Shown here: in pieces, positions 1 to 54,119 of the stretch
Position numbering within the stretch: position 1 is the first letter of the stretch
How the letters are laid out: each line of letters starts with the position of its first letter
Source of the DNA: Chloroflexota bacterium
Lineage (GTDB): Bacteria; Chloroflexota; UBA11872; VXOZ01
Direction: 5' to 3'
Assembly (NCBI GenBank): GCA_028874195.1
Contig: JAPPLM010000050.1
Coordinates: 1 to 54,119 of the forward strand
Length of the DNA stretch: 54,119 nucleotides
Translations under genes and position numbers: made by a program
Notes under the pieces: generated by a model
Seen by the model: only the letters and a program-made list of their open reading frames with translations
Databases searched by the model: none
What the model was told of the DNA's origin: nothing

Positions 1-1
1 T

Positions 2-271
2 GATTTGCGGAAACGAGAAGTCGACGCCCGTCAGGGTGTACCCGCCAGCGTTGGCACCCGTCGTGAACGCCTGCGCGTGGTCATGCTGGACGAAATTGCC
101 GGTGCCGCCGTTCGCCTGCCCGAAGTTCGAAACCAGCGGCGGCGTCTGCTGCGCGCCGGCCGGCTGCGCCAGCAGCGCGAACAGCGCCAGCAGCGCGAGG
201 GCGAGGAGCGCCGCCCAGGGACGCCTCAGGAATCGGGGGAAGGGAGTGAAGCTCTGCAGCGCGTTGGTCAT
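2..271 (-). CDS. Secreted protein, 3' end beyond the window
   Basis: The frame opens at the ATG on the minus strand at 271 and runs off the left edge, so only the first 90 residues are visible. An AGGAG ribosome site lies ten bases upstream of the ATG. The N-terminus has an arginine (FLRRPW), a long Ala/Leu hydrophobic core and an AGAQQ cleavage-like site near residue 40, i.e. a Sec signal peptide. The mature start (LVSNFGQ, then QAFTTGANAGGYTLTGVDFSF) resembles the choice-of-anchor/jelly-roll segments common in large secreted proteins of environmental bacteria. The domain name is from memory and is a guess; secretion is well supported. Function unknown. Confidence 0.65.
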   Translation of the reverse strand, partial: MTNALQSFTPFPRFLRRPWAALLALALLALFALLAQPAGAQQTPPLVSNFGQANGGTGNFVQHDHAQAFTTGANAGGYTLTGVDFSFPQI

Positions 272-439
272 GTCGTCGAAACTCCTGTGTCGCCTGAATT
301 ATGCCGCACGGCACTGGAACAGTAGTATTTCTAGCTCATGTCAATGCATGCCGTAAACAGTCAGTATAGATTGTCCCTTAATCTAAACGGGTTTGTCAAG
401 TAGAGCACGGGCGATTGGAGACGGAAAGGGTTCGCCTAC

Positions 440-675
440 TCACCTGGCCTGGATGACGACGCGCCCGCCATCCTCTACTTCCATGTACAGGCTGTGGCTG
501 CGGAGCCGCATACCGCTTCAAGGATATACCCGCTGATGGCCCATTGACCGCTCTCCACGTCTATGGCGACGACCTTCCCGTCGTGGTCGGCCTCGCCCTG
601 CCGCCGGATGTCGCGCTGGTATATGTCCTTGCCCAGGCGGGCGGTCTCTTCCTTCGGTCGGCTCGGCGGCGCCAC
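440..675 (-). pseudogene. Small conserved-looking ORF, apparently frameshifted
   Basis: A GTG-initiated frame from 675 encodes a charged segment (GKDIYQRDIRRQGEADHDGK, then VVAIDVESGQWAIS) that looks like real protein. It then ends in an implausible tail (CGSAATACTWK) and stops at 475. Shifting frame near 505-515 gives a sensible ending, RSHSLYMEVEDGGRVVIQAR, stopping at 440-442. The simplest reading is a short antitoxin-like or regulatory protein broken by a small indel. No strong ribosome site is visible, and the family identity is not established. The rest of 272-971 shows no other convincing gene. Confidence 0.35.
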
Positions 676-971
676 AGGGGGAGACAGGCCAACCAGCTAT
701 CGCCTATACTCTGGACCAACTGGACTTCCCAGCCGTAGTTCGAAGACGGTTCTGTCCATCGTCAAGATAGGCCGGGTCGATGGGAATCGAATTTCATGAC
801 CTGCTGTAAGGCTTGAGGTTCCCCAATCCCACTGTCCATGAGTACCTAAGTTTTCCGTTGCTATTGCGTCTGTCGTATGACGGATCAAGCCACCGCCAAT
901 ACGCAACGAATTAGCATCTCATTTTAGCGGAGGCATAATCCCAACTTTGCGCGACTCATTGCCCACCCCCG
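676..971. other. Intergenic stretch, no feature recognised
   Basis: Together with 272-439 this is the only non-coding DNA before the vWA gene. The short frames present on both strands have no ribosome site and unconvincing composition. No repeat of the families seen elsewhere in the window was noticed. Confidence 0.4.
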
Positions 972-3452
972 CTACGGCGACCAGGCAGGATCAGCGTCCA
1001 GAGCGGCATTGTCGGTGAGACGGATAACGTTGCCGTTAGCGACGTTCATCACATAGATCTCGTAATTCAGATTACGGATGCTATAGAAAGCCAAGCTGTT
1101 GCCGTCTGCCGACCACGCGGGGGCGAAATCGTCGGCCGGGTGAGTTGTCAGGCGCGTCAACGTGGTGCCGTCAGCATTAATTATGTAAATCTCCCAGTTT
1201 CCATCGCGTTTACTCGTGAATGCCAGTTTGTGCCCGTCGGACGACCATGCCGGCGCCGTATCGGCGGCGCGGTCGCTCGTGAGCTGTGTGTGACCGCTGC
1301 CGTCGGCATTCATCACATAGATGTCGAAATTCCGCTCGCGGTCGCTCGTATACGCGATCTTGACCCCATCGGGCGACCACGTAGGCGCGAGTTCGCGTCC
1401 GCGATCGAACGTGAGCCTCGTCTGTCCGCTGCCGTCGGCGTTCATCACATAGACATCGACGTTGTTCTCCCGCTCGCTGTAGAACGCCAGCTTGCGGCCG
1501 TCGGGCGACCAGCGGGGGCCAAAGTCGTCGCCGGGATCGTCGGTGAGTTGGATCACCTCGCTACCGTCCGCATTCATCACGTAGATGTCGAAGTTACCGG
1601 CGCGGTTACTCGCAAACGCAATGCGCCGGGCGTCCGGCGACCAGGCGGGGGCCACGTCATTGCCGGGGTCATCCGTCAGGCGCGCCAGGCCGGTACCGTC
1701 GGCGTTCATCACGTAGATTTCCCAGTTTTCGTCACGCAGGCTGGCGAAGGCGATCTGCGCCAGGCGTTCCTCTGCGCCCCCGGAAACGACCACAAACTGC
1801 TTATTGCCGGTATAGCCGCTGTTGTCGAAGACGATGGGTATGGCGATATCCTTGGCGGTCACGTCCGATACGACTACTTTGAAGAGCAGGCCGAAGTTGC
1901 CAAACGGCAGCGGCGCCGGACCCGAAGCCGTCCAATAGCCCACGTTGTCCGGCGGCGCAAGCTCCCATCCGTCCAGCAGGCCGCCTTCTTCGGCAGCAAC
2001 GAGCGTCACGGTGGCAGGCAGGTCGATGGGCAATGTAAAGCGGAAGTGCCGGATGTTGCGCGGCACGTGGAGCGCGCGCACGAAGGTGGTGGCGGTCTGC
2101 TCTGCAGTATTAATTGTGGGCGGGTCCACGGCGATGCGGCCCTGCGTATCGGGGCTGTAAACTTCGCCGAATGGCAGCGCTGCGCTTGCGAAGACGCCGC
2201 TGACCTCGCCAATAGTTGTCTCTATCCGTACCGCGTACGCGCCGCTGCGCCGGAGCGTCGTGTAACTGAGCTTGTATTGACCGGCGAAGTCGTTGACGAG
2301 CGCAGTGAATTGCCCTTCGAGTTCCGCCAGTTCGGCTACCGCGTAGTAAGCGCCGTTCGTGGCCGATGCCAAGGCGCGAAGGTCAGACTCTTGATAGACG
2401 TCCCCCAGCCCCAGCGGGTAGAGTTGGACGCCTCTCTCTTGTGCCAGTTGGACTACGTCATCCCACGATTGCAGACTGCTCGTATCCCTGCCGTCCGAGA
2501 GAAAGACGAGAGCGCGAGTCACGTCTGTGGACAAGCCTTCTTGTTCCGGGAAGAGGTCCAACCCACGCGCTACGGCATCCCAGAGGCGGCTGGAACCGGA
2601 GTCAAACCCGGATTCCGCGAATTGCGCGACTTCCGTTCTGATAAAGTCCCGGTCCGTCGTGGGGAAAGCCAGGATTACGGGCTCCGCATTTCGGTCGTGA
2701 AACGCGACCACGCCCACACGATGAGCCTCCGCCAAGCGTTCGAGCGCGCGTTCAAGCGCCTGACGCATGAGTGTGCTGCCGGCAGTGCCGTCCGGCAATT
2801 GCCACGTGGTCATACTGCGGGTGAAATCGAGGACAAACACCACCTCCAGCGCAAACCGCTCGGCAGAGTGCACGAAGAAGTTGGTCTCGGTGTAGTCAAG
2901 CTCTTCCCACTCCTCCTCACCGTCGCCGCGTTCGAAAATGCGTGTGGCGCGCTGCACGTCGCTGCCCGGCAAGATGATGGGACTGCCGTCCTGGTCGCGG
3001 AGCGAAAAGGTCGCCTGCACCTGACTGGGTTCGCTGAGTAGTACGCGCACGCCAGTGAAGTTGAGATCAGACAGCGCGGATGGAACGGGGCTAGCTGACG
3101 GCGTGGGTGTGAGGGCCGCGGAGGGCTCTGGAGTCGCTGTGATTGTCGGCGGCGGAGTTGGAGACGGCATCTCAGTTGGGGCCGGGCTTGGCGATGGAGC
3201 GGCAGTCGGAGAGACCTCGGGTGTAGCCGGTATTGGGGTCGGCTCTACCGCCGGTGTTGGTGGAACTGGCGTCGCCTCGGGCGTTGGCACACTTGTGGCG
3301 GCCGCAGGCGCGGCAGTCCTGGTAGGCTCTGGAGGCAGGACAGTCACCGTCGCCCCAACGGTGATGGGCGTATCCGGCTCTTCCTCTCCACACGCCACCA
3401 ACGTGAGGCACAGACAGCCCAACAATATGGCGACGGTGCAACGCTTCGTCAT
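972..3452 (-). CDS. vWA-domain lipoprotein with C-terminal TolB-like propeller
   Basis: The start is the ATG at 3452, because it opens a lipoprotein signal peptide (MTKRCTVAIL..., lipobox LVAC, Cys21) after an AGGGTGG-like ribosome site; the frame is open 45 codons further upstream. Residues about 40-125 are a Pro/Thr/Ser-rich linker. A von Willebrand A domain follows (about 203-390) with a MIDAS of the form D209-x-T-x-S213 and a later SDGRD. An immunoglobulin-like stretch comes next, and from about 560 there are six PD40/TolB repeats with the recurring IYVMNADG and LAFxS motifs, likely a six-bladed propeller. The total is 826 residues. It is probably anchored outside the membrane and binds protein or glycan ligands; substrate unknown. 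It is divergent from the NHL gene across a 117-base gap. Confidence 0.85.
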   Translation of the reverse strand: MTKRCTVAILLGCLCLTLVACGEEEPDTPITVGATVTVLPPEPTRTAAPAAATSVPTPEATPVPPTPAVEPTPIPATPEVSPTAAPSPSPAPTEMPSPTPPPTITATPEPSAALTPTPSASPVPSALSDLNFTGVRVLLSEPSQVQATFSLRDQDGSPIILPGSDVQRATRIFERGDGEEEWEELDYTETNFFVHSAERFALEVVFVLDFTRSMTTWQLPDGTAGSTLMRQALERALERLAEAHRVGVVAFHDRNAEPVILAFPTTDRDFIRTEVAQFAESGFDSGSSRLWDAVARGLDLFPEQEGLSTDVTRALVFLSDGRDTSSLQSWDDVVQLAQERGVQLYPLGLGDVYQESDLRALASATNGAYYAVAELAELEGQFTALVNDFAGQYKLSYTTLRRSGAYAVRIETTIGEVSGVFASAALPFGEVYSPDTQGRIAVDPPTINTAEQTATTFVRALHVPRNIRHFRFTLPIDLPATVTLVAAEEGGLLDGWELAPPDNVGYWTASGPAPLPFGNFGLLFKVVVSDVTAKDIAIPIVFDNSGYTGNKQFVVVSGGAEERLAQIAFASLRDENWEIYVMNADGTGLARLTDDPGNDVAPAWSPDARRIAFASNRAGNFDIYVMNADGSEVIQLTDDPGDDFGPRWSPDGRKLAFYSERENNVDVYVMNADGSGQTRLTFDRGRELAPTWSPDGVKIAYTSDRERNFDIYVMNADGSGHTQLTSDRAADTAPAWSSDGHKLAFTSKRDGNWEIYIINADGTTLTRLTTHPADDFAPAWSADGNSLAFYSIRNLNYEIYVMNVANGNVIRLTDNAALDADPAWSP

Positions 3453-3506
3453 CAATAGCACCACCCTGCGAGGAACAATCAACCGCGCCGCCCCAATCTC
3501 ATGGCG

Positions 3507-3512
3507 TATAAT
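3507..3512 (+). promoter_or_regulatory. Possible -10 element before the NHL gene
   Basis: A perfect TATAAT lies 58 bases upstream of the ATG at 3570, in the shared divergent intergenic region. No good -35 hexamer is visible at the usual distance, so this is only a candidate. Confidence 0.3.
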
Positions 3513-3569
3513 GGGACAGCGTATCCAACGAATCGTGAGAATCCTGAACACAGTATTTGCCGAAAGTTC

Positions 3570-4775
3570 ATGTTTCGTCAAACCCAACGCGCTTTACCGC
3601 TCTTGCCACAATCACTGCGCGCGCTCGCAGTACTCATCTGCTTTGCGCTAGCAGTTCTCACCCTCGGCAGCCCCATCGCCCGCGCGGCCGCACTTACGCA
3701 AGAGCAAAGCGCGTCCGAAATCACCCGCTACAGCATCATCACCACCATCGCGGGCAATGGCATTGCGAGCGGCAGCGGCGACGGCGGCCCCGCCACGCAA
3801 GCCACGCTCAATACACCAGCGAGCATCGCCATAGACGCGGCCGGAAACGTGTATGTGGCGGACGCGTTCAATCACCGCGTGCGGAGGATTACCCCTGACG
3901 GCACCATCAACGCGCTTGTCGGCACCGGACAGGCCGGCTTTGACGGCGACGGTGCGCAAGCCATTGACGCCCGCTTGCGCAGTCCTCTGGGTGTTGCGGT
4001 GGACGGCTCCGGCACGCTCTACATTGCGGACACGTACAATCATCGGATTCGCAAGGTTGCGCCTGACGGGGTCATCAGCACGATTGCCGGTACCGGCGCG
4101 TCCGGCTTTGGGGGCGACGGCGGCCCCGGCACGGCGGCACTGCTTTCCTATCCGACCGGTATCGCCGCGGCTCCCGACGGCACGCTCTATATTGCCGACA
4201 CGCGCAATCACCGTGTGCGCAAGCTGGCAACAGACGGCACGATCACCACGGCGGCGGGCACGGGAGCGGCCGGCTACAACGGCGACGGCGGTCCGGCGGC
4301 GCTGGCTCGCTTGAACAGCCCCCGTGACGTGGCCGTCTCGAGAGACGGCACGCTCTATATCGTCGATAGGGAAAACCGCCGCATCCGCAGGGTAGACGCC
4401 GACGGTGTCATTACGACGATCGCGGGCACCGGCAGTTCCGGCTTCAACGGCGATCGCGGCGAGGCTAGCGAGGCAACCCTGCGCGCGCCGTACGGCATTG
4501 CCGCTGATGCCCAAGGCAACCTCTATATCGCCGATACGTTCAACCACCGCGTGCGCAAAGTCGCGCCCGACGGCAGTATCGCCACGGTTGCCGGCAGCGA
4601 CCGGTTCGGCTTTAGCGGCGACGGTTTCGGGGCAGGCTTCGCCGCGCTGCACTACCCGCTCAGCGTGGCGGTAGACATCGCCGGCAATCTCTACATTGCC
4701 GATTCCTATAACCACCGTATCCGCAAAGTCTGGTCTAGCGCAGACACCGAGCCCACGCCCAATCTCTTTCTGTGA
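3570..4775 (+). CDS. Secreted NHL-repeat beta-propeller protein
   Basis: The ATG at 3570 is chosen because it opens a signal peptide (MFRQTQRALP..., core around ALAVLICFALAVLTL, cleavage near ARAAA). The remaining residues of the 401-residue product are six copies of an NHL repeat about 56 residues long. Each has the pattern IAGTGxxGFxGDGG, then a Y/SPxGIA segment, then LYIADTxNHRVRKV. Six NHL units would close one beta-propeller. Proteins of this type act in binding and recognition; no catalytic residues are visible and the ligand is unknown. Its divergent neighbour is another extracellular propeller protein, so the pair may be expressed together at the cell surface. Confidence 0.88.
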   Translation: MFRQTQRALPLLPQSLRALAVLICFALAVLTLGSPIARAAALTQEQSASEITRYSIITTIAGNGIASGSGDGGPATQATLNTPASIAIDAAGNVYVADAFNHRVRRITPDGTINALVGTGQAGFDGDGAQAIDARLRSPLGVAVDGSGTLYIADTYNHRIRKVAPDGVISTIAGTGASGFGGDGGPGTAALLSYPTGIAAAPDGTLYIADTRNHRVRKLATDGTITTAAGTGAAGYNGDGGPAALARLNSPRDVAVSRDGTLYIVDRENRRIRRVDADGVITTIAGTGSSGFNGDRGEASEATLRAPYGIAADAQGNLYIADTFNHRVRKVAPDGSIATVAGSDRFGFSGDGFGAGFAALHYPLSVAVDIAGNLYIADSYNHRIRKVWSSADTEPTPNLFL

Positions 4776-4937
4776 GCCGCGGTTGCAGGTAGCGTTTTCA
4801 GGATCCGGTGCTTGCCTGAATTCGCGACCTCTCCACTTGTTATTCGACTCCTACGTAACACTTACAATAGTTGCAACTATCTCCGCGCTTTCCTGTTATA
4901 ATTGGAGGGCCTGAGTGTGAAGAACAGGGAGACTACC

Positions 4938-5318
4938 ATGGGCGTCGACGGAAGAAGCACGTCCGCTGACTATTACATCAGGACAAGCCGCCGCTTCCTC
5001 GCGCAAGCGCAGGAGGAGTTCAACCGGGGCGACATGTTGCAAGCCTCGGAAAAGGCCTGGGGCGCGGCGGCGCAAGCCGTGAAAGCCACTGCTGAGCAAA
5101 GAGGCTGGGAACATAGCACACATGTTCGCCTATTTGAAAACATCAAGAGAATCTCGCAGGAAACCGGCGATGCCGAATTACACGACCTTTTTCACGTAGC
5201 AAATTCCCTTCACCAGAACTTCTACGAGGGTTGGCAGACGGACGATTCCGTGCAACGCGGCATCCAGCGAGTGAAGGTTTTAGTCGAGAGATTGGACGCC
5301 CACAACGCCCGCAGGTAG
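4938..5318 (+). CDS. PaREP1/HEPN-like small helical protein
   Basis: The ATG at 4938 has an AGGGAG ribosome site six bases upstream; a TTG at 4902 in the same frame lacks one. The 126-residue product is all-helical in character. It has the segment QASEKAWGAAAQAVKA, then RGWEH, then a second helix pair (DLFHVANSLHQNFYEGW). This layout is typical of the PaREP1/PaREP8 group related to HEPN domains, which often pair with nucleotidyltransferases or act in toxin systems. No RxxxxH ribonuclease motif is evident and no nucleotidyltransferase partner is adjacent. TATAAT at 4897-4902 could be the -10, but the TTGCAA at 4871-4876 is 20 bases away. Confidence 0.65.
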   Translation: MGVDGRSTSADYYIRTSRRFLAQAQEEFNRGDMLQASEKAWGAAAQAVKATAEQRGWEHSTHVRLFENIKRISQETGDAELHDLFHVANSLHQNFYEGWQTDDSVQRGIQRVKVLVERLDAHNARR

Positions 5319-5565
5319 CCGATGCCTGTTCTGTCTAGTCCGGTAGCACGGAACTCGTAGGGAACTCCCTCAGTGAGACCGCCCCCTTCTTGGCAATGAG
5401 ACTCAATTGTCGATGCTGCGTCGGCGGTGAGTCTGACGACTACCTCGACAACTAACGCCGCCCAATCTCCCATGCGCTATGCTCGCACGGGCGCCTCAAC
5501 TTCTTGCTTCCTAAGCCGGCTAAAGTAGCCGCCAAATCACTTGCCCGCACCCCAAGTAAAGGGGT

Positions 5566-6213
5566 CTAGCGCACCCGCCGAAAGGCATAGGCAAAGGCGC
5601 GACGCGTAAACGCTACGCCTTGCTTGGTGCGCGCCAGATATTCCCGTGTGACTTCAAGATCCCGCTTGGGCACAAAGTAGGAAGCGAGGTCTGTTTCCGC
5701 TAAGCTGAACCGCGCGCCGCGGCGGTTGATGGCGCCTACCAGCACATAGTCCGGATCGAGCCGCGCCATGCTCGCGTCGCCGTGCAGATTGTTGACCAAG
5801 AGCATGCCTCCCACCTTCAAGTACCGCCTGCAATGCTGTGAGACAAACCCGGCATTCAGCGAAATCAGTAGATCGAAGCTCGCTTCAGCTTCCGGCAAGT
5901 CCTGCTCGTAGTCAGTTTCGTAAAAGCGGATACGCGGCTCTTCCGCGTATACTTTTCGTTGCGCCACGAGTTCCTTTACGCCCGGATCGGCAAAGAAGCG
6001 GGCCGCCTCCGTATCCATATCCACAAAGCAGGTGTTCGGAAAAACGAACGCCGGCGTAACGTGGTCGAAACTGCCCGGATAGAGCGCGCTTCTGCAGGAA
6101 AAGCGCTCAGCCATGAGCGTGAACAGCCCCAGCCGATCGCCGCCCGAATCTTCGTAGGCAGCCACATAACTACGGAAAACGTGAGTGCTCATGGAAGGTC
6201 GCATTGGGTCCAT
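5566..6213 (-). CDS. SAM-dependent methyltransferase-like protein
   Basis: The 215-residue protein has a class I Rossmann arrangement that can be read by eye: TCFVDMDTEAARFF near residue 60 (acidic strand end), SFDLLISLNAGFVS near 115 (motif IV-like) and YLKVGGMLLVNNL near 135 (motif V/VI-like). The glycine-rich SAM loop is weak, so substrate and even activity are uncertain. Starts at 6213, 6204 or 6192 are possible and none has a convincing ribosome site. It lies 38 bases downstream of the antitoxin gene on the same strand and may be co-transcribed with it. Confidence 0.55.
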   Translation of the reverse strand: MDPMRPSMSTHVFRSYVAAYEDSGGDRLGLFTLMAERFSCRSALYPGSFDHVTPAFVFPNTCFVDMDTEAARFFADPGVKELVAQRKVYAEEPRIRFYETDYEQDLPEAEASFDLLISLNAGFVSQHCRRYLKVGGMLLVNNLHGDASMARLDPDYVLVGAINRRGARFSLAETDLASYFVPKRDLEVTREYLARTKQGVAFTRRAFAYAFRRVR

Positions 6214-6251
6214 TCAAGCAGGACGGTGTGGTTCAGCCGGAGACCTTTCGA

Positions 6252-6569
6252 TTATCGAACGGCGTTCACTTCGAGTTGTACGCCCTCGTGCTGCTGGATG
6301 CGGCTGATGACCTCAAATAGATTGCGCGCATGGGGGTTGCCGGACGGCCCGAACATGCGCATCAGACTTTTGGGCGGTTTGCCGGTGAAAGAGCCAAGCT
6401 CCTCGAACCCGATGGTGGCGTTGATGTAGTCACGCAGCACGATCTTGCCCGTATCGACGTCCTCGGCAAGCAGGCACTCGACACCTTCCTTCAGCAACGC
6501 TTCTCGAAATGCCGGGTCGCGCGCGGCGCGGGTCTGCACGGTCTCCTTGAAGTCACGGGTGAGCGGCAT
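6252..6569 (-). CDS. HTH-type antitoxin of a HigBA/RelBE-like addiction module
   Basis: The 105-residue protein (start [12 protein letters not shown]) contains a Cro/C1-type helix-turn-helix around residues 55-90, with the hallmark [20 protein letters not shown]. This is the antitoxin of the widespread small toxin-first addiction modules; it would bind its toxin and repress its own operon. The ATG at 6569 sits three bases after the restored stop codon of the upstream toxin reading frame, the usual toxin-antitoxin spacing. The toxin itself is broken (next entry), so this antitoxin is now an orphan. It may still act in trans on related toxins elsewhere in the genome. Confidence 0.85.
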
Positions 6570-6572
6570 CTT

Positions 6573-6840
6573 TCACACCTTCTGCTGCTTGCGACGCGTG
6601 TACTCTCGCCAGACTCACGAGCATTTCGATGTCCCTCTGCTGGCGCGCTTTCGTTCCACCGCCGAGAAGAACTACCAGAGTGTCTCCATCCCTGCCGAAG
6701 TAGATCCTGTAGCCTAGCCGACGTTTATGCGGCACTCCAACACTCAGCTGCCAACGCCTCTCACGCTGACCAAGTTGCCAGCCTCCATGCGGTCGAGGGC
6801 CGTCCGCACCCTGACTGCCGCCCCGCAATGTGCCGCTGCC
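6573..6840 (-). pseudogene. Degenerate HigB/RelE-family toxin
   Basis: Three frames must be joined to read a toxin. Frame 1 gives [13 protein letters not shown] and then VSVRGVGS, an in-frame TGA, and [10 protein letters not shown] one-base shift near 6716 gives [20 protein letters not shown] followed by [13 protein letters not shown] second shift near 6612 gives [12 protein letters not shown] and a stop at 6573-6575. The recovered segments match the family core and C-terminal helix in the correct order, directly upstream of the antitoxin. The expected N-terminus (about 35 residues) is not recognisable. One nonsense codon, two frameshifts and N-terminal loss argue for genuine decay rather than sequencing error. 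Confidence 0.8.
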
Positions 6841-7299
6841 TGCCCTCCTGCTATACTAACGGTGGCGTCCCCCAGCAGGCCCAGCCTTACGCATGCGGAC
6901 TAGCAGTCCGAGTAATTGTTCGGGCTCTGGGGGAGCTTGGCAGGCGTGACGATCTTTCTCTCCCACGGTTTATTAGACCTCGGGCCATTCGGTCTGCCAC
7001 GCTTGTCCTGAGCTTGTCGAAGAGCCTGCCCCCATTCTATCTCCCTTCTCCAAGATATAAGGGCCGGGGTGAGGGAAATCGTGCCGGTGCAGCCTCGTCA
7101 CTCCGGCGAAAGCCGGAGTCCAGTGGGTGAAGAAAAGACGGATTCCGGCGGAAGCCGGGAACACGCAGGCGGGCCAGACACATTAGTCGGAATTGCGGGC
7201 CGGGCAGGCGCCCCCGTCCGCTCTGGGTCTGTCAACAGGCAAGTCCTACCCGAGAAGAGTCTTGGAGAAATAAGCTGCCGCAATTGAGGAGCGCAATTG
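6841..7299. other. Intergenic region with repeat fragments
   Basis: No gene is supported here. The stretch holds a CTGAGCTTGTCGAAG-type repeat (7002-7022), a GGGCCGGGGTGAGGG motif (7061-7075), one full palindromic repeat of the CGTCATTCC type (7096-7122) and a half copy (7139-7160). It ends in the AGGAG ribosome site of the next gene. Confidence 0.6.
7096..7160. repeat. Palindromic repeat, class A (one full and one half copy)
   Basis: The unit has a CTCCGGC and GCCGGAG stem around GAAA and is flanked by CGTCA and TCCA. It matches the family that recurs at 9031, 9327, 11400, 11531, 24342, 24463, 39601-40011 and 45088. The second copy (7139-7160) keeps only the stem. Confidence 0.75.
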
Positions 7300-8907
7300 A
7301 TGCCCGGCATCGTAGTCTGTGTCCATCCCCGCGCCGCTGAGGCAGGCGCCCAAGTCCTGGAAGCCGGCGGCAACGCCTTCGACGCCGCCGTCGCCACCGC
7401 GTTCGCGCAGATGATCGTGATTCCCTTCAGTTGCGGCGTCGGCGGCATGGTCTCGGCGCACCTTTTGTCTCGTGAACACGATGCGCACGTGATCGTGGAC
7501 GGCTGTCTGCGCGCCGGGTCGCGGGTGACGCCGGACATGTGGGAAGCCGACTACCGGGGTGAGGGCGAATTCAACGGCGAGAGCCTCTTCGATGACTTTC
7601 GCAGCACCATGGGTTACACCTCCATCTGCACGCCCGGCGCAGTGGCTGCCTTGGGAGAGGTGCACCGGCGCTTCTGCACGATGCCGTGGCGCGACCTCCT
7701 GCAACCGGCCATACGCATCGCGCGGCAGGGCTTTCCCGTGCTGCCGGGCATGGCGCAGTTCACCAACGAGCAGCCGGAGCCCTACATACCAGACCGGGTC
7801 ACGCGCCTGAGCGCCTCCCCGGACTGCGCCGCGCTCTATTTGAAACCGGACGGCATGCCGTTCGACCCGGACGACCAACTGCACAATCCGGCGTATGCCG
7901 AAACATTGGAGCAGCTAGGCAAAGGTGGCGCGGAAGATTTCTATCGCGGAGAGTTAGCCGCGAGGATTGGCGCCGATCTCGAGCAGAACGGCGCGTTCGT
8001 GACCCGCGACGACCTGGCAGCCTACAAACCTGTCACGTACGCGCCGCGTTCCACCACCTACCGCGACTACACGGTGTACAGCAACGGCGCGCCCGGCGGC
8101 GGTCCCCTGCTGCTGCAGTCGCTCAATGTGCTCGGCGGATTTGATCTGCCGAAGCTGGGACACGGTAGTGTGGATTTCCTTTCCCATTTAGGGTCAACGC
8201 TGCAACTGGTAAATCAGGACCGGCGCGACTACTTGGGAGACCCCGACGTACTGCCGCAATCTCCCGAATCGGTACTGCTTGCGGCGGAGCGCACGGCCCA
8301 GCTTCAGGCGGCGGTAGCGGCGGGCACGGTTGGCGGTGTCGCGCCGCCCCAGGAACACGGGGATACCACCCACCTCACCGTGGTGGATGCGGCCGGCAAC
8401 ATCGCGTGCATCACCCACAGCAACGGCAACCACTCCGGCATCATTACCCCTGGCACGGGTTTCGTGTACAACAACGGCATGAACCGCTTCGATCCCCGGC
8501 CGGGTCGCGCCAGTTCCTTTGCCCCGCGCAAAGCGCGGCTGCATCTGATGATGCCGGCCATCGCCACGCGGGACGGCACGCCCGCAGTGGCCTGGGGCGC
8601 GCCGGGCGGCAACGCCATCCTGAGCGCACTGGTGCAGGCGTTTACGAACGTCGTCGACTTCGGCATGACCGCCACGGAAGCAGTGACGGCGCCGCGCATC
8701 CACGCCGAGGGCGACATGCTGTGGTGCGACGCCCGCCTCCGTACGGATACCTGCGACGCGCTGCGAGAGAGGGGTTTCACTGTGGAGCAGAGTCCGTTGA
8801 GCTACCCGTCCCGCTTTGCGCTGTGCCAGCTTGTGACTATCGGGGAAGACGGCACGCTGGACGGCGGCTCCGATCCGCGCGGCGACGGGGCGGTCATGGT
8901 CGTCTAG
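7300..8907 (+). CDS. ggt: Gamma-glutamyltransferase family (Ntn hydrolase)
   Basis: The ATG at 7300 is eight bases after an AGGAG; an adjacent in-frame TTG at 7297 is less likely. The 535-residue protein has the GGT layout. The N-terminal part has GGNAFDAAVATAFAQ and GVGGMVSAHL; a DTTHLTVVD motif places the catalytic Thr at about residue 356; the small-subunit part carries NNGMNRFDPRPG and AWGAPGG. The proenzyme would cleave itself before Thr356 to give large and small subunits. Known members hydrolyse or transpeptidate gamma-glutamyl compounds such as glutathione. There is no obvious signal peptide, which suggests a cytoplasmic member. It stands alone between two repeat-rich gaps. Confidence 0.9.
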   Translation: MPGIVVCVHPRAAEAGAQVLEAGGNAFDAAVATAFAQMIVIPFSCGVGGMVSAHLLSREHDAHVIVDGCLRAGSRVTPDMWEADYRGEGEFNGESLFDDFRSTMGYTSICTPGAVAALGEVHRRFCTMPWRDLLQPAIRIARQGFPVLPGMAQFTNEQPEPYIPDRVTRLSASPDCAALYLKPDGMPFDPDDQLHNPAYAETLEQLGKGGAEDFYRGELAARIGADLEQNGAFVTRDDLAAYKPVTYAPRSTTYRDYTVYSNGAPGGGPLLLQSLNVLGGFDLPKLGHGSVDFLSHLGSTLQLVNQDRRDYLGDPDVLPQSPESVLLAAERTAQLQAAVAAGTVGGVAPPQEHGDTTHLTVVDAAGNIACITHSNGNHSGIITPGTGFVYNNGMNRFDPRPGRASSFAPRKARLHLMMPAIATRDGTPAVAWGAPGGNAILSALVQAFTNVVDFGMTATEAVTAPRIHAEGDMLWCDARLRTDTCDALRERGFTVEQSPLSYPSRFALCQLVTIGEDGTLDGGSDPRGDGAVMVV

Positions 8908-9496
8908 GCGAATGCGGTTACGCTGTTGAAAAGTACTCGCTCGTGTTGGTTTGTGAATGCTGATGTAGGTGGTAGCGCGGGGGCTAGTTCCCCCGCATCA
9001 TGGCACAGTGCGCGTATTGGGAAGAGAAGATGGATTCCCGTTTTCACGGGAATGACGGAGCGTAGCGCGGGGTCTAGTTCCCGTTTCAATGCACAGAGCG
9101 TGAGCTGGGAAGAGCAGATGGATTCCGCGCCCCGGCACGGGGCGAGTTTTCACGGGAGTGACGGGTATTAGTATTGCTCTTCTCTTTGTAGCGCGGGGGC
9201 TTGTCCCCCGCTCTTCGACGGGAAAGCGGTATTCATACTCTGGTCGGCTTAGGTATAGAGGCAAGTTGTAGATGAATTTCAAGTCTTGCTCCGCAGACCA
9301 CCGCTTGTTCTTTGGCCCGGGAAGACTGGATTCCGGCTTTCGCCGGAATGACCGAGTCCGTTGTGCTATTTTCATGGAAATGACGGAACCGGGCGAGGGC
9401 CTACCTTCCGTTCCTTGACACAAGCGATTGAGACCACTTCGAACTGCGTGCTGCTTACGCTAGCACCACAGCCACTTCACAGGAAGAGAGACTACT
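8908..9496. repeat. Dense mosaic of short palindromic repeats
   Basis: This 589-base gap carries no gene. It holds three copies of a GTAGCGCGGGGGCT...CCCGC hairpin (8972-8996, 9062-9084, 9188-9211), alternating with class A palindromes (9031-9059 and 9327-9355). A third class A copy, at 9119-9163, is interrupted by a separate GC-rich hairpin (GCCCCGGCACGGGGC). The alternating order suggests repeated insertion and local duplication. The ribosome site of the next gene (GGAAGAGAG) lies at the right end. Confidence 0.8.
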
Positions 9497-12034
9497 TTGG
9501 CTAATTCAAAGCCTAGCGATAACGGTTGGACCGTCCGTCGGGCCGCCGTCATCGGCGCCGGCACCATGGGCGCGCAGATCGCGGCGTTGCTGGCCGGATT
9601 TGGCATTGAATGCGAATTGCTCGACCTACCGGACGCCGCAGGACGCGACCGGCGGGCGGAAGCCGCCCTGGATAAACTCGCCGCCATGCGGCCCTCGCCG
9701 CTTTTCAACCGTGACGACGCGACTCGCATCCGCCCCGGCAACGTGGCGGACCACGCCGGGCGCATTGCCGACTGTGATTGGGTCGTCGAGGCGGTTTTTG
9801 AAGACCTCAAAGTAAAACAAGAGCTATGGTCGGCATTGTCGCCCCACGTGCGGGATGACGCCATTGCCAGCACGAACACGTCCAGTATTCCCATCCATTC
9901 AATCGCGGACGTGCTGCCCGCAGACCTACGACAAAGGTTTCTTGGCGCGCACTTCTTCAATCCTCCCCGCTATCTCCGGCTCTTCGAGTTGATACCAACA
10001 GCGGAGACCGACCCTGCCGTCACGGCGGCGGTGCAGCGGTTCGGCAGCGAGACGCTGGGCAAGGGCTGTGTCGTTGCCCATGACGTGCCGGGCTTCGTGG
10101 GCAATCGCATCGGGCTCTATGTCCTGGCGGAGACCATGCGCGCCATGCAGGAGTCAGGGCTGGGACCCGATGAGGTGGATAGCGTCACCGGGCCGCCGTT
10201 GGGGCGTCCCCGCAGCGCCACGTTTCGGACCCTCGACCTGATCGGCCTGGATGTCTACGTGGACATCTGCGACAAGCTACAGAGCGCGGTACCGGAGGCG
10301 TGGGAAAAAGAGGCATTCGCCGTGCCTGATTTCCTGCGCGAGATGGTCGCGCGCGGCTGGCTGGGCGAAAAGAGCGGCCAGGGTTTCTATAAGCGTGAGC
10401 AGGTAGACGGCCGGAGGGAGATTCTGGCGCTCGATCCGGCAACCCTCGCATACCGGCCGCAGCGCAAGCTCGACGCCCTCTCCCTGGCAGCCGCGCGCAA
10501 AGCCGAAGACAGCGGCGCCCGCATTGCCGCTCTCACGCAGGCCGACGGTGCCGCCGGCCGGCTCGCCTGGCGCATCCTCTCGCGGCTCTTTGCCTTTGCA
10601 GCCGCCAAGATACCCGAGGTGACCGACGAGATCGCCAGCATCGATAACGCCATGCGCTGGGGCTTCGCCTGGGAACTCGGGCCGTTTGAGACCTGGCACG
10701 CCATGGGCATTGCGCACACGGCAGACCGCATGGCGCGCGACGGCTTGGCCGTGCCGCCGTGGGTAACTGCCTTGGCGCAGCGGAGTGAACCGTTCTATCG
10801 CTACACCGCGAAGGGCACCGAACAGGCGACGCCCGCTAGCGCCTACGCGCATGTCTCCGGGAGCGAGAAGGAAATGTCATTGCCGTGGCTGCAAGCACAG
10901 GCCAAGCCGGTGCAATCACGCCCCGGCGCTACCCTCTACGACATCGGCGACGGCATTGCCTTCCTGGACACACACGGGCCGAAACAGACAATCGACAGTG
11001 ATGTGCTCGACATGATGGAACTGGCCGCGGAGCAAGTGCCGCCGGCGTTTCGGGGCCTCGTGCTGAGCAGTCACGTGCAGCCCAACTTCTGTGTCGGCGC
11101 GAACCTCGCGGTGATTTTGCAGGCGGCGCAGGAGCAGCAGTGGGACGTCATCGCAGACTTCATCCACAAGCTGCAGTACTCGCTGCTGGCGCTCAAGCGC
11201 ATGCCCGTGCCCTTTGTGACTGCCCTCTACGGACGGGCCTTGGGCGGAGGTATCGAGCTGGGTCTTTCGGCGCACCGCGTCGTCGCGGCGCGGGAGAGCT
11301 ACGTGGGTTTGGTGGAGACCGCCGTGGGTCTCGTGCCCGCCGGCGGCGGCTGCAAGGAACTGCTGCTGCGGATGGTGGAGACTTCGTCTGAAGACCGGAT
11401 GGATTCCCGTTTTCACGGGAATGACGGAAACCCAAATCGAGGAAGTGGCGGACACTCAACGCATGGGAATAGCGGACAAGATGATCATGGGATCGACACC
11501 CAGGATTCCCACAAGAATGACACACCCAGTCGTCACTCCCGCGAAAGCGGGAGTCCATCTGATGTGGCCGCAGCAGTGCAGCGTGCTCTTGAGACAATCC
11601 GTTTAGCCAGGTTGTCGCAGCACGCGCCGGATGCGATAGAGATCGGCTATCTGTGCGCGAGCGACATCATCGAAGCCAATCCCGATCACCTGCTCTACCG
11701 CGCCAAAGCGGCAGCCATCGCGCTGTCCGAAGATGCGCCGCTCCCCCAATCCCAGCCGGCGCAACTCCCCGTGCTCGGCGCAGACGGACGCGACACGCTG
11801 GTCGCGCCGGTTGAGGAACTGCTGCGCAAGGAAAAGGCCACGGCTCACGACCTCACGCTTGCCCGGAAGCTCGCCCATATCCTCACCGGCTGCGACGCGC
11901 CGCCCGGCACACTGGCTACCGAGGAACACATTCTCGACCTGGAGCGCGAGGCATTCGTAAGCCTTTGCGGCGAGCCCAAGAGCCAAGACCGCATCGCTCA
12001 TGTCCTCAAAACCGGCAAGCCCCTACGCAACTAA
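9497..12034 (+). CDS. fadN: FadN-like 3-hydroxyacyl-CoA dehydrogenase/enoyl-CoA hydratase fusion
   Basis: The start is a TTG at 9497, after GGAAGAGAG. The N-terminal dehydrogenase half has the NAD loop VIGAGTMGAQIA near residue 20, the catalytic-site segment GAHFFNPPRY and a C-terminal dehydrogenase domain to about residue 400. The C-terminal crotonase half keeps both glutamates (GGGIEL and GLVETAVG). The protein ends in the family's characteristic LEREAFVSLCGEPKSQ...LKTGKPLRN. It would carry out the hydration and dehydrogenation steps of fatty-acid beta-oxidation. It is 845 residues against roughly 790 expected, because about 57 residues (roughly 632-688) derive from palindromic repeat DNA inserted in frame. 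No thiolase or acyl-CoA dehydrogenase gene is adjacent. Confidence 0.9.
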   Translation: MANSKPSDNGWTVRRAAVIGAGTMGAQIAALLAGFGIECELLDLPDAAGRDRRAEAALDKLAAMRPSPLFNRDDATRIRPGNVADHAGRIADCDWVVEAVFEDLKVKQELWSALSPHVRDDAIASTNTSSIPIHSIADVLPADLRQRFLGAHFFNPPRYLRLFELIPTAETDPAVTAAVQRFGSETLGKGCVVAHDVPGFVGNRIGLYVLAETMRAMQESGLGPDEVDSVTGPPLGRPRSATFRTLDLIGLDVYVDICDKLQSAVPEAWEKEAFAVPDFLREMVARGWLGEKSGQGFYKREQVDGRREILALDPATLAYRPQRKLDALSLAAARKAEDSGARIAALTQADGAAGRLAWRILSRLFAFAAAKIPEVTDEIASIDNAMRWGFAWELGPFETWHAMGIAHTADRMARDGLAVPPWVTALAQRSEPFYRYTAKGTEQATPASAYAHVSGSEKEMSLPWLQAQAKPVQSRPGATLYDIGDGIAFLDTHGPKQTIDSDVLDMMELAAEQVPPAFRGLVLSSHVQPNFCVGANLAVILQAAQEQQWDVIADFIHKLQYSLLALKRMPVPFVTALYGRALGGGIELGLSAHRVVAARESYVGLVETAVGLVPAGGGCKELLLRMVETSSEDRMDSRFHGNDGNPNRGSGGHSTHGNSGQDDHGIDTQDSHKNDTPSRHSRESGSPSDVAAAVQRALETIRLARLSQHAPDAIEIGYLCASDIIEANPDHLLYRAKAAAIALSEDAPLPQSQPAQLPVLGADGRDTLVAPVEELLRKEKATAHDLTLARKLAHILTGCDAPPGTLATEEHILDLEREAFVSLCGEPKSQDRIAHVLKTGKPLRN
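11400..11557. repeat. Palindromic repeats inserted in frame within fadN
   Basis: Two class A repeats in opposite orientation (11400-11428 and 11531-11557) flank about 100 bases of low-complexity DNA. All of it is read through without a stop as [13 protein letters not shown]...[13 protein letters not shown]. The flanking native protein resumes at VAAAVQRALETIRLAR, which matches the FadN family. The insert has a codon count divisible by three. Confidence 0.85.
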
Positions 12035-12100
12035 CGAAAGAACAGCTATAGTCAAGTGTCAAGCGGCGAAATCTAAGTGGACGCCTGAGGAAAAGGGCAA

Positions 12101-15100
12101 ATGAAGAGCTGCCTAAGCAATCTACGCTTGTTGGCGGTGGCGCTGGCGGTGCTCCTTCCGTTGGCAATGATCTCGCAGACTGGAGTACAGGCGGCCACGT
12201 CCCGCGCGGATGATACGGATCGTGACGTTCTCGTCGCACTTTACTCTGTTACCGACGGCGCGAGATGGGCCAACAACGCCAACTGGCTGAGCGATGCGCC
12301 TCTGGGCCAGTGGTACGGCGTCACAACGGACGACAGCGGCCGTGTCACGGCGCTGGACCTTGCCGGCAACAATCTGCGCGGCGAGATGCCGTCCGCCCTC
12401 GGTAATCTGGCCGCACTCAGGAAACTGGACCTCGCCGGCAATTGGCTGGAAGGCGAGTTGCCGGCCGCACTGGGCGAGCTACAGAGCCTGGGCATCCTGG
12501 ACTTTTCGTACAACTGGCTGGAGGGCGAGATCCCCGCTGCGTTGGGCAGTCTCACCAACCTGTTGGAGTTGTACCTTACCGACAACCGTCTGCGCGGAGA
12601 GATACCGTCAACGCTTGGCAACCTTGCCAAGCTGGAAGTGCTGGCGCTATCAAACAACCGGTTGAACGGAGAGATTCCCGCTGCGCTTGGCAACTTAACC
12701 AACTTGAGCATTCTGAGTCTCTGGGGCAACGAACTGGAAGGTGAGATACCGCCCGCATTGGGCCGTCTTGCCAATCTGCAAGAGCTGTATCTCTCGGAAA
12801 ACCAATTGAGCGGAGAGATTCCTGACGCGCTTGGCGAACTCGCCAACCTCCAGTGGCTGCGCCTGTCGTTCAATCAACTGAAAGGCTGCGTGCCAGAGGG
12901 CGTGGGCGCAGTACCACGGCACGATTTTCCGGTGCTCGGTCTGAAGTTTTGTGCTGTCAAGAAGGATAGGGCCGCGCTGGTCGCGCTCTATACAGCCATG
13001 AACGGCGCCAACTGGAAGAATAACCACAACTGGCTGAGCGACGCGCCCATCGGCGAATGGCACGGCGTCACCACCGATCAAGACGGCCGCGTTACGGCGC
13101 TCAACCTTTACGAAAACAATCTAAGCGGTGAGATACCGCCCGAAATCGGCGACCTGAGGCACCTGACAGTGCTCAAGCTGTCGCAAAATCAGATCGGCGG
13201 TAGAATTCCCGACAGGCTGGGTGACCTTACAGACCTTGTGGTGCTGCAACTTTCGAACAACCAATTGAGCGGAGACCTCCCAGCTTCCTTAGGCAAGCTC
13301 GGAGAACTGTTCGAGTTATCCCTCTCGCGCAACCAGCTAAGCGGCGAAATCCCTTCCACCCTTGGCAATCTTGCAAACTTGACAATTCTGAATCTCTGGG
13401 CTAACCGGCTTAGCGGAGAGATACCCGCCACGCTTGGCAACCTCGCCAACCTAGAACAACTTTTCTTAAATGAGAATGACTTTACCGGTCAGATACCACC
13501 GACGCTTGGCGATCTCACCAACTTAAAGAAACTGTACCTTAGGGAGAATGAGCTGACTGGTGCCATACCTCCTGAACTGGGCGGTCTCGCCAACTTGGAG
13601 GAGTTGGACCTGTCCGACAATCGTCTCAGCGGTGAAGTCCCTACGGAGTTCGCCAATCTCTTGAATCTCAAACGGCTGGATCTCTCGTACAGCGGCTTAG
13701 GTGGTGAACTCCCTGCTTGGATTGGCAAACTTGCTAAGCTCGAAAACTTAGACCTGTCCGACAACGAAATTAGCGGAGAAATTCCTGCCGAGCTGGGCAA
13801 CCTAACCGGCTTGGTGAGGCTGCGACTTGGAGGCAACCGGCTGCGCGGCAAGATCCCGGCTACCCTGGGAGATCTAGCCGAATTAGTACAACTATCGCTA
13901 TGGGATAACCAGTTGCGTGGGGAGATACCTGCCACTTTCGGCAACCTCGCCAATCTCGAGTCTCTTTCACTCTTTAGAAACCAATTGAGTGGGACCATTC
14001 CCCGCGAATTGGGGAAGCTAACGAGGCTCTATACGCTATACCTAGCGTACAACCAGTTGGATGGGTGCATTCCCGAGGGTCTTGAGGGGTTGCTCAACAG
14101 TGACTTATCGTGGTACGGCCTTCCGATCTGCGGAGGTCCGGTCACGCTTAAGGAGGATCCGGCGGACCGAGAGGCACTGGTAGCCCTCTATAAGGCCACT
14201 GATGGTTCCAATTGGCGCAAGAGCGACAATTGGCTGAGTGGCGCGCCAGTCGGCGAGTGGTACAACGTAACAACTGATAGCAACGGCCGAGTTAGGGCGC
14301 TGAATCTTGATGGAAATCGCTTAAGTGGTGAGATTCCGGCTGCGCTAGGTGCCTTATCCCACTTGGTCAGATTAGACCTCTCGAGCAACGACTTGCGGGG
14401 TGAGATTCCACCTGAAATCGGCAATCTTGCTAGCTTGGAATACCTAAGGCTAGGCAGTAACCAGTTGAGCGGACAGATACCTGCGGCGCTGGGTAACCTC
14501 ACCGGTCTGAAGATAGTGTTCCTCTGGCATAACCAACTGCAAGGGCCGATACCGGCATCGCTTGGCAACCTAATTAACATAGAGGAACTGTTTCTCAGTA
14601 CTAATCAGTTGAGCGGGGAGATACCATCTTCCTTGGGAAATCTATCCAAACTTGAACGGCTGGCTCTATTCGAGAATCGGTTAAGTGGAGAGATACCGGC
14701 CACTTTGGGCAACCTAGCCAACTTAGAACGTCTCCGTCTTGGGCACAATCAACTAAGCGGAGAGATTCCTCCTGAGCTTGGCAATCTTGCCAGTCTCTGT
14801 TGTATAGACCTCAGCCACAATCAGTTGAGCGGAGAAATACCTTTCGCGCTGGGCAATATTGAAAACCTGTGGCACGTGAATCTGACGCACAACCAGTTGA
14901 GTGGGCGATTACCAGCATTTCTCGGCGACATCGAGTGGCAAGGTAGCTTGATGCTGGCTCATAATCAGTTCACCGGATGCTTGCCCGATAAAGCGGTGAA
15001 GATTCGGGAAAACGACCTATCTTGGTATGATCTACCTTCTTGTGAGGCGCAGTCAGCAGAGAGAATTGCGCAGCGTGAGGCACTGGTGGCGCTTTACACG

Positions 15101-15814
15101 GCGACGAACGGTGAGAGTTGGACGAACAATACCAATTGGCTAAGCGATGCGCCGCTCGACGATTGGCATGGCGTCACTACAGATGAAGGCAGCCTCGTCA
15201 TAGCGCTGAATTTGGAGGACAACAACCTGAGCGGGGAGTTGCCGGCCGCTATCGGTGATCTCACACACCTGAAAGTGCTGTACTTGCCGCGTAACCGGTT
15301 GAAAGGAACGATACCCTCAACATTGGGCGACCTGTCAGATCTTACTGTGCTGAATCTTGCGGAGAACGCGTTGAGCGGTGAGTTGCCGTCAGAACTGGGT
15401 CACTTGACTGGCTTAGTAACGCTCAGTCTTCAGGAAAACCAACTGAGTGGAAGAATTCCCTCTGCGATGGGCAACCTCACAAATCTGAAAGGCCTTGATC
15501 TCTCCGGTAACGAATTGACCGCAGCAGTGCCAGCCGAATTCGGCAACCTCTACAACCTGGAACGCTTGGATCTCTCGGAAAACAGCTTAAGCGGCGCGAT
15601 ACCGCCTGAGCTTGGCAACCTTGCCAACCTGAAGGAACTGCATCTCGACAACAATCAACTAAGTGGCGCGATACCGCCAGAGCTGGCGAATCTTGCCAGC
15701 CTCGAACGCTTGAACCTGGCCCACAACCAATTCACGGAGTGTCTGCCCCAAGGCGTAATAGAGGTTTTGCACAATGATCTGTCTTGGTACAAACTGCCTA
15801 TCTGCGCGGAGTAG
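12101..15814 (+). CDS. Secreted four-module leucine-rich repeat protein
   Basis: The ATG at 12101 follows AGGAAAAGGG and opens a signal peptide of about 31 residues (core LAVALAVLLPLAMI). The 1237-residue protein has four modules. Each begins with a plant-type LRR cap (EALVALYxATxGxxW, NNxNWLSDAP, GVTTD; starts near nucleotides 12220, 12965, 14165 and 15070). Runs of 24-residue LRRs with the consensus LSGEIPxxLGNLxNLxxLxL follow, and most modules close with a Cys-containing cap such as CVPEGVG. Plant-type (LxGxIP) repeats form curved solenoids used in binding. There is no membrane anchor, so it is likely released or wall-associated. The near-identical units indicate growth by internal duplication. 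Ligand unknown. Confidence 0.9.
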   Translation: MKSCLSNLRLLAVALAVLLPLAMISQTGVQAATSRADDTDRDVLVALYSVTDGARWANNANWLSDAPLGQWYGVTTDDSGRVTALDLAGNNLRGEMPSALGNLAALRKLDLAGNWLEGELPAALGELQSLGILDFSYNWLEGEIPAALGSLTNLLELYLTDNRLRGEIPSTLGNLAKLEVLALSNNRLNGEIPAALGNLTNLSILSLWGNELEGEIPPALGRLANLQELYLSENQLSGEIPDALGELANLQWLRLSFNQLKGCVPEGVGAVPRHDFPVLGLKFCAVKKDRAALVALYTAMNGANWKNNHNWLSDAPIGEWHGVTTDQDGRVTALNLYENNLSGEIPPEIGDLRHLTVLKLSQNQIGGRIPDRLGDLTDLVVLQLSNNQLSGDLPASLGKLGELFELSLSRNQLSGEIPSTLGNLANLTILNLWANRLSGEIPATLGNLANLEQLFLNENDFTGQIPPTLGDLTNLKKLYLRENELTGAIPPELGGLANLEELDLSDNRLSGEVPTEFANLLNLKRLDLSYSGLGGELPAWIGKLAKLENLDLSDNEISGEIPAELGNLTGLVRLRLGGNRLRGKIPATLGDLAELVQLSLWDNQLRGEIPATFGNLANLESLSLFRNQLSGTIPRELGKLTRLYTLYLAYNQLDGCIPEGLEGLLNSDLSWYGLPICGGPVTLKEDPADREALVALYKATDGSNWRKSDNWLSGAPVGEWYNVTTDSNGRVRALNLDGNRLSGEIPAALGALSHLVRLDLSSNDLRGEIPPEIGNLASLEYLRLGSNQLSGQIPAALGNLTGLKIVFLWHNQLQGPIPASLGNLINIEELFLSTNQLSGEIPSSLGNLSKLERLALFENRLSGEIPATLGNLANLERLRLGHNQLSGEIPPELGNLASLCCIDLSHNQLSGEIPFALGNIENLWHVNLTHNQLSGRLPAFLGDIEWQGSLMLAHNQFTGCLPDKAVKIRENDLSWYDLPSCEAQSAERIAQREALVALYTATNGESWTNNTNWLSDAPLDDWHGVTTDEGSLVIALNLEDNNLSGELPAAIGDLTHLKVLYLPRNRLKGTIPSTLGDLSDLTVLNLAENALSGELPSELGHLTGLVTLSLQENQLSGRIPSAMGNLTNLKGLDLSGNELTAAVPAEFGNLYNLERLDLSENSLSGAIPPELGNLANLKELHLDNNQLSGAIPPELANLASLERLNLAHNQFTECLPQGVIEVLHNDLSWYKLPICAE

Positions 15815-15957
15815 AACGCAGATTCGAGACTCCGTGGGGCACACGAATCGTTGCATTCGACTTCAATTCACGTTGGTAAAGACGGTCCGCCGCGCACTAC
15901 GTACAAGAGATAGGCGACGTAACCCCGGAAAGCCGGCCAAGGTAAGGTATCCGTTCT

Positions 15958-18423
15958 CTACCGCAGAGTGGCGTCGAGTGACACCTGGAGCTTGAAGATG
16001 ATGCGGTCGCGGATGGTGTTGACCTCGGCGTCGTTTAGTGTGCGGTCGGGAGCGCGGAAGGTGAGGGTGTAGGCCAGGCTGCGCTTGCCCTCCGGAACTT
16101 GCGGCCCTTGGTAGACGTCGAAGAGGTCGACGCCTTCCAGTAGTTTGCCGCCGGCGTTGCGCACTTCCGCCACAACGCGTTCTGCGGGAATCTGGGCATC
16201 GAGGACGATCGCCAGGTCCTGCACCACGGCCGGGTGGCGTGAGGGCGGCGCGAACTCCGGCGTCGCGCGGGCCTGATCAACAAGGTCGTGGAGATTTAGC
16301 ACCAGGGCCATGACCCGCTGGTCTATGTCGTAACCGGCGCTCACCTCGGCGTTAATCTCGCCCACGATCCCCACCACGCGCTCTTCCTCGCCAGCGCGCA
16401 CGGTCACTGCTGCCGCGCGATATGGGTGAAAGGTCGGATGCTCCACCGGCACGAAGCCGTATGCGGCAATGCCGAACTGCCGCAGGACTTGCTCCGCCAC
16501 ACCCTTGATCGTATAGAAAGAGTTTTCGGCCCGCGCGCCCCACTGTTCGGTGCGGAATTCGCCCATGACAGCCGTGAGAATGCGGCGTTCCTCCGGCAGC
16601 TTCGCACAGACGGGGAGGAAGACCGGGGCAATTTCGAAGAGATGCACGTCGCTGGTCCGGCGGCGCAGATTGTTTGCCAGAGTCTCCAGCAGGCCCGCCA
16701 GGGTCACCGTGCGTAATGTGCTGGCCTCCGAAGTAAAGGGGTTTTTGAGGTCAAGGGGAGAGACATGGAGCGGCAGCACGGCGTCAGCCACGGCGCGCGC
16801 TTGATCGTCTTCAAGCTCCGCCGCCACCCCTTTCGGCAGCAGCCGTGCCATGCGCGACGCATTTGTCAGCGTATAGGTGATTGCTTCCGCGAAGCCCGCG
16901 CCCACCATCGCCTGCTTGGCGCGATCCGTCCAGGTGCGCAACGGATCGGGCGCCGCTTCCGGCAGGGGGCCGGCTGGCAACGTAGTGGGAATGTTGTCGT
17001 AGCCCACCATGCGCGCGACTTCTTCCACGAGGTCGGCGGCACACGTCACGTCCAGCCGGTGCAGCGGCACGGTAACGTGCAAACGCCCGCCCTGCCCGCG
17101 GTAGGTGAAGCCCAAGGGCCGGAGACATTCGGCAGCCTGCGTCATGGGAATCTCCATGCCGAGCAGCCGCGAGAGGTCTGCTTCGGAAAGCTCGATCTCA
17201 GGGCGTTGCTGCGGGCGGACGTATGAATCGGCGGCATGGCTGCGGGCGCGTCCATCGGCGAGCTTGGCGATGAGTTCGATGGCGCGATCGCGGGCGATTG
17301 GCACGAGTTCCGGCGGCACACCTTGCTCGAACCGCCGCGAAGCCTCGCTGGGCAAGGCGAGCGCTTGCCGCGTGCGGCGGATGGAAGTGGGATGGAAGCT
17401 TGCGGCTTCCAATAGGATGCTGGTCGTCCGTTCCGTCACTTCGGTGTCCAGGCCGCCCATGACGCCGGCGAGGGCAATGGCGCCTTTGGGGTCGGCAATC
17501 ACCAGCATGCCGGCTTCCAGTGTGCGTTCTTCGCCGTCGAGCGTGGTGAGCTTTTCGCCGAGATGAGCGCGGCGGACGATGATTTGCCCTTCTTCCACCT
17601 TGTCGTAGTCGAAGGCGTGGAGAGGCTGGCCGTACTCCAGCATCACGTAGTTGGTGACGTCCACGATGTTGTTGATCGGGCGCATGCCCGCCGCCTCCAG
17701 CCGTTCCTGCATCCAGCGCGGCGAGGGGCCGATGGTGACTTCCGTTACCACGCCCGCGGCGTACCGGGCACAGAGTTTCGGCTCCTTGATGTCCACGCGC
17801 ACCACGGGCAACGCTGGCGTATCGATGCGTTGCGTCGCCGGTTGGCGCAGCCGTTCACCCGTTAGCGCGGCCACTTCCCGCGCGACGTTTATCATGGCGA
17901 GGCAGTCGCTGCGATTTGGTTTGAGGTCAAGCTCGAGGATTGTATCGCCCATGTATTCTTGGAGCGGCGTGCCCACCGGCGCGTCGGCATCGAGGATCAA
18001 GATGCCTTCGTGGTCATCACCCAAGCCGAGCTCTCTAGCCGAGCACACCATGCCCTCGGATTTGACCCCCCGCAGCACCACCGGCTTGAGCTTGATGCGC
18101 TGCGGTGTATCGCTGTAAGCATCATTGAGCTCGGCGCCAAGCAGCGCCACGGGCACCTTGTCGCCCACGGCGATATTCATGGCGCCGGTCACGAACGTGG
18201 GTTGCTCCGACTGCCCGTAGTCGACGGTGACAAGCTGCAAGCGGTCGGCGTTGGGATGACGCTGCAAATCCGCAACTGTGCCAACGAAGGTGTTCTGCCA
18301 GAAGTCGCCGATCTGGATGACTTGCGCCACCTCGATGCCAGCCATGGTCAATCTATGCGCCAACTCTGCTACCGGCAGCTTTACTGCCACATAATCTTCG
18401 AGCCAGCGGAGTGATACACGCAT
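15958..18423 (-). CDS. pheT: Phenylalanine--tRNA ligase beta subunit
   Basis: The 821-residue protein has the bacterial PheT architecture. The N-terminus is MRVSLRWLEDYV; a tRNA-binding OB-fold follows from about residue 40 (GDFWQNTFVGTVADLQRHPN through LKPVVLRGVKSEGMVCSAREL). The B3/B4 and B5 domains come next, with HAFDYDKVEEGQIIVRRA and VMGG, then the catalytic-like core. The C-terminal anticodon-binding ferredoxin-like domain carries SRHPAVVQDLAIVLD and the ending RDRIIFKLQVSLDATLR. It pairs with PheS in the (alpha-beta)2 enzyme that charges tRNA-Phe. A GGGAGG lies 11 bases before the ATG. It follows pheS on the same strand but, unusually, is separated by 222 bases. Confidence 0.95.
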   Translation of the reverse strand: MRVSLRWLEDYVAVKLPVAELAHRLTMAGIEVAQVIQIGDFWQNTFVGTVADLQRHPNADRLQLVTVDYGQSEQPTFVTGAMNIAVGDKVPVALLGAELNDAYSDTPQRIKLKPVVLRGVKSEGMVCSARELGLGDDHEGILILDADAPVGTPLQEYMGDTILELDLKPNRSDCLAMINVAREVAALTGERLRQPATQRIDTPALPVVRVDIKEPKLCARYAAGVVTEVTIGPSPRWMQERLEAAGMRPINNIVDVTNYVMLEYGQPLHAFDYDKVEEGQIIVRRAHLGEKLTTLDGEERTLEAGMLVIADPKGAIALAGVMGGLDTEVTERTTSILLEAASFHPTSIRRTRQALALPSEASRRFEQGVPPELVPIARDRAIELIAKLADGRARSHAADSYVRPQQRPEIELSEADLSRLLGMEIPMTQAAECLRPLGFTYRGQGGRLHVTVPLHRLDVTCAADLVEEVARMVGYDNIPTTLPAGPLPEAAPDPLRTWTDRAKQAMVGAGFAEAITYTLTNASRMARLLPKGVAAELEDDQARAVADAVLPLHVSPLDLKNPFTSEASTLRTVTLAGLLETLANNLRRRTSDVHLFEIAPVFLPVCAKLPEERRILTAVMGEFRTEQWGARAENSFYTIKGVAEQVLRQFGIAAYGFVPVEHPTFHPYRAAAVTVRAGEEERVVGIVGEINAEVSAGYDIDQRVMALVLNLHDLVDQARATPEFAPPSRHPAVVQDLAIVLDAQIPAERVVAEVRNAGGKLLEGVDLFDVYQGPQVPEGKRSLAYTLTFRAPDRTLNDAEVNTIRDRIIFKLQVSLDATLR

Positions 18424-18605
18424 GCGATCAAGAACCTCCCGGGGAGCGTCCGCTGAAGCGGACTTCCTTCTCCACGCCTATCGTATTCGGACTGTGGTGC
18501 GCCTCGTGCGCGGCGCTGAATACTTTGCACTCACTGCTTCTGTTGCACGTTGCCAAGGGCGAGCGCTTCAGTCTCTGGATAAACCCAGCCTTGGCAGCGT
18601 GCTAA

Positions 18606-18660
18606 CTAAGTTGCTGTATGACTTCAGCGGAACTGCTGCATGACTTCAACGGAATTGTTG
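18606..18660 (-). repeat. 22-base tandem duplication of the pheS 3' end
   Basis: On the minus strand the last codons of pheS, CAACAATTCCG plus TGAAGTCATG, recur immediately downstream as CAGCAGTTCCGCTGAAGTCATA, followed by a partial third unit CAGCAACTTAG. The period is 22 bases. The extra units lie after the stop codon, so PheS itself is intact. Confidence 0.75.
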
Positions 18661-19716
18661 GAGGAAGCGGATATCGTTGTTGTAGAAGTAGCGAATGTCA
18701 TCGATGCCGTATTTCAGCATGGCAATGCGCTCCACGCCCAAGCCGAAAGCAAAGCCGGAGTACTGGGCGGGGTCGTAGTTCACGGCCTCCAGCACGTTCG
18801 GATGCACCATGCCGCATCCCAGGACTTCCAGCCAGCCGGTGTGCTTGCACACGCGGCAGCCGTCGCCAGTGCAAACGTGACAGCTAACGGATACTTCCGC
18901 GCCCGGTTCCACAAATGGAAAGTACGAGCAGTTGAAGCGCACCCGGGTGTTGGAACCAAAAAGCTCGTGGGCAAAGGCGGTGAGCACGCCCTTCAGGTCG
19001 GCCATGCTCGTGCGCTCGTCCACGGCAAGACCTTCCACCTGGTAGAAGATGGCCTCGTGGCTGGCGTCGGTCGCCTCGTTGCGGTAGACCCGACCCGGCG
19101 CCACGATGCGCACCGGCGGCGGCGTATTCTCCATAATCCGTACCTGCACCGGCGAGGTATGGGTGCGTAAGAGCATTGACCCGAAGTTCTTTGTGGGGTC
19201 GGCATCGACGTAGAACGTGTCCCACATATCCCGCGCGGGATGGTCTGCGGGAATGTTGAGCATCGCGAAGTTGTAGCGGTCCCACTCCACTTCGGGACCC
19301 TCCACCACCATAAAGCCCATGCGCTCGAAGATGCCAAGGATTTCGTTGAGAATTTGCGTGGTCGGGTGGAGCTGGCCCATTCTCACGGGCTCGCCGGGCA
19401 GGGTGACGTCCAGCGCCTCCGCTTTAAGCTTTTCGGCGTGCTGGCCGCGCCGGAGGGCCGCTTGCCGCGCCTCCAAGGCCTCCGCCAGACGCCCTTTGAC
19501 CGTGTTGGCCAGTTGGCCGACGCGGGGCCGTTCCTCTTTGGGCAGCCCGCCCAGTCCGCGCAGGAGTTGGGTCACCTTGCCGCTGCGGCCCAGATAGTCT
19601 GTGCGCCACTCGCTCAAGTCGGACTCTGCAGTGAATTGCTCCAGCCGGTCGTGCGCTTCGCGCTCAAGCGCTTCAAGCTGTGCAACGATTCCTGCTGCGG
19701 TCGTCTCATCTGCCAT
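18646..19716 (-). CDS. pheS: Phenylalanine--tRNA ligase alpha subunit
   Basis: The 356-residue protein has an N-terminal coiled-coil (residues 1-90) followed by the class II catalytic domain. Recognisable segments are GFMVVEGPEVEWDRYNFAML, DHPARDMWDTFYV (motif 2 region), LRTHTSPVQVR, GRVYRNEATDASHEAIFYQV, and GLGVERIAMLKYGIDDIRYF (motif 3). It ends with the conserved YNNDIRFLQQFR. A CxxC...CxxC-like cluster (CHVCTGDGCRVC) is also present. It activates phenylalanine together with PheT. The ATG at 19716 lies 24 bases after the T-run of an intrinsic terminator, and a consensus promoter sits about 235 bases upstream. This suggests attenuation of pheST. Confidence 0.95.
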   Translation of the reverse strand: MADETTAAGIVAQLEALEREAHDRLEQFTAESDLSEWRTDYLGRSGKVTQLLRGLGGLPKEERPRVGQLANTVKGRLAEALEARQAALRRGQHAEKLKAEALDVTLPGEPVRMGQLHPTTQILNEILGIFERMGFMVVEGPEVEWDRYNFAMLNIPADHPARDMWDTFYVDADPTKNFGSMLLRTHTSPVQVRIMENTPPPVRIVAPGRVYRNEATDASHEAIFYQVEGLAVDERTSMADLKGVLTAFAHELFGSNTRVRFNCSYFPFVEPGAEVSVSCHVCTGDGCRVCKHTGWLEVLGCGMVHPNVLEAVNYDPAQYSGFAFGLGVERIAMLKYGIDDIRYFYNNDIRFLQQFR

Positions 19717-19739
19717 CGGTTGCTGTCCTTCACTTCACA

Positions 19740-19774
19740 AACAAAAAGCAGAAAGCGGGTAAACACTTTCTGCT
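19740..19774 (-). terminator. Intrinsic terminator in the pheS leader
   Basis: On the minus strand a stem with arms AGCAGAAAG (19774-19766) and CTTTCTGCT (19755-19747) is extended by further pairs and followed directly by a T-run (TTTTTGTTTG). It lies between the promoter at 19951-19979 and the pheS start, so it would stop transcription before pheS unless overridden. Alternatively it ends a separate small RNA. Confidence 0.8.
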
Positions 19775-19945
19775 CAGCCGGAGAGGCAGGTGCGGTGCTA
19801 GGCTACGCGTATGTAATGTGCCTAGACGTTGCCCGGCTCCCCGGGCTTGTAAACTGCCATACCCACCGACTCATTAGGTGCCTCTCGTCGAACTCTCACT
19901 TGCGGCCACGCGCTGAACTCAGGCACACGGCTTGCTTTGGCCAAT
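19775..19945 (-). ncRNA. Structured leader RNA or small RNA upstream of pheS
   Basis: Between a consensus promoter and an intrinsic terminator lies about 170 bases of non-coding DNA that can form one long rod on the minus strand. The outer stem is GAGAGGCA (19886-19879) with TGCCTCTC (19788-19781), eight perfect pairs. Inside are CGGTG with CACCG, GTATG with CATAC, and an apical GCCCGG/CCGGGC hairpin closing on GGAG. I looked for a T-box sequence (AGGGTGGNACCGCG), a Phe-rich leader peptide and the SRP RNA apical motif and found none. It could be a pheST attenuator of an unrecognised class or an independent small RNA. Transcription is inferred. Confidence 0.5.
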
Positions 19946-19950
19946 AATCA

Positions 19951-19979
19951 AGTATAGCGATGTTGTTTGCTTATGTCAA
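19951..19979 (-). promoter_or_regulatory. Sigma70-type promoter of the pheS leader
   Basis: On the minus strand TTGACA (19979-19974) and TATACT (19956-19951) are separated by exactly 17 bases. This is a near-perfect housekeeping promoter pointing toward pheS. Confidence 0.85.
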
Positions 19980-20183
19980 AAGGCGAGGCTAGATTCACTT
20001 TGAGACCAGCCCTAACCCGGGAATGTGAACAGAAGCGCACGTGTTTTGTCGCTCTTTGACGAGGGAACCGCTGTCTGGCAGACGCTGGCAACACTACCAT
20101 GCTCTGCTATGTTGCTATACTAAATGAGAAGATTGAGCGCGCCCTAATGCTCCGCGCGATTGAGTGTGACGAGAACCTTCAGG

Positions 20184-21776
20184 ATGTCTACGGTGCCTAC
20201 CTACAAGCCTTTAGAAATCGAAGTTTCCGATTTCGGCCCCATTGCCAGAGCGAAAGTTGAACTGCGCCCACTGACTGTCTTCGTAGGCCCGAGCAATACG
20301 GGCAAGTCTTACCTGGCGATGCTGATATACGCGCTGCATCACTCCGCTGGAACCTTTGGATACTCACGGCTCGGTCAAGCTAGTCATATCAGGAGACTCT
20401 TCTCATATCGACTTGGTTGGGCATTGAGGGAAAGGGATGAGCTGTTGTCGGACAATGATGTCAGTGCCGTGCTCGACTGGGGGACTGACATCGCTTCACG
20501 AATTGCAGAGAAGAAGCACCCATCGGGTTTCCCCATTCAGGTATCGGATAGGGTCGCCAAAGTCATAATCCCTATGCTTGTCGACAAGGAAATACTCTTT
20601 AGCGAGTTGGAGAAAGAAATCGCGCGTTGCTTTGGCGTTGAAGATACCGCGAAATTGAAGCGCAATGGCAGCCCCAATGACTCGCGAGTTAAGCTAGTTC
20701 GGCGCATGCGAAATGATACCGGTCCACCTGATCCCCTAAGCTATGATTTCCAGATAAGTGGCGAGGGGCAGATTTACTCTGGATCAATTCTTGACTCTGC
20801 GCCAATTCTCATAAGAGAAGACGAGGCAAGGCTTTGGAATTGGGAAGACTTGACTGAACCAATCTCGAGTATTGGTCTGCCGAGAAGACACGAGAGTTTG
20901 GAGCGAAGGAGACGAGCAACTGCAATACTCTCTGATCTCTTTGAGTCTATTGCTTCTCTAATGATTGACCCAATAAATCGCATGGCACACTATCTCCCAG
21001 CAGACCGAGCTGGAGTGATGCACGCGCACCGAATTGTTGTTCAATCGTTGGTTCAGCGATCATCCCGCGCTGCTCTCCAACGTGAAGAACCATTGCCAGC
21101 GCTCTCTGGAGTGCTTGCCGACTTTCTCGAGCAGCTAATTGGACTTGGAGATTTGCCTGCATTAGAGCGGAAGGAAGACTGGGATCTTCCCCATAGACTT
21201 GAAGGCGACATTCTTGGAGGTAAGGTGCATGAAAAGCAGTCAGCCACCGGCTATCCGATATTTTCCTACCAGCCAGCAGGCAGTAAGGATGAGATACCGC
21301 TGATGCGGACATCGTCTATGGTTTCAGAGTTGGCACCGGTGGTGCTATACCTGCGCCATCTCGTGCAGTCTGGCGATATGCTCATCATTGAGGAGCCAGA
21401 GTCTCACCTGCACCCCGGCATGCAGGCAGAGTTTACCCGGCAACTCGCCGCGGTGGTGCGGGCTGGTGTCCGCGTGATCATAACCACCCACAGTGACTAC
21501 GTACTGGAAGAACTGGCCAATCTCGTGCGTATGTCCGAACTGCCGGAGTCGCAACAGGCGGGTCTAGAGGGTGCTGAATTCGCACTTGAGCCGGAAGAAG
21601 TAGGCGTATGGTTGTTCGAGCCGAAAAAGCGGCCGAAAGGCACGGTGGTAAAGGAGATAAAACTTGACACGGACTCGGGTAGCTTCCCAGCGGGTTACGG
21701 AGACGTGACCGAGGCGCTATATAATGAGTGGGTTGAAATCGAAAGTCGAATTGTAGAGAACAAACCCAATCCATGA
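20184..21776 (+). CDS. AAA family ATPase of the RecF/OLD-like type
   Basis: The ATG at 20184 is preferred over the TTG at 20160; no strong ribosome site separates them. The 530-residue protein starts with a RecF/SMC-like strand pair (LEIEVSDFGPI) and a Walker A loop GPSNTGKS (residues 35-42). A long helical insertion follows, then a signature-like SSMVSELAPVV near 378 and a Walker B MLIIEEPESHLHP near 400. A switch segment VIITTHSDYVLEEL lies near 430. It ends in a domain with EEVGVWLFEPKK. There is no TOPRIM domain. Such ATPases are the motor/sensor of several two-gene phage-defence systems (Septu, Gabija and PARIS use related ATPases). Its last four bases overlap the next gene. The region looks less GC-rich than its flanks. 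Confidence 0.8.
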   Translation: MSTVPTYKPLEIEVSDFGPIARAKVELRPLTVFVGPSNTGKSYLAMLIYALHHSAGTFGYSRLGQASHIRRLFSYRLGWALRERDELLSDNDVSAVLDWGTDIASRIAEKKHPSGFPIQVSDRVAKVIIPMLVDKEILFSELEKEIARCFGVEDTAKLKRNGSPNDSRVKLVRRMRNDTGPPDPLSYDFQISGEGQIYSGSILDSAPILIREDEARLWNWEDLTEPISSIGLPRRHESLERRRRATAILSDLFESIASLMIDPINRMAHYLPADRAGVMHAHRIVVQSLVQRSSRAALQREEPLPALSGVLADFLEQLIGLGDLPALERKEDWDLPHRLEGDILGGKVHEKQSATGYPIFSYQPAGSKDEIPLMRTSSMVSELAPVVLYLRHLVQSGDMLIIEEPESHLHPGMQAEFTRQLAAVVRAGVRVIITTHSDYVLEELANLVRMSELPESQQAGLEGAEFALEPEEVGVWLFEPKKRPKGTVVKEIKLDTDSGSFPAGYGDVTEALYNEWVEIESRIVENKPNP

Positions 21777-22252
21777 GTCTCGTTAGCCAAGTGAAGCAGA
21801 ACGCCGACTGCGAGTGCATTGTTTACAGGTGTCAAAAGGGTCAGTGTTCACTAAAGCTGGACAACTTACCAGAGAAGTTTCTCTTGATAGACATGGACCA
21901 TGAAAAGGCGCCGAAGAGCAGCCAGAATACGAAGAAGTGTGACTACATCTTTATTGGTGATGACAGCAAGGAGCCTTGGGTTGCACCGCTGGAACTGAAG
22001 AGCGGGAAGTTCAGCGCCAGTGATGTCGTAGAGCAACTTCAAGCGGGCGCGGGCGTCGCTGATAGCATTATTCCCCCTGCGTCAGGGACTCGGTTTCGTC
22101 CGATTGTCGTCCATGGCAAAGGAATACACCGTGCTGAATTGGATCGCCTGCAAAAGATGCGGGTACGTTACCGCAGCCGAGACTATCCTGTTGGCAAAGC
22201 GCGCTGCGGCACATCGTTGGTTGTAGCTCTGAACAAAGCGCAGGGGGTGTAA
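21773..22252 (+). CDS. PD-(D/E)XK-like nuclease partner of the AAA ATPase
   Basis: The ATG overlaps the stop of the ATPase gene as ATGA, a sign of translational coupling. The 159-residue protein is not one I recognise by name. It contains the pattern CDYIFIGDD (Asp57), then WVAPLELKSGK (Glu74-x-Lys76), then DVVEQLQAG (Gln89). This is the Asp...Glu-x-Lys...Gln order of small PD-(D/E)XK nucleases. The N-terminus has four cysteines in 25 residues (CECIVYRC, then C25), possibly a metal site. I infer the effector of a two-component system with the ATPase. It could instead be an inactive regulatory subunit. Confidence 0.55.
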   Translation: MSLVSQVKQNADCECIVYRCQKGQCSLKLDNLPEKFLLIDMDHEKAPKSSQNTKKCDYIFIGDDSKEPWVAPLELKSGKFSASDVVEQLQAGAGVADSIIPPASGTRFRPIVVHGKGIHRAELDRLQKMRVRYRSRDYPVGKARCGTSLVVALNKAQGV

Positions 22253-22256
22253 GCCA

Positions 22257-24254
22257 ATGCCTCTAACTGATCACTTTCGGACATACGGCCCCGTTTTACG
22301 GTCGTCCCACTTTCGCACCGTGGCAGCAACGGGAGTCTTGATCGTCGCCGCCTGGCTGGTCTCCTTTACGGGCGAAGGAGGAGATGGACAGCACCTCCAT
22401 CTTGGTCAGTCAGTGACGATATCACTGGTGCCGGCCGGTGAGTCTTACATTGCCGTGGGGCTAGCGCTCGCAGCGGTCGGCATCGGAGGTCTCGGCATCG
22501 TGTGGGGCGCGTTGCAGGGCCTGCGGCAGCGGCAAGTGAACGTGGATGAACTCGTGAGCATTGCCGTCATCGCCTCGGTGCTGCTCGGTGAGTACCTTTC
22601 CGCCGGTCTTGTGGTATTCATGATGATCTTCGGCCAGCTTCTCGAAGAGGCCACCAGCCAGCGCGCCACGGCGGCGTTGGAGCACTTGGCCGCGCTCCAA
22701 CCCGACCGCGCCCGTCGCGTCTTGCAAGGTGACGAGATCGAGGAGATTGACGCGAACGCGCTCCGGCCCGGCGACACGGTGCTGGTGAGACCGGGCGAGC
22801 GCCTGCCGGTGGACGGTGTCGTAATTGCGGGTACGGCGGCGGTGGACGAGACGCTGGTCACCGGTGAATCGCTTCCCGTGCACAAGGAGCCCGGGCACCG
22901 CGCCTATGCGGGCACGTTGAGCCAGGACGGCGCGCTCACCATTCGCGCCGTAGCGGTAGGTGAAAACGCCTACGTGGGGCAGATTGGGCGGCTGTTGGAT
23001 ACGCTGGAAAAGGAACGCGCGCCAATCGTGCGCGTGGCGGACCGCTACGCCAAGTATTTTACGCCCGCAATTCTGCTTGTCTCCAGCGGCACCTGGCTGA
23101 TCTCCGGAAATCTCAGCGCGGCGCTGGCCGTGTTGATCATCGCCTGCCCGTGCGCGCTGGTCTTGGCGACGCCGACGGCCATCGTGGCCGGCGTGGCCAA
23201 TGCGGCGCGGCAAGGGATCCTCATCAAGGGCGGCGCGCGCTTTGAGGCCGCGGGCGCGGTGGATACGGTGGCGGTGGATAAGACCGGCACGCTTACTCTC
23301 GGCACGCCGGTGGTGCAAGGGGTCATACCGATGGGCGGCGTAGCAGCAGAGAGCCTGCTCACGCTGGCGGCGGCGGTGGAACGCTACTCTGAACACCCGC
23401 TCGGCAAGGCGCTCGTGGCGCATGCTGCGAGGCAGTCACTTGACTTGCCGGCTGCGGCAGACTTTCGCGCGTTTCCGGGGAGAGGTGTGGAGGCGCAGGT
23501 GGCGCGGCAACACGTCCTGGTGGGCACGCGCGACTTGATCGAGACCGAAGGCGTGACGGGCTTGCCGCCGCAGGAAAAGGCGCCCCAGGAAGGCAGCCTG
23601 ATGCTGGTGGCGGTGGACGGACGCTTCTGGGGCTGGATTCAGTTTGCCGATACTGTGCGGCCCGGCGCGTCCCAGGCCGTCGAACACCTCCACGCGCTGG
23701 GCATCGAGCGCGTGGTGATGCTGACCGGCGACCGGCCGCAGGAGGCGCAGCGCTTGGCCGCGGCGGTGGGCATTGACGCCTGGCAGGCGCGGCTGCTGCC
23801 CGAACACAAAGTTGATTGGATACGCGGCGCGCGCGACGAGGGCAAACGCGTGGCCATGGCCGGCGACGGCGTGAACGACGCCCCGGCCCTGGCGTCAGCC
23901 GATCTCGGCATCGTCATGGGCGGCACGGGCACCGCGGTGGCGGCGGAAACGGCCGATATTGCCTTGATGCGCGGCGACATCGGCCAACTGCCCACGGCCA
24001 TCGCCATCAGCCAGATGACCCTGCGTGGCATCAAGCAGAATCTGCTGTTCGCGCTGGTCTGGAATCTCGTTGGCATTGCGCTGGCGGCCACCGGCGTGCT
24101 CGGCCCGATTACCGCCGCGCTGGCCCACAACCTCGGCTCCGTGGCGGTGGTGGTGAACGCCGCGCGCTACATAGCTGCCCCCAGCAAGCTCCCCCCGCAC
24201 GTCCACCAAGAACGGATCAAGCAGCAACCCGACGCCGTCTCCGATCCGGTGTAG
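22257..24254 (+). CDS. Heavy-metal P1B-type ATPase
   Basis: The 665-residue protein begins four bases after the nuclease-like gene, with GGGGGT as ribosome site. It carries all core motifs: TGES (actuator domain), the metal-site CPC in IIACPCALVLATP near residue 296, the phosphorylation site DKTGTLT (Asp about 341), SEHPLGKAL, MLTGDRP and GDGVNDAPAL. It has an N-terminal pair of membrane helices but no GMxCxxC metal-binding domain. The last helix has HNLGSVAVVVNAARY, which does not fix the metal; Zn, Cd, Co or Cu export are all possible. A metal regulator is not adjacent. It may share a transcript with the two upstream genes, although a functional link is unlikely. Confidence 0.9.
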   Translation: MPLTDHFRTYGPVLRSSHFRTVAATGVLIVAAWLVSFTGEGGDGQHLHLGQSVTISLVPAGESYIAVGLALAAVGIGGLGIVWGALQGLRQRQVNVDELVSIAVIASVLLGEYLSAGLVVFMMIFGQLLEEATSQRATAALEHLAALQPDRARRVLQGDEIEEIDANALRPGDTVLVRPGERLPVDGVVIAGTAAVDETLVTGESLPVHKEPGHRAYAGTLSQDGALTIRAVAVGENAYVGQIGRLLDTLEKERAPIVRVADRYAKYFTPAILLVSSGTWLISGNLSAALAVLIIACPCALVLATPTAIVAGVANAARQGILIKGGARFEAAGAVDTVAVDKTGTLTLGTPVVQGVIPMGGVAAESLLTLAAAVERYSEHPLGKALVAHAARQSLDLPAAADFRAFPGRGVEAQVARQHVLVGTRDLIETEGVTGLPPQEKAPQEGSLMLVAVDGRFWGWIQFADTVRPGASQAVEHLHALGIERVVMLTGDRPQEAQRLAAAVGIDAWQARLLPEHKVDWIRGARDEGKRVAMAGDGVNDAPALASADLGIVMGGTGTAVAAETADIALMRGDIGQLPTAIAISQMTLRGIKQNLLFALVWNLVGIALAATGVLGPITAALAHNLGSVAVVVNAARYIAAPSKLPPHVHQERIKQQPDAVSDPV

Positions 24255-24647
24255 GTCAGAGGCTTTTCGTCACTTGGAAGAAGATTCCGGTCTTGTTTAT
24301 GGTCACGGACCGCGCTCGTTCCTCCGATACCCACCGAGAGACCGTCATTCCGGCGAAATCCGGAATCTTGGATGTGGGCACACATACAGATCGTCTCTCC
24401 AATGCCACTGCTTCAACGTACGAAGATCGGGGCCAGAGTAGAGCACGAGTTTCGCCTAGACTCCGTCATTCCGGTGGAAGCCGGAATCCAGAGACACGTG
24501 GTTAGCAGGCCGAAGACGAGGCAGGAAGCTCCTTACCACCTTCTTTGCATCTTTACCTCAAAATGCAATAAGGGTGCCCGAGGTGGTTACCCAAGGGGGT
24601 ATTCGGATAAGTGATCCGTAGTGTATCGCCATGGCGACCCGCAGGTG
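24255..24647. other. Convergent intergenic region with two class A repeats
   Basis: Two palindromic repeats in the same orientation (24342-24367 and 24463-24490, CCGTCATTCCGG ... CCGGAATC) lie between the ends of the P-type ATPase and SRPBCC genes. No gene or intrinsic terminator is evident in the remainder. Confidence 0.65.
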
Positions 24648-25265
24648 CTACCTGGCTTCCACAAGCTCCGCCAGCTTCTGCAGCACCTGCCGCCAGTGGG
24701 CGCGCATCTGCTCGCGCACCTCAGCGCTGGCGAGCTTTTCCTGATGGAACTGCAGCGCGGTCTTGTCGCCACTTGGGGTCAGGTACACTTGCAGGGTCGA
24801 GGGTGCGGAGAAGCCCGGCGGCTGCCAGGTCAAGCGCACGAGCTTTCCCGGTGTGAAGCTGCGAATCTCGCCGCGCGTGCCCTCTGCGGTCTCGTAGGCG
24901 GCGCGCTTCTCCCAGCGCAGGTCAGAGACAGTGCCGAGCCACAGAGCAAGCCCCTCCGGCTGCGTGATGAGGTTCCAGGCGTCCTCCGCCGTGAGCGGCA
25001 GCGTCTTCTGCACGCCAATCTGGAACCCGGCTTTCTCCGTCCCGCCGAGCACGCGCTTGCCCCGGGCACGTTCGTACTCCACGGTGACCATCTGGCACCA
25101 CCAGCCGCTGGCGATGTAGCCTTTTTCGTGGAGCATCTGCGCGACCTGCTTGTGCGGCAGCGCGTCCGCGCCCTCACTATCAAGCAGCGCGAACCACGCG
25201 TTCCAGCCCTTGCCGGTCGCCTTCCGCACCGCGGCATCGGATATCTTGCGTTGCGTCGTGCTCAT
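24648..25265 (-). CDS. DUF4287 plus SRPBCC/AHSA1-like protein
   Basis: The 205-residue protein has two parts. Residues 1-75 match the DUF4287 pattern (SDAAVRKATGKGWNAWFALL, then HKQVAQMLHEKGYIASGWWC). Residues about 85-200 form a START/SRPBCC helix-grip fold of the AHSA1 type (LPLTAEDAWNLITQPEGLALWLG, then FTPGKLVRLTWQPPGF, ending in an amphipathic helix). Such proteins bind hydrophobic ligands or act in stress responses; the specific role is unknown. The start at 25265 has only a weak ribosome site. A retropepsin-like gene ends 13 bases upstream, so the two may be one transcript. Confidence 0.75.
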   Translation of the reverse strand: MSTTQRKISDAAVRKATGKGWNAWFALLDSEGADALPHKQVAQMLHEKGYIASGWWCQMVTVEYERARGKRVLGGTEKAGFQIGVQKTLPLTAEDAWNLITQPEGLALWLGTVSDLRWEKRAAYETAEGTRGEIRSFTPGKLVRLTWQPPGFSAPSTLQVYLTPSGDKTALQFHQEKLASAEVREQMRAHWRQVLQKLAELVEAR

Positions 25266-25278
25266 ATATCCGCCAAAG

Positions 25279-25641
25279 TCATTTGAGTCGGACGGCCGGC
25301 AACCGCTCGAGAGTCTGGTTACGCGGGTCGATCTCGATTCCCACCGACTCCAGGGCAGTCACTCCGAGTAGCGGCTCGGTTTCCTCATCACCAAACACGA
25401 TCGTGGCCCCAACGAACTCCCCCATGAACTCCACTTGAGCCACCGCAATGCCCAACCGGACCTCGCTGCCATCGGCCAACTCATACACTCTGCATCCCTG
25501 GGGGGCAAGTCCTATGGACTCCAAGTGCTGCCTAGGTATTAGACAGTCGGTCGCACCGGTATCAACGAGGAACAGTCCTTCCCAGACCCGGTCCGGCTCG
25601 GCTGGGTTTCGTATTGCGACGGTTACATGTACTGCTCCCAT
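25279..25641 (-). CDS. Retropepsin-like aspartyl protease, clan AA
   Basis: The 120-residue protein has the active-site motif FLVDTGATDCLIP (Asp27-Thr-Gly-Ala) and a second hydrophobic-glycine segment EPLLGVTALESVGIEIDP. This is the layout of the small single-domain aspartic proteases of bacteria, which would work as dimers like retroviral protease. There is no signal peptide or membrane segment, so it is likely cytoplasmic. Substrate unknown. It lies 13 bases upstream of the SRPBCC gene on the same strand. Confidence 0.8.
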   Translation of the reverse strand: MGAVHVTVAIRNPAEPDRVWEGLFLVDTGATDCLIPRQHLESIGLAPQGCRVYELADGSEVRLGIAVAQVEFMGEFVGATIVFGDEETEPLLGVTALESVGIEIDPRNQTLERLPAVRLK

Positions 25642-25839
25642 TGGATTTCCTCCAAAGGCTCCTTGGATTCCTATCAGGCTAACTCTGGTCTAGATAAACA
25701 ACAGGTATTCTGCCCTAGGTTTGCATCAGGCATCCCCATTTGATCAAGCGGATTCTATCTACTATTGTACTCTGGATACCGGATATTGTTTCCCTGGGCC
25801 GACAATCATGCACGCTCAAAACTTGCCTCGCTTGCTCGC

Positions 25840-26229
25840 CTACATCTGCCCCAATTGCGCTTTGAATTGGGCGGTGTCGTAGTATTCGCGCCATTCCGTG
25901 ATCTTGCCGTCGGCGCAGGTGATGAAGACGCTGGCGGGGAGGCGGGCGGCGTTGCCGGTGAGGCGGTGGCGGCAGGAGAATTCCCACTCGCAGGCAGCCG
26001 TGTCGCCTTGTGCCACGAGCGTGCGCACCTCCAGGCGGATCTGGGCGAACGCGCCGAAAAACGCCATGAGCGACTGGCGGATGGCGGGGATGCCGCTGAG
26101 CGTCTGGCCGGAGGCGCTGGTGAGGACAGCATTGGGCGCGAAGTCCTGCAGAATAGCGTCGATGTCCGCAGCGTTCCAGGCGGCGGTCTGGTGTTCCAGG
26201 ATGGCGGCGGGTGTGCGAGTATACGACAT
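25840..26229 (-). CDS. NTF2-like (SnoaL/SgcJ type) protein
   Basis: The 129-residue protein has the cone-shaped NTF2 fold pattern. An N-terminal helix (AAILEHQTAAWNAADIDAIL) is followed by FAPNAVLTSASG, SGIPAIRQSLMAFFGAF, and the strand pairs ACEWEFSCRH and KITEWREYYDTAQF. Members serve as small ligand-binding proteins or isomerases/hydrolases of polyketides and steroids. No specific substrate can be assigned from sequence. Confidence 0.75.
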   Translation of the reverse strand: MSYTRTPAAILEHQTAAWNAADIDAILQDFAPNAVLTSASGQTLSGIPAIRQSLMAFFGAFAQIRLEVRTLVAQGDTAACEWEFSCRHRLTGNAARLPASVFITCADGKITEWREYYDTAQFKAQLGQM

Positions 26230-26379
26230 AGGGTAGATGAAGCCAAGGCCGTAAATGGACTAGCTATTGACGAATGTCAAGAGAGTAGACTAACATTAAA
26301 GTTGTCTAAGGCATTTAGATTAGGTTTTAGTCTAATGGTTATCCAATGGACTATGAGCTACCTGAACTGAATTAGACGG

Positions 26380-26452
26380 TGCGCCGGGGGAGAATCGAAC
26401 TCCCAACAAGGGGGTTGAGAAACCCCTGCTCTCTCCATTGAGCTACCGGCGC
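26380..26452 (-). tRNA. trnE: tRNA-Glu (CTC)
   Basis: On the minus strand a 73-base cloverleaf can be drawn. The acceptor is GCGCCGG with CCGGCGC and discriminator A; the D arm is GCTC/GAGC with loop AATGGAGA. The anticodon stem is GGGGT/CCCCC with loop TTCTCAA, the variable loop TTGTT, and the T arm GGGAG/CTCCC with TTCGATT. The loop places CTC at positions 34-36 with T33 and A37, decoding GAG (Glu). The bottom pair of the anticodon stem (31-39) is a T-C mismatch. CCA is not encoded. The identity rests on the loop alone. Confidence 0.85.
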
Positions 26453-26495
26453 AAGCTAGGCACTAGGCTCGCGGCAACGGGCCTAGTGCTTTTCT

Positions 26496-27263
26496 TTAAT
26501 CCTCAGCGCCAATAGAGTCTTCTTTGCCATCGTCCCCCTTACCTGTTTTCGACTCATATTCTTGCACTCTGTCGACTAAGGCCATAACAAAGTCACGATC
26601 ATCCTTACTAAGATCAAACAAGTTCACATCAAGATTCAAAGTTAAGGATCCGCCACTGACGAGTGACAAGGTTCTAAGATTCTGGCCTAGACTTTGGGGA
26701 GAAGGTGATAAGGGTTCGCTGCCCACTTGATCCTTAGAACTGTTGCTCTTTTGTGTTTTGGCTCGCACCGAGCTTTTTCCGCGTGTCTTGTTTCCTGAAC
26801 CTGGTCGCCTGTTTCGTGCTTTCTTCCTAATTGCGCTTGACAATGGTTCATCGGTGAACTTGCAAGCATTTATGAAGAACGCAGCTGCTTTTCTTTGAGT
26901 TTCACCGCTTCCTCCCAATTCCTCGAAGGCTTTCTCAAGCATATTTGTGGTCGCGCGTTCAAGTCCTATGGCAAACACCGTCGGATAGGACCGCTTCAGC
27001 AACTCAGATACCATTTGCTTGCGTTCATTCTCTTCGGCGTTCACTAGCTCCTCAAGTTCACTTGTAGGAGTCTCTACATCCACTAACTTGAAGAACCGGA
27101 ACGCAGACATCAGTTGCGACCCTAAACTGTCGGAGAACTTTTTGTCCCAGGCACTCTTATCTAATTGTGCAGGCACGCCTTTGGCTCTTAGCCAATCAAG
27201 CAGCTCCACAAAAGATACAAAGCTTACGTAGGGAGGTGTAGCCATAACCTCAGACTCTTCCAT
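26496..27263 (-). CDS. DUF5343 domain protein
   Basis: The ATG at 27263 is chosen for its AAGAAAGG ribosome site six bases upstream; a GTG at 27290 lacks one. The 255-residue protein begins with the DUF5343 pattern: PPYVSFVSFVELLDWLRAKG, then SQLMSAFRFFKLVD, PTSELEELVNAE, and YPTVFAIGLERAT. A basic low-complexity linker (RKKARNRRPGSGNKTRG) and a C-terminal LTLNLDVNLFDLSKDD segment follow. DUF5343 proteins resemble winged-helix DNA-binding proteins and occur in accessory regions; the function is not known. The gene sits 43 bases from tRNA-Glu and looks AT-richer than its neighbours, consistent with horizontal acquisition. Confidence 0.75.
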   Translation of the reverse strand: MEESEVMATPPYVSFVSFVELLDWLRAKGVPAQLDKSAWDKKFSDSLGSQLMSAFRFFKLVDVETPTSELEELVNAEENERKQMVSELLKRSYPTVFAIGLERATTNMLEKAFEELGGSGETQRKAAAFFINACKFTDEPLSSAIRKKARNRRPGSGNKTRGKSSVRAKTQKSNSSKDQVGSEPLSPSPQSLGQNLRTLSLVSGGSLTLNLDVNLFDLSKDDRDFVMALVDRVQEYESKTGKGDDGKEDSIGAED

Positions 27264-27425
27264 TGCACGCCTTTCTTCATATAAACCCACTTACGCTTTT
27301 CTGTGCCATATTGTGCCATAGCCATGCCACATAGTCAACGCGATGAAAACAGGGTTGGTATAATGGTACTAAAATAGAGCTGTAAAGACAAGAGTGGCTT
27401 ACGAAAGAAAGATGACTATAAGAGC

Positions 27426-28454
27426 TTACACGAAATACAAAAGCACAAGCACTGTGGCGCTCCAGAGGACGACGCTTCCGAGCAGCCACGGGTCGCGGAA
27501 GATGAGCGCCTCGGGAGTTTCACCCTTGCCCGGCGCGCGCGCCACACGCAGGTAGCGCACCAACCCAAAGGCAACGAACGGGACCGTAGCGAGGAGTTTC
27601 GGACTGCCTAACGTGGCGGGCGAAAAGAGCGTATAGACCACGTAGGCGGCTATCGTCGTCGCGGCTACGACTTGGAGCCAGCGGTCGAGCGAGGCCGTGG
27701 CGTAGCGCGCCAGATTGCGGCGATGGGTAGCCGCTTGGGGGCCGAGCAGTTCCACTTCGCTGCGGCGTTTGACCAGGATGATCAGAAGCGCCGCCAGCAG
27801 TGTACACAGATAGAGCCAAGGTGAAATTGGCGTGAGCACGGCCACGGCGCCGGCCGCTGCCCGCAAGAGAAACCCCGACGCAACCAGCAGCACATCCAGC
27901 AGCACCACATGCTTCAGCCATAGGCTATAAGCGAGATTCATGGCCACGTAGAGCGCCAGGATTGCGCCAAGCGCAAGCTGCATGAGAAATGCGCCGGCGA
28001 GCGCGCTGCCGAGCAATACTACTGCGGCAGTTAGCGCCACGCGCGGCGGCAATTCGCCTGCGGCCAGCGGACGCTGCCGTTTGAGCGGATGGGCTCGATC
28101 CGCTTCGAGGTCAAGGATGTCATTGAACAGATAGATGCCGCCGCTTGCCAGCACGAAGAGACCGAACGTCAGCACGCTGGACCGTACGGCGGTAGCGTCC
28201 GTCAGTTGCTGGGAGAAGATCACACCCGCAAAGACGAGGGCGTTCTTGATCCACTGTTGCGGGCGGGTAGAACGCAGCAGCGCACCAGCAATAAAGAATA
28301 CGGAGTCTCCGGCTGTAGAGCGCGGCGCGTGGACTGCTGCAGGCGGGCCTGAAACCTCGGTTGCTCCGTCCGTCGCGACAGTGTTAGCCGAACGTGATCT
28401 GGTATTCCGCTGCTCAGAGCTGCCTACGTCTTTTGTAAAGGATTCTCCGTTCAC
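27426..28454 (-). CDS. UbiA prenyltransferase, decaprenyl-phosphate phosphoribosyltransferase-like
   Basis: After an extra polar N-terminus of about 55 residues, the 342-residue protein shows a UbiA membrane domain with about nine helices. The first Asp motif is NDILDLEADRAHPLKRQRPL. The segment RPQQWIKNALVFAGVIF is typical of the decaprenyl-phosphate phosphoribosyltransferase branch, which transfers phosphoribose from PRPP to polyprenyl phosphate for arabinosyl or other cell-surface sugar donors. The ATG overlaps the tilS stop by four bases (28451-28454). The epimerase partners DprE1/DprE2 are not in the window, so the pathway is inferred. Confidence 0.8.
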   Translation of the reverse strand: MNGESFTKDVGSSEQRNTRSRSANTVATDGATEVSGPPAAVHAPRSTAGDSVFFIAGALLRSTRPQQWIKNALVFAGVIFSQQLTDATAVRSSVLTFGLFVLASGGIYLFNDILDLEADRAHPLKRQRPLAAGELPPRVALTAAVVLLGSALAGAFLMQLALGAILALYVAMNLAYSLWLKHVVLLDVLLVASGFLLRAAAGAVAVLTPISPWLYLCTLLAALLIILVKRRSEVELLGPQAATHRRNLARYATASLDRWLQVVAATTIAAYVVYTLFSPATLGSPKLLATVPFVAFGLVRYLRVARAPGKGETPEALIFRDPWLLGSVVLWSATVLVLLYFV

Positions 28455-29995
28455 GGCACGTCCTCCGCCGGCAACGCTTCAAGGCGTAGGTGGAGCACGT
28501 GCCGCGTACTGTCCGTGATGCGGTAGCGGGCGTCGATGCGGTGGCCCGCAACCCAGACGATCCTATCGTCCTCTGTGACCACCAGCGGCACCCGATCCCG
28601 CAGACGCGCTGGCACACGGGCATCCACCAGAAAGTCCTGGAGCTTCTTTTCGCCCGTCATGCCCAACGGCGTGAAACGGTCGCCCGGGCGGCGTGTGCGC
28701 ACACGGAGCGGCCCCGCTAACAATCCTGCATCGAGCCAAGCATCGTTGCAGGGAGTCCTTGCACAGAATTCGACTCCTTGTGGCTCGACCAGTACGGCGT
28801 TGATGCTGCAATCCAGCGGCGCAATTGCAGTGCGGCCGGGCAGGCGGAGCGTGATCGGCGCGAAGGGTTCTCGTTCCGGCGCTTGGCCGATCCAGACGCC
28901 GTCGTGTTCGGCGCGGCACAGCAGACCGCCGGGCAGGGCAGCGGCTACCCCCGTCTTGCCCGTTTGCAGCGTTTCGCAGGCGTCCGCCACGTGCGCGTGC
29001 TCCAGCCCTTGGGTGTGCCCCGCCACCCGGCTTACGGCGCAACGCAACACCGCCGTTTGCAAGGCGGGCGGCAGCGCGCGCCACTCCGCGTGAGCGAGGA
29101 GCACGCCGTCAGCACGCGCCTGGGCGTGCCGAGACAGCCAGTCTTCCGCCGTGGCGGTGAGATAGGCGTAGTCTTCCGCCAATACGTGGGCGGCGCGAGC
29201 GAGCGCGCGCGCGACTGCCGGATAGCGCGTCTCCAACAGGGGAAGCACCGCGTGGCGCAGCCAGTTGCGCTGCGGGGTGGTGGCCTCGTTGCTGCTATCT
29301 TCGCGGTACGGCAGGTTGTGGCGGGCGCAGTAGGCGCGAAGCTCGGCGCGCGATACGTTCAACAGCGGTCGTACCAAGGTGATAGTTGGTTCTGCCGCTT
29401 TGTCATTGTTCTGAATGCTGCCTGCGGTGTCCGTCATCCCATCGTCGAGCAGTAGCGGACTCCCGAAACGCATACCGGCCAGGCCGCCAAGACCGCTGCC
29501 CCGCAACAGATGGAGCAGCACGGTTTCGGCCTGGTCGTCTTGATGATGGGCAAGCGCGATACAAGAGGCGCCCACCTTCCAGGCAATTTCGGCCAGCAGC
29601 CGATACCGCAGCCGCCGGGCGGTGTTCTCCGGTGAGGCGTGATCTTGCTGGGCCCGCGCCACGTCTATCGCTTGCACGGTGCAGGGTAAGCCGTAGCGCG
29701 CGGCGAGTTGCGCCACAAAGTCCGCATCCGCATCTGACTCCGCGCCGCGCAGCCGGTGATTCACGTGGGTGACATGGAGCTGCCATTCGTGCAGCGGCGC
29801 AAGCTGTTGCACGACGTCGAGCAAGGCCACGGAATCCGCGCCGCCGGAGACCGCCACGACTAGCGTGCTGCCGGGGGGCAGCAGTCCGTGAGAGGCGATG
29901 GTCGAACGTACGGTCTCCAAGAGCGGATCGGGCGTGGAATCTGGTTCTTGCCCCGCCTTGGTTGCTACCTCTAGATTGTTCTCGTTTTCTTGCAT
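28451..29995 (-). CDS. tilS: tRNA(Ile)-lysidine synthase
   Basis: The start at 29995 (MQENENN) is a guess; the frame is open to 30100, and the true N-terminus probably lies just before DPLLETVRSTIASHGL. The PP-loop motif VVAVSGGADSVALLD is at about residues 47-61. Further family marks are HVNHRLRGAESDADADFV, IALAHHQDDQAETVLLHLLRG and LIRPLL-like LVRPLLNVSRAELRAY. The C-terminal domain has RTRRPGDRFTPLGMTGEKKL and WVAGHRIDARYRIT. The enzyme converts C34 of the CAU-anticodon tRNA-Ile to lysidine so that it reads AUA. It overlaps the UbiA gene by four bases. Confidence 0.92.
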   Translation of the reverse strand: MQENENNLEVATKAGQEPDSTPDPLLETVRSTIASHGLLPPGSTLVVAVSGGADSVALLDVVQQLAPLHEWQLHVTHVNHRLRGAESDADADFVAQLAARYGLPCTVQAIDVARAQQDHASPENTARRLRYRLLAEIAWKVGASCIALAHHQDDQAETVLLHLLRGSGLGGLAGMRFGSPLLLDDGMTDTAGSIQNNDKAAEPTITLVRPLLNVSRAELRAYCARHNLPYREDSSNEATTPQRNWLRHAVLPLLETRYPAVARALARAAHVLAEDYAYLTATAEDWLSRHAQARADGVLLAHAEWRALPPALQTAVLRCAVSRVAGHTQGLEHAHVADACETLQTGKTGVAAALPGGLLCRAEHDGVWIGQAPEREPFAPITLRLPGRTAIAPLDCSINAVLVEPQGVEFCARTPCNDAWLDAGLLAGPLRVRTRRPGDRFTPLGMTGEKKLQDFLVDARVPARLRDRVPLVVTEDDRIVWVAGHRIDARYRITDSTRHVLHLRLEALPAEDVP

Positions 29996-30178
29996 GCTCT
30001 CATGGTACCCCAGGTGCACTACCATGCCGCTTGGGTTCTGCGTAGTCTGAAGCGTGTGGGGTTTTATTGGCAAGGGGTAGGGCGGACCGGATCCTAGCAC
30101 TACGCATCTTTGCCGAACAGCGTTGCTACCTACCGAGGCGAGAGTAAGGCACTAGAGGCAACGTACGTGTATCTTGAT

Positions 30179-30240
30179 GCTGAATCCGTTCACCCTTCGA
30201 CAAGCTCAGGACAGGCAGGCTCAAGACGAACGGATTCAGC
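30179..30240. repeat. Class C repeat with 13-base inverted ends
   Basis: The element starts GCTGAATCCGTTC and ends GAACGGATTCAGC, a perfect 13-base inverted pair. It encloses CTTCGACAAGCTCAGG, the core that recurs at 7002, 38403-38476, 43593, 47496 and (as a variant) 31757. It lies between dut and tilS. Confidence 0.75.
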
Positions 30241-30352
30241 CTCTATCCAGACAAATGCTGCATCTGCCGTTCCCGTAGACGGAGTTGCGCAACACGGCGT
30301 GGCAATTCCACCAGAGGATGCAACCGGATAAGCGACCACGAAGGTTTAGGCA

Positions 30353-30784
30353 TCAGACGCCGGTGCTGCCGAAGCCGCCGCGGTCGTCGCTGCCAAAGTG
30401 CGCCACCTCGTCCCACGTGACGCGCGGCGCGGGTACGAGCAGGGCTTGGGCGATCCGTTCGCCGCGCGCGACGGTAACCGTCGCGGCGGTCACGTTGTAG
30501 AAGAGCGCTTGTATCTCGTCCGTGTCGCCGCAATAGTCCTGGTCGATGATGCCGACACCGTTGGCTTTCAGCAGACCCTTGCGCACCGGCGTGCTGCTGC
30601 GGCTTGCCACGACGAGCGCATAGCCCGGCGGCACCTCGATGACGACGTTACAGGGCACAAGCGCCGTCTGCCGCGGCGGAATAATCACGTCAGTGCGGGC
30701 GCTCAAGTCGAAGGCGACGGCGCCTGCCGTAGCGTAGCGGGGCAGGGGCAGGGTGGGATCGATGCGTTTGATGCGGACGTCCAT
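30353..30784 (-). CDS. dut: dUTP diphosphatase
   Basis: The start at 30784 (MDVRIKRIDPTLPLPRYAT) fits the family length (143 residues) and follows a GAGGGAG; ATGs further upstream at 30805 and in the preceding gene are possible. The five dUTPase motifs are readable: AGAVAFDLSAR (1), ASRSSTPVRKGL (2), GIIDQDYCGDTDEIQALFYN (3), ARGERIAQALLVP (4) and SDDRGGFGSTG (5). The enzyme hydrolyses dUTP to dUMP, keeping uracil out of DNA and supplying thymidylate synthesis as a trimer. It follows the FtsB/DivIC-like gene within about 20 bases. Confidence 0.93.
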   Translation of the reverse strand: MDVRIKRIDPTLPLPRYATAGAVAFDLSARTDVIIPPRQTALVPCNVVIEVPPGYALVVASRSSTPVRKGLLKANGVGIIDQDYCGDTDEIQALFYNVTAATVTVARGERIAQALLVPAPRVTWDEVAHFGSDDRGGFGSTGV

Positions 30785-30804
30785 AGCGCGAAGGTGCTCC
30801 CTCA

Positions 30805-31230
30805 TTAGAAGGTGCGCTTGAGCAGCACTATCCACTCCAGGAAATAGCCCCACTCGGCATCGTAGGGTGTTTCCTTCACGAGCAATTCTTCGATAGGAAC
30901 GCTCGTTTTCTCCAGCGTCGTATCCGTGCGGCCCCCATCGAGGGGCAGCAGCACGAGCTCTTCGCCCGGCTCCACCAACCCGAGCCGCTCTTTTGCCACC
31001 GTGCGGATATAGGCCTCCGTGCGGCGGCGCGCCAGCTCATGTTGCAGGGCCTCGTTCTCCGCTTGGCGCGCGGCCAGCCGCTTTTCCAACGCCAGCACCC
31101 GCTGGTTGACCTCGTAGCTATTGAGCACCCGCGCGGGAAACCCGGTGAGGGTGGCGGCAATGACCAGTCCGGCAATGAGCAGCACGTACTTTGTCACGCG
31201 TGCCGATTTCCGGTCGTTGGGGAGGCGCAT
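30805..31230 (-). CDS. FtsB/DivIC-like septum formation initiator
   Basis: The 141-residue protein has one N-terminal membrane helix (KYVLLIAGLVIAATLTGF). A coiled coil of about 45 residues follows (NQRVLALEKRLAARQAENEA and onwards), then the family segment YIRTVAKERLGLVEPGEELV and a C-terminal extension. Such bitopic proteins bridge FtsL and FtsQ/DivIB in the divisome. The call is based on topology and the short motif after the coiled coil. It probably forms a transcript with dut. Confidence 0.82.
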   Translation of the reverse strand: MRLPNDRKSARVTKYVLLIAGLVIAATLTGFPARVLNSYEVNQRVLALEKRLAARQAENEALQHELARRRTEAYIRTVAKERLGLVEPGEELVLLPLDGGRTDTTLEKTSVPIEELLVKETPYDAEWGYFLEWIVLLKRTF

Positions 31231-31919
31231 GATCTAATAGTCTCGCGGAGGTAACGAGGATATTGTTGAGAACGCCGGCCGCAGGAGATACATTGTTTGC
31301 CGTGACAGGCGCATGCAGGCGTTTCTTCGCCCTAGCGGTAGTCCACATGATTCCAATTCGTTGGCGTGACAGTGGCGCTCCCTTGGCGTAGCCCGCCATT
31401 GAGACGCCGATAGAAGAAACACCGCCGGAAGCAGCGGCTCGTTCAATGCCGCTCTACCGCTTTGGCACACGTCGTCCGGCCGTCAATGGAATCGCTGCGA
31501 GAAGGAATACCCTTCTCTACTGGAAAGCCGCCAAAGGCGCGAGGCAACTACGTGCGCAATCGCGGCAGATTAACGAAAGGATGCACCTACTTGCTGGAGT
31601 ATGATTTTACCACAAGCAGCAGCCAGTGGGTAACGAGAGTTGGCGGGAATTAGTAGATATAGGCTTGTAGTCTTTGAGGGCAGTATTCTTGTCATTCCGA
31701 GCGCAGCGAGGAATCTAAAGAAGCTCCCGATTCTAGATTCTTCGTCGCGGAGTTTATCCTGAGCTTGCCGAAGGGCTCCTCAGAATGACAGTTGGGAGCT
31801 GGCTCATATCCAGAGACGGTCACGTGTCTTGCCTTTGCCCAACCCATGCCCGAGACTACTAGTTGCGGAGTTAGCCGGATTTGCTGTCGCGCAACCCGGT
31901 TTCGTCGCCAGGACCGCCG
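31231..31919. other. Long intergenic region without a convincing gene
   Basis: Short open frames in this 689-base stretch (for example 31462-31653) lack ribosome sites and resemble nothing I know. The only clear structure is the repeat at 31691-31790. Confidence 0.5.
31691..31790. repeat. Class B repeat pair with inverted ends
   Basis: The left part reads GTCATTCCGAGCGCAGCGAG then GAATCT. After a spacer come GATTCTTCGTCGC, a class C core (CTGAGCTTGCCGAAG) and the terminus CAGAATGACA, the inverse of the left end. Related copies lie at 40845-40957, 43673-43699 and 44949-44976. Confidence 0.7.
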
Positions 31920-32798
31920 TCAGCCGCTGTCCGGCGTGGCGTACTGCTTCTCCCACGCACGGAACTGGCCGACGTTCACGCATTCGGTGAATTCATCCAG
32001 CGTGGTCATGTCGGTGATGCTGCCGGTCGTGCCGTGCTCTTTCAACGCTTTGTAAACGTGCTGCATGGCGCGGGCCGCTGAGAAGAGACTAGAGAGCGGA
32101 TAGACCACAATCTTGAAACCAATCTCGGCCAGGGCGTCCGGTGAGAGCACCGGCGTCTTGCCGCCTTCGATCATATTGGCGAAGAGTGGCGCATGCGGGA
32201 AAGCCTTGGCGATGGCGTGGAGCTCGTCCATGGACTGCGGCGCTTCGATGAAGACCACGTCGGCGCCGGCCTCATAGTAGGCCTGGCCGCGCTTGAGAGC
32301 CTCATCCAGGCCGAGCACCGCCCGCGAATCCGTGCGGGCAATGATCACCAAGCCGGAATCGCCCCGCGCGTCCACGGCGGCGCGCAACTTTTGCACGTGG
32401 TCCTCCATGGGGATCACGCGCTTGCCTTCCAGGTGTCCGCACTTCTTCGGCCACTCCTGGTCTTCCAGAATAATGCCGGCCACGCCGAGCGAAACACACT
32501 CGCTGACGGTGCGGATGACGTTGAGCGGATTGCCGTAGCCGGTGTCCATGTCCGCGACCAGGGGCACGCTCACGCTGTTCACTATGTTGTGCACGCGGTC
32601 GAGGATCTCGCTGGCAGTCATCAATCCGAGATCCGGCACGCCAAGGGCGCTGGCAGCGAAACCGAAACCAGTCGTAAAGACGGTCTCGAAACCGGCCTGC
32701 TCCGCGAGCCGCGCGCTCAGGCAGTCGTACGCGCCGGGCAACACGACGATACCGGGACGCTCGATCAAGGCCCGCAATTGGGCGGAACGCTCATTCAC
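31920..32798 (-). CDS. Isocitrate lyase/PEP mutase superfamily protein
   Basis: The 292-residue protein has the superfamily barrel with PGAYDCLSARLAEQAGF, the metal-binding VADMDTGYGN (Asp83, Asp85) and LEDQEWPKKCGH. The KKCGH at 118-122 carries the catalytic Cys of the isocitrate/2-methylisocitrate lyase group. Then come RTDSRAVLGLDEALKRGQAY and FIEAPQSMDEL. It would cleave a C-C bond next to a carboxylate, as 2-methylisocitrate lyase or oxaloacetate/carboxyvinyl-carboxyphosphonate enzymes do. Substrate cannot be fixed. No methylcitrate-cycle genes are adjacent. Confidence 0.85.
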   Translation of the reverse strand: MNERSAQLRALIERPGIVVLPGAYDCLSARLAEQAGFETVFTTGFGFAASALGVPDLGLMTASEILDRVHNIVNSVSVPLVADMDTGYGNPLNVIRTVSECVSLGVAGIILEDQEWPKKCGHLEGKRVIPMEDHVQKLRAAVDARGDSGLVIIARTDSRAVLGLDEALKRGQAYYEAGADVVFIEAPQSMDELHAIAKAFPHAPLFANMIEGGKTPVLSPDALAEIGFKIVVYPLSSLFSAARAMQHVYKALKEHGTTGSITDMTTLDEFTECVNVGQFRAWEKQYATPDSG

Positions 32799-33234
32799 CG
32801 GACAAACTCCTTACTACTCGCAACTTCATTAGGCGGGCGTTTGCAAGGCTCATAAAAACAGTTCATGCAGAGGGCTTCGCGAAGCCTGGGCTTCTCAAAG
32901 CCTTGGTCAAAGCATGGACGGCCCTGCGGCAGGCTCGGAGCCTACCCCGTACGAGATACGGGGGCGAACTGCTGGTGCAGACAGCACCTCTTAAAAACAC
33001 CCTCAAAGATCTACGTACGTGCATACAAATATTGTAGCCGCAGGCGGTTGTTTGCACACGATACGGGGTTCAACAAATTAACCTCTTCATGCAGGGATTG
33101 ACAGACTACTACTGATAATCATAGTTTAAGGCTATTGGACTAAACGTCTACGGAGAGGAGGCAAATGCTGTTCTGCCCTACAGGGCAAGAAGCCGCGTAA
33201 ATTCAAACGTACACCTAGCAGAGGAGAACTGAGA
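32799..33234. other. Divergent intergenic region with repeats
   Basis: No gene is supported. The region holds GGCTTCGCGAAGCC (32873-32886), a perfect 14-base palindrome, and a CCCCGTACGAGATACGGGG hairpin (32944-32962) related to the one at 50029-50045. It ends with a possible promoter and the AGGAG of the solute-binding protein gene. Confidence 0.55.
33098..33127 (+). promoter_or_regulatory. Possible promoter of the first solute-binding protein
   Basis: TTGACA (33098-33103) is followed after 18 bases by TAGTTT (33122-33127), about 108 bases before the GTG start. The -35 is perfect and the -10 weak. Confidence 0.4.
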
Positions 33235-34647
33235 GTGGATATTCAAGAACGCCTTTCGCGACGTCGTTTGTTGGGCGGTGTAGGCGCGCTCTCCGCGGGC
33301 AGTCTCTTGTTGGCGGCGTGCGGCCAAGCAACGACTATGGAGTCGGGCGGAGAGATGGCCGAGGAAGAAACGGCCAAAGAAGAGACCGAAAAGCCCGCCA
33401 TGGCTGAGCCCGTGGAGGTGCAATGGCTTACCCACCACAACAGCCGCCAACTGGATAACGTCGACGGACTGGTCAAGGAACCATTTGAGAACGACAATCC
33501 CGGCATCACGCTGAAGTGGATCATCTGGACCGGCGACCGCCGCGAATTCCTGCTGACGCTCGTTGCCGGCGGCCAGGCGCCGGACGTGGCATGGCTTACC
33601 GATCCGGCGCTTACGGCACTTAATGCAGTGCAAGCCATTGACGACCGCGTTGCCAAGGATCAGATTGATCTCAGCCCCTTTCCCCAGGCTGCAATGGACG
33701 CTTGGTTCCGGCGGGACGGCCAACTCTTCGCCCTGCCGAACCAGTCCGGCGGCGACTGGCCGGTGGCGCCCACGAACAAGCGCATGTACGAAGAGGCCGG
33801 TCTGAACCTGCCGCCGACTGATTGGACTGACCCCGACTGGACCTTCGACCGCTTTCGGTCGGAGATGAAGCGACTGACCAAAGAAGACGGTGGCAAGACC
33901 TCCCAGTTTGGTTTGTTGGGGGCAAGTCCGGTCTACCTCTTCATTGACTGGCCGAACCTCTTCGATACGGAGTGGATCGCCGACGACAACCGCACCGTGA
34001 TCTCAGACGACCCGGCGCTGGTGGATGCCTACGAACAATTCTTCGATATGGCCGTCCAGGACCGCTCCGTGGCTAAGCCGGGGCAGGTGAACGACCTCTT
34101 CGGGACCAACTACAGGACGGCGTTCGTCGAGGAGAGAGGCGCCATGCTGCGCAGCGCGCCCGGCGGCTTCTTCATGATACTGGAGGCAATCCAACGCGGC
34201 GCGCCGTTCGTCTACAGCCCAATCTTCCGGGGTACAAGCGCAAGACCGGTTTCGCACCTGAACCTCGACGGCAACGGTATTGTCGTCGGCTCCAAGCAGC
34301 CGGACGCCGGCTGGGCACTCATCAAGTGGGGCAGCCGCACCATCAACTGGGCGATTTCCCGCGGCACCGGCTTCCATCGCGTGGACTTCTTCGACGAATG
34401 GGCGGAGAACATCTACGGCGACAAGGACTTCCAAGCAGAAGTGCGCCTGGAGGTCTACCGCGACGCGCTGCAGTACGCCGTGCCCGCGGGACGCTCTTTC
34501 CGCTCCGCCGCCTACAACCAGATCCGCGATCAGCTCATCACTCCAACCTTCACGGACCTCTACGAGGGCAAGGTGACGGTGCAAGAAGCCCTGCGCGGTA
34601 TGAAGGCGCCGATGCAGGCCTTGGTCGACGAGGCGCTCGCCGGCTAG
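33235..34647 (+). CDS. Extracellular solute-binding lipoprotein (ABC family 1)
   Basis: The start is a GTG at 33235 after an AGGAG. The N-terminus has a twin-arginine motif (SRRRLLGG), a hydrophobic core and the lipobox LLAAC, so the 470-residue protein is probably exported folded and lipid-anchored. An acidic linker (EMAEEETAKEETEK) is followed by a family 1 sugar-binding-protein fold: NPGITLKWIIWTGDRREFL, GGQAPDVAWLTD, then PNQSGGDWPVAPTNKRMYEEAG. No permease or ATPase gene accompanies it, so it must use a transporter encoded elsewhere. A 13-pair hairpin follows the stop codon. Confidence 0.88.
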   Translation: MDIQERLSRRRLLGGVGALSAGSLLLAACGQATTMESGGEMAEEETAKEETEKPAMAEPVEVQWLTHHNSRQLDNVDGLVKEPFENDNPGITLKWIIWTGDRREFLLTLVAGGQAPDVAWLTDPALTALNAVQAIDDRVAKDQIDLSPFPQAAMDAWFRRDGQLFALPNQSGGDWPVAPTNKRMYEEAGLNLPPTDWTDPDWTFDRFRSEMKRLTKEDGGKTSQFGLLGASPVYLFIDWPNLFDTEWIADDNRTVISDDPALVDAYEQFFDMAVQDRSVAKPGQVNDLFGTNYRTAFVEERGAMLRSAPGGFFMILEAIQRGAPFVYSPIFRGTSARPVSHLNLDGNGIVVGSKQPDAGWALIKWGSRTINWAISRGTGFHRVDFFDEWAENIYGDKDFQAEVRLEVYRDALQYAVPAGRSFRSAAYNQIRDQLITPTFTDLYEGKVTVQEALRGMKAPMQALVDEALAG

Positions 34648-34686
34648 CGGGCACGCGTGAATCTACGGTCCTTTAGCAGGGCAAGA

Positions 34687-34716
34687 GTGAAGGGTCGGCG
34701 CCGGCCGGCCCTTCAC
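34687..34716 (+). terminator. Strong hairpin after the solute-binding protein gene
   Basis: A perfect stem of 13 pairs (one T-G) has outer arms GTGAAGGG and CCCTTCAC and a GCCG loop. It lies 40 bases after the stop codon. The following CACTTAAGTTATTT is only moderately T-rich, so it may be an RNA-stabilising hairpin or a weak terminator. Confidence 0.5.
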
Positions 34717-34927
34717 CACTTAAGTTATTTCTGAGAAATCGGGATTGAGCGGCTGGCGGCGAGCAATAGGTTTGAATGAGTGGGATATAGTGAAATAAGA
34801 CACAGATACACTTTCACTACATCTCGGTTGCGTCACTCTGGAAAATCCCACTCGGTCAACGACGTCCAAGCACTCTGGCAGACTTCTAGGGCGCCTGCAG
34901 GCACCCACGCTGCTTGCTGCGCCTTTA

Positions 34928-35509
34928 GTGGCGTATGTTGCCGTCGTGATGTTGCTAAGCACGTGTGGGCCGTTTAGCCCGCGCCCCGCGCCACCAATGC
35001 CAACAGTGGCGCCTTCTCCGACCCCGACGGTGGTCCCTTCGCCGGTGCCAACCGCTTTGCCCCAACCAACGCCCACGGCTGTGCCATCTCCGTCACCGAC
35101 GGCGACTCCCCTCGCGACGCCACAACCGCCGACTCCCACGCCACAGCCCGCGCCAACGGCAATACCCACCCCCATTCCCACTCCGACGCCAGATGTCCCC
35201 GAAGCGGCGCTGGTTGGAGACTGGGAAGGCGCGCTCATGGTGCTTGGGTCTGAGGTCCCGGTCAGTGCTACGTTGCAACTTGAGGACGGCGAGCTGTGGG
35301 GCACCCTTGATATATCCTCACGGCGAATCGAGGATCTTCCCTTTAGAGCAGAGCTTCAAGCGGATGGAGGGGTTCGTTTCGTGATCCCGCAAGAGGATAG
35401 CGAAATAACCTTCGACGGTAAGCTGGAAGACGGCGTAGTGACGGGCAGCTTCAGGGTGGGCCTCATTAGAGGTATTTTCGTGCTGGAGCGCGCCGCCACG
35501 GGGTCTTAG
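34928..35509 (+). CDS. Pro/Thr-rich lipoprotein with small C-terminal domain
   Basis: The visible start is a GTG at 34928. It gives a very short signal ([12 protein letters not shown], lipobox Cys13); the same frame stays open upstream with hydrophobic residues ([13 protein letters not shown]), so the true start may lie earlier at a non-standard codon. Residues about 14-90 are almost entirely Pro, Thr and Ser in PTP-type repeats, a wall-spanning linker. The C-terminal 100 residues ([20 protein letters not shown], then [20 protein letters not shown]) look like a lipocalin-like or DUF beta-barrel. Function unknown. The linker resembles that of the vWA lipoprotein at 972-3452. Confidence 0.7.
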
Positions 35510-35560
35510 GCGACTGCCGGGACTTCACCTTTGCGCGCTTGTCAGCGTTCCCGTCAGCGC

Positions 35561-36325
<765 letters not shown>

Positions 36326-36458
36326 AGCAGGTCCTTTCAGATTGCAAGTACAGTGATCTCAAAGACGTATGTGCAATGCCAGTCCCGTCTCAGTTCTTCC
36401 GTAGAGGATATAGAAAGAATCGAACTTGCTGGCCAGCTCGACCCACGAAAGACATTGC

Positions 36459-36863
36459 TTACCGTCGAGGTTGGTAGAGAACAAGACCCGGCAGGTCTTG
36501 ATAGTCGGCGATGTTGCGTGTGACGAGGACAAGATCATATGTGAGAGCTGTCGCCGCGATGATGAGGTCTAAAGCTCGTTGCTGGGGTCGCTTTCCTTGC
36601 TTTCTGAGTGATTCCCTAAGCTGGGCGCATCGCTCCGCAACAGGGCGCGAAAACGGGAGCACCGGTATTGCCGCTACGAGGGCTTCGAATTGCGCTGACG
36701 CCGCGTTTGCATCCTGGCTCCGCAATACGCCTTGGTAGACCTCCATATACGTGACAATGCTGATGGCGATGCCCTCTTGCGCAAGGCGGTCTACGAGTTG
36801 CAGCGCTTCTGCTTCTTGACCGAGGTAGTCAATTACCCAGTCTGAATCTATAAGATAGGGCAT
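36459..36863 (-). CDS. vapC: VapC-type PIN-domain toxin
   Basis: The 134-residue protein has the PIN acidic residues in order: Asp6 in YLIDSDWVIDYL, Glu41 in SIVTYMEVYQG, Asp99 in RALDLIIAATAL and a final Asp120 in TRNIADYQDL. PIN toxins are Mg-dependent ribonucleases that typically cut tRNA or rRNA and are held by their antitoxin. It starts three bases after the stop of the antitoxin gene on the same strand, forming a complete module. Confidence 0.9.
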   Translation of the reverse strand: MPYLIDSDWVIDYLGQEAEALQLVDRLAQEGIAISIVTYMEVYQGVLRSQDANAASAQFEALVAAIPVLPFSRPVAERCAQLRESLRKQGKRPQQRALDLIIAATALTYDLVLVTRNIADYQDLPGLVLYQPRR

Positions 36864-36866
36864 GGA

Positions 36867-37148
36867 TTAGCGGTCGGGGCGTGCGCGGCTGTCCTGCTTG
36901 CGGGCTGCATGTATGTCTTCTAGGAGACTCTTCCGATCGATGCCCGCCAAGGCGCCCATGCTTTGGAGCAACGCCTGCCTCACTTCTTCCGGGTCGTACG
37001 CGGACCAAATGTCCCGCGCGTCTTCACGCGCTAGCACATAGCGCTCTCCATCTTTATCGAGGATTACCGGCCCTCCGCCGACCTCTGCCAGCAGAAGCCC
37101 AAGCTCGCTATCAGGTGCAACCTTGATTGTCTTAGTTTCAGTCGCCAT
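36867..37148 (-). CDS. VapB-like antitoxin
   Basis: The ATG at 37148 is chosen because it opens the conserved-looking start MATETKTIKVAPDSELGLLL; the frame is open to 37199. The 93-residue protein has a short N-terminal beta-strand/DNA-binding part (GPVILDKDGERYVLAREDA). A toxin-binding tail follows (WSAYDPEEVRQALLQSMGAL, then AGIDRKSLLEDIHAARKQDS). The order antitoxin then toxin, three bases apart, is the standard module layout. It would neutralise the PIN protein and repress the operon. Confidence 0.82.
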   Translation of the reverse strand: MATETKTIKVAPDSELGLLLAEVGGGPVILDKDGERYVLAREDARDIWSAYDPEEVRQALLQSMGALAGIDRKSLLEDIHAARKQDSRARPDR

Positions 37149-37346
37149 TGAGGATTCCCCGAGCGTATTCCGATCACTGCGCTGCACACGTGCCCCCATT
37201 GATCATTATGGCACATGCCCACTGCTTACTCGTAGGAGCCGCTCTTGTTTGCCACATCTTCACACCGCCGCACAGGGGTACAGAGAACTGAACCGGCCAT
37301 TGCGACGAGACTCTTCCGGTATGACGCGAGTCAGTCGCTGTTCTCG

Positions 37347-40300
37347 CTATGAAGCGTGGGCTTTTTCCAACGCGCCGTCGCGTTCGAGCACTGCGCGCAG
37401 ATAGACGCCGGTGTAGGAGTGGGGCAGGTGAGCGAGCGTTTCCGGCGTGCCTTCGGCGACCATTTCGCCGCCGGCGTCACCGCCCTCGGGGCCGAGATCG
37501 ATCACCCAGTCCACGCACTTGATTACTTCCAGGTTGTGCTCGATCACGATCACCGTATTGCCGGTGTCCACCAGGCGTTGCAGCACCTCCAGCAGGCGTT
37601 CCACGTCGGCGAAGTGCAGGCCGGTGGTCGGCTCGTCCAGGATGTAGAGCGTGCGGCCGGTGGCGCGTTTGGATAGTTCGGCGGCCAGCTTGATGCGCTG
37701 TGCTTCGCCGCCGGAGAGCGTGGTGGCGGGCTGTCCCACGCGCATGTAGCCCAATCCCACGTCCACGAGCGTTCTGAGCTTGTTGTGAATGCTGGGGATG
37801 TTTTCGAAGAAAGCGTTTGCCTCTTCTATTGTGAGGTCGAGCACGTCGGCGATGGTCTTGCCCTTGTATGTGACCTCCAGCGCCTCGCGGTTGTAGCGCT
37901 TGCCTTCGCAGACCTCGCAAGGCACGTAGACGTCCGGCAGGAACTGCATCTCGATCTTGATGATGCCGTCTCCGCGGCAGGCCTCGCAGCGGCCGCCCTT
38001 GACATTAAAGGAGAAGCGCCCCGGTTTGTAGCCGCGCACACGCGCCTCCGGCGTCTTGGCAAAGATCTCGCGGATGGGCGTGAACGCGCCGGTATACGTG
38101 GCTGGATTCGAACGCGGCGTGCGCCCGATGGGCTGTTGATTGATATCGATGACTTTGTCGATGTTTTCCAGGCCCAGGATCGCGTCGTGGGGGCCGGGTC
38201 GCTCGCGGCTGTTGTAGATCTCCTGCGCCAGGCGGCGGTAGAGCACGTCGATAACCAGCGAACTCTTGCCGGAGCCGGATACGCCGGTCACGCCGATGAG
38301 CCGGCCCAGCGGGAAGTCCACGTCAATGCTCTTCAGGTTATTGGCGCGGGCGCCTTTGACGGTAATCCTCGCTCTTCCCGCAGGTTCTGAACTCGCCGCT
38401 GGCGTTCGCCCTGAGCCCTTTGCTCCCGTTCGTCCTGACCCTCCCGCAACCGTTCGCCCTGAGCCTGTCGAAGGGCCGCGCCGTTCCTGCGGCACCGGAA
38501 TTACCCGCTGACCCGTAAGATAGGCCGCAGTCAGCGATTCATCCACCACCATCACGTCTTCCAACGGCCCCGCCGCCACGACGCGGCCGCCGTGCTCGCC
38601 GGCGCCGGGCCCAATGTCGATCACGTGATCGGCAGCGCGGATCGTCTCCTCGTCGTGCTCCACCACCAGTACGGTATTGCCGAGGTCGCGCAGACCGTTC
38701 AGCGTTGCAATGAGTCGGCGATTATCGCGCTGGTGCAAGCCAATGGACGGCTCATCCAGAATGTAGAGCACGCCCACCAGACCGGAGCCGATCTGGGTGG
38801 CCAAACGGATGCGCTGGGCCTCGCCGCCAGAGAGCGTCGCGGTAGCGCGGTCCAGGGTGAGGTAGTCCAGCCCCACGTTTTCCAGGAAATGTAGCCGCGC
38901 CTCGATCTCCTTCAGAATCTGGCGTCCGATCAGGCGTTCCCGCTCGCTGAGCGGCAGCGCCTCGAACCACGCGCGGGCGTCCTTCACTGCATACGCAGTA
39001 ACTTGCGCGATGGTGTGGGCGTTGATGGTTACGGACAAGCTCTCCGGCTTCAGACGCGCCCCCCGGCAGGCGGGACAGGGCTGCACGGTCATGAAGCGCT
39101 CGATCTCCTGGCGCATGTAGTCGGAATCCGTCTCCTTGTAACGCCGCTGAAGGTTGGGAATCACCCCTTCAAAGTCCACCGTGAAGGTGCGCGTCTCGTC
39201 ACGCGCAGCCTTGACCGAGACCGGAATGCGCTCTTCCGTGCCGTTCAGCAGGATGTCGACGTGTTCTGTCGCCAGTTCCGCGACAGGAACGCGCAGGGAA
39301 AAGCCGTAGTGCGCCGCCACCGCCTTTACCACCTGGTAAAGGTAGCTGTCTTTGCTGGCAAGCCGCGACCACGGCAGAATGGCGCCTTCCAAAGGTGAGA
39401 GCCGCTTGTTCGGCACGATGAGGTCGGGGTCGAACACCATGGTCGTGCCGATGCCGGTGCAGTCCGGGCACGCGCCATGGGGACTATTGAAGGAAAACGT
39501 CCGCGGCTCCACCTCGCCGAGGGAGATGCCGCAGTGCACGCAGGCGAATTGCTCGGAGAAGAGGAGTTCCACCGGTCCGGGACTGGCGTCGACATCTTGT
39601 CCGTCATTCCCGCGCAAGCGGGAATCCATCTTCTCTTCGCTTGCGTCAATGGGGGTGCCCATTGCTTCCCCGTCGGATGGAATCCCGCTTTCGCGGGAGT
39701 GACGGCTGGGCGTCTTTTCGCCGTCGCCGGCATGAAGACCGGATGGATTCCGGCTTTCGCCCGAATGACGGCCAGTCGGCTTCCCGTCTTCTCCGTCATT
39801 CCCGCTAACGCGGGAATCCATTTTTTTGTCATTCCCGCTCTCTCCGTCATTACCGTGAAAACGGGAATCCATCTTCTCTTCGCTTGCGTCAATGGGGGTG
39901 CCCATTGCTTCCCCGTCGGATGGAATCCCGCTTTCGCGGGAGTGACGGCTGGGTGTGTTCTCGCCGCCGGCATGAAGACCGGATGGATTCCGGCTTTCGC
40001 CGGAATGACGGTCCAAGAGGCCCTCGCCTTCGCGGGTGTGACGCTCGGCGCCGTCCACAATCACCACCCGCACCACGCTGGAACCCAGACGCAATGCCGT
40101 CTCCAGCGAATCCGCCACCCGTGCCTTATCCGTCTCGCCGCCGCGGTTCACCAGCCGGTCCACCACGATCTCGATGGTGTGCTGCTTGTAGCGGTCGAGG
40201 GCGGGCGTCTCGTCCAGGTCGTAAACGGTGCCGTCCACGCGGACGCGCACGTAGCCCGCTTGCCGCGCGTCCTCGAACACCTGCCGGTACTCGCCTTTGC

Positions 40301-40778
40301 GGTCCTGCACGATGGGCGCCAGGATCATGTAGCGCGTGCCGTCGGGCAGGTCGAGCAGCGTATCCACCATCTGCTGGACGGTCTGCTGGGAAATCTCACG
40401 ACCGCATTCCGGGCAGTGCGGCACGCCGATGCGTGCGAAGAGCAGGCGCAGGTAGTCGTATACTTCCGTGACCGTGCCGACCGTAGAGCGCGGGTTGCGG
40501 CTGGCGCCCTTCTGGTCGATGGATATAGCGGGAGAGAGGCCGTCGATGTGGTCCACGTCCGGCTTTTCCAGCATGCCGAGGAACTGGCGGGCGTAGGCCG
40601 AGAGCGATTCCACGTAGCGCCGCTGCCCTTCGGCGAAGATGGTATCAAAGGCCAGGCTCGACTTTCCGGAACCGGAGAGCCCGGTAATGACCACCAGCTT
40701 CTCGCGGGGGATGTCGAGGTCGATGTTCTTCAGGTTGTGTTCGCGCGCGCCGCGGATGCGGATGTACTCTTCAGCCAT
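37347..40778 (-). CDS. uvrA: UvrABC excinuclease subunit A with repeat-derived insertions
   Basis: All UvrA landmarks are present. Walker A sites are GLSGSGKSS near residue 34 and GVSGSGKSS in the second half; both LSGGEAQRI signatures are present, and both Walker B ends ([15 protein letters not shown] and [15 protein letters not shown]). Zinc motifs FACVHCG...CPDC and CEACRGDG...CEVCEGKR are also intact. It recognises bulky DNA damage and loads UvrB. It has 1143 residues against about 950 usual. About 155 residues (roughly 245-400) come from palindromic repeat DNA placed between the UvrB-binding domain and [10 protein letters not shown]. About 30 more (PSTGSGRT repeats) come from class C repeats before the second ATPase half. 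Both keep the frame, so the enzyme is probably functional. Confidence 0.95.
38398..38480. repeat. Class C repeats inserted in frame in uvrA
   Basis: Three or four degenerate copies of CGTTCGCCCTGAGCC, the last followed by TGTCGAAGGGC, are arranged in tandem and read on the minus strand as [25 protein letters not shown]. They sit between RVIPVPQER and [12 protein letters not shown], where the family has only a short linker. Confidence 0.8.
39580..40045. repeat. Eight class A palindromes and a 240-base duplication in uvrA
   Basis: Palindromic units start at about 39601, 39677, 39744, 39793, 39844, 39921, 39984 plus a weaker one at 40025. A block including CTTCGCTTGCGTCAATGGGG and the two following palindromes occurs twice, at about 39620-39772 and 39863-40013. 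The copies are nearly identical and offset by 240-243 bases. On the minus strand the tract reads as peptides such as [15 protein letters not shown] and [10 protein letters not shown] without any stop. Confidence 0.9.
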
Positions 40779-41153
40779 GGGGGTATTGGTTTGCCTCTAC
40801 TGGCGCTGCATGAGGTATGCAGCATCACGGCGCTGCCACTCGTTGTCACTCCGAGCGCAGCGAGGAATCTAGGGTGCTAGGGCTACGAACTGCGTAGAGC
40901 ATGGCTCTAGATTCCGCGCTCTTAGCGACACTCCGCTACGCTCCGTTCGGAATGACATTTGGGTGGGGCAATGATGTGCCTAGCAGTCTCGCGAATCAGT
41001 CTCCATACTACCACGATGCGCCCCAATCAGAGCAGTCCATTGACACGCAATGCTACATTACAATACCCTTAGCGCAAGCGGAGGCGTGTATGGGCACGCC
41101 CAAGGCGCAGCGGGGCTATAGCCCCCCACCCCCGCCTAGAGAAAGGAACGGTC
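40779..41153. other. Divergent intergenic region with class B repeat
   Basis: No gene is supported. A class B pair spans 40845-40957: TGTCACTCCGAGCGCAG on the left and the inverted end CGTTCGGAATGACA on the right. TTGACA at 41040-41045 could be the -35 for the next gene, but no -10 sits at 17 bases (TACAAT at 41059 is only 13 away). An AGAAAGGAA ribosome site precedes the ATG at 41154. Confidence 0.5.
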
Positions 41154-42530
41154 ATGGAAGAGACTCGACTTTCACGCAGAACAGTACTGGCGGCAGTGCC
41201 GGTAGTTGGCGGCGCAGCTATTTTAGCCGCCTGCGGCACGGCGCAGGTTGCCGCGCCGATGGAGGAGAAGGCAGCGCCCGAGGAGAAAGCCGAAGCTGCT
41301 CCAGCGCCGGCAGAGGACGTAGAACTCACCTATCTCTCGCGCGACTCAGATAGCGCCACGGTTAAGGTGCGCGCGCTCTTCGACAAGTTCGAGGCGGCCA
41401 ATCCCAACATCACCATTACAATCCAGAATATGTCCAGTGGTGACGAAGCGAAGACCAAGCTGCTGCTCCAGGCGGCGTCGGGCGTTCCCATCGACTTCTT
41501 GCGCACGAGTTGGGGTTCGTTCGCCGACCTCATCGAAGGTGAAATCCTCTCGCCTTTGGACGACTTTTTCAAGGCCGACGGCCTGGTGCCGTCTGAACAC
41601 TTTTTGCCAAACGCTCTGACGCACTGGACTGTCGGAGGAGTCCTGTACGGGTGGCCCGGCTCCGGCAATTGCGATGCCGTGATCCTCAATAAGGCGCTAC
41701 TGGACAATGCCGGGCTTGAGCCGCCGCCCATCGATCCCACCGATGCGTCCTGGAGTATGGATAAATTCCTCGAATACGCCAAGGCGATGACAAACGGCAC
41801 CGAGCAATTTGGGCATAATGGCGGCGTCTCTGCTTCCGACGGCACGCGCGGCCACCAGCGCGGCGCGTACTTCGGCCAGATTGCCTGGGACTACGAGCGC
41901 AGTGTTGCCGTGATGGACCATCCGAAGTTTGTCGAGGGGCTGGCGTATTGGGTAGACCTCAAGCTCAAGCACCGCGTGGTGCCGCTGCCGGAGGACGCCG
42001 AAGGTCTGGGCGCGGCCGGTACCGGCCGGCGCGCCTTGTGGGAATCCGGCAAAGTGGGCATGACCATCACGAACGGCTACCGGCAAGTGGAATTTGAGGC
42101 CATCGGCGCGACTCTGCCGTTCAGCGCCGAGAAGAATATCTCCGGTCGCTCCTGGTTCCCGGCAATCCTCATCGGCTTTAGCCGCTTCCCCGATGAAACC
42201 TGGACGGTGAACCGCTGGATGATGGAGCCGGAACCGAATACGGAGTTCACCCTGGCCATGGGCCACACCATTTCGGCGGTGCAGTCTGCGGTAAACATGC
42301 CGGCGGAGCAACTCAAGGCGACCATTGGGTTCGACGCCGTCGCCCACGCGGAGCAAGTTAAATTCAGTCCGCCCTCAAGCTACGGCATGAATAGCTACCC
42401 CACCTGGGGTGAGGTCGGCACCGCGTTGCGTCCGCACTTTCAAGCGTACGACGTCGGCGAACTGACGCCTGCAGAGTACGGCCGCGTTGCCACCGACATC
42501 ATCAACGAGCTTCTCATTCCGAAGGAATAG
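41154..42530 (+). CDS. Extracellular solute-binding lipoprotein (ABC family 1)
   Basis: The 458-residue protein starts METRLSRRT-like (MEETRLSRRTVLAAV) with a twin-arginine motif and the lipobox ILAAC. An Ala/Glu/Pro linker is followed by the family 1 binding fold: SATVKVRALFDKFEAANPNI, LLLQAASGVPIDFLRTSWGS, YGWPGSGNCDAVILNKALLD, then GKVGMTITNGYRQVEFEAIG. It would capture an oligosaccharide or similar solute outside the membrane. Like the protein at 33235 it has no permease or ATPase neighbour. The two share signal architecture but not obvious sequence beyond the fold. Confidence 0.88.
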   Translation: MEETRLSRRTVLAAVPVVGGAAILAACGTAQVAAPMEEKAAPEEKAEAAPAPAEDVELTYLSRDSDSATVKVRALFDKFEAANPNITITIQNMSSGDEAKTKLLLQAASGVPIDFLRTSWGSFADLIEGEILSPLDDFFKADGLVPSEHFLPNALTHWTVGGVLYGWPGSGNCDAVILNKALLDNAGLEPPPIDPTDASWSMDKFLEYAKAMTNGTEQFGHNGGVSASDGTRGHQRGAYFGQIAWDYERSVAVMDHPKFVEGLAYWVDLKLKHRVVPLPEDAEGLGAAGTGRRALWESGKVGMTITNGYRQVEFEAIGATLPFSAEKNISGRSWFPAILIGFSRFPDETWTVNRWMMEPEPNTEFTLAMGHTISAVQSAVNMPAEQLKATIGFDAVAHAEQVKFSPPSSYGMNSYPTWGEVGTALRPHFQAYDVGELTPAEYGRVATDIINELLIPKE

Positions 42531-42593
42531 GCAGAGGCAGCGACGGCCAATTTCCTGGCTTGAGAGTGGCTCCCTGTTGGCTGGTCTATGCAT

Positions 42594-42673
42594 GTAGGGG
42601 CACGATATATCGTGCCCCTACATTGGATTTGGCGGTGTATCATAAACCGTAGCGCGGGGGCTTGTCCCCCGCG
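42594..42673. repeat. Perfect 14-base-arm palindrome followed by a class D hairpin
   Basis: The first element (42594-42621) has arms GTAGGGGCACGATA and TATCGTGCCCCTAC with no loop, a fully self-complementary 28-mer. The second (42649-42673) is a GTAGCGCGGGGGCTTGTCC type hairpin identical in type to those at 8972, 9062 and 9188. Together they fill the gap between the convergent solute-binding and amidohydrolase genes. Confidence 0.85.
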
Positions 42674-42691
42674 CTTGGATTTCTCCGCGGT

Positions 42692-43510
42692 CTAGCGCTT
42701 GGTCTTGAATAGCTCCGCCAGGTTTTCTCCCAGGATCAGACGCTTCTCCGCGTCGGTGATGGGAGTCAGGAGGACGCGGCCTAATTGGTAGGTGGCGCAG
42801 GTCCAGGGCATGTCGGAGCCGTAGAGGATTTTGTTCGCGCCGGCTATGCGCACCATTTCGGTGAAGTCGTCGCGGTAGCCCACTGAAGCCGCCGTATCCA
42901 GATAGACGTTCGGTTCTTCGGCCGCCACCATCACTAGGTCAATGGTCTTATGGGGGTTAGCCCCGGCGGCGTGGGCCACAATGAAGTGGCAGCCGGGGTA
43001 TTCGCGGGCGATGCGGCGCAGGGTGTCCGGCGTGCCGGTGCCGTGGCTGATGAGGGGCAGGCGGTGGCGGTCGGCCAGCTCGAACGCGGGCCGATAGCCG
43101 GGACCCTCAAAGGGGTATTGGGCCACACCCGCGTGCATCTTGATGCCCACCGCGCCGGCATCTATGCAGCGCTGCAACTCGTCCCGCACCAGCTCCGCCT
43201 CGTGAGGGTCGGGCACGCCGTAGGCCAGCAGGCGGCCGGGATACTCCCGCGCGGCTTCCAAGCTCATATCGTTGCCCTCGCGCATGTCGAACATGATTGC
43301 CATGGTGGAAAACACGCACGCCTGGTCCATGCCGATGCGGTCCATGGTGGCCACCATGCCCGCGGCGTCGTTGTAGGTCTGGTAGAAGTGCGGCGCGGGA
43401 CCCAGGTGACAGTGGTTGTCGATCACCAGCGTGCCGTGGAGCGGCGTGCCGTCGAGCGCTTGCTCGCGGAGTGACGGTGCGGTGGCGGTGTGCGTATCGA
43501 CTGCTGCCAT
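42692..43510 (-). CDS. Amidohydrolase 2 family metal-dependent hydrolase
   Basis: The 272-residue protein has the metallo-hydrolase barrel motifs in order: VIDNHCHLG (His33-x-His35), GVGIKMHAG-like VGIKMHAGVAQYP, PLISHGTG, HFIVAHAAG and KILYGSDMPW (the final metal Asp). This is the Amidohydrolase_2 group, which includes decarboxylases of the ACMSD type and lactone hydrolases. The substrate cannot be read from the sequence. It is preceded and followed by repeat-bearing gaps and stands alone. Confidence 0.87.
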   Translation of the reverse strand: MAAVDTHTATAPSLREQALDGTPLHGTLVIDNHCHLGPAPHFYQTYNDAAGMVATMDRIGMDQACVFSTMAIMFDMREGNDMSLEAAREYPGRLLAYGVPDPHEAELVRDELQRCIDAGAVGIKMHAGVAQYPFEGPGYRPAFELADRHRLPLISHGTGTPDTLRRIAREYPGCHFIVAHAAGANPHKTIDLVMVAAEEPNVYLDTAASVGYRDDFTEMVRIAGANKILYGSDMPWTCATYQLGRVLLTPITDAEKRLILGENLAELFKTKR

Positions 43511-43895
43511 GGCGGTCTTCCTTGTCTGTGTGGGGTGCTGGCTGTTCTACGCGGATTTGTTGACACTGATTATACATCACCACGTTGAGTAGTCCGTTCA
43601 CACTTCGACCCTTCGACACGCTCAGGGCGAACGGATGATACTGCGCGACAGCACCCTTGCAAACACCCCCTTAGATTCCTCGCTCCGCTCGGCATGACAG
43701 TGGAAGTCATCCTGCCGCCGCTTCTGAAGGAAGTTTCGCGCTCAATAGCACGCCAATGCAACTGCACAGGCGTGGATCACCGTCTCTCCATTCCTGTGGC
43801 CTCTCATTCCGCTCGTGGTACGATACAAGTGTATAGAGCGGCTGTAGGCTACGCGCGAGCATTCGGCAAAGGCCTTGGCAAGCACAGGAGAAAAC
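43511..43895. repeat. Intergenic region with class C and class B repeats
   Basis: A class C element (43593-43635, TCCGTTCACACTTCGACC through GAACGGA) is followed by a class B copy (43673-43699, AGATTCCTCGCTCCGCTCGG then CATGACA). The right-hand 190 bases contain no recognisable gene. AGGAG sits just before the ATG of the next gene. Confidence 0.6.
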
Positions 43896-44819
43896 ATGGA
43901 CTTGTCACCGGATTCCACAAGAGGCCCAGCAGTTACAGGAAATTTGCAAGAGCGCACGCTCAACGCCGGGCAGTACGTGGCCTCGTTGCCGGAACGGCTG
44001 GTGCGCACGGCCGCGGTTGGCGCGGGCGGTCTGGTGCACGAGACTTCGGGAATGATCCTGCCGCCGCCAATCCGACGCTCCCAACTCTATCAATCCACCA
44101 TTGGCCGTTTGCTGCGCATTGTCATCGAATTCGTCGGCGGCGTTCCCAGAGAGGAATCGGCGGAAGAAATGAATGTGCAGGACCTCGCCGTGCGCAAGTT
44201 GGCAGGCAATGCCGTGGAGGTGGCGAGCGTGGTGGCCGTAGGCTGGTCGCCGCTCTGGCTGCTGGCGGCGGCTTCCGACGTCACCGGCGGCACCCGGGCC
44301 TACTTGGACGCTTTCGTATCCGAACTGAAGAGTTCGCACGTGCTGACGCCCGATGCTGACATCTCATCCGCCGACGGCCTGCTGGCGGCGCTGGAAGGCA
44401 CGTCCGGCCAGATGGCCGACACCATCGACATTCCCCCGTTGGCCCTCAATGATATGCGCTCCAGCCTGAATCAGTTCCGACAAAACGCGCAAAACCTGCC
44501 CGACCCGCGCGACATGACCCAAATCTTCGCCGAGATGAAAAGAGCGGCCTCCGAGCAAAACCGGTCGTTGTTCACGGTCTCGTCGCTGGTGGCCGCCGGC
44601 GCGATCCAGGCGGGCATTCAACTTGGCAACTTCCACCTCTTCTCGTTCTATCGCGATTCGCTATCCACGATCCGCACGGAAGGCGTGCCGGCGTATCTGC
44701 AGCGCATCAGCCAGCCCTACCTTGAGGCCGCCGCGCACCACTTGCACCCCCGCAGCGGCACGCATACGCAGCGGTTGCTTGGGAGGTTCTTCGGTCTCTT
44801 CCGCCGGGGGCGCGGATAG
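43896..44819 (+). CDS. Protein of unknown function
   Basis: The ATG at 43896 has an AGGAG five bases upstream; a TTG at 43875 is less likely. The 307-residue protein is not recognised. It is mainly helical and has a moderately hydrophobic segment near residues 115-135 (VEVASVVAVGWSPLWLLAAA). Acidic and glutamine-rich helices follow (SLNQFRQNAQNLPDPRDMTQ, then IFAEMKRAASEQNRSLFTVS), and the C-terminus is basic (RLLGRFFGLFRRGRG). No signal peptide or catalytic motif was seen. It could be a membrane-associated scaffold protein. It is upstream of coaX but separated by 419 bases. Confidence 0.65.
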   Translation: MDLSPDSTRGPAVTGNLQERTLNAGQYVASLPERLVRTAAVGAGGLVHETSGMILPPPIRRSQLYQSTIGRLLRIVIEFVGGVPREESAEEMNVQDLAVRKLAGNAVEVASVVAVGWSPLWLLAAASDVTGGTRAYLDAFVSELKSSHVLTPDADISSADGLLAALEGTSGQMADTIDIPPLALNDMRSSLNQFRQNAQNLPDPRDMTQIFAEMKRAASEQNRSLFTVSSLVAAGAIQAGIQLGNFHLFSFYRDSLSTIRTEGVPAYLQRISQPYLEAAAHHLHPRSGTHTQRLLGRFFGLFRRGRG

Positions 44820-45238
44820 GAAGATACGTCCGCTGTGAGTACTGGGGCAGCGGTAGAAGAGCATACGGACGAGCAGATTAGTATTTACAACGGGGAAGGC
44901 AAGGCTCGATAGGCTTCATAGCAACGATTAGGTTCTGTGGACATTCAATGTCATTCCGAGCGCAAGCAAGGAATCTCAAGCGTTTCGCTCCTCACGGGCG
45001 GAAGAAAGACGATTGACAAGGATACCGTTTTGCATCTATGATGGTTTGCCGTGCTGTGCAGCGCCCTACTCTAGCACCGCAGGAAGATGGATTCCCGCTT
45101 TCGCGGGAATGACGGCAATAGTGTAAACACTCCCTAGTAGACTTTGGCCGCTGGGCGCAGGTTTGCAACCTGCGCTACCGGAGTGATTTCGCTTGGGCAG
45201 GGGCGCACTTCGCGCCTTAAGCAAGAGGAAAGAGATAC
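44820..45238. repeat. Intergenic region with class A, B and F repeats
   Basis: Three different palindromes occur in 230 bases: class B at 44949-44976, class A at 45088-45115 (GATTCCCGCTTTCGCGGGAA) and a GCGCAGGTTTGCAACCTGCG hairpin at 45155-45175. No gene is supported. The coaX ribosome site (AAGAGGAAAGAG) lies at the right end. Confidence 0.7.
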
Positions 45239-46006
45239 GTGCTTCTCGTAGTCGATGTCGGCAATACCAATATCGCGGTGGGGGCTTTTGTAGGGAGCGA
45301 ACTGCATAGTTCGTGGCGTCTCAACACGGACATCGGCAAGACCAGCGACGAGTATGGCGTGCAGATCGTCGGCTTCCTGCAGCATGCCGGTTTGGACGTA
45401 GGCCGGTGTGAAGACGTCATCGTCTCCAGCGTCGTGCCGCCCTTGGCGCGCGCGATTGATAATCTCGCCACCAAGTACCTTGGGCACACCCCTATTCTGA
45501 TTGACCCGCATCGTGTGCCCGGTGTTGCCGTGGAGATTGACCGGCCGGAAGAGGTCGGCGCCGACCGGGTGGTCAATACGGCAGCGGCGTTTGCCCGGCA
45601 CGGCGGCCCTTGCATCGTGATCGACTTCGGCACGGCGACGACCTTCGACGTGGTCTCCGCGGAGGGCAACTACGTCGGCGGCGCCATCGCGCCGGGTTTG
45701 GGACTCGCCACGGAGGCGCTCGTGGCACGCGCTTCCCGGCTCTACCGCGTGGAATTCGAGCCGCCGGCGACCGTGGTGGGCAAGAGCACCATACATGCTA
45801 TGCAGTCCGGCATCATGCTCGGTTACCTTTCGCTGGTGGAAGGCATGATCCGGCGCTTTCACGACGAACTCGGCAAATGCAACGTGGTCGCCACCGGCGG
45901 TTTTGCCGCGCTCTTTGCCCGGCACACCGCAGTGATAGACACTGTTGATCCCAACCTGACACTGGAAGGACTGCGGATCATCTACGAGCGCTTGCAGCAG
46001 GAGTAG
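45239..46006 (+). CDS. coaX: Type III pantothenate kinase
   Basis: The start is a GTG at 45239 following AAGAGGAAAGAG. The 255-residue protein has the CoaX marks: the phosphate loop LLVVDVGNTNIAVG at residues 2-15, SSVVPPL, the pantothenate-site EEVGADRVVN, the second phosphate motif VIDFGTATTFDVV, GGAIAPGL, and VVATGGFAALF near the end. It phosphorylates pantothenate in the first step of coenzyme A synthesis and usually needs a monovalent cation. coaBC follows 147 bases downstream on the same strand. Confidence 0.94.
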   Translation: MLLVVDVGNTNIAVGAFVGSELHSSWRLNTDIGKTSDEYGVQIVGFLQHAGLDVGRCEDVIVSSVVPPLARAIDNLATKYLGHTPILIDPHRVPGVAVEIDRPEEVGADRVVNTAAAFARHGGPCIVIDFGTATTFDVVSAEGNYVGGAIAPGLGLATEALVARASRLYRVEFEPPATVVGKSTIHAMQSGIMLGYLSLVEGMIRRFHDELGKCNVVATGGFAALFARHTAVIDTVDPNLTLEGLRIIYERLQQE

Positions 46007-46153
46007 GTTAGGCACCAAGAGCGCCCACCTTCCTCACTCCTCCACGTGGTTTCCTCTCTGGCCTTGAAAAGCGACCGTCGATCAAAGGCCTTTATTCGCG
46101 CTTCGCCCTAGTTCCTGTGGTTCTGTTAACCTCCTGAACCTGACTGGTTTAGA

Positions 46154-47395
46154 ATGAATGAAGAACTGGTGTCAGAATCGGGTCACTCGCACATGGGCAT
46201 TCTCAACGAAAAGCGCATTTTGCTTGGAGTGTGCGGCAGTGTCGCCGCGTTCAAGGCGGTGGCGCTTGCCAGCCAGCTCAATCAAGCGGGGGCAGAGGTC
46301 ACCACCATTCTCACCAAGGATGCCGCGCGGTTCGTTACACCCCTTTCGTTTACCAGCGTGACGCAGCGGCCGGCCTATGTAGACCTCTACACGCCGGATC
46401 CCGGCCGCATTCTGCATGTCGCTCTGGCGGAAGAAGCCGATCTGCTGGCGGTCATCCCGGCCACCGCCAATACCTTGGCACGCATGGCGCAGGGCCTCTC
46501 CGACGATCTTTTGGCTTGTACCTACCTGAGTACGCGGGCGCCGGTGCTGGTCGCCCCGGCCATGGACGGCGGCATGTATACCAATGCCGCCACGCAAGCA
46601 AGCCTCGCCACACTCCGCGACAGCGGAGTACACGTCGTCGAGCCGCTCGAGGGCAGGGCCGCATCGGGTCTCGTCGCAAAAGGCCGTATGCCGGAGGTGG
46701 ATGCGCTCATCGCCGAAATCCGTACTGTGCTTGGCAGAAACGGTCCGTTGGCGGGCAAGACGGTGGTCGTGACCGCCGGTGGCACGCAGGAGCCGCTGGA
46801 CCCCGTGCGGTACATCGGCAACCGTTCCAGCGGAAAGATGGGCTTCGCGCTGGCCGAGGCGGCGCGGGACTGCGGCGCGCGGGTTGTTCTCATCCAGGCC
46901 GCCACCACCGCGCCGCCGCCTCTGGGCATGACCACGGTGTCAGTCACGACCGCCGCCGAGATGCAGGCCGCGGTGAATGAACACGCAGCCCAGGCAGATG
47001 CTTTGATAATGGCGGGCGCCGTTGCCGACTACCGCCCGGAGACCGCCCGCAGCCAGAAGACGAAACGCACGGGCGATCCTCTTGCCATACGCCTGGTTGA
47101 AAACGAGGACATTCTCGCTGGTGTCCCCCGCACGCTGGTGAAGGTGGGTTTTGCCGCCGAAACCGATGACGTACTGAGGAACGCGGAGAAGAAGCTCACC
47201 AGCAAGGGCGCGGACCTTATCTTCGCCAATGACGTCTCCCGTCCCGACAGCGGCTTTGGCGCCGATACGAACCAAGTGGTGGTCCTGAGCAATGCCCGCC
47301 CTCCCGAACCGCTGCCGCTGATGGCGAAGTCTGAAGTCGCCGCGGTGATCCTCGAGCGCGTGTCGGGGCTAGTGCGGGAGCGGTCAGAGAAGTGA
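46154..47395 (+). CDS. coaBC: Bifunctional phosphopantothenoylcysteine decarboxylase/synthetase
   Basis: The 413-residue protein has an N-terminal flavoprotein decarboxylase domain (ILLGVCGSVAAFKAVALASQ, catalytic His88 in RILHVALAEEAD). The C-terminal synthetase domain has VVTAGGTQEPLDPVRYIGNR, SSGKMGFALA, AGAVADYRPE and FANDVSR. The two act in succession on 4'-phosphopantothenate and cysteine. Two decarboxylase positions differ from the E. coli pattern: the PAMN motif reads PAMD (Asp138), and the ACG cysteine reads ASG (Ser171). Starts at 46154 and 46193 are both possible. Pairing with coaX supports the pathway assignment. Confidence 0.92.
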   Translation: MNEELVSESGHSHMGILNEKRILLGVCGSVAAFKAVALASQLNQAGAEVTTILTKDAARFVTPLSFTSVTQRPAYVDLYTPDPGRILHVALAEEADLLAVIPATANTLARMAQGLSDDLLACTYLSTRAPVLVAPAMDGGMYTNAATQASLATLRDSGVHVVEPLEGRAASGLVAKGRMPEVDALIAEIRTVLGRNGPLAGKTVVVTAGGTQEPLDPVRYIGNRSSGKMGFALAEAARDCGARVVLIQAATTAPPPLGMTTVSVTTAAEMQAAVNEHAAQADALIMAGAVADYRPETARSQKTKRTGDPLAIRLVENEDILAGVPRTLVKVGFAAETDDVLRNAEKKLTSKGADLIFANDVSRPDSGFGADTNQVVVLSNARPPEPLPLMAKSEVAAVILERVSGLVRERSEK

Positions 47396-47495
47396 TGGAA
47401 GAGTCTCGCTCGGTAGTGTTTGCTAGCGCATGGCTAAGTAGGGCAAGCGCCTAAAGACGGGTTGTGGGAGGCTTAACGGCACGATCGCACTCTTG

Positions 47496-47521
47496 CACTT
47501 CGACAAGCTCAGTGCGAACGG
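47496..47521. repeat. Class C repeat copy
   Basis: CACTTCGACAAGCTCAGTGC then GAACGGC matches the class C core, just upstream of the groES promoter. Confidence 0.65.
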
Positions 47522-47542
47522 CAGTCAGTTCCTTCACGTTTC

Positions 47543-47571
47543 TTGACCTCGTGCGGGCCGCTCAGTATAAT
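47543..47571 (+). promoter_or_regulatory. Sigma70-type promoter of groES
   Basis: TTGACC (47543-47548) and TATAAT (47566-47571) are separated by exactly 17 bases. The pair lies 100 bases before the groES ATG and directly upstream of a CIRCE-like operator. Confidence 0.85.
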
Positions 47572-47575
47572 AGCG

Positions 47576-47602
47576 ATATCACTGACTTGAGTAGAGTGCT
47601 AG
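47576..47602 (+). promoter_or_regulatory. CIRCE-like HrcA operator
   Basis: The sequence ATATCACTG, nine bases, GAGTGCTAG matches the CIRCE consensus TTAGCACTC-N9-GAGTGCTAA at six of nine positions on the left and eight of nine on the right. It starts four bases after the -10 box, where HrcA would block transcription under non-stress conditions. Confidence 0.75.
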
Positions 47603-47670
47603 TTAAATGTGCTCTCAATGAGTGACGTATTGGTTGTATAGTTTCCGATGAGTCGGGAGGATTGTTACGG

Positions 47671-47976
47671 ATGGCCACTGCGACGAGTACCAAGATCACC
47701 CCGCTGGGTGACCGTGTGGTAGTAAAAGCCCTTGAGCAAGAAGAGAAGACCCGAGGTGGAATCGTGCTGCCTGATACCGCCAAAGAGAAGCCCCAAGAGG
47801 GCGAGGTGGTAGCGGTAGGCGCGGGCCGCACCCTTGACAGCGGCGAGACGGTGTCAGTAGCGGTTGAGCCCGGTCAGCGCATTCTCTTTGCCAAGTATGC
47901 CGGCACCGAGGTGAAGCTGGGCGACGAAGAGCTTCTTATTCTCAGCGAAAAGGACGTGCTGGCGATTCTGGACTAG
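47671..47976 (+). CDS. groES: Co-chaperonin GroES
   Basis: The ATG at 47671 follows GGGAGG by ten bases; a TTG at 47662 is in frame but unlikely. The 101-residue protein matches GroES throughout: [20 protein letters not shown], the mobile loop [31 protein letters not shown], and [20 protein letters not shown]. It caps the GroEL ring. It has its own promoter and CIRCE-like operator. Strong hairpins separate it from the groEL gene downstream, so the usual two-gene transcript may be split here. Confidence 0.95.
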
Positions 47977-48027
47977 TCGCCGGACGTGTGATCGCAGCCG
48001 CACAAGCGGTAACGTAAGGGCAACGCA

Positions 48028-48055
48028 GGAGAACGTGCCCAAAGGTGCGTTCTCC
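48028..48055 (+). other. Twelve-pair hairpin after groES
   Basis: Arms GGAGAACG (48028-48035) and CGTTCTCC (48048-48055) extend inward with two G-T and two G-C pairs to a CAAA loop. There is no following T-run. It may protect or process the mRNA rather than terminate it. Confidence 0.65.
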
Positions 48056-48061
48056 CTATAC

Positions 48062-48125
48062 AGAAAACCGGGGATACAGCGCAATAGTTTTCGAAAGAGC
48101 GCTCGTTCCCCGGTTCTTCTTTCTT
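48062..48125 (+). terminator. Terminator between groES and groEL
   Basis: AACCGGGGA (48066-48074) pairs with TCCCCGGTT (48107-48115), with further inner pairs CAGCGC/GCGCTC, and is followed by the pyrimidine run CTTCTTTCTT. This is a reasonable intrinsic terminator for the groES transcript. Confidence 0.65.
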
Positions 48126-48152
48126 GACCCTCTTGCGGTTAGCTGCTCTACT
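48124..48152 (+). promoter_or_regulatory. Possible separate promoter for groEL
   Basis: TTGACC (48124-48129) is followed after 17 bases by TCTACT (48147-48152), overlapping the tail of the groES terminator and about 165 bases before the groEL ATG. The -10 is poor, so this is tentative. No CIRCE was seen before groEL. Confidence 0.3.
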
Positions 48153-48317
48153 TGTGTATCGTACATACGTGGCGCTTTCCATAAGGCAGCGTCACGACAA
48201 TAACTGAACCATACTCCGACGTGCTCGTCTGCGCTCGCACGCGTAAGATGTGGAGAGCGCACTGTGGCGATGGCGGAGAATGCTGCAAATGCCTAAGAGT
48301 TTGGGAGATAGCCGGTA

Positions 48318-49931
48318 ATGCCACAACAACGCTTGCTACTGGAACCGGAAGCGCGGGAAGCCTTCAAGCGCGGCTTTGACATGATGGCCAACGTACTGAG
48401 GGTCACGCTGGGGCCCAAAGCCCGCACCGTCGCCCTGGAGAGCATGTCCCAGCGCACCGCGCCGCCTGAAATTATGAACGACGGCGCTACGATCGCGCGC
48501 CGTATCGTGGAGTTGCCGGACCGCTTTGAAAACATGGGCGCGATGCTCATTCGCCACCTCGCCTGGCACGTCGGCGAACAGGCCGGCGACGGCACCACCA
48601 CCACCGCCGTGATTGCGCAGTCCATTCTCGACCAGGCCTACAAGGCCATGGCTGTGGGATTCAATCCCATGGCGCTGCGCCGGGGCATCGAGCGCGCGGC
48701 CAACGTGATGCTGGATGAGATCAGCGCCTTGACGGTTACGCTGGAGACCCGGGAAGAGATCAAGCGCCTGGCGAGTGTCGTCTGCCTGGATGACTACATG
48801 GGCGCCCTCATCGGCGAGATCGTCGAGACCCTGGGCCGCGACGCCATCATCGTGGTGGAAGAGTCCCGCAGCATGAATCGGGTGGACCGCGAGTACGTGG
48901 AAGGCATGCAGTGGGACAAAGGCTACCTTTCCCCGTATTTCATCACCAATCCCGATCGCATGGACTGCACCATCGAGTCTCCCTTCATCCTGGTGACCGA
49001 CCAACAGCTCAAGCGGGCCGATCAGGTCATTCCGGCGCTGGAAGCGGTAAAATCGGTCGGCGGCAAGAGCTTGGTCGTCTTTGCCAACCTCGTGGAGGCC
49101 GAGGCCCTCGCCACGCTGGTGGTCAATAAGCAAGAAGGCGAAATTCAAACCCTCGCCATCAAAGCGCCGGGTGCCGGCAACCGCATGATGCACATCCTCG
49201 AGGATATCGCCATCATGACCGGAGGCACCTTTGTCTCCAGCGATTCCGGAGACTTGACGGAAGACGTTACCGCGGCCGATCTGGGCCGCGCGCGGCGCAT
49301 CTGGTGCAACCGCGACTTCTTTACCATCGTGGGCGGCATGGGCAGCGAGGTCGCCACCCGCCGCCGTATCCAGGAAGTGAAGAAACTCATCCCAGACGAG
49401 AAGAACGAGTTTGAGCGCAACAAGATGCGCGAGCGCATCGGCAAGCTCAGCGGCGGCATCGCGATCCTGAAGGTCGGCGGCTTCACCGAAGCCGAAATGA
49501 AGGAAAAGAAGCTGCGCGCCGACGACGCCATGCTCGCGGTGCGGGCAGCGCTGGAAGAAGGCGTCGTGCCCGGCGGCGGCATCGCGTACATTCACGCCGC
49601 CAAGGCGCTGCGCAAGCTCAAGGCGTCCGACGAGGAGGAGGCCTACGGCATCAGGATGATGGCGGAAGCAGCCGAGGCGCCACTGCGCCAGATTCTCCTG
49701 AATGGCGGGTACGACCCCGAAGCGATTATTGCCGACATCTACCGCAGACGCTACCCCACCGGCTTCGACGTGCACAACGGCAAGTTCGTCAACATGATCA
49801 AGGCAGGCATCGTGGACCCCATCAAGGTGGTGCGCGCCTCGCTCACAAAGGGCGCCAGCGGCGGCGTGATGGGCATGACCACCGAAGCCCTGATCTCACC
49901 GGGCAAGTACGACATGAACGTGAACCCGTAG
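48318..49931 (+). CDS. groEL: Divergent chaperonin GroEL paralogue
   Basis: The ATG at 48318 follows GGGAGAT. The 537-residue protein keeps the chaperonin frame: VTLGPKARTVALE, IMNDGATIARRI, the ATPase loop AGDGTTTTAVIAQSIL, DYMGALIGEIVETLGRDAII, LKVGGFTEAEMKEKKLRADD and EEGVVPGGGIAYI. It departs from canonical GroEL in many places: KARTVALESMSQR replaces KGRNVVLEKKFG, the apical domain differs (RIWCNRDFFTIVGGMG), and the C-terminus ends DMNVNP without the GGM tail. It likely forms a specialised ring or works on a narrow client set. Another, canonical GroEL probably exists elsewhere in the genome. Confidence 0.88.
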   Translation: MPQQRLLLEPEAREAFKRGFDMMANVLRVTLGPKARTVALESMSQRTAPPEIMNDGATIARRIVELPDRFENMGAMLIRHLAWHVGEQAGDGTTTTAVIAQSILDQAYKAMAVGFNPMALRRGIERAANVMLDEISALTVTLETREEIKRLASVVCLDDYMGALIGEIVETLGRDAIIVVEESRSMNRVDREYVEGMQWDKGYLSPYFITNPDRMDCTIESPFILVTDQQLKRADQVIPALEAVKSVGGKSLVVFANLVEAEALATLVVNKQEGEIQTLAIKAPGAGNRMMHILEDIAIMTGGTFVSSDSGDLTEDVTAADLGRARRIWCNRDFFTIVGGMGSEVATRRRIQEVKKLIPDEKNEFERNKMRERIGKLSGGIAILKVGGFTEAEMKEKKLRADDAMLAVRAALEEGVVPGGGIAYIHAAKALRKLKASDEEEAYGIRMMAEAAEAPLRQILLNGGYDPEAIIADIYRRRYPTGFDVHNGKFVNMIKAGIVDPIKVVRASLTKGASGGVMGMTTEALISPGKYDMNVNP

Positions 49932-49995
49932 CGGAACTTCACTGGGCGAATCTGATATTAGCCATACGCAAGCGCGGCAATTCGCGGCAGTTATT

Positions 49996-50053
49996 CCCTC
50001 TCCCCGAGGGAGAGAGTTAGAGCCTGCCCCGTACTTGATACGGGGGTGAGGGA
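49996..50053. repeat. Paired hairpins, class G
   Basis: CCCTCTCCCCGAGGGAGAGAG (a self-complementary hairpin, split here as CCCTCTCC and GGGAGAGAG arms) is followed by CCCCGTACTTGATACGGGG and GTGAGGG. Related pieces occur at 7037-7075 and 32944-32962. No other feature was seen in the gap between groEL and the DUF6069 gene. Confidence 0.65.
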
Positions 50054-50227
50054 CTCTAGACACCGGGTTAAGGTGAATCCAGTTCAGCCAAGCGAGGCCG
50101 ACACGTTCTACGGAACCAACGCAGACCGGCCTGCAGCATTGGATCCGCTAACGGGGAACAGTTTCCCTCTAGATTGCATTCGCGTTTCTCGTGAGTCTTG
50201 CCGGCCCCAGCGAGAGAGCAGACCGAT

Positions 50228-50653
50228 ATGAGTACACCACGTGCGGACCGGATCGCAATCAGCCGGGTATGGCTGGCCGGCGGAGCGGCTTTCGTGCTGT
50301 CGCTGATCGGAAACGCAATCGTGCGCATTGCGGTGAAGGCCTTTTTCCCCATCTCGCACCTCTTCGTTGCGTTGCAAGAGTGGCAAGGCATTATCTTCCT
50401 GACGTTTGTGGGCGTATTGGGCGCGATGGTCGTCTTTGCCATTCTGGCCCGCCTGACCAAACACGCTATCAAGATCTTCCGCGTGTTGGCGCTTATCCTT
50501 CTCCTGCTCTCGTTCGTGCCGAACATCCTCATGCTGACCACAAACGGCCCCGGCGCAACCGTCCCCGCCGTCGCCAGCCTCATGCTCATGCACGTCGTCA
50601 CCGCCGGCATCACGGTGTGGCTGCTCACCACTTGGCCCAGGGTCAGAGTATAG
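50228..50653 (+). CDS. DUF6069 membrane protein
   Basis: The ATG at 50228 starts a 141-residue protein with four predicted membrane helices, near residues 13-35, 55-75, 85-105 and 112-135. The pattern is FVGVLGAMVVFAILARLTK, then FRVLALILLLLSFVPNILML, then PAVASLMLMHVVTAGITVWL, which fits the DUF6069 family as I remember it. The function is not known. It stands alone, with a weak GAGAG ribosome site. Confidence 0.7.
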   Translation: MSTPRADRIAISRVWLAGGAAFVLSLIGNAIVRIAVKAFFPISHLFVALQEWQGIIFLTFVGVLGAMVVFAILARLTKHAIKIFRVLALILLLLSFVPNILMLTTNGPGATVPAVASLMLMHVVTAGITVWLLTTWPRVRV

Positions 50654-50871
50654 CAATTGATTGTCGAACTATAGTCATTTGGATTCTATTTTCTCTTTGG
50701 GCAGGAACAACACACTCTAATGAGAGAGCGCTTTGCGTTGGTTAGTTTCATGATTTGCGGAGAGCAGTCAAGTCATCACAGTCAATTCTAGTAGCCCCTT
50801 CTTAGTTTTCTGTCTGCTAGAATCTAGGATATATATGGTGGTTTCCAGAATAGAGGAGGTTGCGAGAGATC

Positions 50872-52015
50872 ATGGCGACCATATCACGACCAGCGGTTGA
50901 GATTAAGCAGGGGAACCTTACACTTTATTTGACCTATTTCACTCCCCTCGATCTGTTTAGCGATAACTTCTATACGGTGGACAGTCTTGAACCTGATGAC
51001 GAGCGTGGCTTTCAACGAATTTTGAATGAAAAACGAGCAGGAAGGCTTTCTAGACATCTAACCGAGTCGTTTCCCGGAGGGTACGCCCACTTACCAACTA
51101 CCGTATTCTTGGCAACGGATAAGCCTGTAAGATTTGATAGCACTACTGGAATGCTAGAGTTTGAAACTGAGCAGGTTTGCCCGTTTAGCGTTGTAGACGG
51201 ACAACACAGAATTGAGGGCTTGCGACTTGCTGCGAAATCAGACTTTGACCTGCAAGGATTTAAACTTCCCGTGACCGTAGCGACCGAACTTGACACTACT
51301 CACCAGATGTACCATTTCTTCATTGTCAACACAACCCAAGTGCCCGTTGAAGCTTCTCTGCGCCAGCAAATAACGAAGCGATTCACTGATATGCAAGGCG
51401 TTGAGGACCTTCCGTACCTACCTCATTGGATAAAGAAGGATGTTAGCCTGGGGAGGGATGCAAGGGCATTACGAATACTAGATGTTCTGAATAGCACTCC
51501 GGAGTCTCCGTTGTACAATCGCATTCAAATGGCAAATGATCCAGTTAGCCGGAACAGAATCAAGCAATCTTCTATCGCCAACATAATAAAGAGCGAAGTG
51601 CTGACTGGATCAAATCCACTTTCTATTCAAGAGACCGACTCGGATAGGCAAGCTAGGATCATGCTCAATTACTTTCGAGCATATAGAGGCAGTTTTTGTA
51701 GCGGATCGTGACAGAGATGAGACTGTCGTATTCAAGAGCAGCGGACTGTTCTTTTTTCTCGGGATTTCGAAGTGGGTATTCAATGCCATTTATTCGACGA
51801 CAGCAGATTTCACAGTAGACTCAATCGCAACAGTCATCAGAAATGCACTAGAACGTCTAGATGACACTTTCCAGCATGTAGGAAGCCCCGATTGGTGGAT
51901 GCCCGGACCTCTTGGAGCTAGTGGTCTCAATAGAAGTGCCGCGAGAACACTCATTTCTGCGTTTCAAACCGCCTTAGCGGAGGCTCAATCCCAGTCAAGG
52001 AGAATAGTGCTGTGA
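50872..52015 (+). CDS. DGQHR-domain protein, frameshifted near its 3' third
   Basis: The ATG at 50872 follows a GGAGG. The frame shows the DGQHR family pattern: GFQRILNEKRAGRLSRHL, the hallmark VVDGQHRIEGLRLAA (DGQHR at residues 109-113) and HFFIVNTTQVPVEASLRQQI. It stops at 51711 after an abrupt YRGSFCSGS. Removing one base near 51684 restores YFRAIEAVFVADRDRDETVV and a further 100 residues (FLGISKWVFNAIY, then SPDWWMPGPLGASGLN) to a stop at 52013-52015, which overlaps the next start by four bases. The restored length is about 380 residues. DGQHR proteins include DndB, a regulator of DNA phosphorothioation. The break may be real or an assembly error. Confidence 0.8.
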
Positions 52016-52344
52016 AAGTCAGTGAATTGTGCCCGTTGTCGGTAGAGAGGGTGCAGTTTCGACATTCCGAATTCGTCAGGGTTCCTTCACACTCCGGCTG
52101 CTATATGCTGTCCAACATCTATGATGAGGTACTATACGTAGGGAAGAGCAAGAATCTATGCGTGCGAATGCAGCAACATCTGGATGACTCCCGAATGACC
52201 AGTAACACTTCTCTTGGCCTGGTATCGTGGTTTAATTACCGACTCTGGACGCCCGATGAGATCGACAAAATGGAGATGCAACTACTGTTCGATTTCAAAG
52301 CGCACGAAGGCCAATTGCCTACCCTCAATCGAGCTGGGCCATAG
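52012..52344 (+). CDS. GIY-YIG nuclease domain protein
   Basis: The start is a GTG at 52012 overlapping the restored stop of the DGQHR gene (GTGA). The 110-residue protein is a single GIY-YIG domain. GCYMLSN stands for the GIY strand, EVLYVGKSKNL for the YIG strand, VRMQQHL carries the catalytic Arg, and a helix with EIDKMEMQLLFDFKAHEGQL ends in the typical PTLN. This is the size of stand-alone GIY-YIG endonucleases and of UvrC-like N-terminal domains. Coupling to a DndB-like protein suggests cutting of modified or unmodified DNA, i.e. a defence or modification-dependent module. No dnd or ssp genes are adjacent. Confidence 0.8.
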   Translation: MKVSELCPLSVERVQFRHSEFVRVPSHSGCYMLSNIYDEVLYVGKSKNLCVRMQQHLDDSRMTSNTSLGLVSWFNYRLWTPDEIDKMEMQLLFDFKAHEGQLPTLNRAGP

Positions 52345-52526
52345 TCAAAACCATGGAAATTCCAGAACTGGCTAATTATTTTTCCGTTTTCTTGCGAGTA
52401 ACGGACCTCAATCTCCTTGTAACAAAGTTAAATGCTAGAAATCGTCGAGGACACTGGGCGATTACGGAATCCTGGGAGGCCTCTGGGCAACTCTGAAGTC
52501 ATAGGAAAACGTCTATTGAATTGGCT

Positions 52527-54032
52527 ATGAAACAACCGAACATCCTTCTCATCATGTCCGATCAGCAGCAGTACCAAACCGCGGGACCGGCGGCGGACGG
52601 GTGGTCGCCAAATTTGGAGCGGCTGGCGCGGGAGGGCATCTGGTTCCGCAGAGGTTACACCGTCACGACCCCCTGTGCGCCGGCACGGGCCTCCATTGCT
52701 ACGGCAGTCTATCCCCACAAACACCACGTGCTCAACAACTGCCACGTGCCCTATGCCGTGAGTCGCGAGATTCGCGACGGCGTGCCTTCCTGGGGTCCGC
52801 TCATGATGGCGGCCGGGTACCGCATGCGCTACGCCGGCAAGGCGCACATCGGCTGGGAAAAGGGTCAGGTGGAGTACGGATTCGACACTGAAGAGCGCGG
52901 ATTCGACAAGGCCGCGTATTTGCGAGACCATCGCATCCGCACCGAGCAGCAGGGCGGCGTGGCAACATCCACGGCCGGCAGCGGGCCGCGGCCGGGCACG
53001 TGGGGCTTCCATGATGCTGCCGGCATCTACTGGCTCCACTACGGCGTGGAAGACAGGCCGCCGGAGGCCACGACCACGGCGATGCAGGCCGAGGCAGGCT
53101 TGCAGCAGTTACGCGACTTGGCCGACGAAGAGAGCAGTCAGCCGTGGTGCCTGTGGATGAATTTCACCGGCCCGCACAATCCCTATGTAGTGCCCAAAGA
53201 GTATGCCGACCGCTTCGACTGGCGCGACGTACCGGTACCGCCAAGCTTCTATACCGATGGCGCCGCCAAGCCCGCCTACGTGCGCCGCGCGCGCGAGACG
53301 TGGTTTCGCGAGATCGACGAGGAGCACACCCGCAAGTCGATTGCCCACTACCAGGCGTACAGCGCTCTCATCGACCACTACGTCGGCGCGGTGCTGGACT
53401 TCCTGGACGAATCGGGGCAGGCCGACAACACGGTGGTGGTCTATACCTCCGACCACGGCGACATGATGGGCGCTCACGGCCTGTGGTTCAAGGACATCTG
53501 GCCCTACGAGGAGACTCACCGCATGCCGTATATCATGCGCTGGCCGGCAGGGTTCGCGGCGGGCCAAGTGTGCGACGACTACGTGCGCACGCTCGACCTG
53601 GGCCCGACGTTTCTTGATCTGGCCGGAGCCGAGCCGCTGGCAGGCGCCCACGGCACTTCCCTCGTGCCGCTGCTCACAGACCAAGACGGCGCCGCGGACC
53701 GCCCGGAACACCGCGAACTCTTCATGCAGGACCACGGCAACATCTTCTACTTCATGAACCGCACCATCTGCGACGGCCGCTACAAGTTCGTCTTCAACGG
53801 CTTCGACTACGACGAACTCTACGACCTACAAGAAGATCCGCACGAGACGTACAACCTGGCGGAAAACCCCCACTGTGCCGACGTGCGCGAGCGGTTGCAA
53901 GACTGCTTGTGGGACTGGATGCTGCAATTGGAAGACCCCTACGCGGGCCGGCAGTACGCCGCGAACGTCATCCTGGGCCGCAGCGAGCCGCCGCCCAGCC
54001 GCAGAGATCCCTCTCCGCGCAAGCTGCTCTAG
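52527..54032 (+). CDS. Type I sulfatase (alkaline phosphatase superfamily)
   Basis: The ATG at 52527 is preferred over the in-frame TTG at 52521; neither has a clear ribosome site. The 501-residue protein begins NILLIMSDQQQYQTAG (metal Asp), with the formylglycine motif CAPAR at residues 50-54 in TTPCAPARASIATAVYPHKH. Later come WMNFTGPHNPYVVP, VVVYTSDHGDMMGAHGLWFK (second metal site), and a C-terminal FNGFDYDELYDLQEDPHETY. The Cys must be oxidised to formylglycine by a separate enzyme not in this window. No signal peptide, so probably cytoplasmic. It would hydrolyse a sulfate ester, perhaps of an imported glycan, or a phosphonate ester. Confidence 0.9.
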   Translation: MKQPNILLIMSDQQQYQTAGPAADGWSPNLERLAREGIWFRRGYTVTTPCAPARASIATAVYPHKHHVLNNCHVPYAVSREIRDGVPSWGPLMMAAGYRMRYAGKAHIGWEKGQVEYGFDTEERGFDKAAYLRDHRIRTEQQGGVATSTAGSGPRPGTWGFHDAAGIYWLHYGVEDRPPEATTTAMQAEAGLQQLRDLADEESSQPWCLWMNFTGPHNPYVVPKEYADRFDWRDVPVPPSFYTDGAAKPAYVRRARETWFREIDEEHTRKSIAHYQAYSALIDHYVGAVLDFLDESGQADNTVVVYTSDHGDMMGAHGLWFKDIWPYEETHRMPYIMRWPAGFAAGQVCDDYVRTLDLGPTFLDLAGAEPLAGAHGTSLVPLLTDQDGAADRPEHRELFMQDHGNIFYFMNRTICDGRYKFVFNGFDYDELYDLQEDPHETYNLAENPHCADVRERLQDCLWDWMLQLEDPYAGRQYAANVILGRSEPPPSRRDPSPRKLL

Positions 54033-54100
54033 GGGATGATTGCAGTCGTAACGTCTGCAAGTGCACGTTCGCCCTTATATCTTAGGGAAAGGGAGATAAA

Positions 54101-54119
54101 ATGAGAGCAGGCGTGGCAG
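54101..54119 (+). CDS. First codons of a gene continuing beyond the window
   Basis: An ATG at 54101 is preceded by AAAGGGAG with five bases spacing, an excellent ribosome site, and opens a frame reading MRAGVA at the window edge. Only six codons are visible, so no product can be named. Confidence 0.45.

Follow-up and report, generated by a model that had tools for sequence, protein, structure and literature searches.

The window, the whole stretch of 54,119 nucleotides that was analysed, carries on its forward strand a gene for a FadN-type 3-hydroxyacyl-CoA dehydrogenase/enoyl-CoA hydratase (9497–12034; 845 aa), assigned from Pfam, NCBIfam and an AlphaFold model. The Pfam domains are 3HCDH_N (residues 16–196), 3HCDH (199–299) and ECH_1 (516–627), which is the order expected of FadN and FadB, the crotonase domain coming last. 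The top NCBIfam model, NF052272 (FadB/crotonase), is an exception-type model for staphylococci, and the score of 537 bits falls short of its own cut-off of 999. The product is therefore called 'FadN-like' here rather than given as a named protein. Adjoining the gene downstream (12101–15814, forward strand) is one for a 1237-aa leucine-rich-repeat protein built of 72-bp repeats. An Rfam scan of the window found nothing but one tRNA.

Two palindromic repeat units lie in opposite orientation within the fadN reading frame, 104 nt apart and each with a CGTC tag at its inner end. The upstream unit (11400–11426, reverse strand), an exact match to the unit pattern, reads TGGATTCCCGTTTTCACGGGAATGACG on the forward strand and supplies 10 residues in frame (635–644). 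It forms part of a longer, 39-nt match with an intergenic unit at 9021–9059 and with a unit in uvrA at 39843–39881. The downstream unit (11531–11557, forward strand) is the reverse complement of TGGACTCCCGCTTTCGCGGGAGTGACG and is translated as RHSRESGSPS (residues 679–688). The DNA between them is a degenerate 24-bp tandem array of five octapeptides (11414–11533, forward strand), recognized by autocorrelation and overlapping the inner edges of both units.

A sequence-only reading of this DNA had described two opposed repeats about 100 bases apart, inserted in frame in the crotonase region, with the conserved protein resuming directly behind them. The comparison with relatives agrees on each of these points: those outside the genus lack the insert, and the native sequence continues at once as VAAAVQRA..TIRLARLSQHA. 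The insert is slightly longer than that reading had it, at about 11393–11560 on the forward strand (residues about 633–688, from segment lengths and pLDDT), and the spacer, correctly sized, is the tandem array rather than featureless sequence. The segment from GCKELLLR to IRLARLSQHA has 93 residues here against 39–42 in most relatives outside the genus, so about 52 residues are extra. In the AlphaFold model (48-sequence alignment; mean pLDDT 88.6), residues 634–684 are the sole internal stretch with pLDDT below 50; this coincides with the insert and is bounded by confident helices at 618–632 and 687–702. As modelled, the insert is probably a tolerated, disordered surface loop or linker, and the enzyme that carries it would be active.

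Unit class and genomic distribution

Read from the tag, the upstream unit has the structure CGTC-ATTCCCGT-GAAA-ACGGGAAT-CCA and the downstream unit CGTC-ACTCCCGC-GAAA-GCGGGAGT-CCA. This is the anatomy of the CGTC-1 REPs, a class that includes dRS3 of Neisseria and RPE-6 of Rickettsia and is defined by a CGTC tag, an 8-bp stem beginning 'almost invariably AT', a 4-nt loop and a CCA tail (Di Nocera et al. 2013, PMC3733652). Both fadN units end in an unpaired CGTC/GACG and have the 8-bp AT-stem, 4-nt loop and CCA tail, with one variation, a C-G rather than a T-A pair at stem position 2 of the downstream unit. The same study describes CGTC REPs as dispersed, as forming dimers, as having no associated transposase and as lying in some cases in frame inside genes, uvrA being a repeated target. 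On sequence features the fadN units thus fit CGTC-tagged REPs of the dRS3/RPE-6 type, for which in-frame copies in genes are already known. The case described here differs in having an array between the units, a site common to a whole genus and a host in the Chloroflexota; the phyla given for CGTC repeats are Proteobacteria, Chlorobi, Bacteroidetes, Spirochaetes and Thermotogae (PMC3733652).

A search of the 3.5-Mb genome with the unit pattern gave 109 copies, 58 and 51 on the two strands, and none with the reversed control, which places the units far above chance and disposes of a chance repeat. Across six members of the genus there are 34–109 copies per genome. Sites were studied through about 80 stretches around listed units: of 130 units examined, few fall within coding frames, the placement of most outside them coming from a simple codon-score test of limited power. 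Close pairs (n = 34) are led by the tags-outward (HH) arrangement that also predominates among CGTC-1 dimers (18, often 16–70 nt apart), followed by eight tags-inward and eight direct. The fadN pair is of the tags-inward (TT) type and so belongs to a minority. Several genera of the class are rich in CGTC units (relatives G007, G013, G015, G016, G020, G021, G025, G029 and G037), and none turned up in the other phylum-level genomes that were searched; the translated unit motifs had no match in a literature search. Three direct units of the minority ACTCCC/GGGAGT type, spaced by exactly 171 bp, lie near a contig end elsewhere in the genome (locus L201, contig C74, 69–440).

No CGTC units were found within about 1.5 kb of the Y1_Tnp matches (PF01797) at four loci (L041–L044), the check being confined to transposases of Y1 type. 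This agrees with the lack of an associated transposase gene in the CGTC-1 class. Mobilisation by RAYT was rejected, for such transposases are present in the genome but CGTC units are not beside them at the four loci, and the tag is CGTC rather than GTAG. The GTAG REPs that form REPtrons with RAYT transposases resemble the fadN units in being short, tagged palindromes with dimers, and they differ in their tag and in flanking transposases. They have a separate counterpart in this genome: a GTAG-tagged palindrome, GTAGCGCGGGGGCTTGTCCCC, stands on both sides of the Y1 match at three of the four loci (L041, L042 and L043), and occurs in the window at 8972, 9062, 9188 and 42649. These palindromes and Y1 transposases look like a RAYT/REPtron system. 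Another dispersed inverted repeat, TGTCATTCCGAGCGCAGCGAGGAATCTA, lies in the window at 31690–31718, 40844–40874 and 43669–43699.

The fadN insertion across the genus

Each of the six species sampled from the genus, G000 (the genome of the window) to G005, has repeat-derived sequence at the same fadN site. Four full-length orthologues, 75–85% identical, carry the insertion at the same place; in the fifth relative, G005, the contig begins at the downstream unit. Five of the six species retain this unit intact. The exception is G003, in which decay has left DGSPS in its place and the upstream unit carries a 30-bp duplication. No reading frame is broken, and each array is made up of whole octads. 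Outside the genus, relatives from many phyla mostly have 39–42 residues in the loop and no repeat insert. A comparable insertion of unrelated sequence throughout the family, which would have told against the sequence-only reading, is thus not what the alignment contains. A few outside relatives (some Acidobacteria and the nearest outgroup, L046) reach 54–59 residues with unrelated sequence, and inspection of the L046 insertion revealed no unit. The loop is, judging from these alignments, tolerant of length in FadN relatives. Among the genomes compared there was no close relative with an empty site, the nearest outgroup being 51% identical in protein sequence. A site common to six species and absent outside the genus implies that the insertion predates the diversification of the genus; by this comparison it is an old feature that belongs to the genus, not a recent accident.

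The five octapeptides of the spacer in G000 are HGNDGNPN, RGSGGHST, HGNSGQDD, HGIDTQDS and HKNDTPSR. There are likewise five in G002, six in G001 and two each in G003 and G004. Autocorrelation at 24 nt is 0.52 in G000 and 0.51–0.58 in the three species with longer arrays (G000, G001 and G002), with p = 0.0002 in each case, the floor of the 5000 codon shuffles used. Periodicity is weaker in G004 (p = 0.024) and not significant in G003, both of which have short spacers. Because the array opens with a copy ([HR]GNDG...) that corresponds to the half of the upstream unit on its tag side, a half-unit appears to have seeded it. On this sequence resemblance the array was apparently started by CRCGGGAATGACGG, and it would have grown in place.

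At the downstream unit, a run of 29 nt (11531–11559) is identical in the four complete orthologues that have both units; it is the longest such run in the gene, the next being 17 nt. G005 has the same 29 nt, so the run is identical in five of six species. Where the residue is invariant, the codon is identical in 9 of 10 cases in the downstream unit, compared with 207 of 544 (38%) in the flanks, a difference (Fisher p = 0.0012) that is suggestive only, since the ten codons were picked after the alignment had been seen. The upstream unit varies between species in both loop and stem, and includes a paired T-A/C-G difference.

In-frame units in uvrA and other genes

Within the window, in-frame units also occur in uvrA (37347–40778, reverse strand), at residues about 257–397. 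The cluster (39602–40010) contains units at 39602–39628 (reverse), 39678–39704 (forward), 39794–39820 (reverse), 39921–39947 (forward) and 39984–40010 (forward), a degenerate one at 39844–39876 (reverse) and others. In-frame CGTC units are found in uvrA of all six species of the genus, in varying number. In other genera of the class, the two uvrA genes with sequence reaching the insert region had a short loop and no units. A second uvrA loop, at residues about 755–800, is also variable and has repeats of PSTSSGRT type, and a GGNDGQ-type array was noticed by eye beside the units in uvrA of G003.

Further in-frame units lie within the Pfam-matched regions of moeA and of a DUF2298 gene, and just past the main match in a Type-ISP gene. 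Probable additional cases are a methyltransferase-like gene (L142) and a membrane protein (L149), both identified by eye and lacking a Pfam match, an N6-methylase (L203) and the N-terminus of a glycosyltransferase (L151). The units in uvrA, moeA, DUF2298 and Type-ISP genes indicate that tolerance is general and that fadN is not special in this respect. The moeA gene of G000 (L181, contig C60, 200–1975) has its MoCF_biosynth domain interrupted in frame by over 100 extra residues, with CGTC units and a 9-bp repeat of GSPGSPGTP type.

The idea that new protein sequence can arise from palindromic repeats lying in frame has been put forward mostly for Rickettsia. The Rickettsia palindromic elements (RPE; Ogata 2002, Claverie and Ogata 2003, as cited in PMC3733652) are likewise palindromic repeats, inserted in frame into genes whose proteins appear to be functional. 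They differ from the present case in the organism and in that here a pair of units encloses a tandem array in an enzyme of beta-oxidation. What is new is a phylum outside the list in PMC3733652, a genus-wide common site in fadN, the octapeptide array, the invariant 29-nt unit and the genus-wide units of uvrA. At least two unrelated genes, fadN and uvrA, thus carry such inserts in six of six sampled species of an uncultured Chloroflexota genus. A next step is visible as well, for part of a unit appears to have been turned into a tandem octapeptide array. With these orthologues it can be tested directly whether repeats inside genes are merely tolerated or are kept for their sequence.

Origin and retention of the fadN insert

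The reading that we consider likely is that of an old in-frame insertion of CGTC REPs. CGTC-tagged palindromes would have entered, in frame, a surface loop that tolerates differences in length in a beta-oxidation enzyme of FadN type, and the insertion would have been fixed before the genus diversified. Its retention would be due to its translation into a short, hydrophilic, disordered linker. The sequence enclosed by the units would then have evolved as an in-frame 24-bp minisatellite seeded by the upstream half-unit, and evolution of the array in place would account for the difference in octapeptide number (2 to 6) among species. The insert peptide most likely does nothing specific for the enzyme, and we infer that the insert is neutral. 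Two points go against this reading. The downstream unit is conserved in nucleotide sequence beyond coding need, which a neutral linker does not predict. In addition, two intergenic sites served as controls: for the one at 45088 four species yielded no orthologous unit, and for the one at 24340–24464 a same-orientation unit was present in one of five species, so that in-gene copies outlast these few intergenic ones.

The conservation of the downstream unit raises the alternative that the fadN units are kept by selection on nucleic acid, with the palindromes or a long mRNA hairpin binding something or tuning mRNA stability or translation. The downstream 29-nt palindrome, of which the same variant occurs in uvrA, would then be a functional element held invariant at the DNA or mRNA level while the DNA between the units was free to grow and shrink. 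We regard this as doubtful, though the invariant run in five species speaks for it. The insert mRNA folds better than shuffled sequences in the five complete orthologues (z −3.3 to −7.2), but hairpin potential follows automatically from two inverted units and is not independent evidence. In G000 and G004, moreover, an A in the upstream unit makes an A-C mismatch with the downstream unit, so that long-range pairing is imperfect. The exact ACTCCC/GGGAGT variant is confined in G001 and G002 to fadN and uvrA, and the fadN copy has not been overwritten by the far commoner ATTCCC/GGGAAT. The paired T-A/C-G change in the upstream stem is also in favour of this alternative, but it is probably a single event on the tree. 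In G003 the downstream palindrome has been lost and the gene is still open. Nor does uvrA add support of its own, since runs of that length are found in other parts of the gene, which is slowly evolving and has multiple units.

The sequence-only reading had suggested that the opposed copies mark a larger composite that may have gone in as one piece. This is unlikely. The second unit is kept in five of six species and the genome has many inverted pairs of units, as a composite would allow, but a query spanning 11380–11575 matched nowhere else in the genome except at the unit ends. A MITE or composite transposon would be expected as a whole element at more than one site, and here it is found at only one. 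Tags-inward pairs are the minority (8 of 34) and typical close pairs are tags-outward and more closely set. The spacer differs among species in length and in sequence and behaves as an array grown locally, and the four Y1-transposase loci checked have no CGTC units within about 1.5 kb. The two units, with a short spacer, may nevertheless have arrived together.

Gene conversion between copies, mainly those of fadN and uvrA, could in principle keep a unit constant without selection. The same 29-nt variant is present in fadN and uvrA of most species, and 53 nt around the unit in fadN of G000 match uvrA at 87%. We nonetheless hold conversion to be quite improbable. Just beyond the 29 nt, G000, G004 and G005 have T in fadN and C in uvrA, which would require any conversion tract to end precisely with the unit; uvrA of G000 has GGGATTCC rather than GGGAGTCC; and the majority variant never replaced the fadN copy.

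The chance that the insertion is an artefact of assembly or binning is negligible: these are metagenome assemblies, repeats break contigs and that of G005 starts at a unit, but five assemblies with the complete gene share the insertion, their spacer differences are species-specific, and one of the five, G001, consists of nine contigs and has the gene on a contig of 200 kb.
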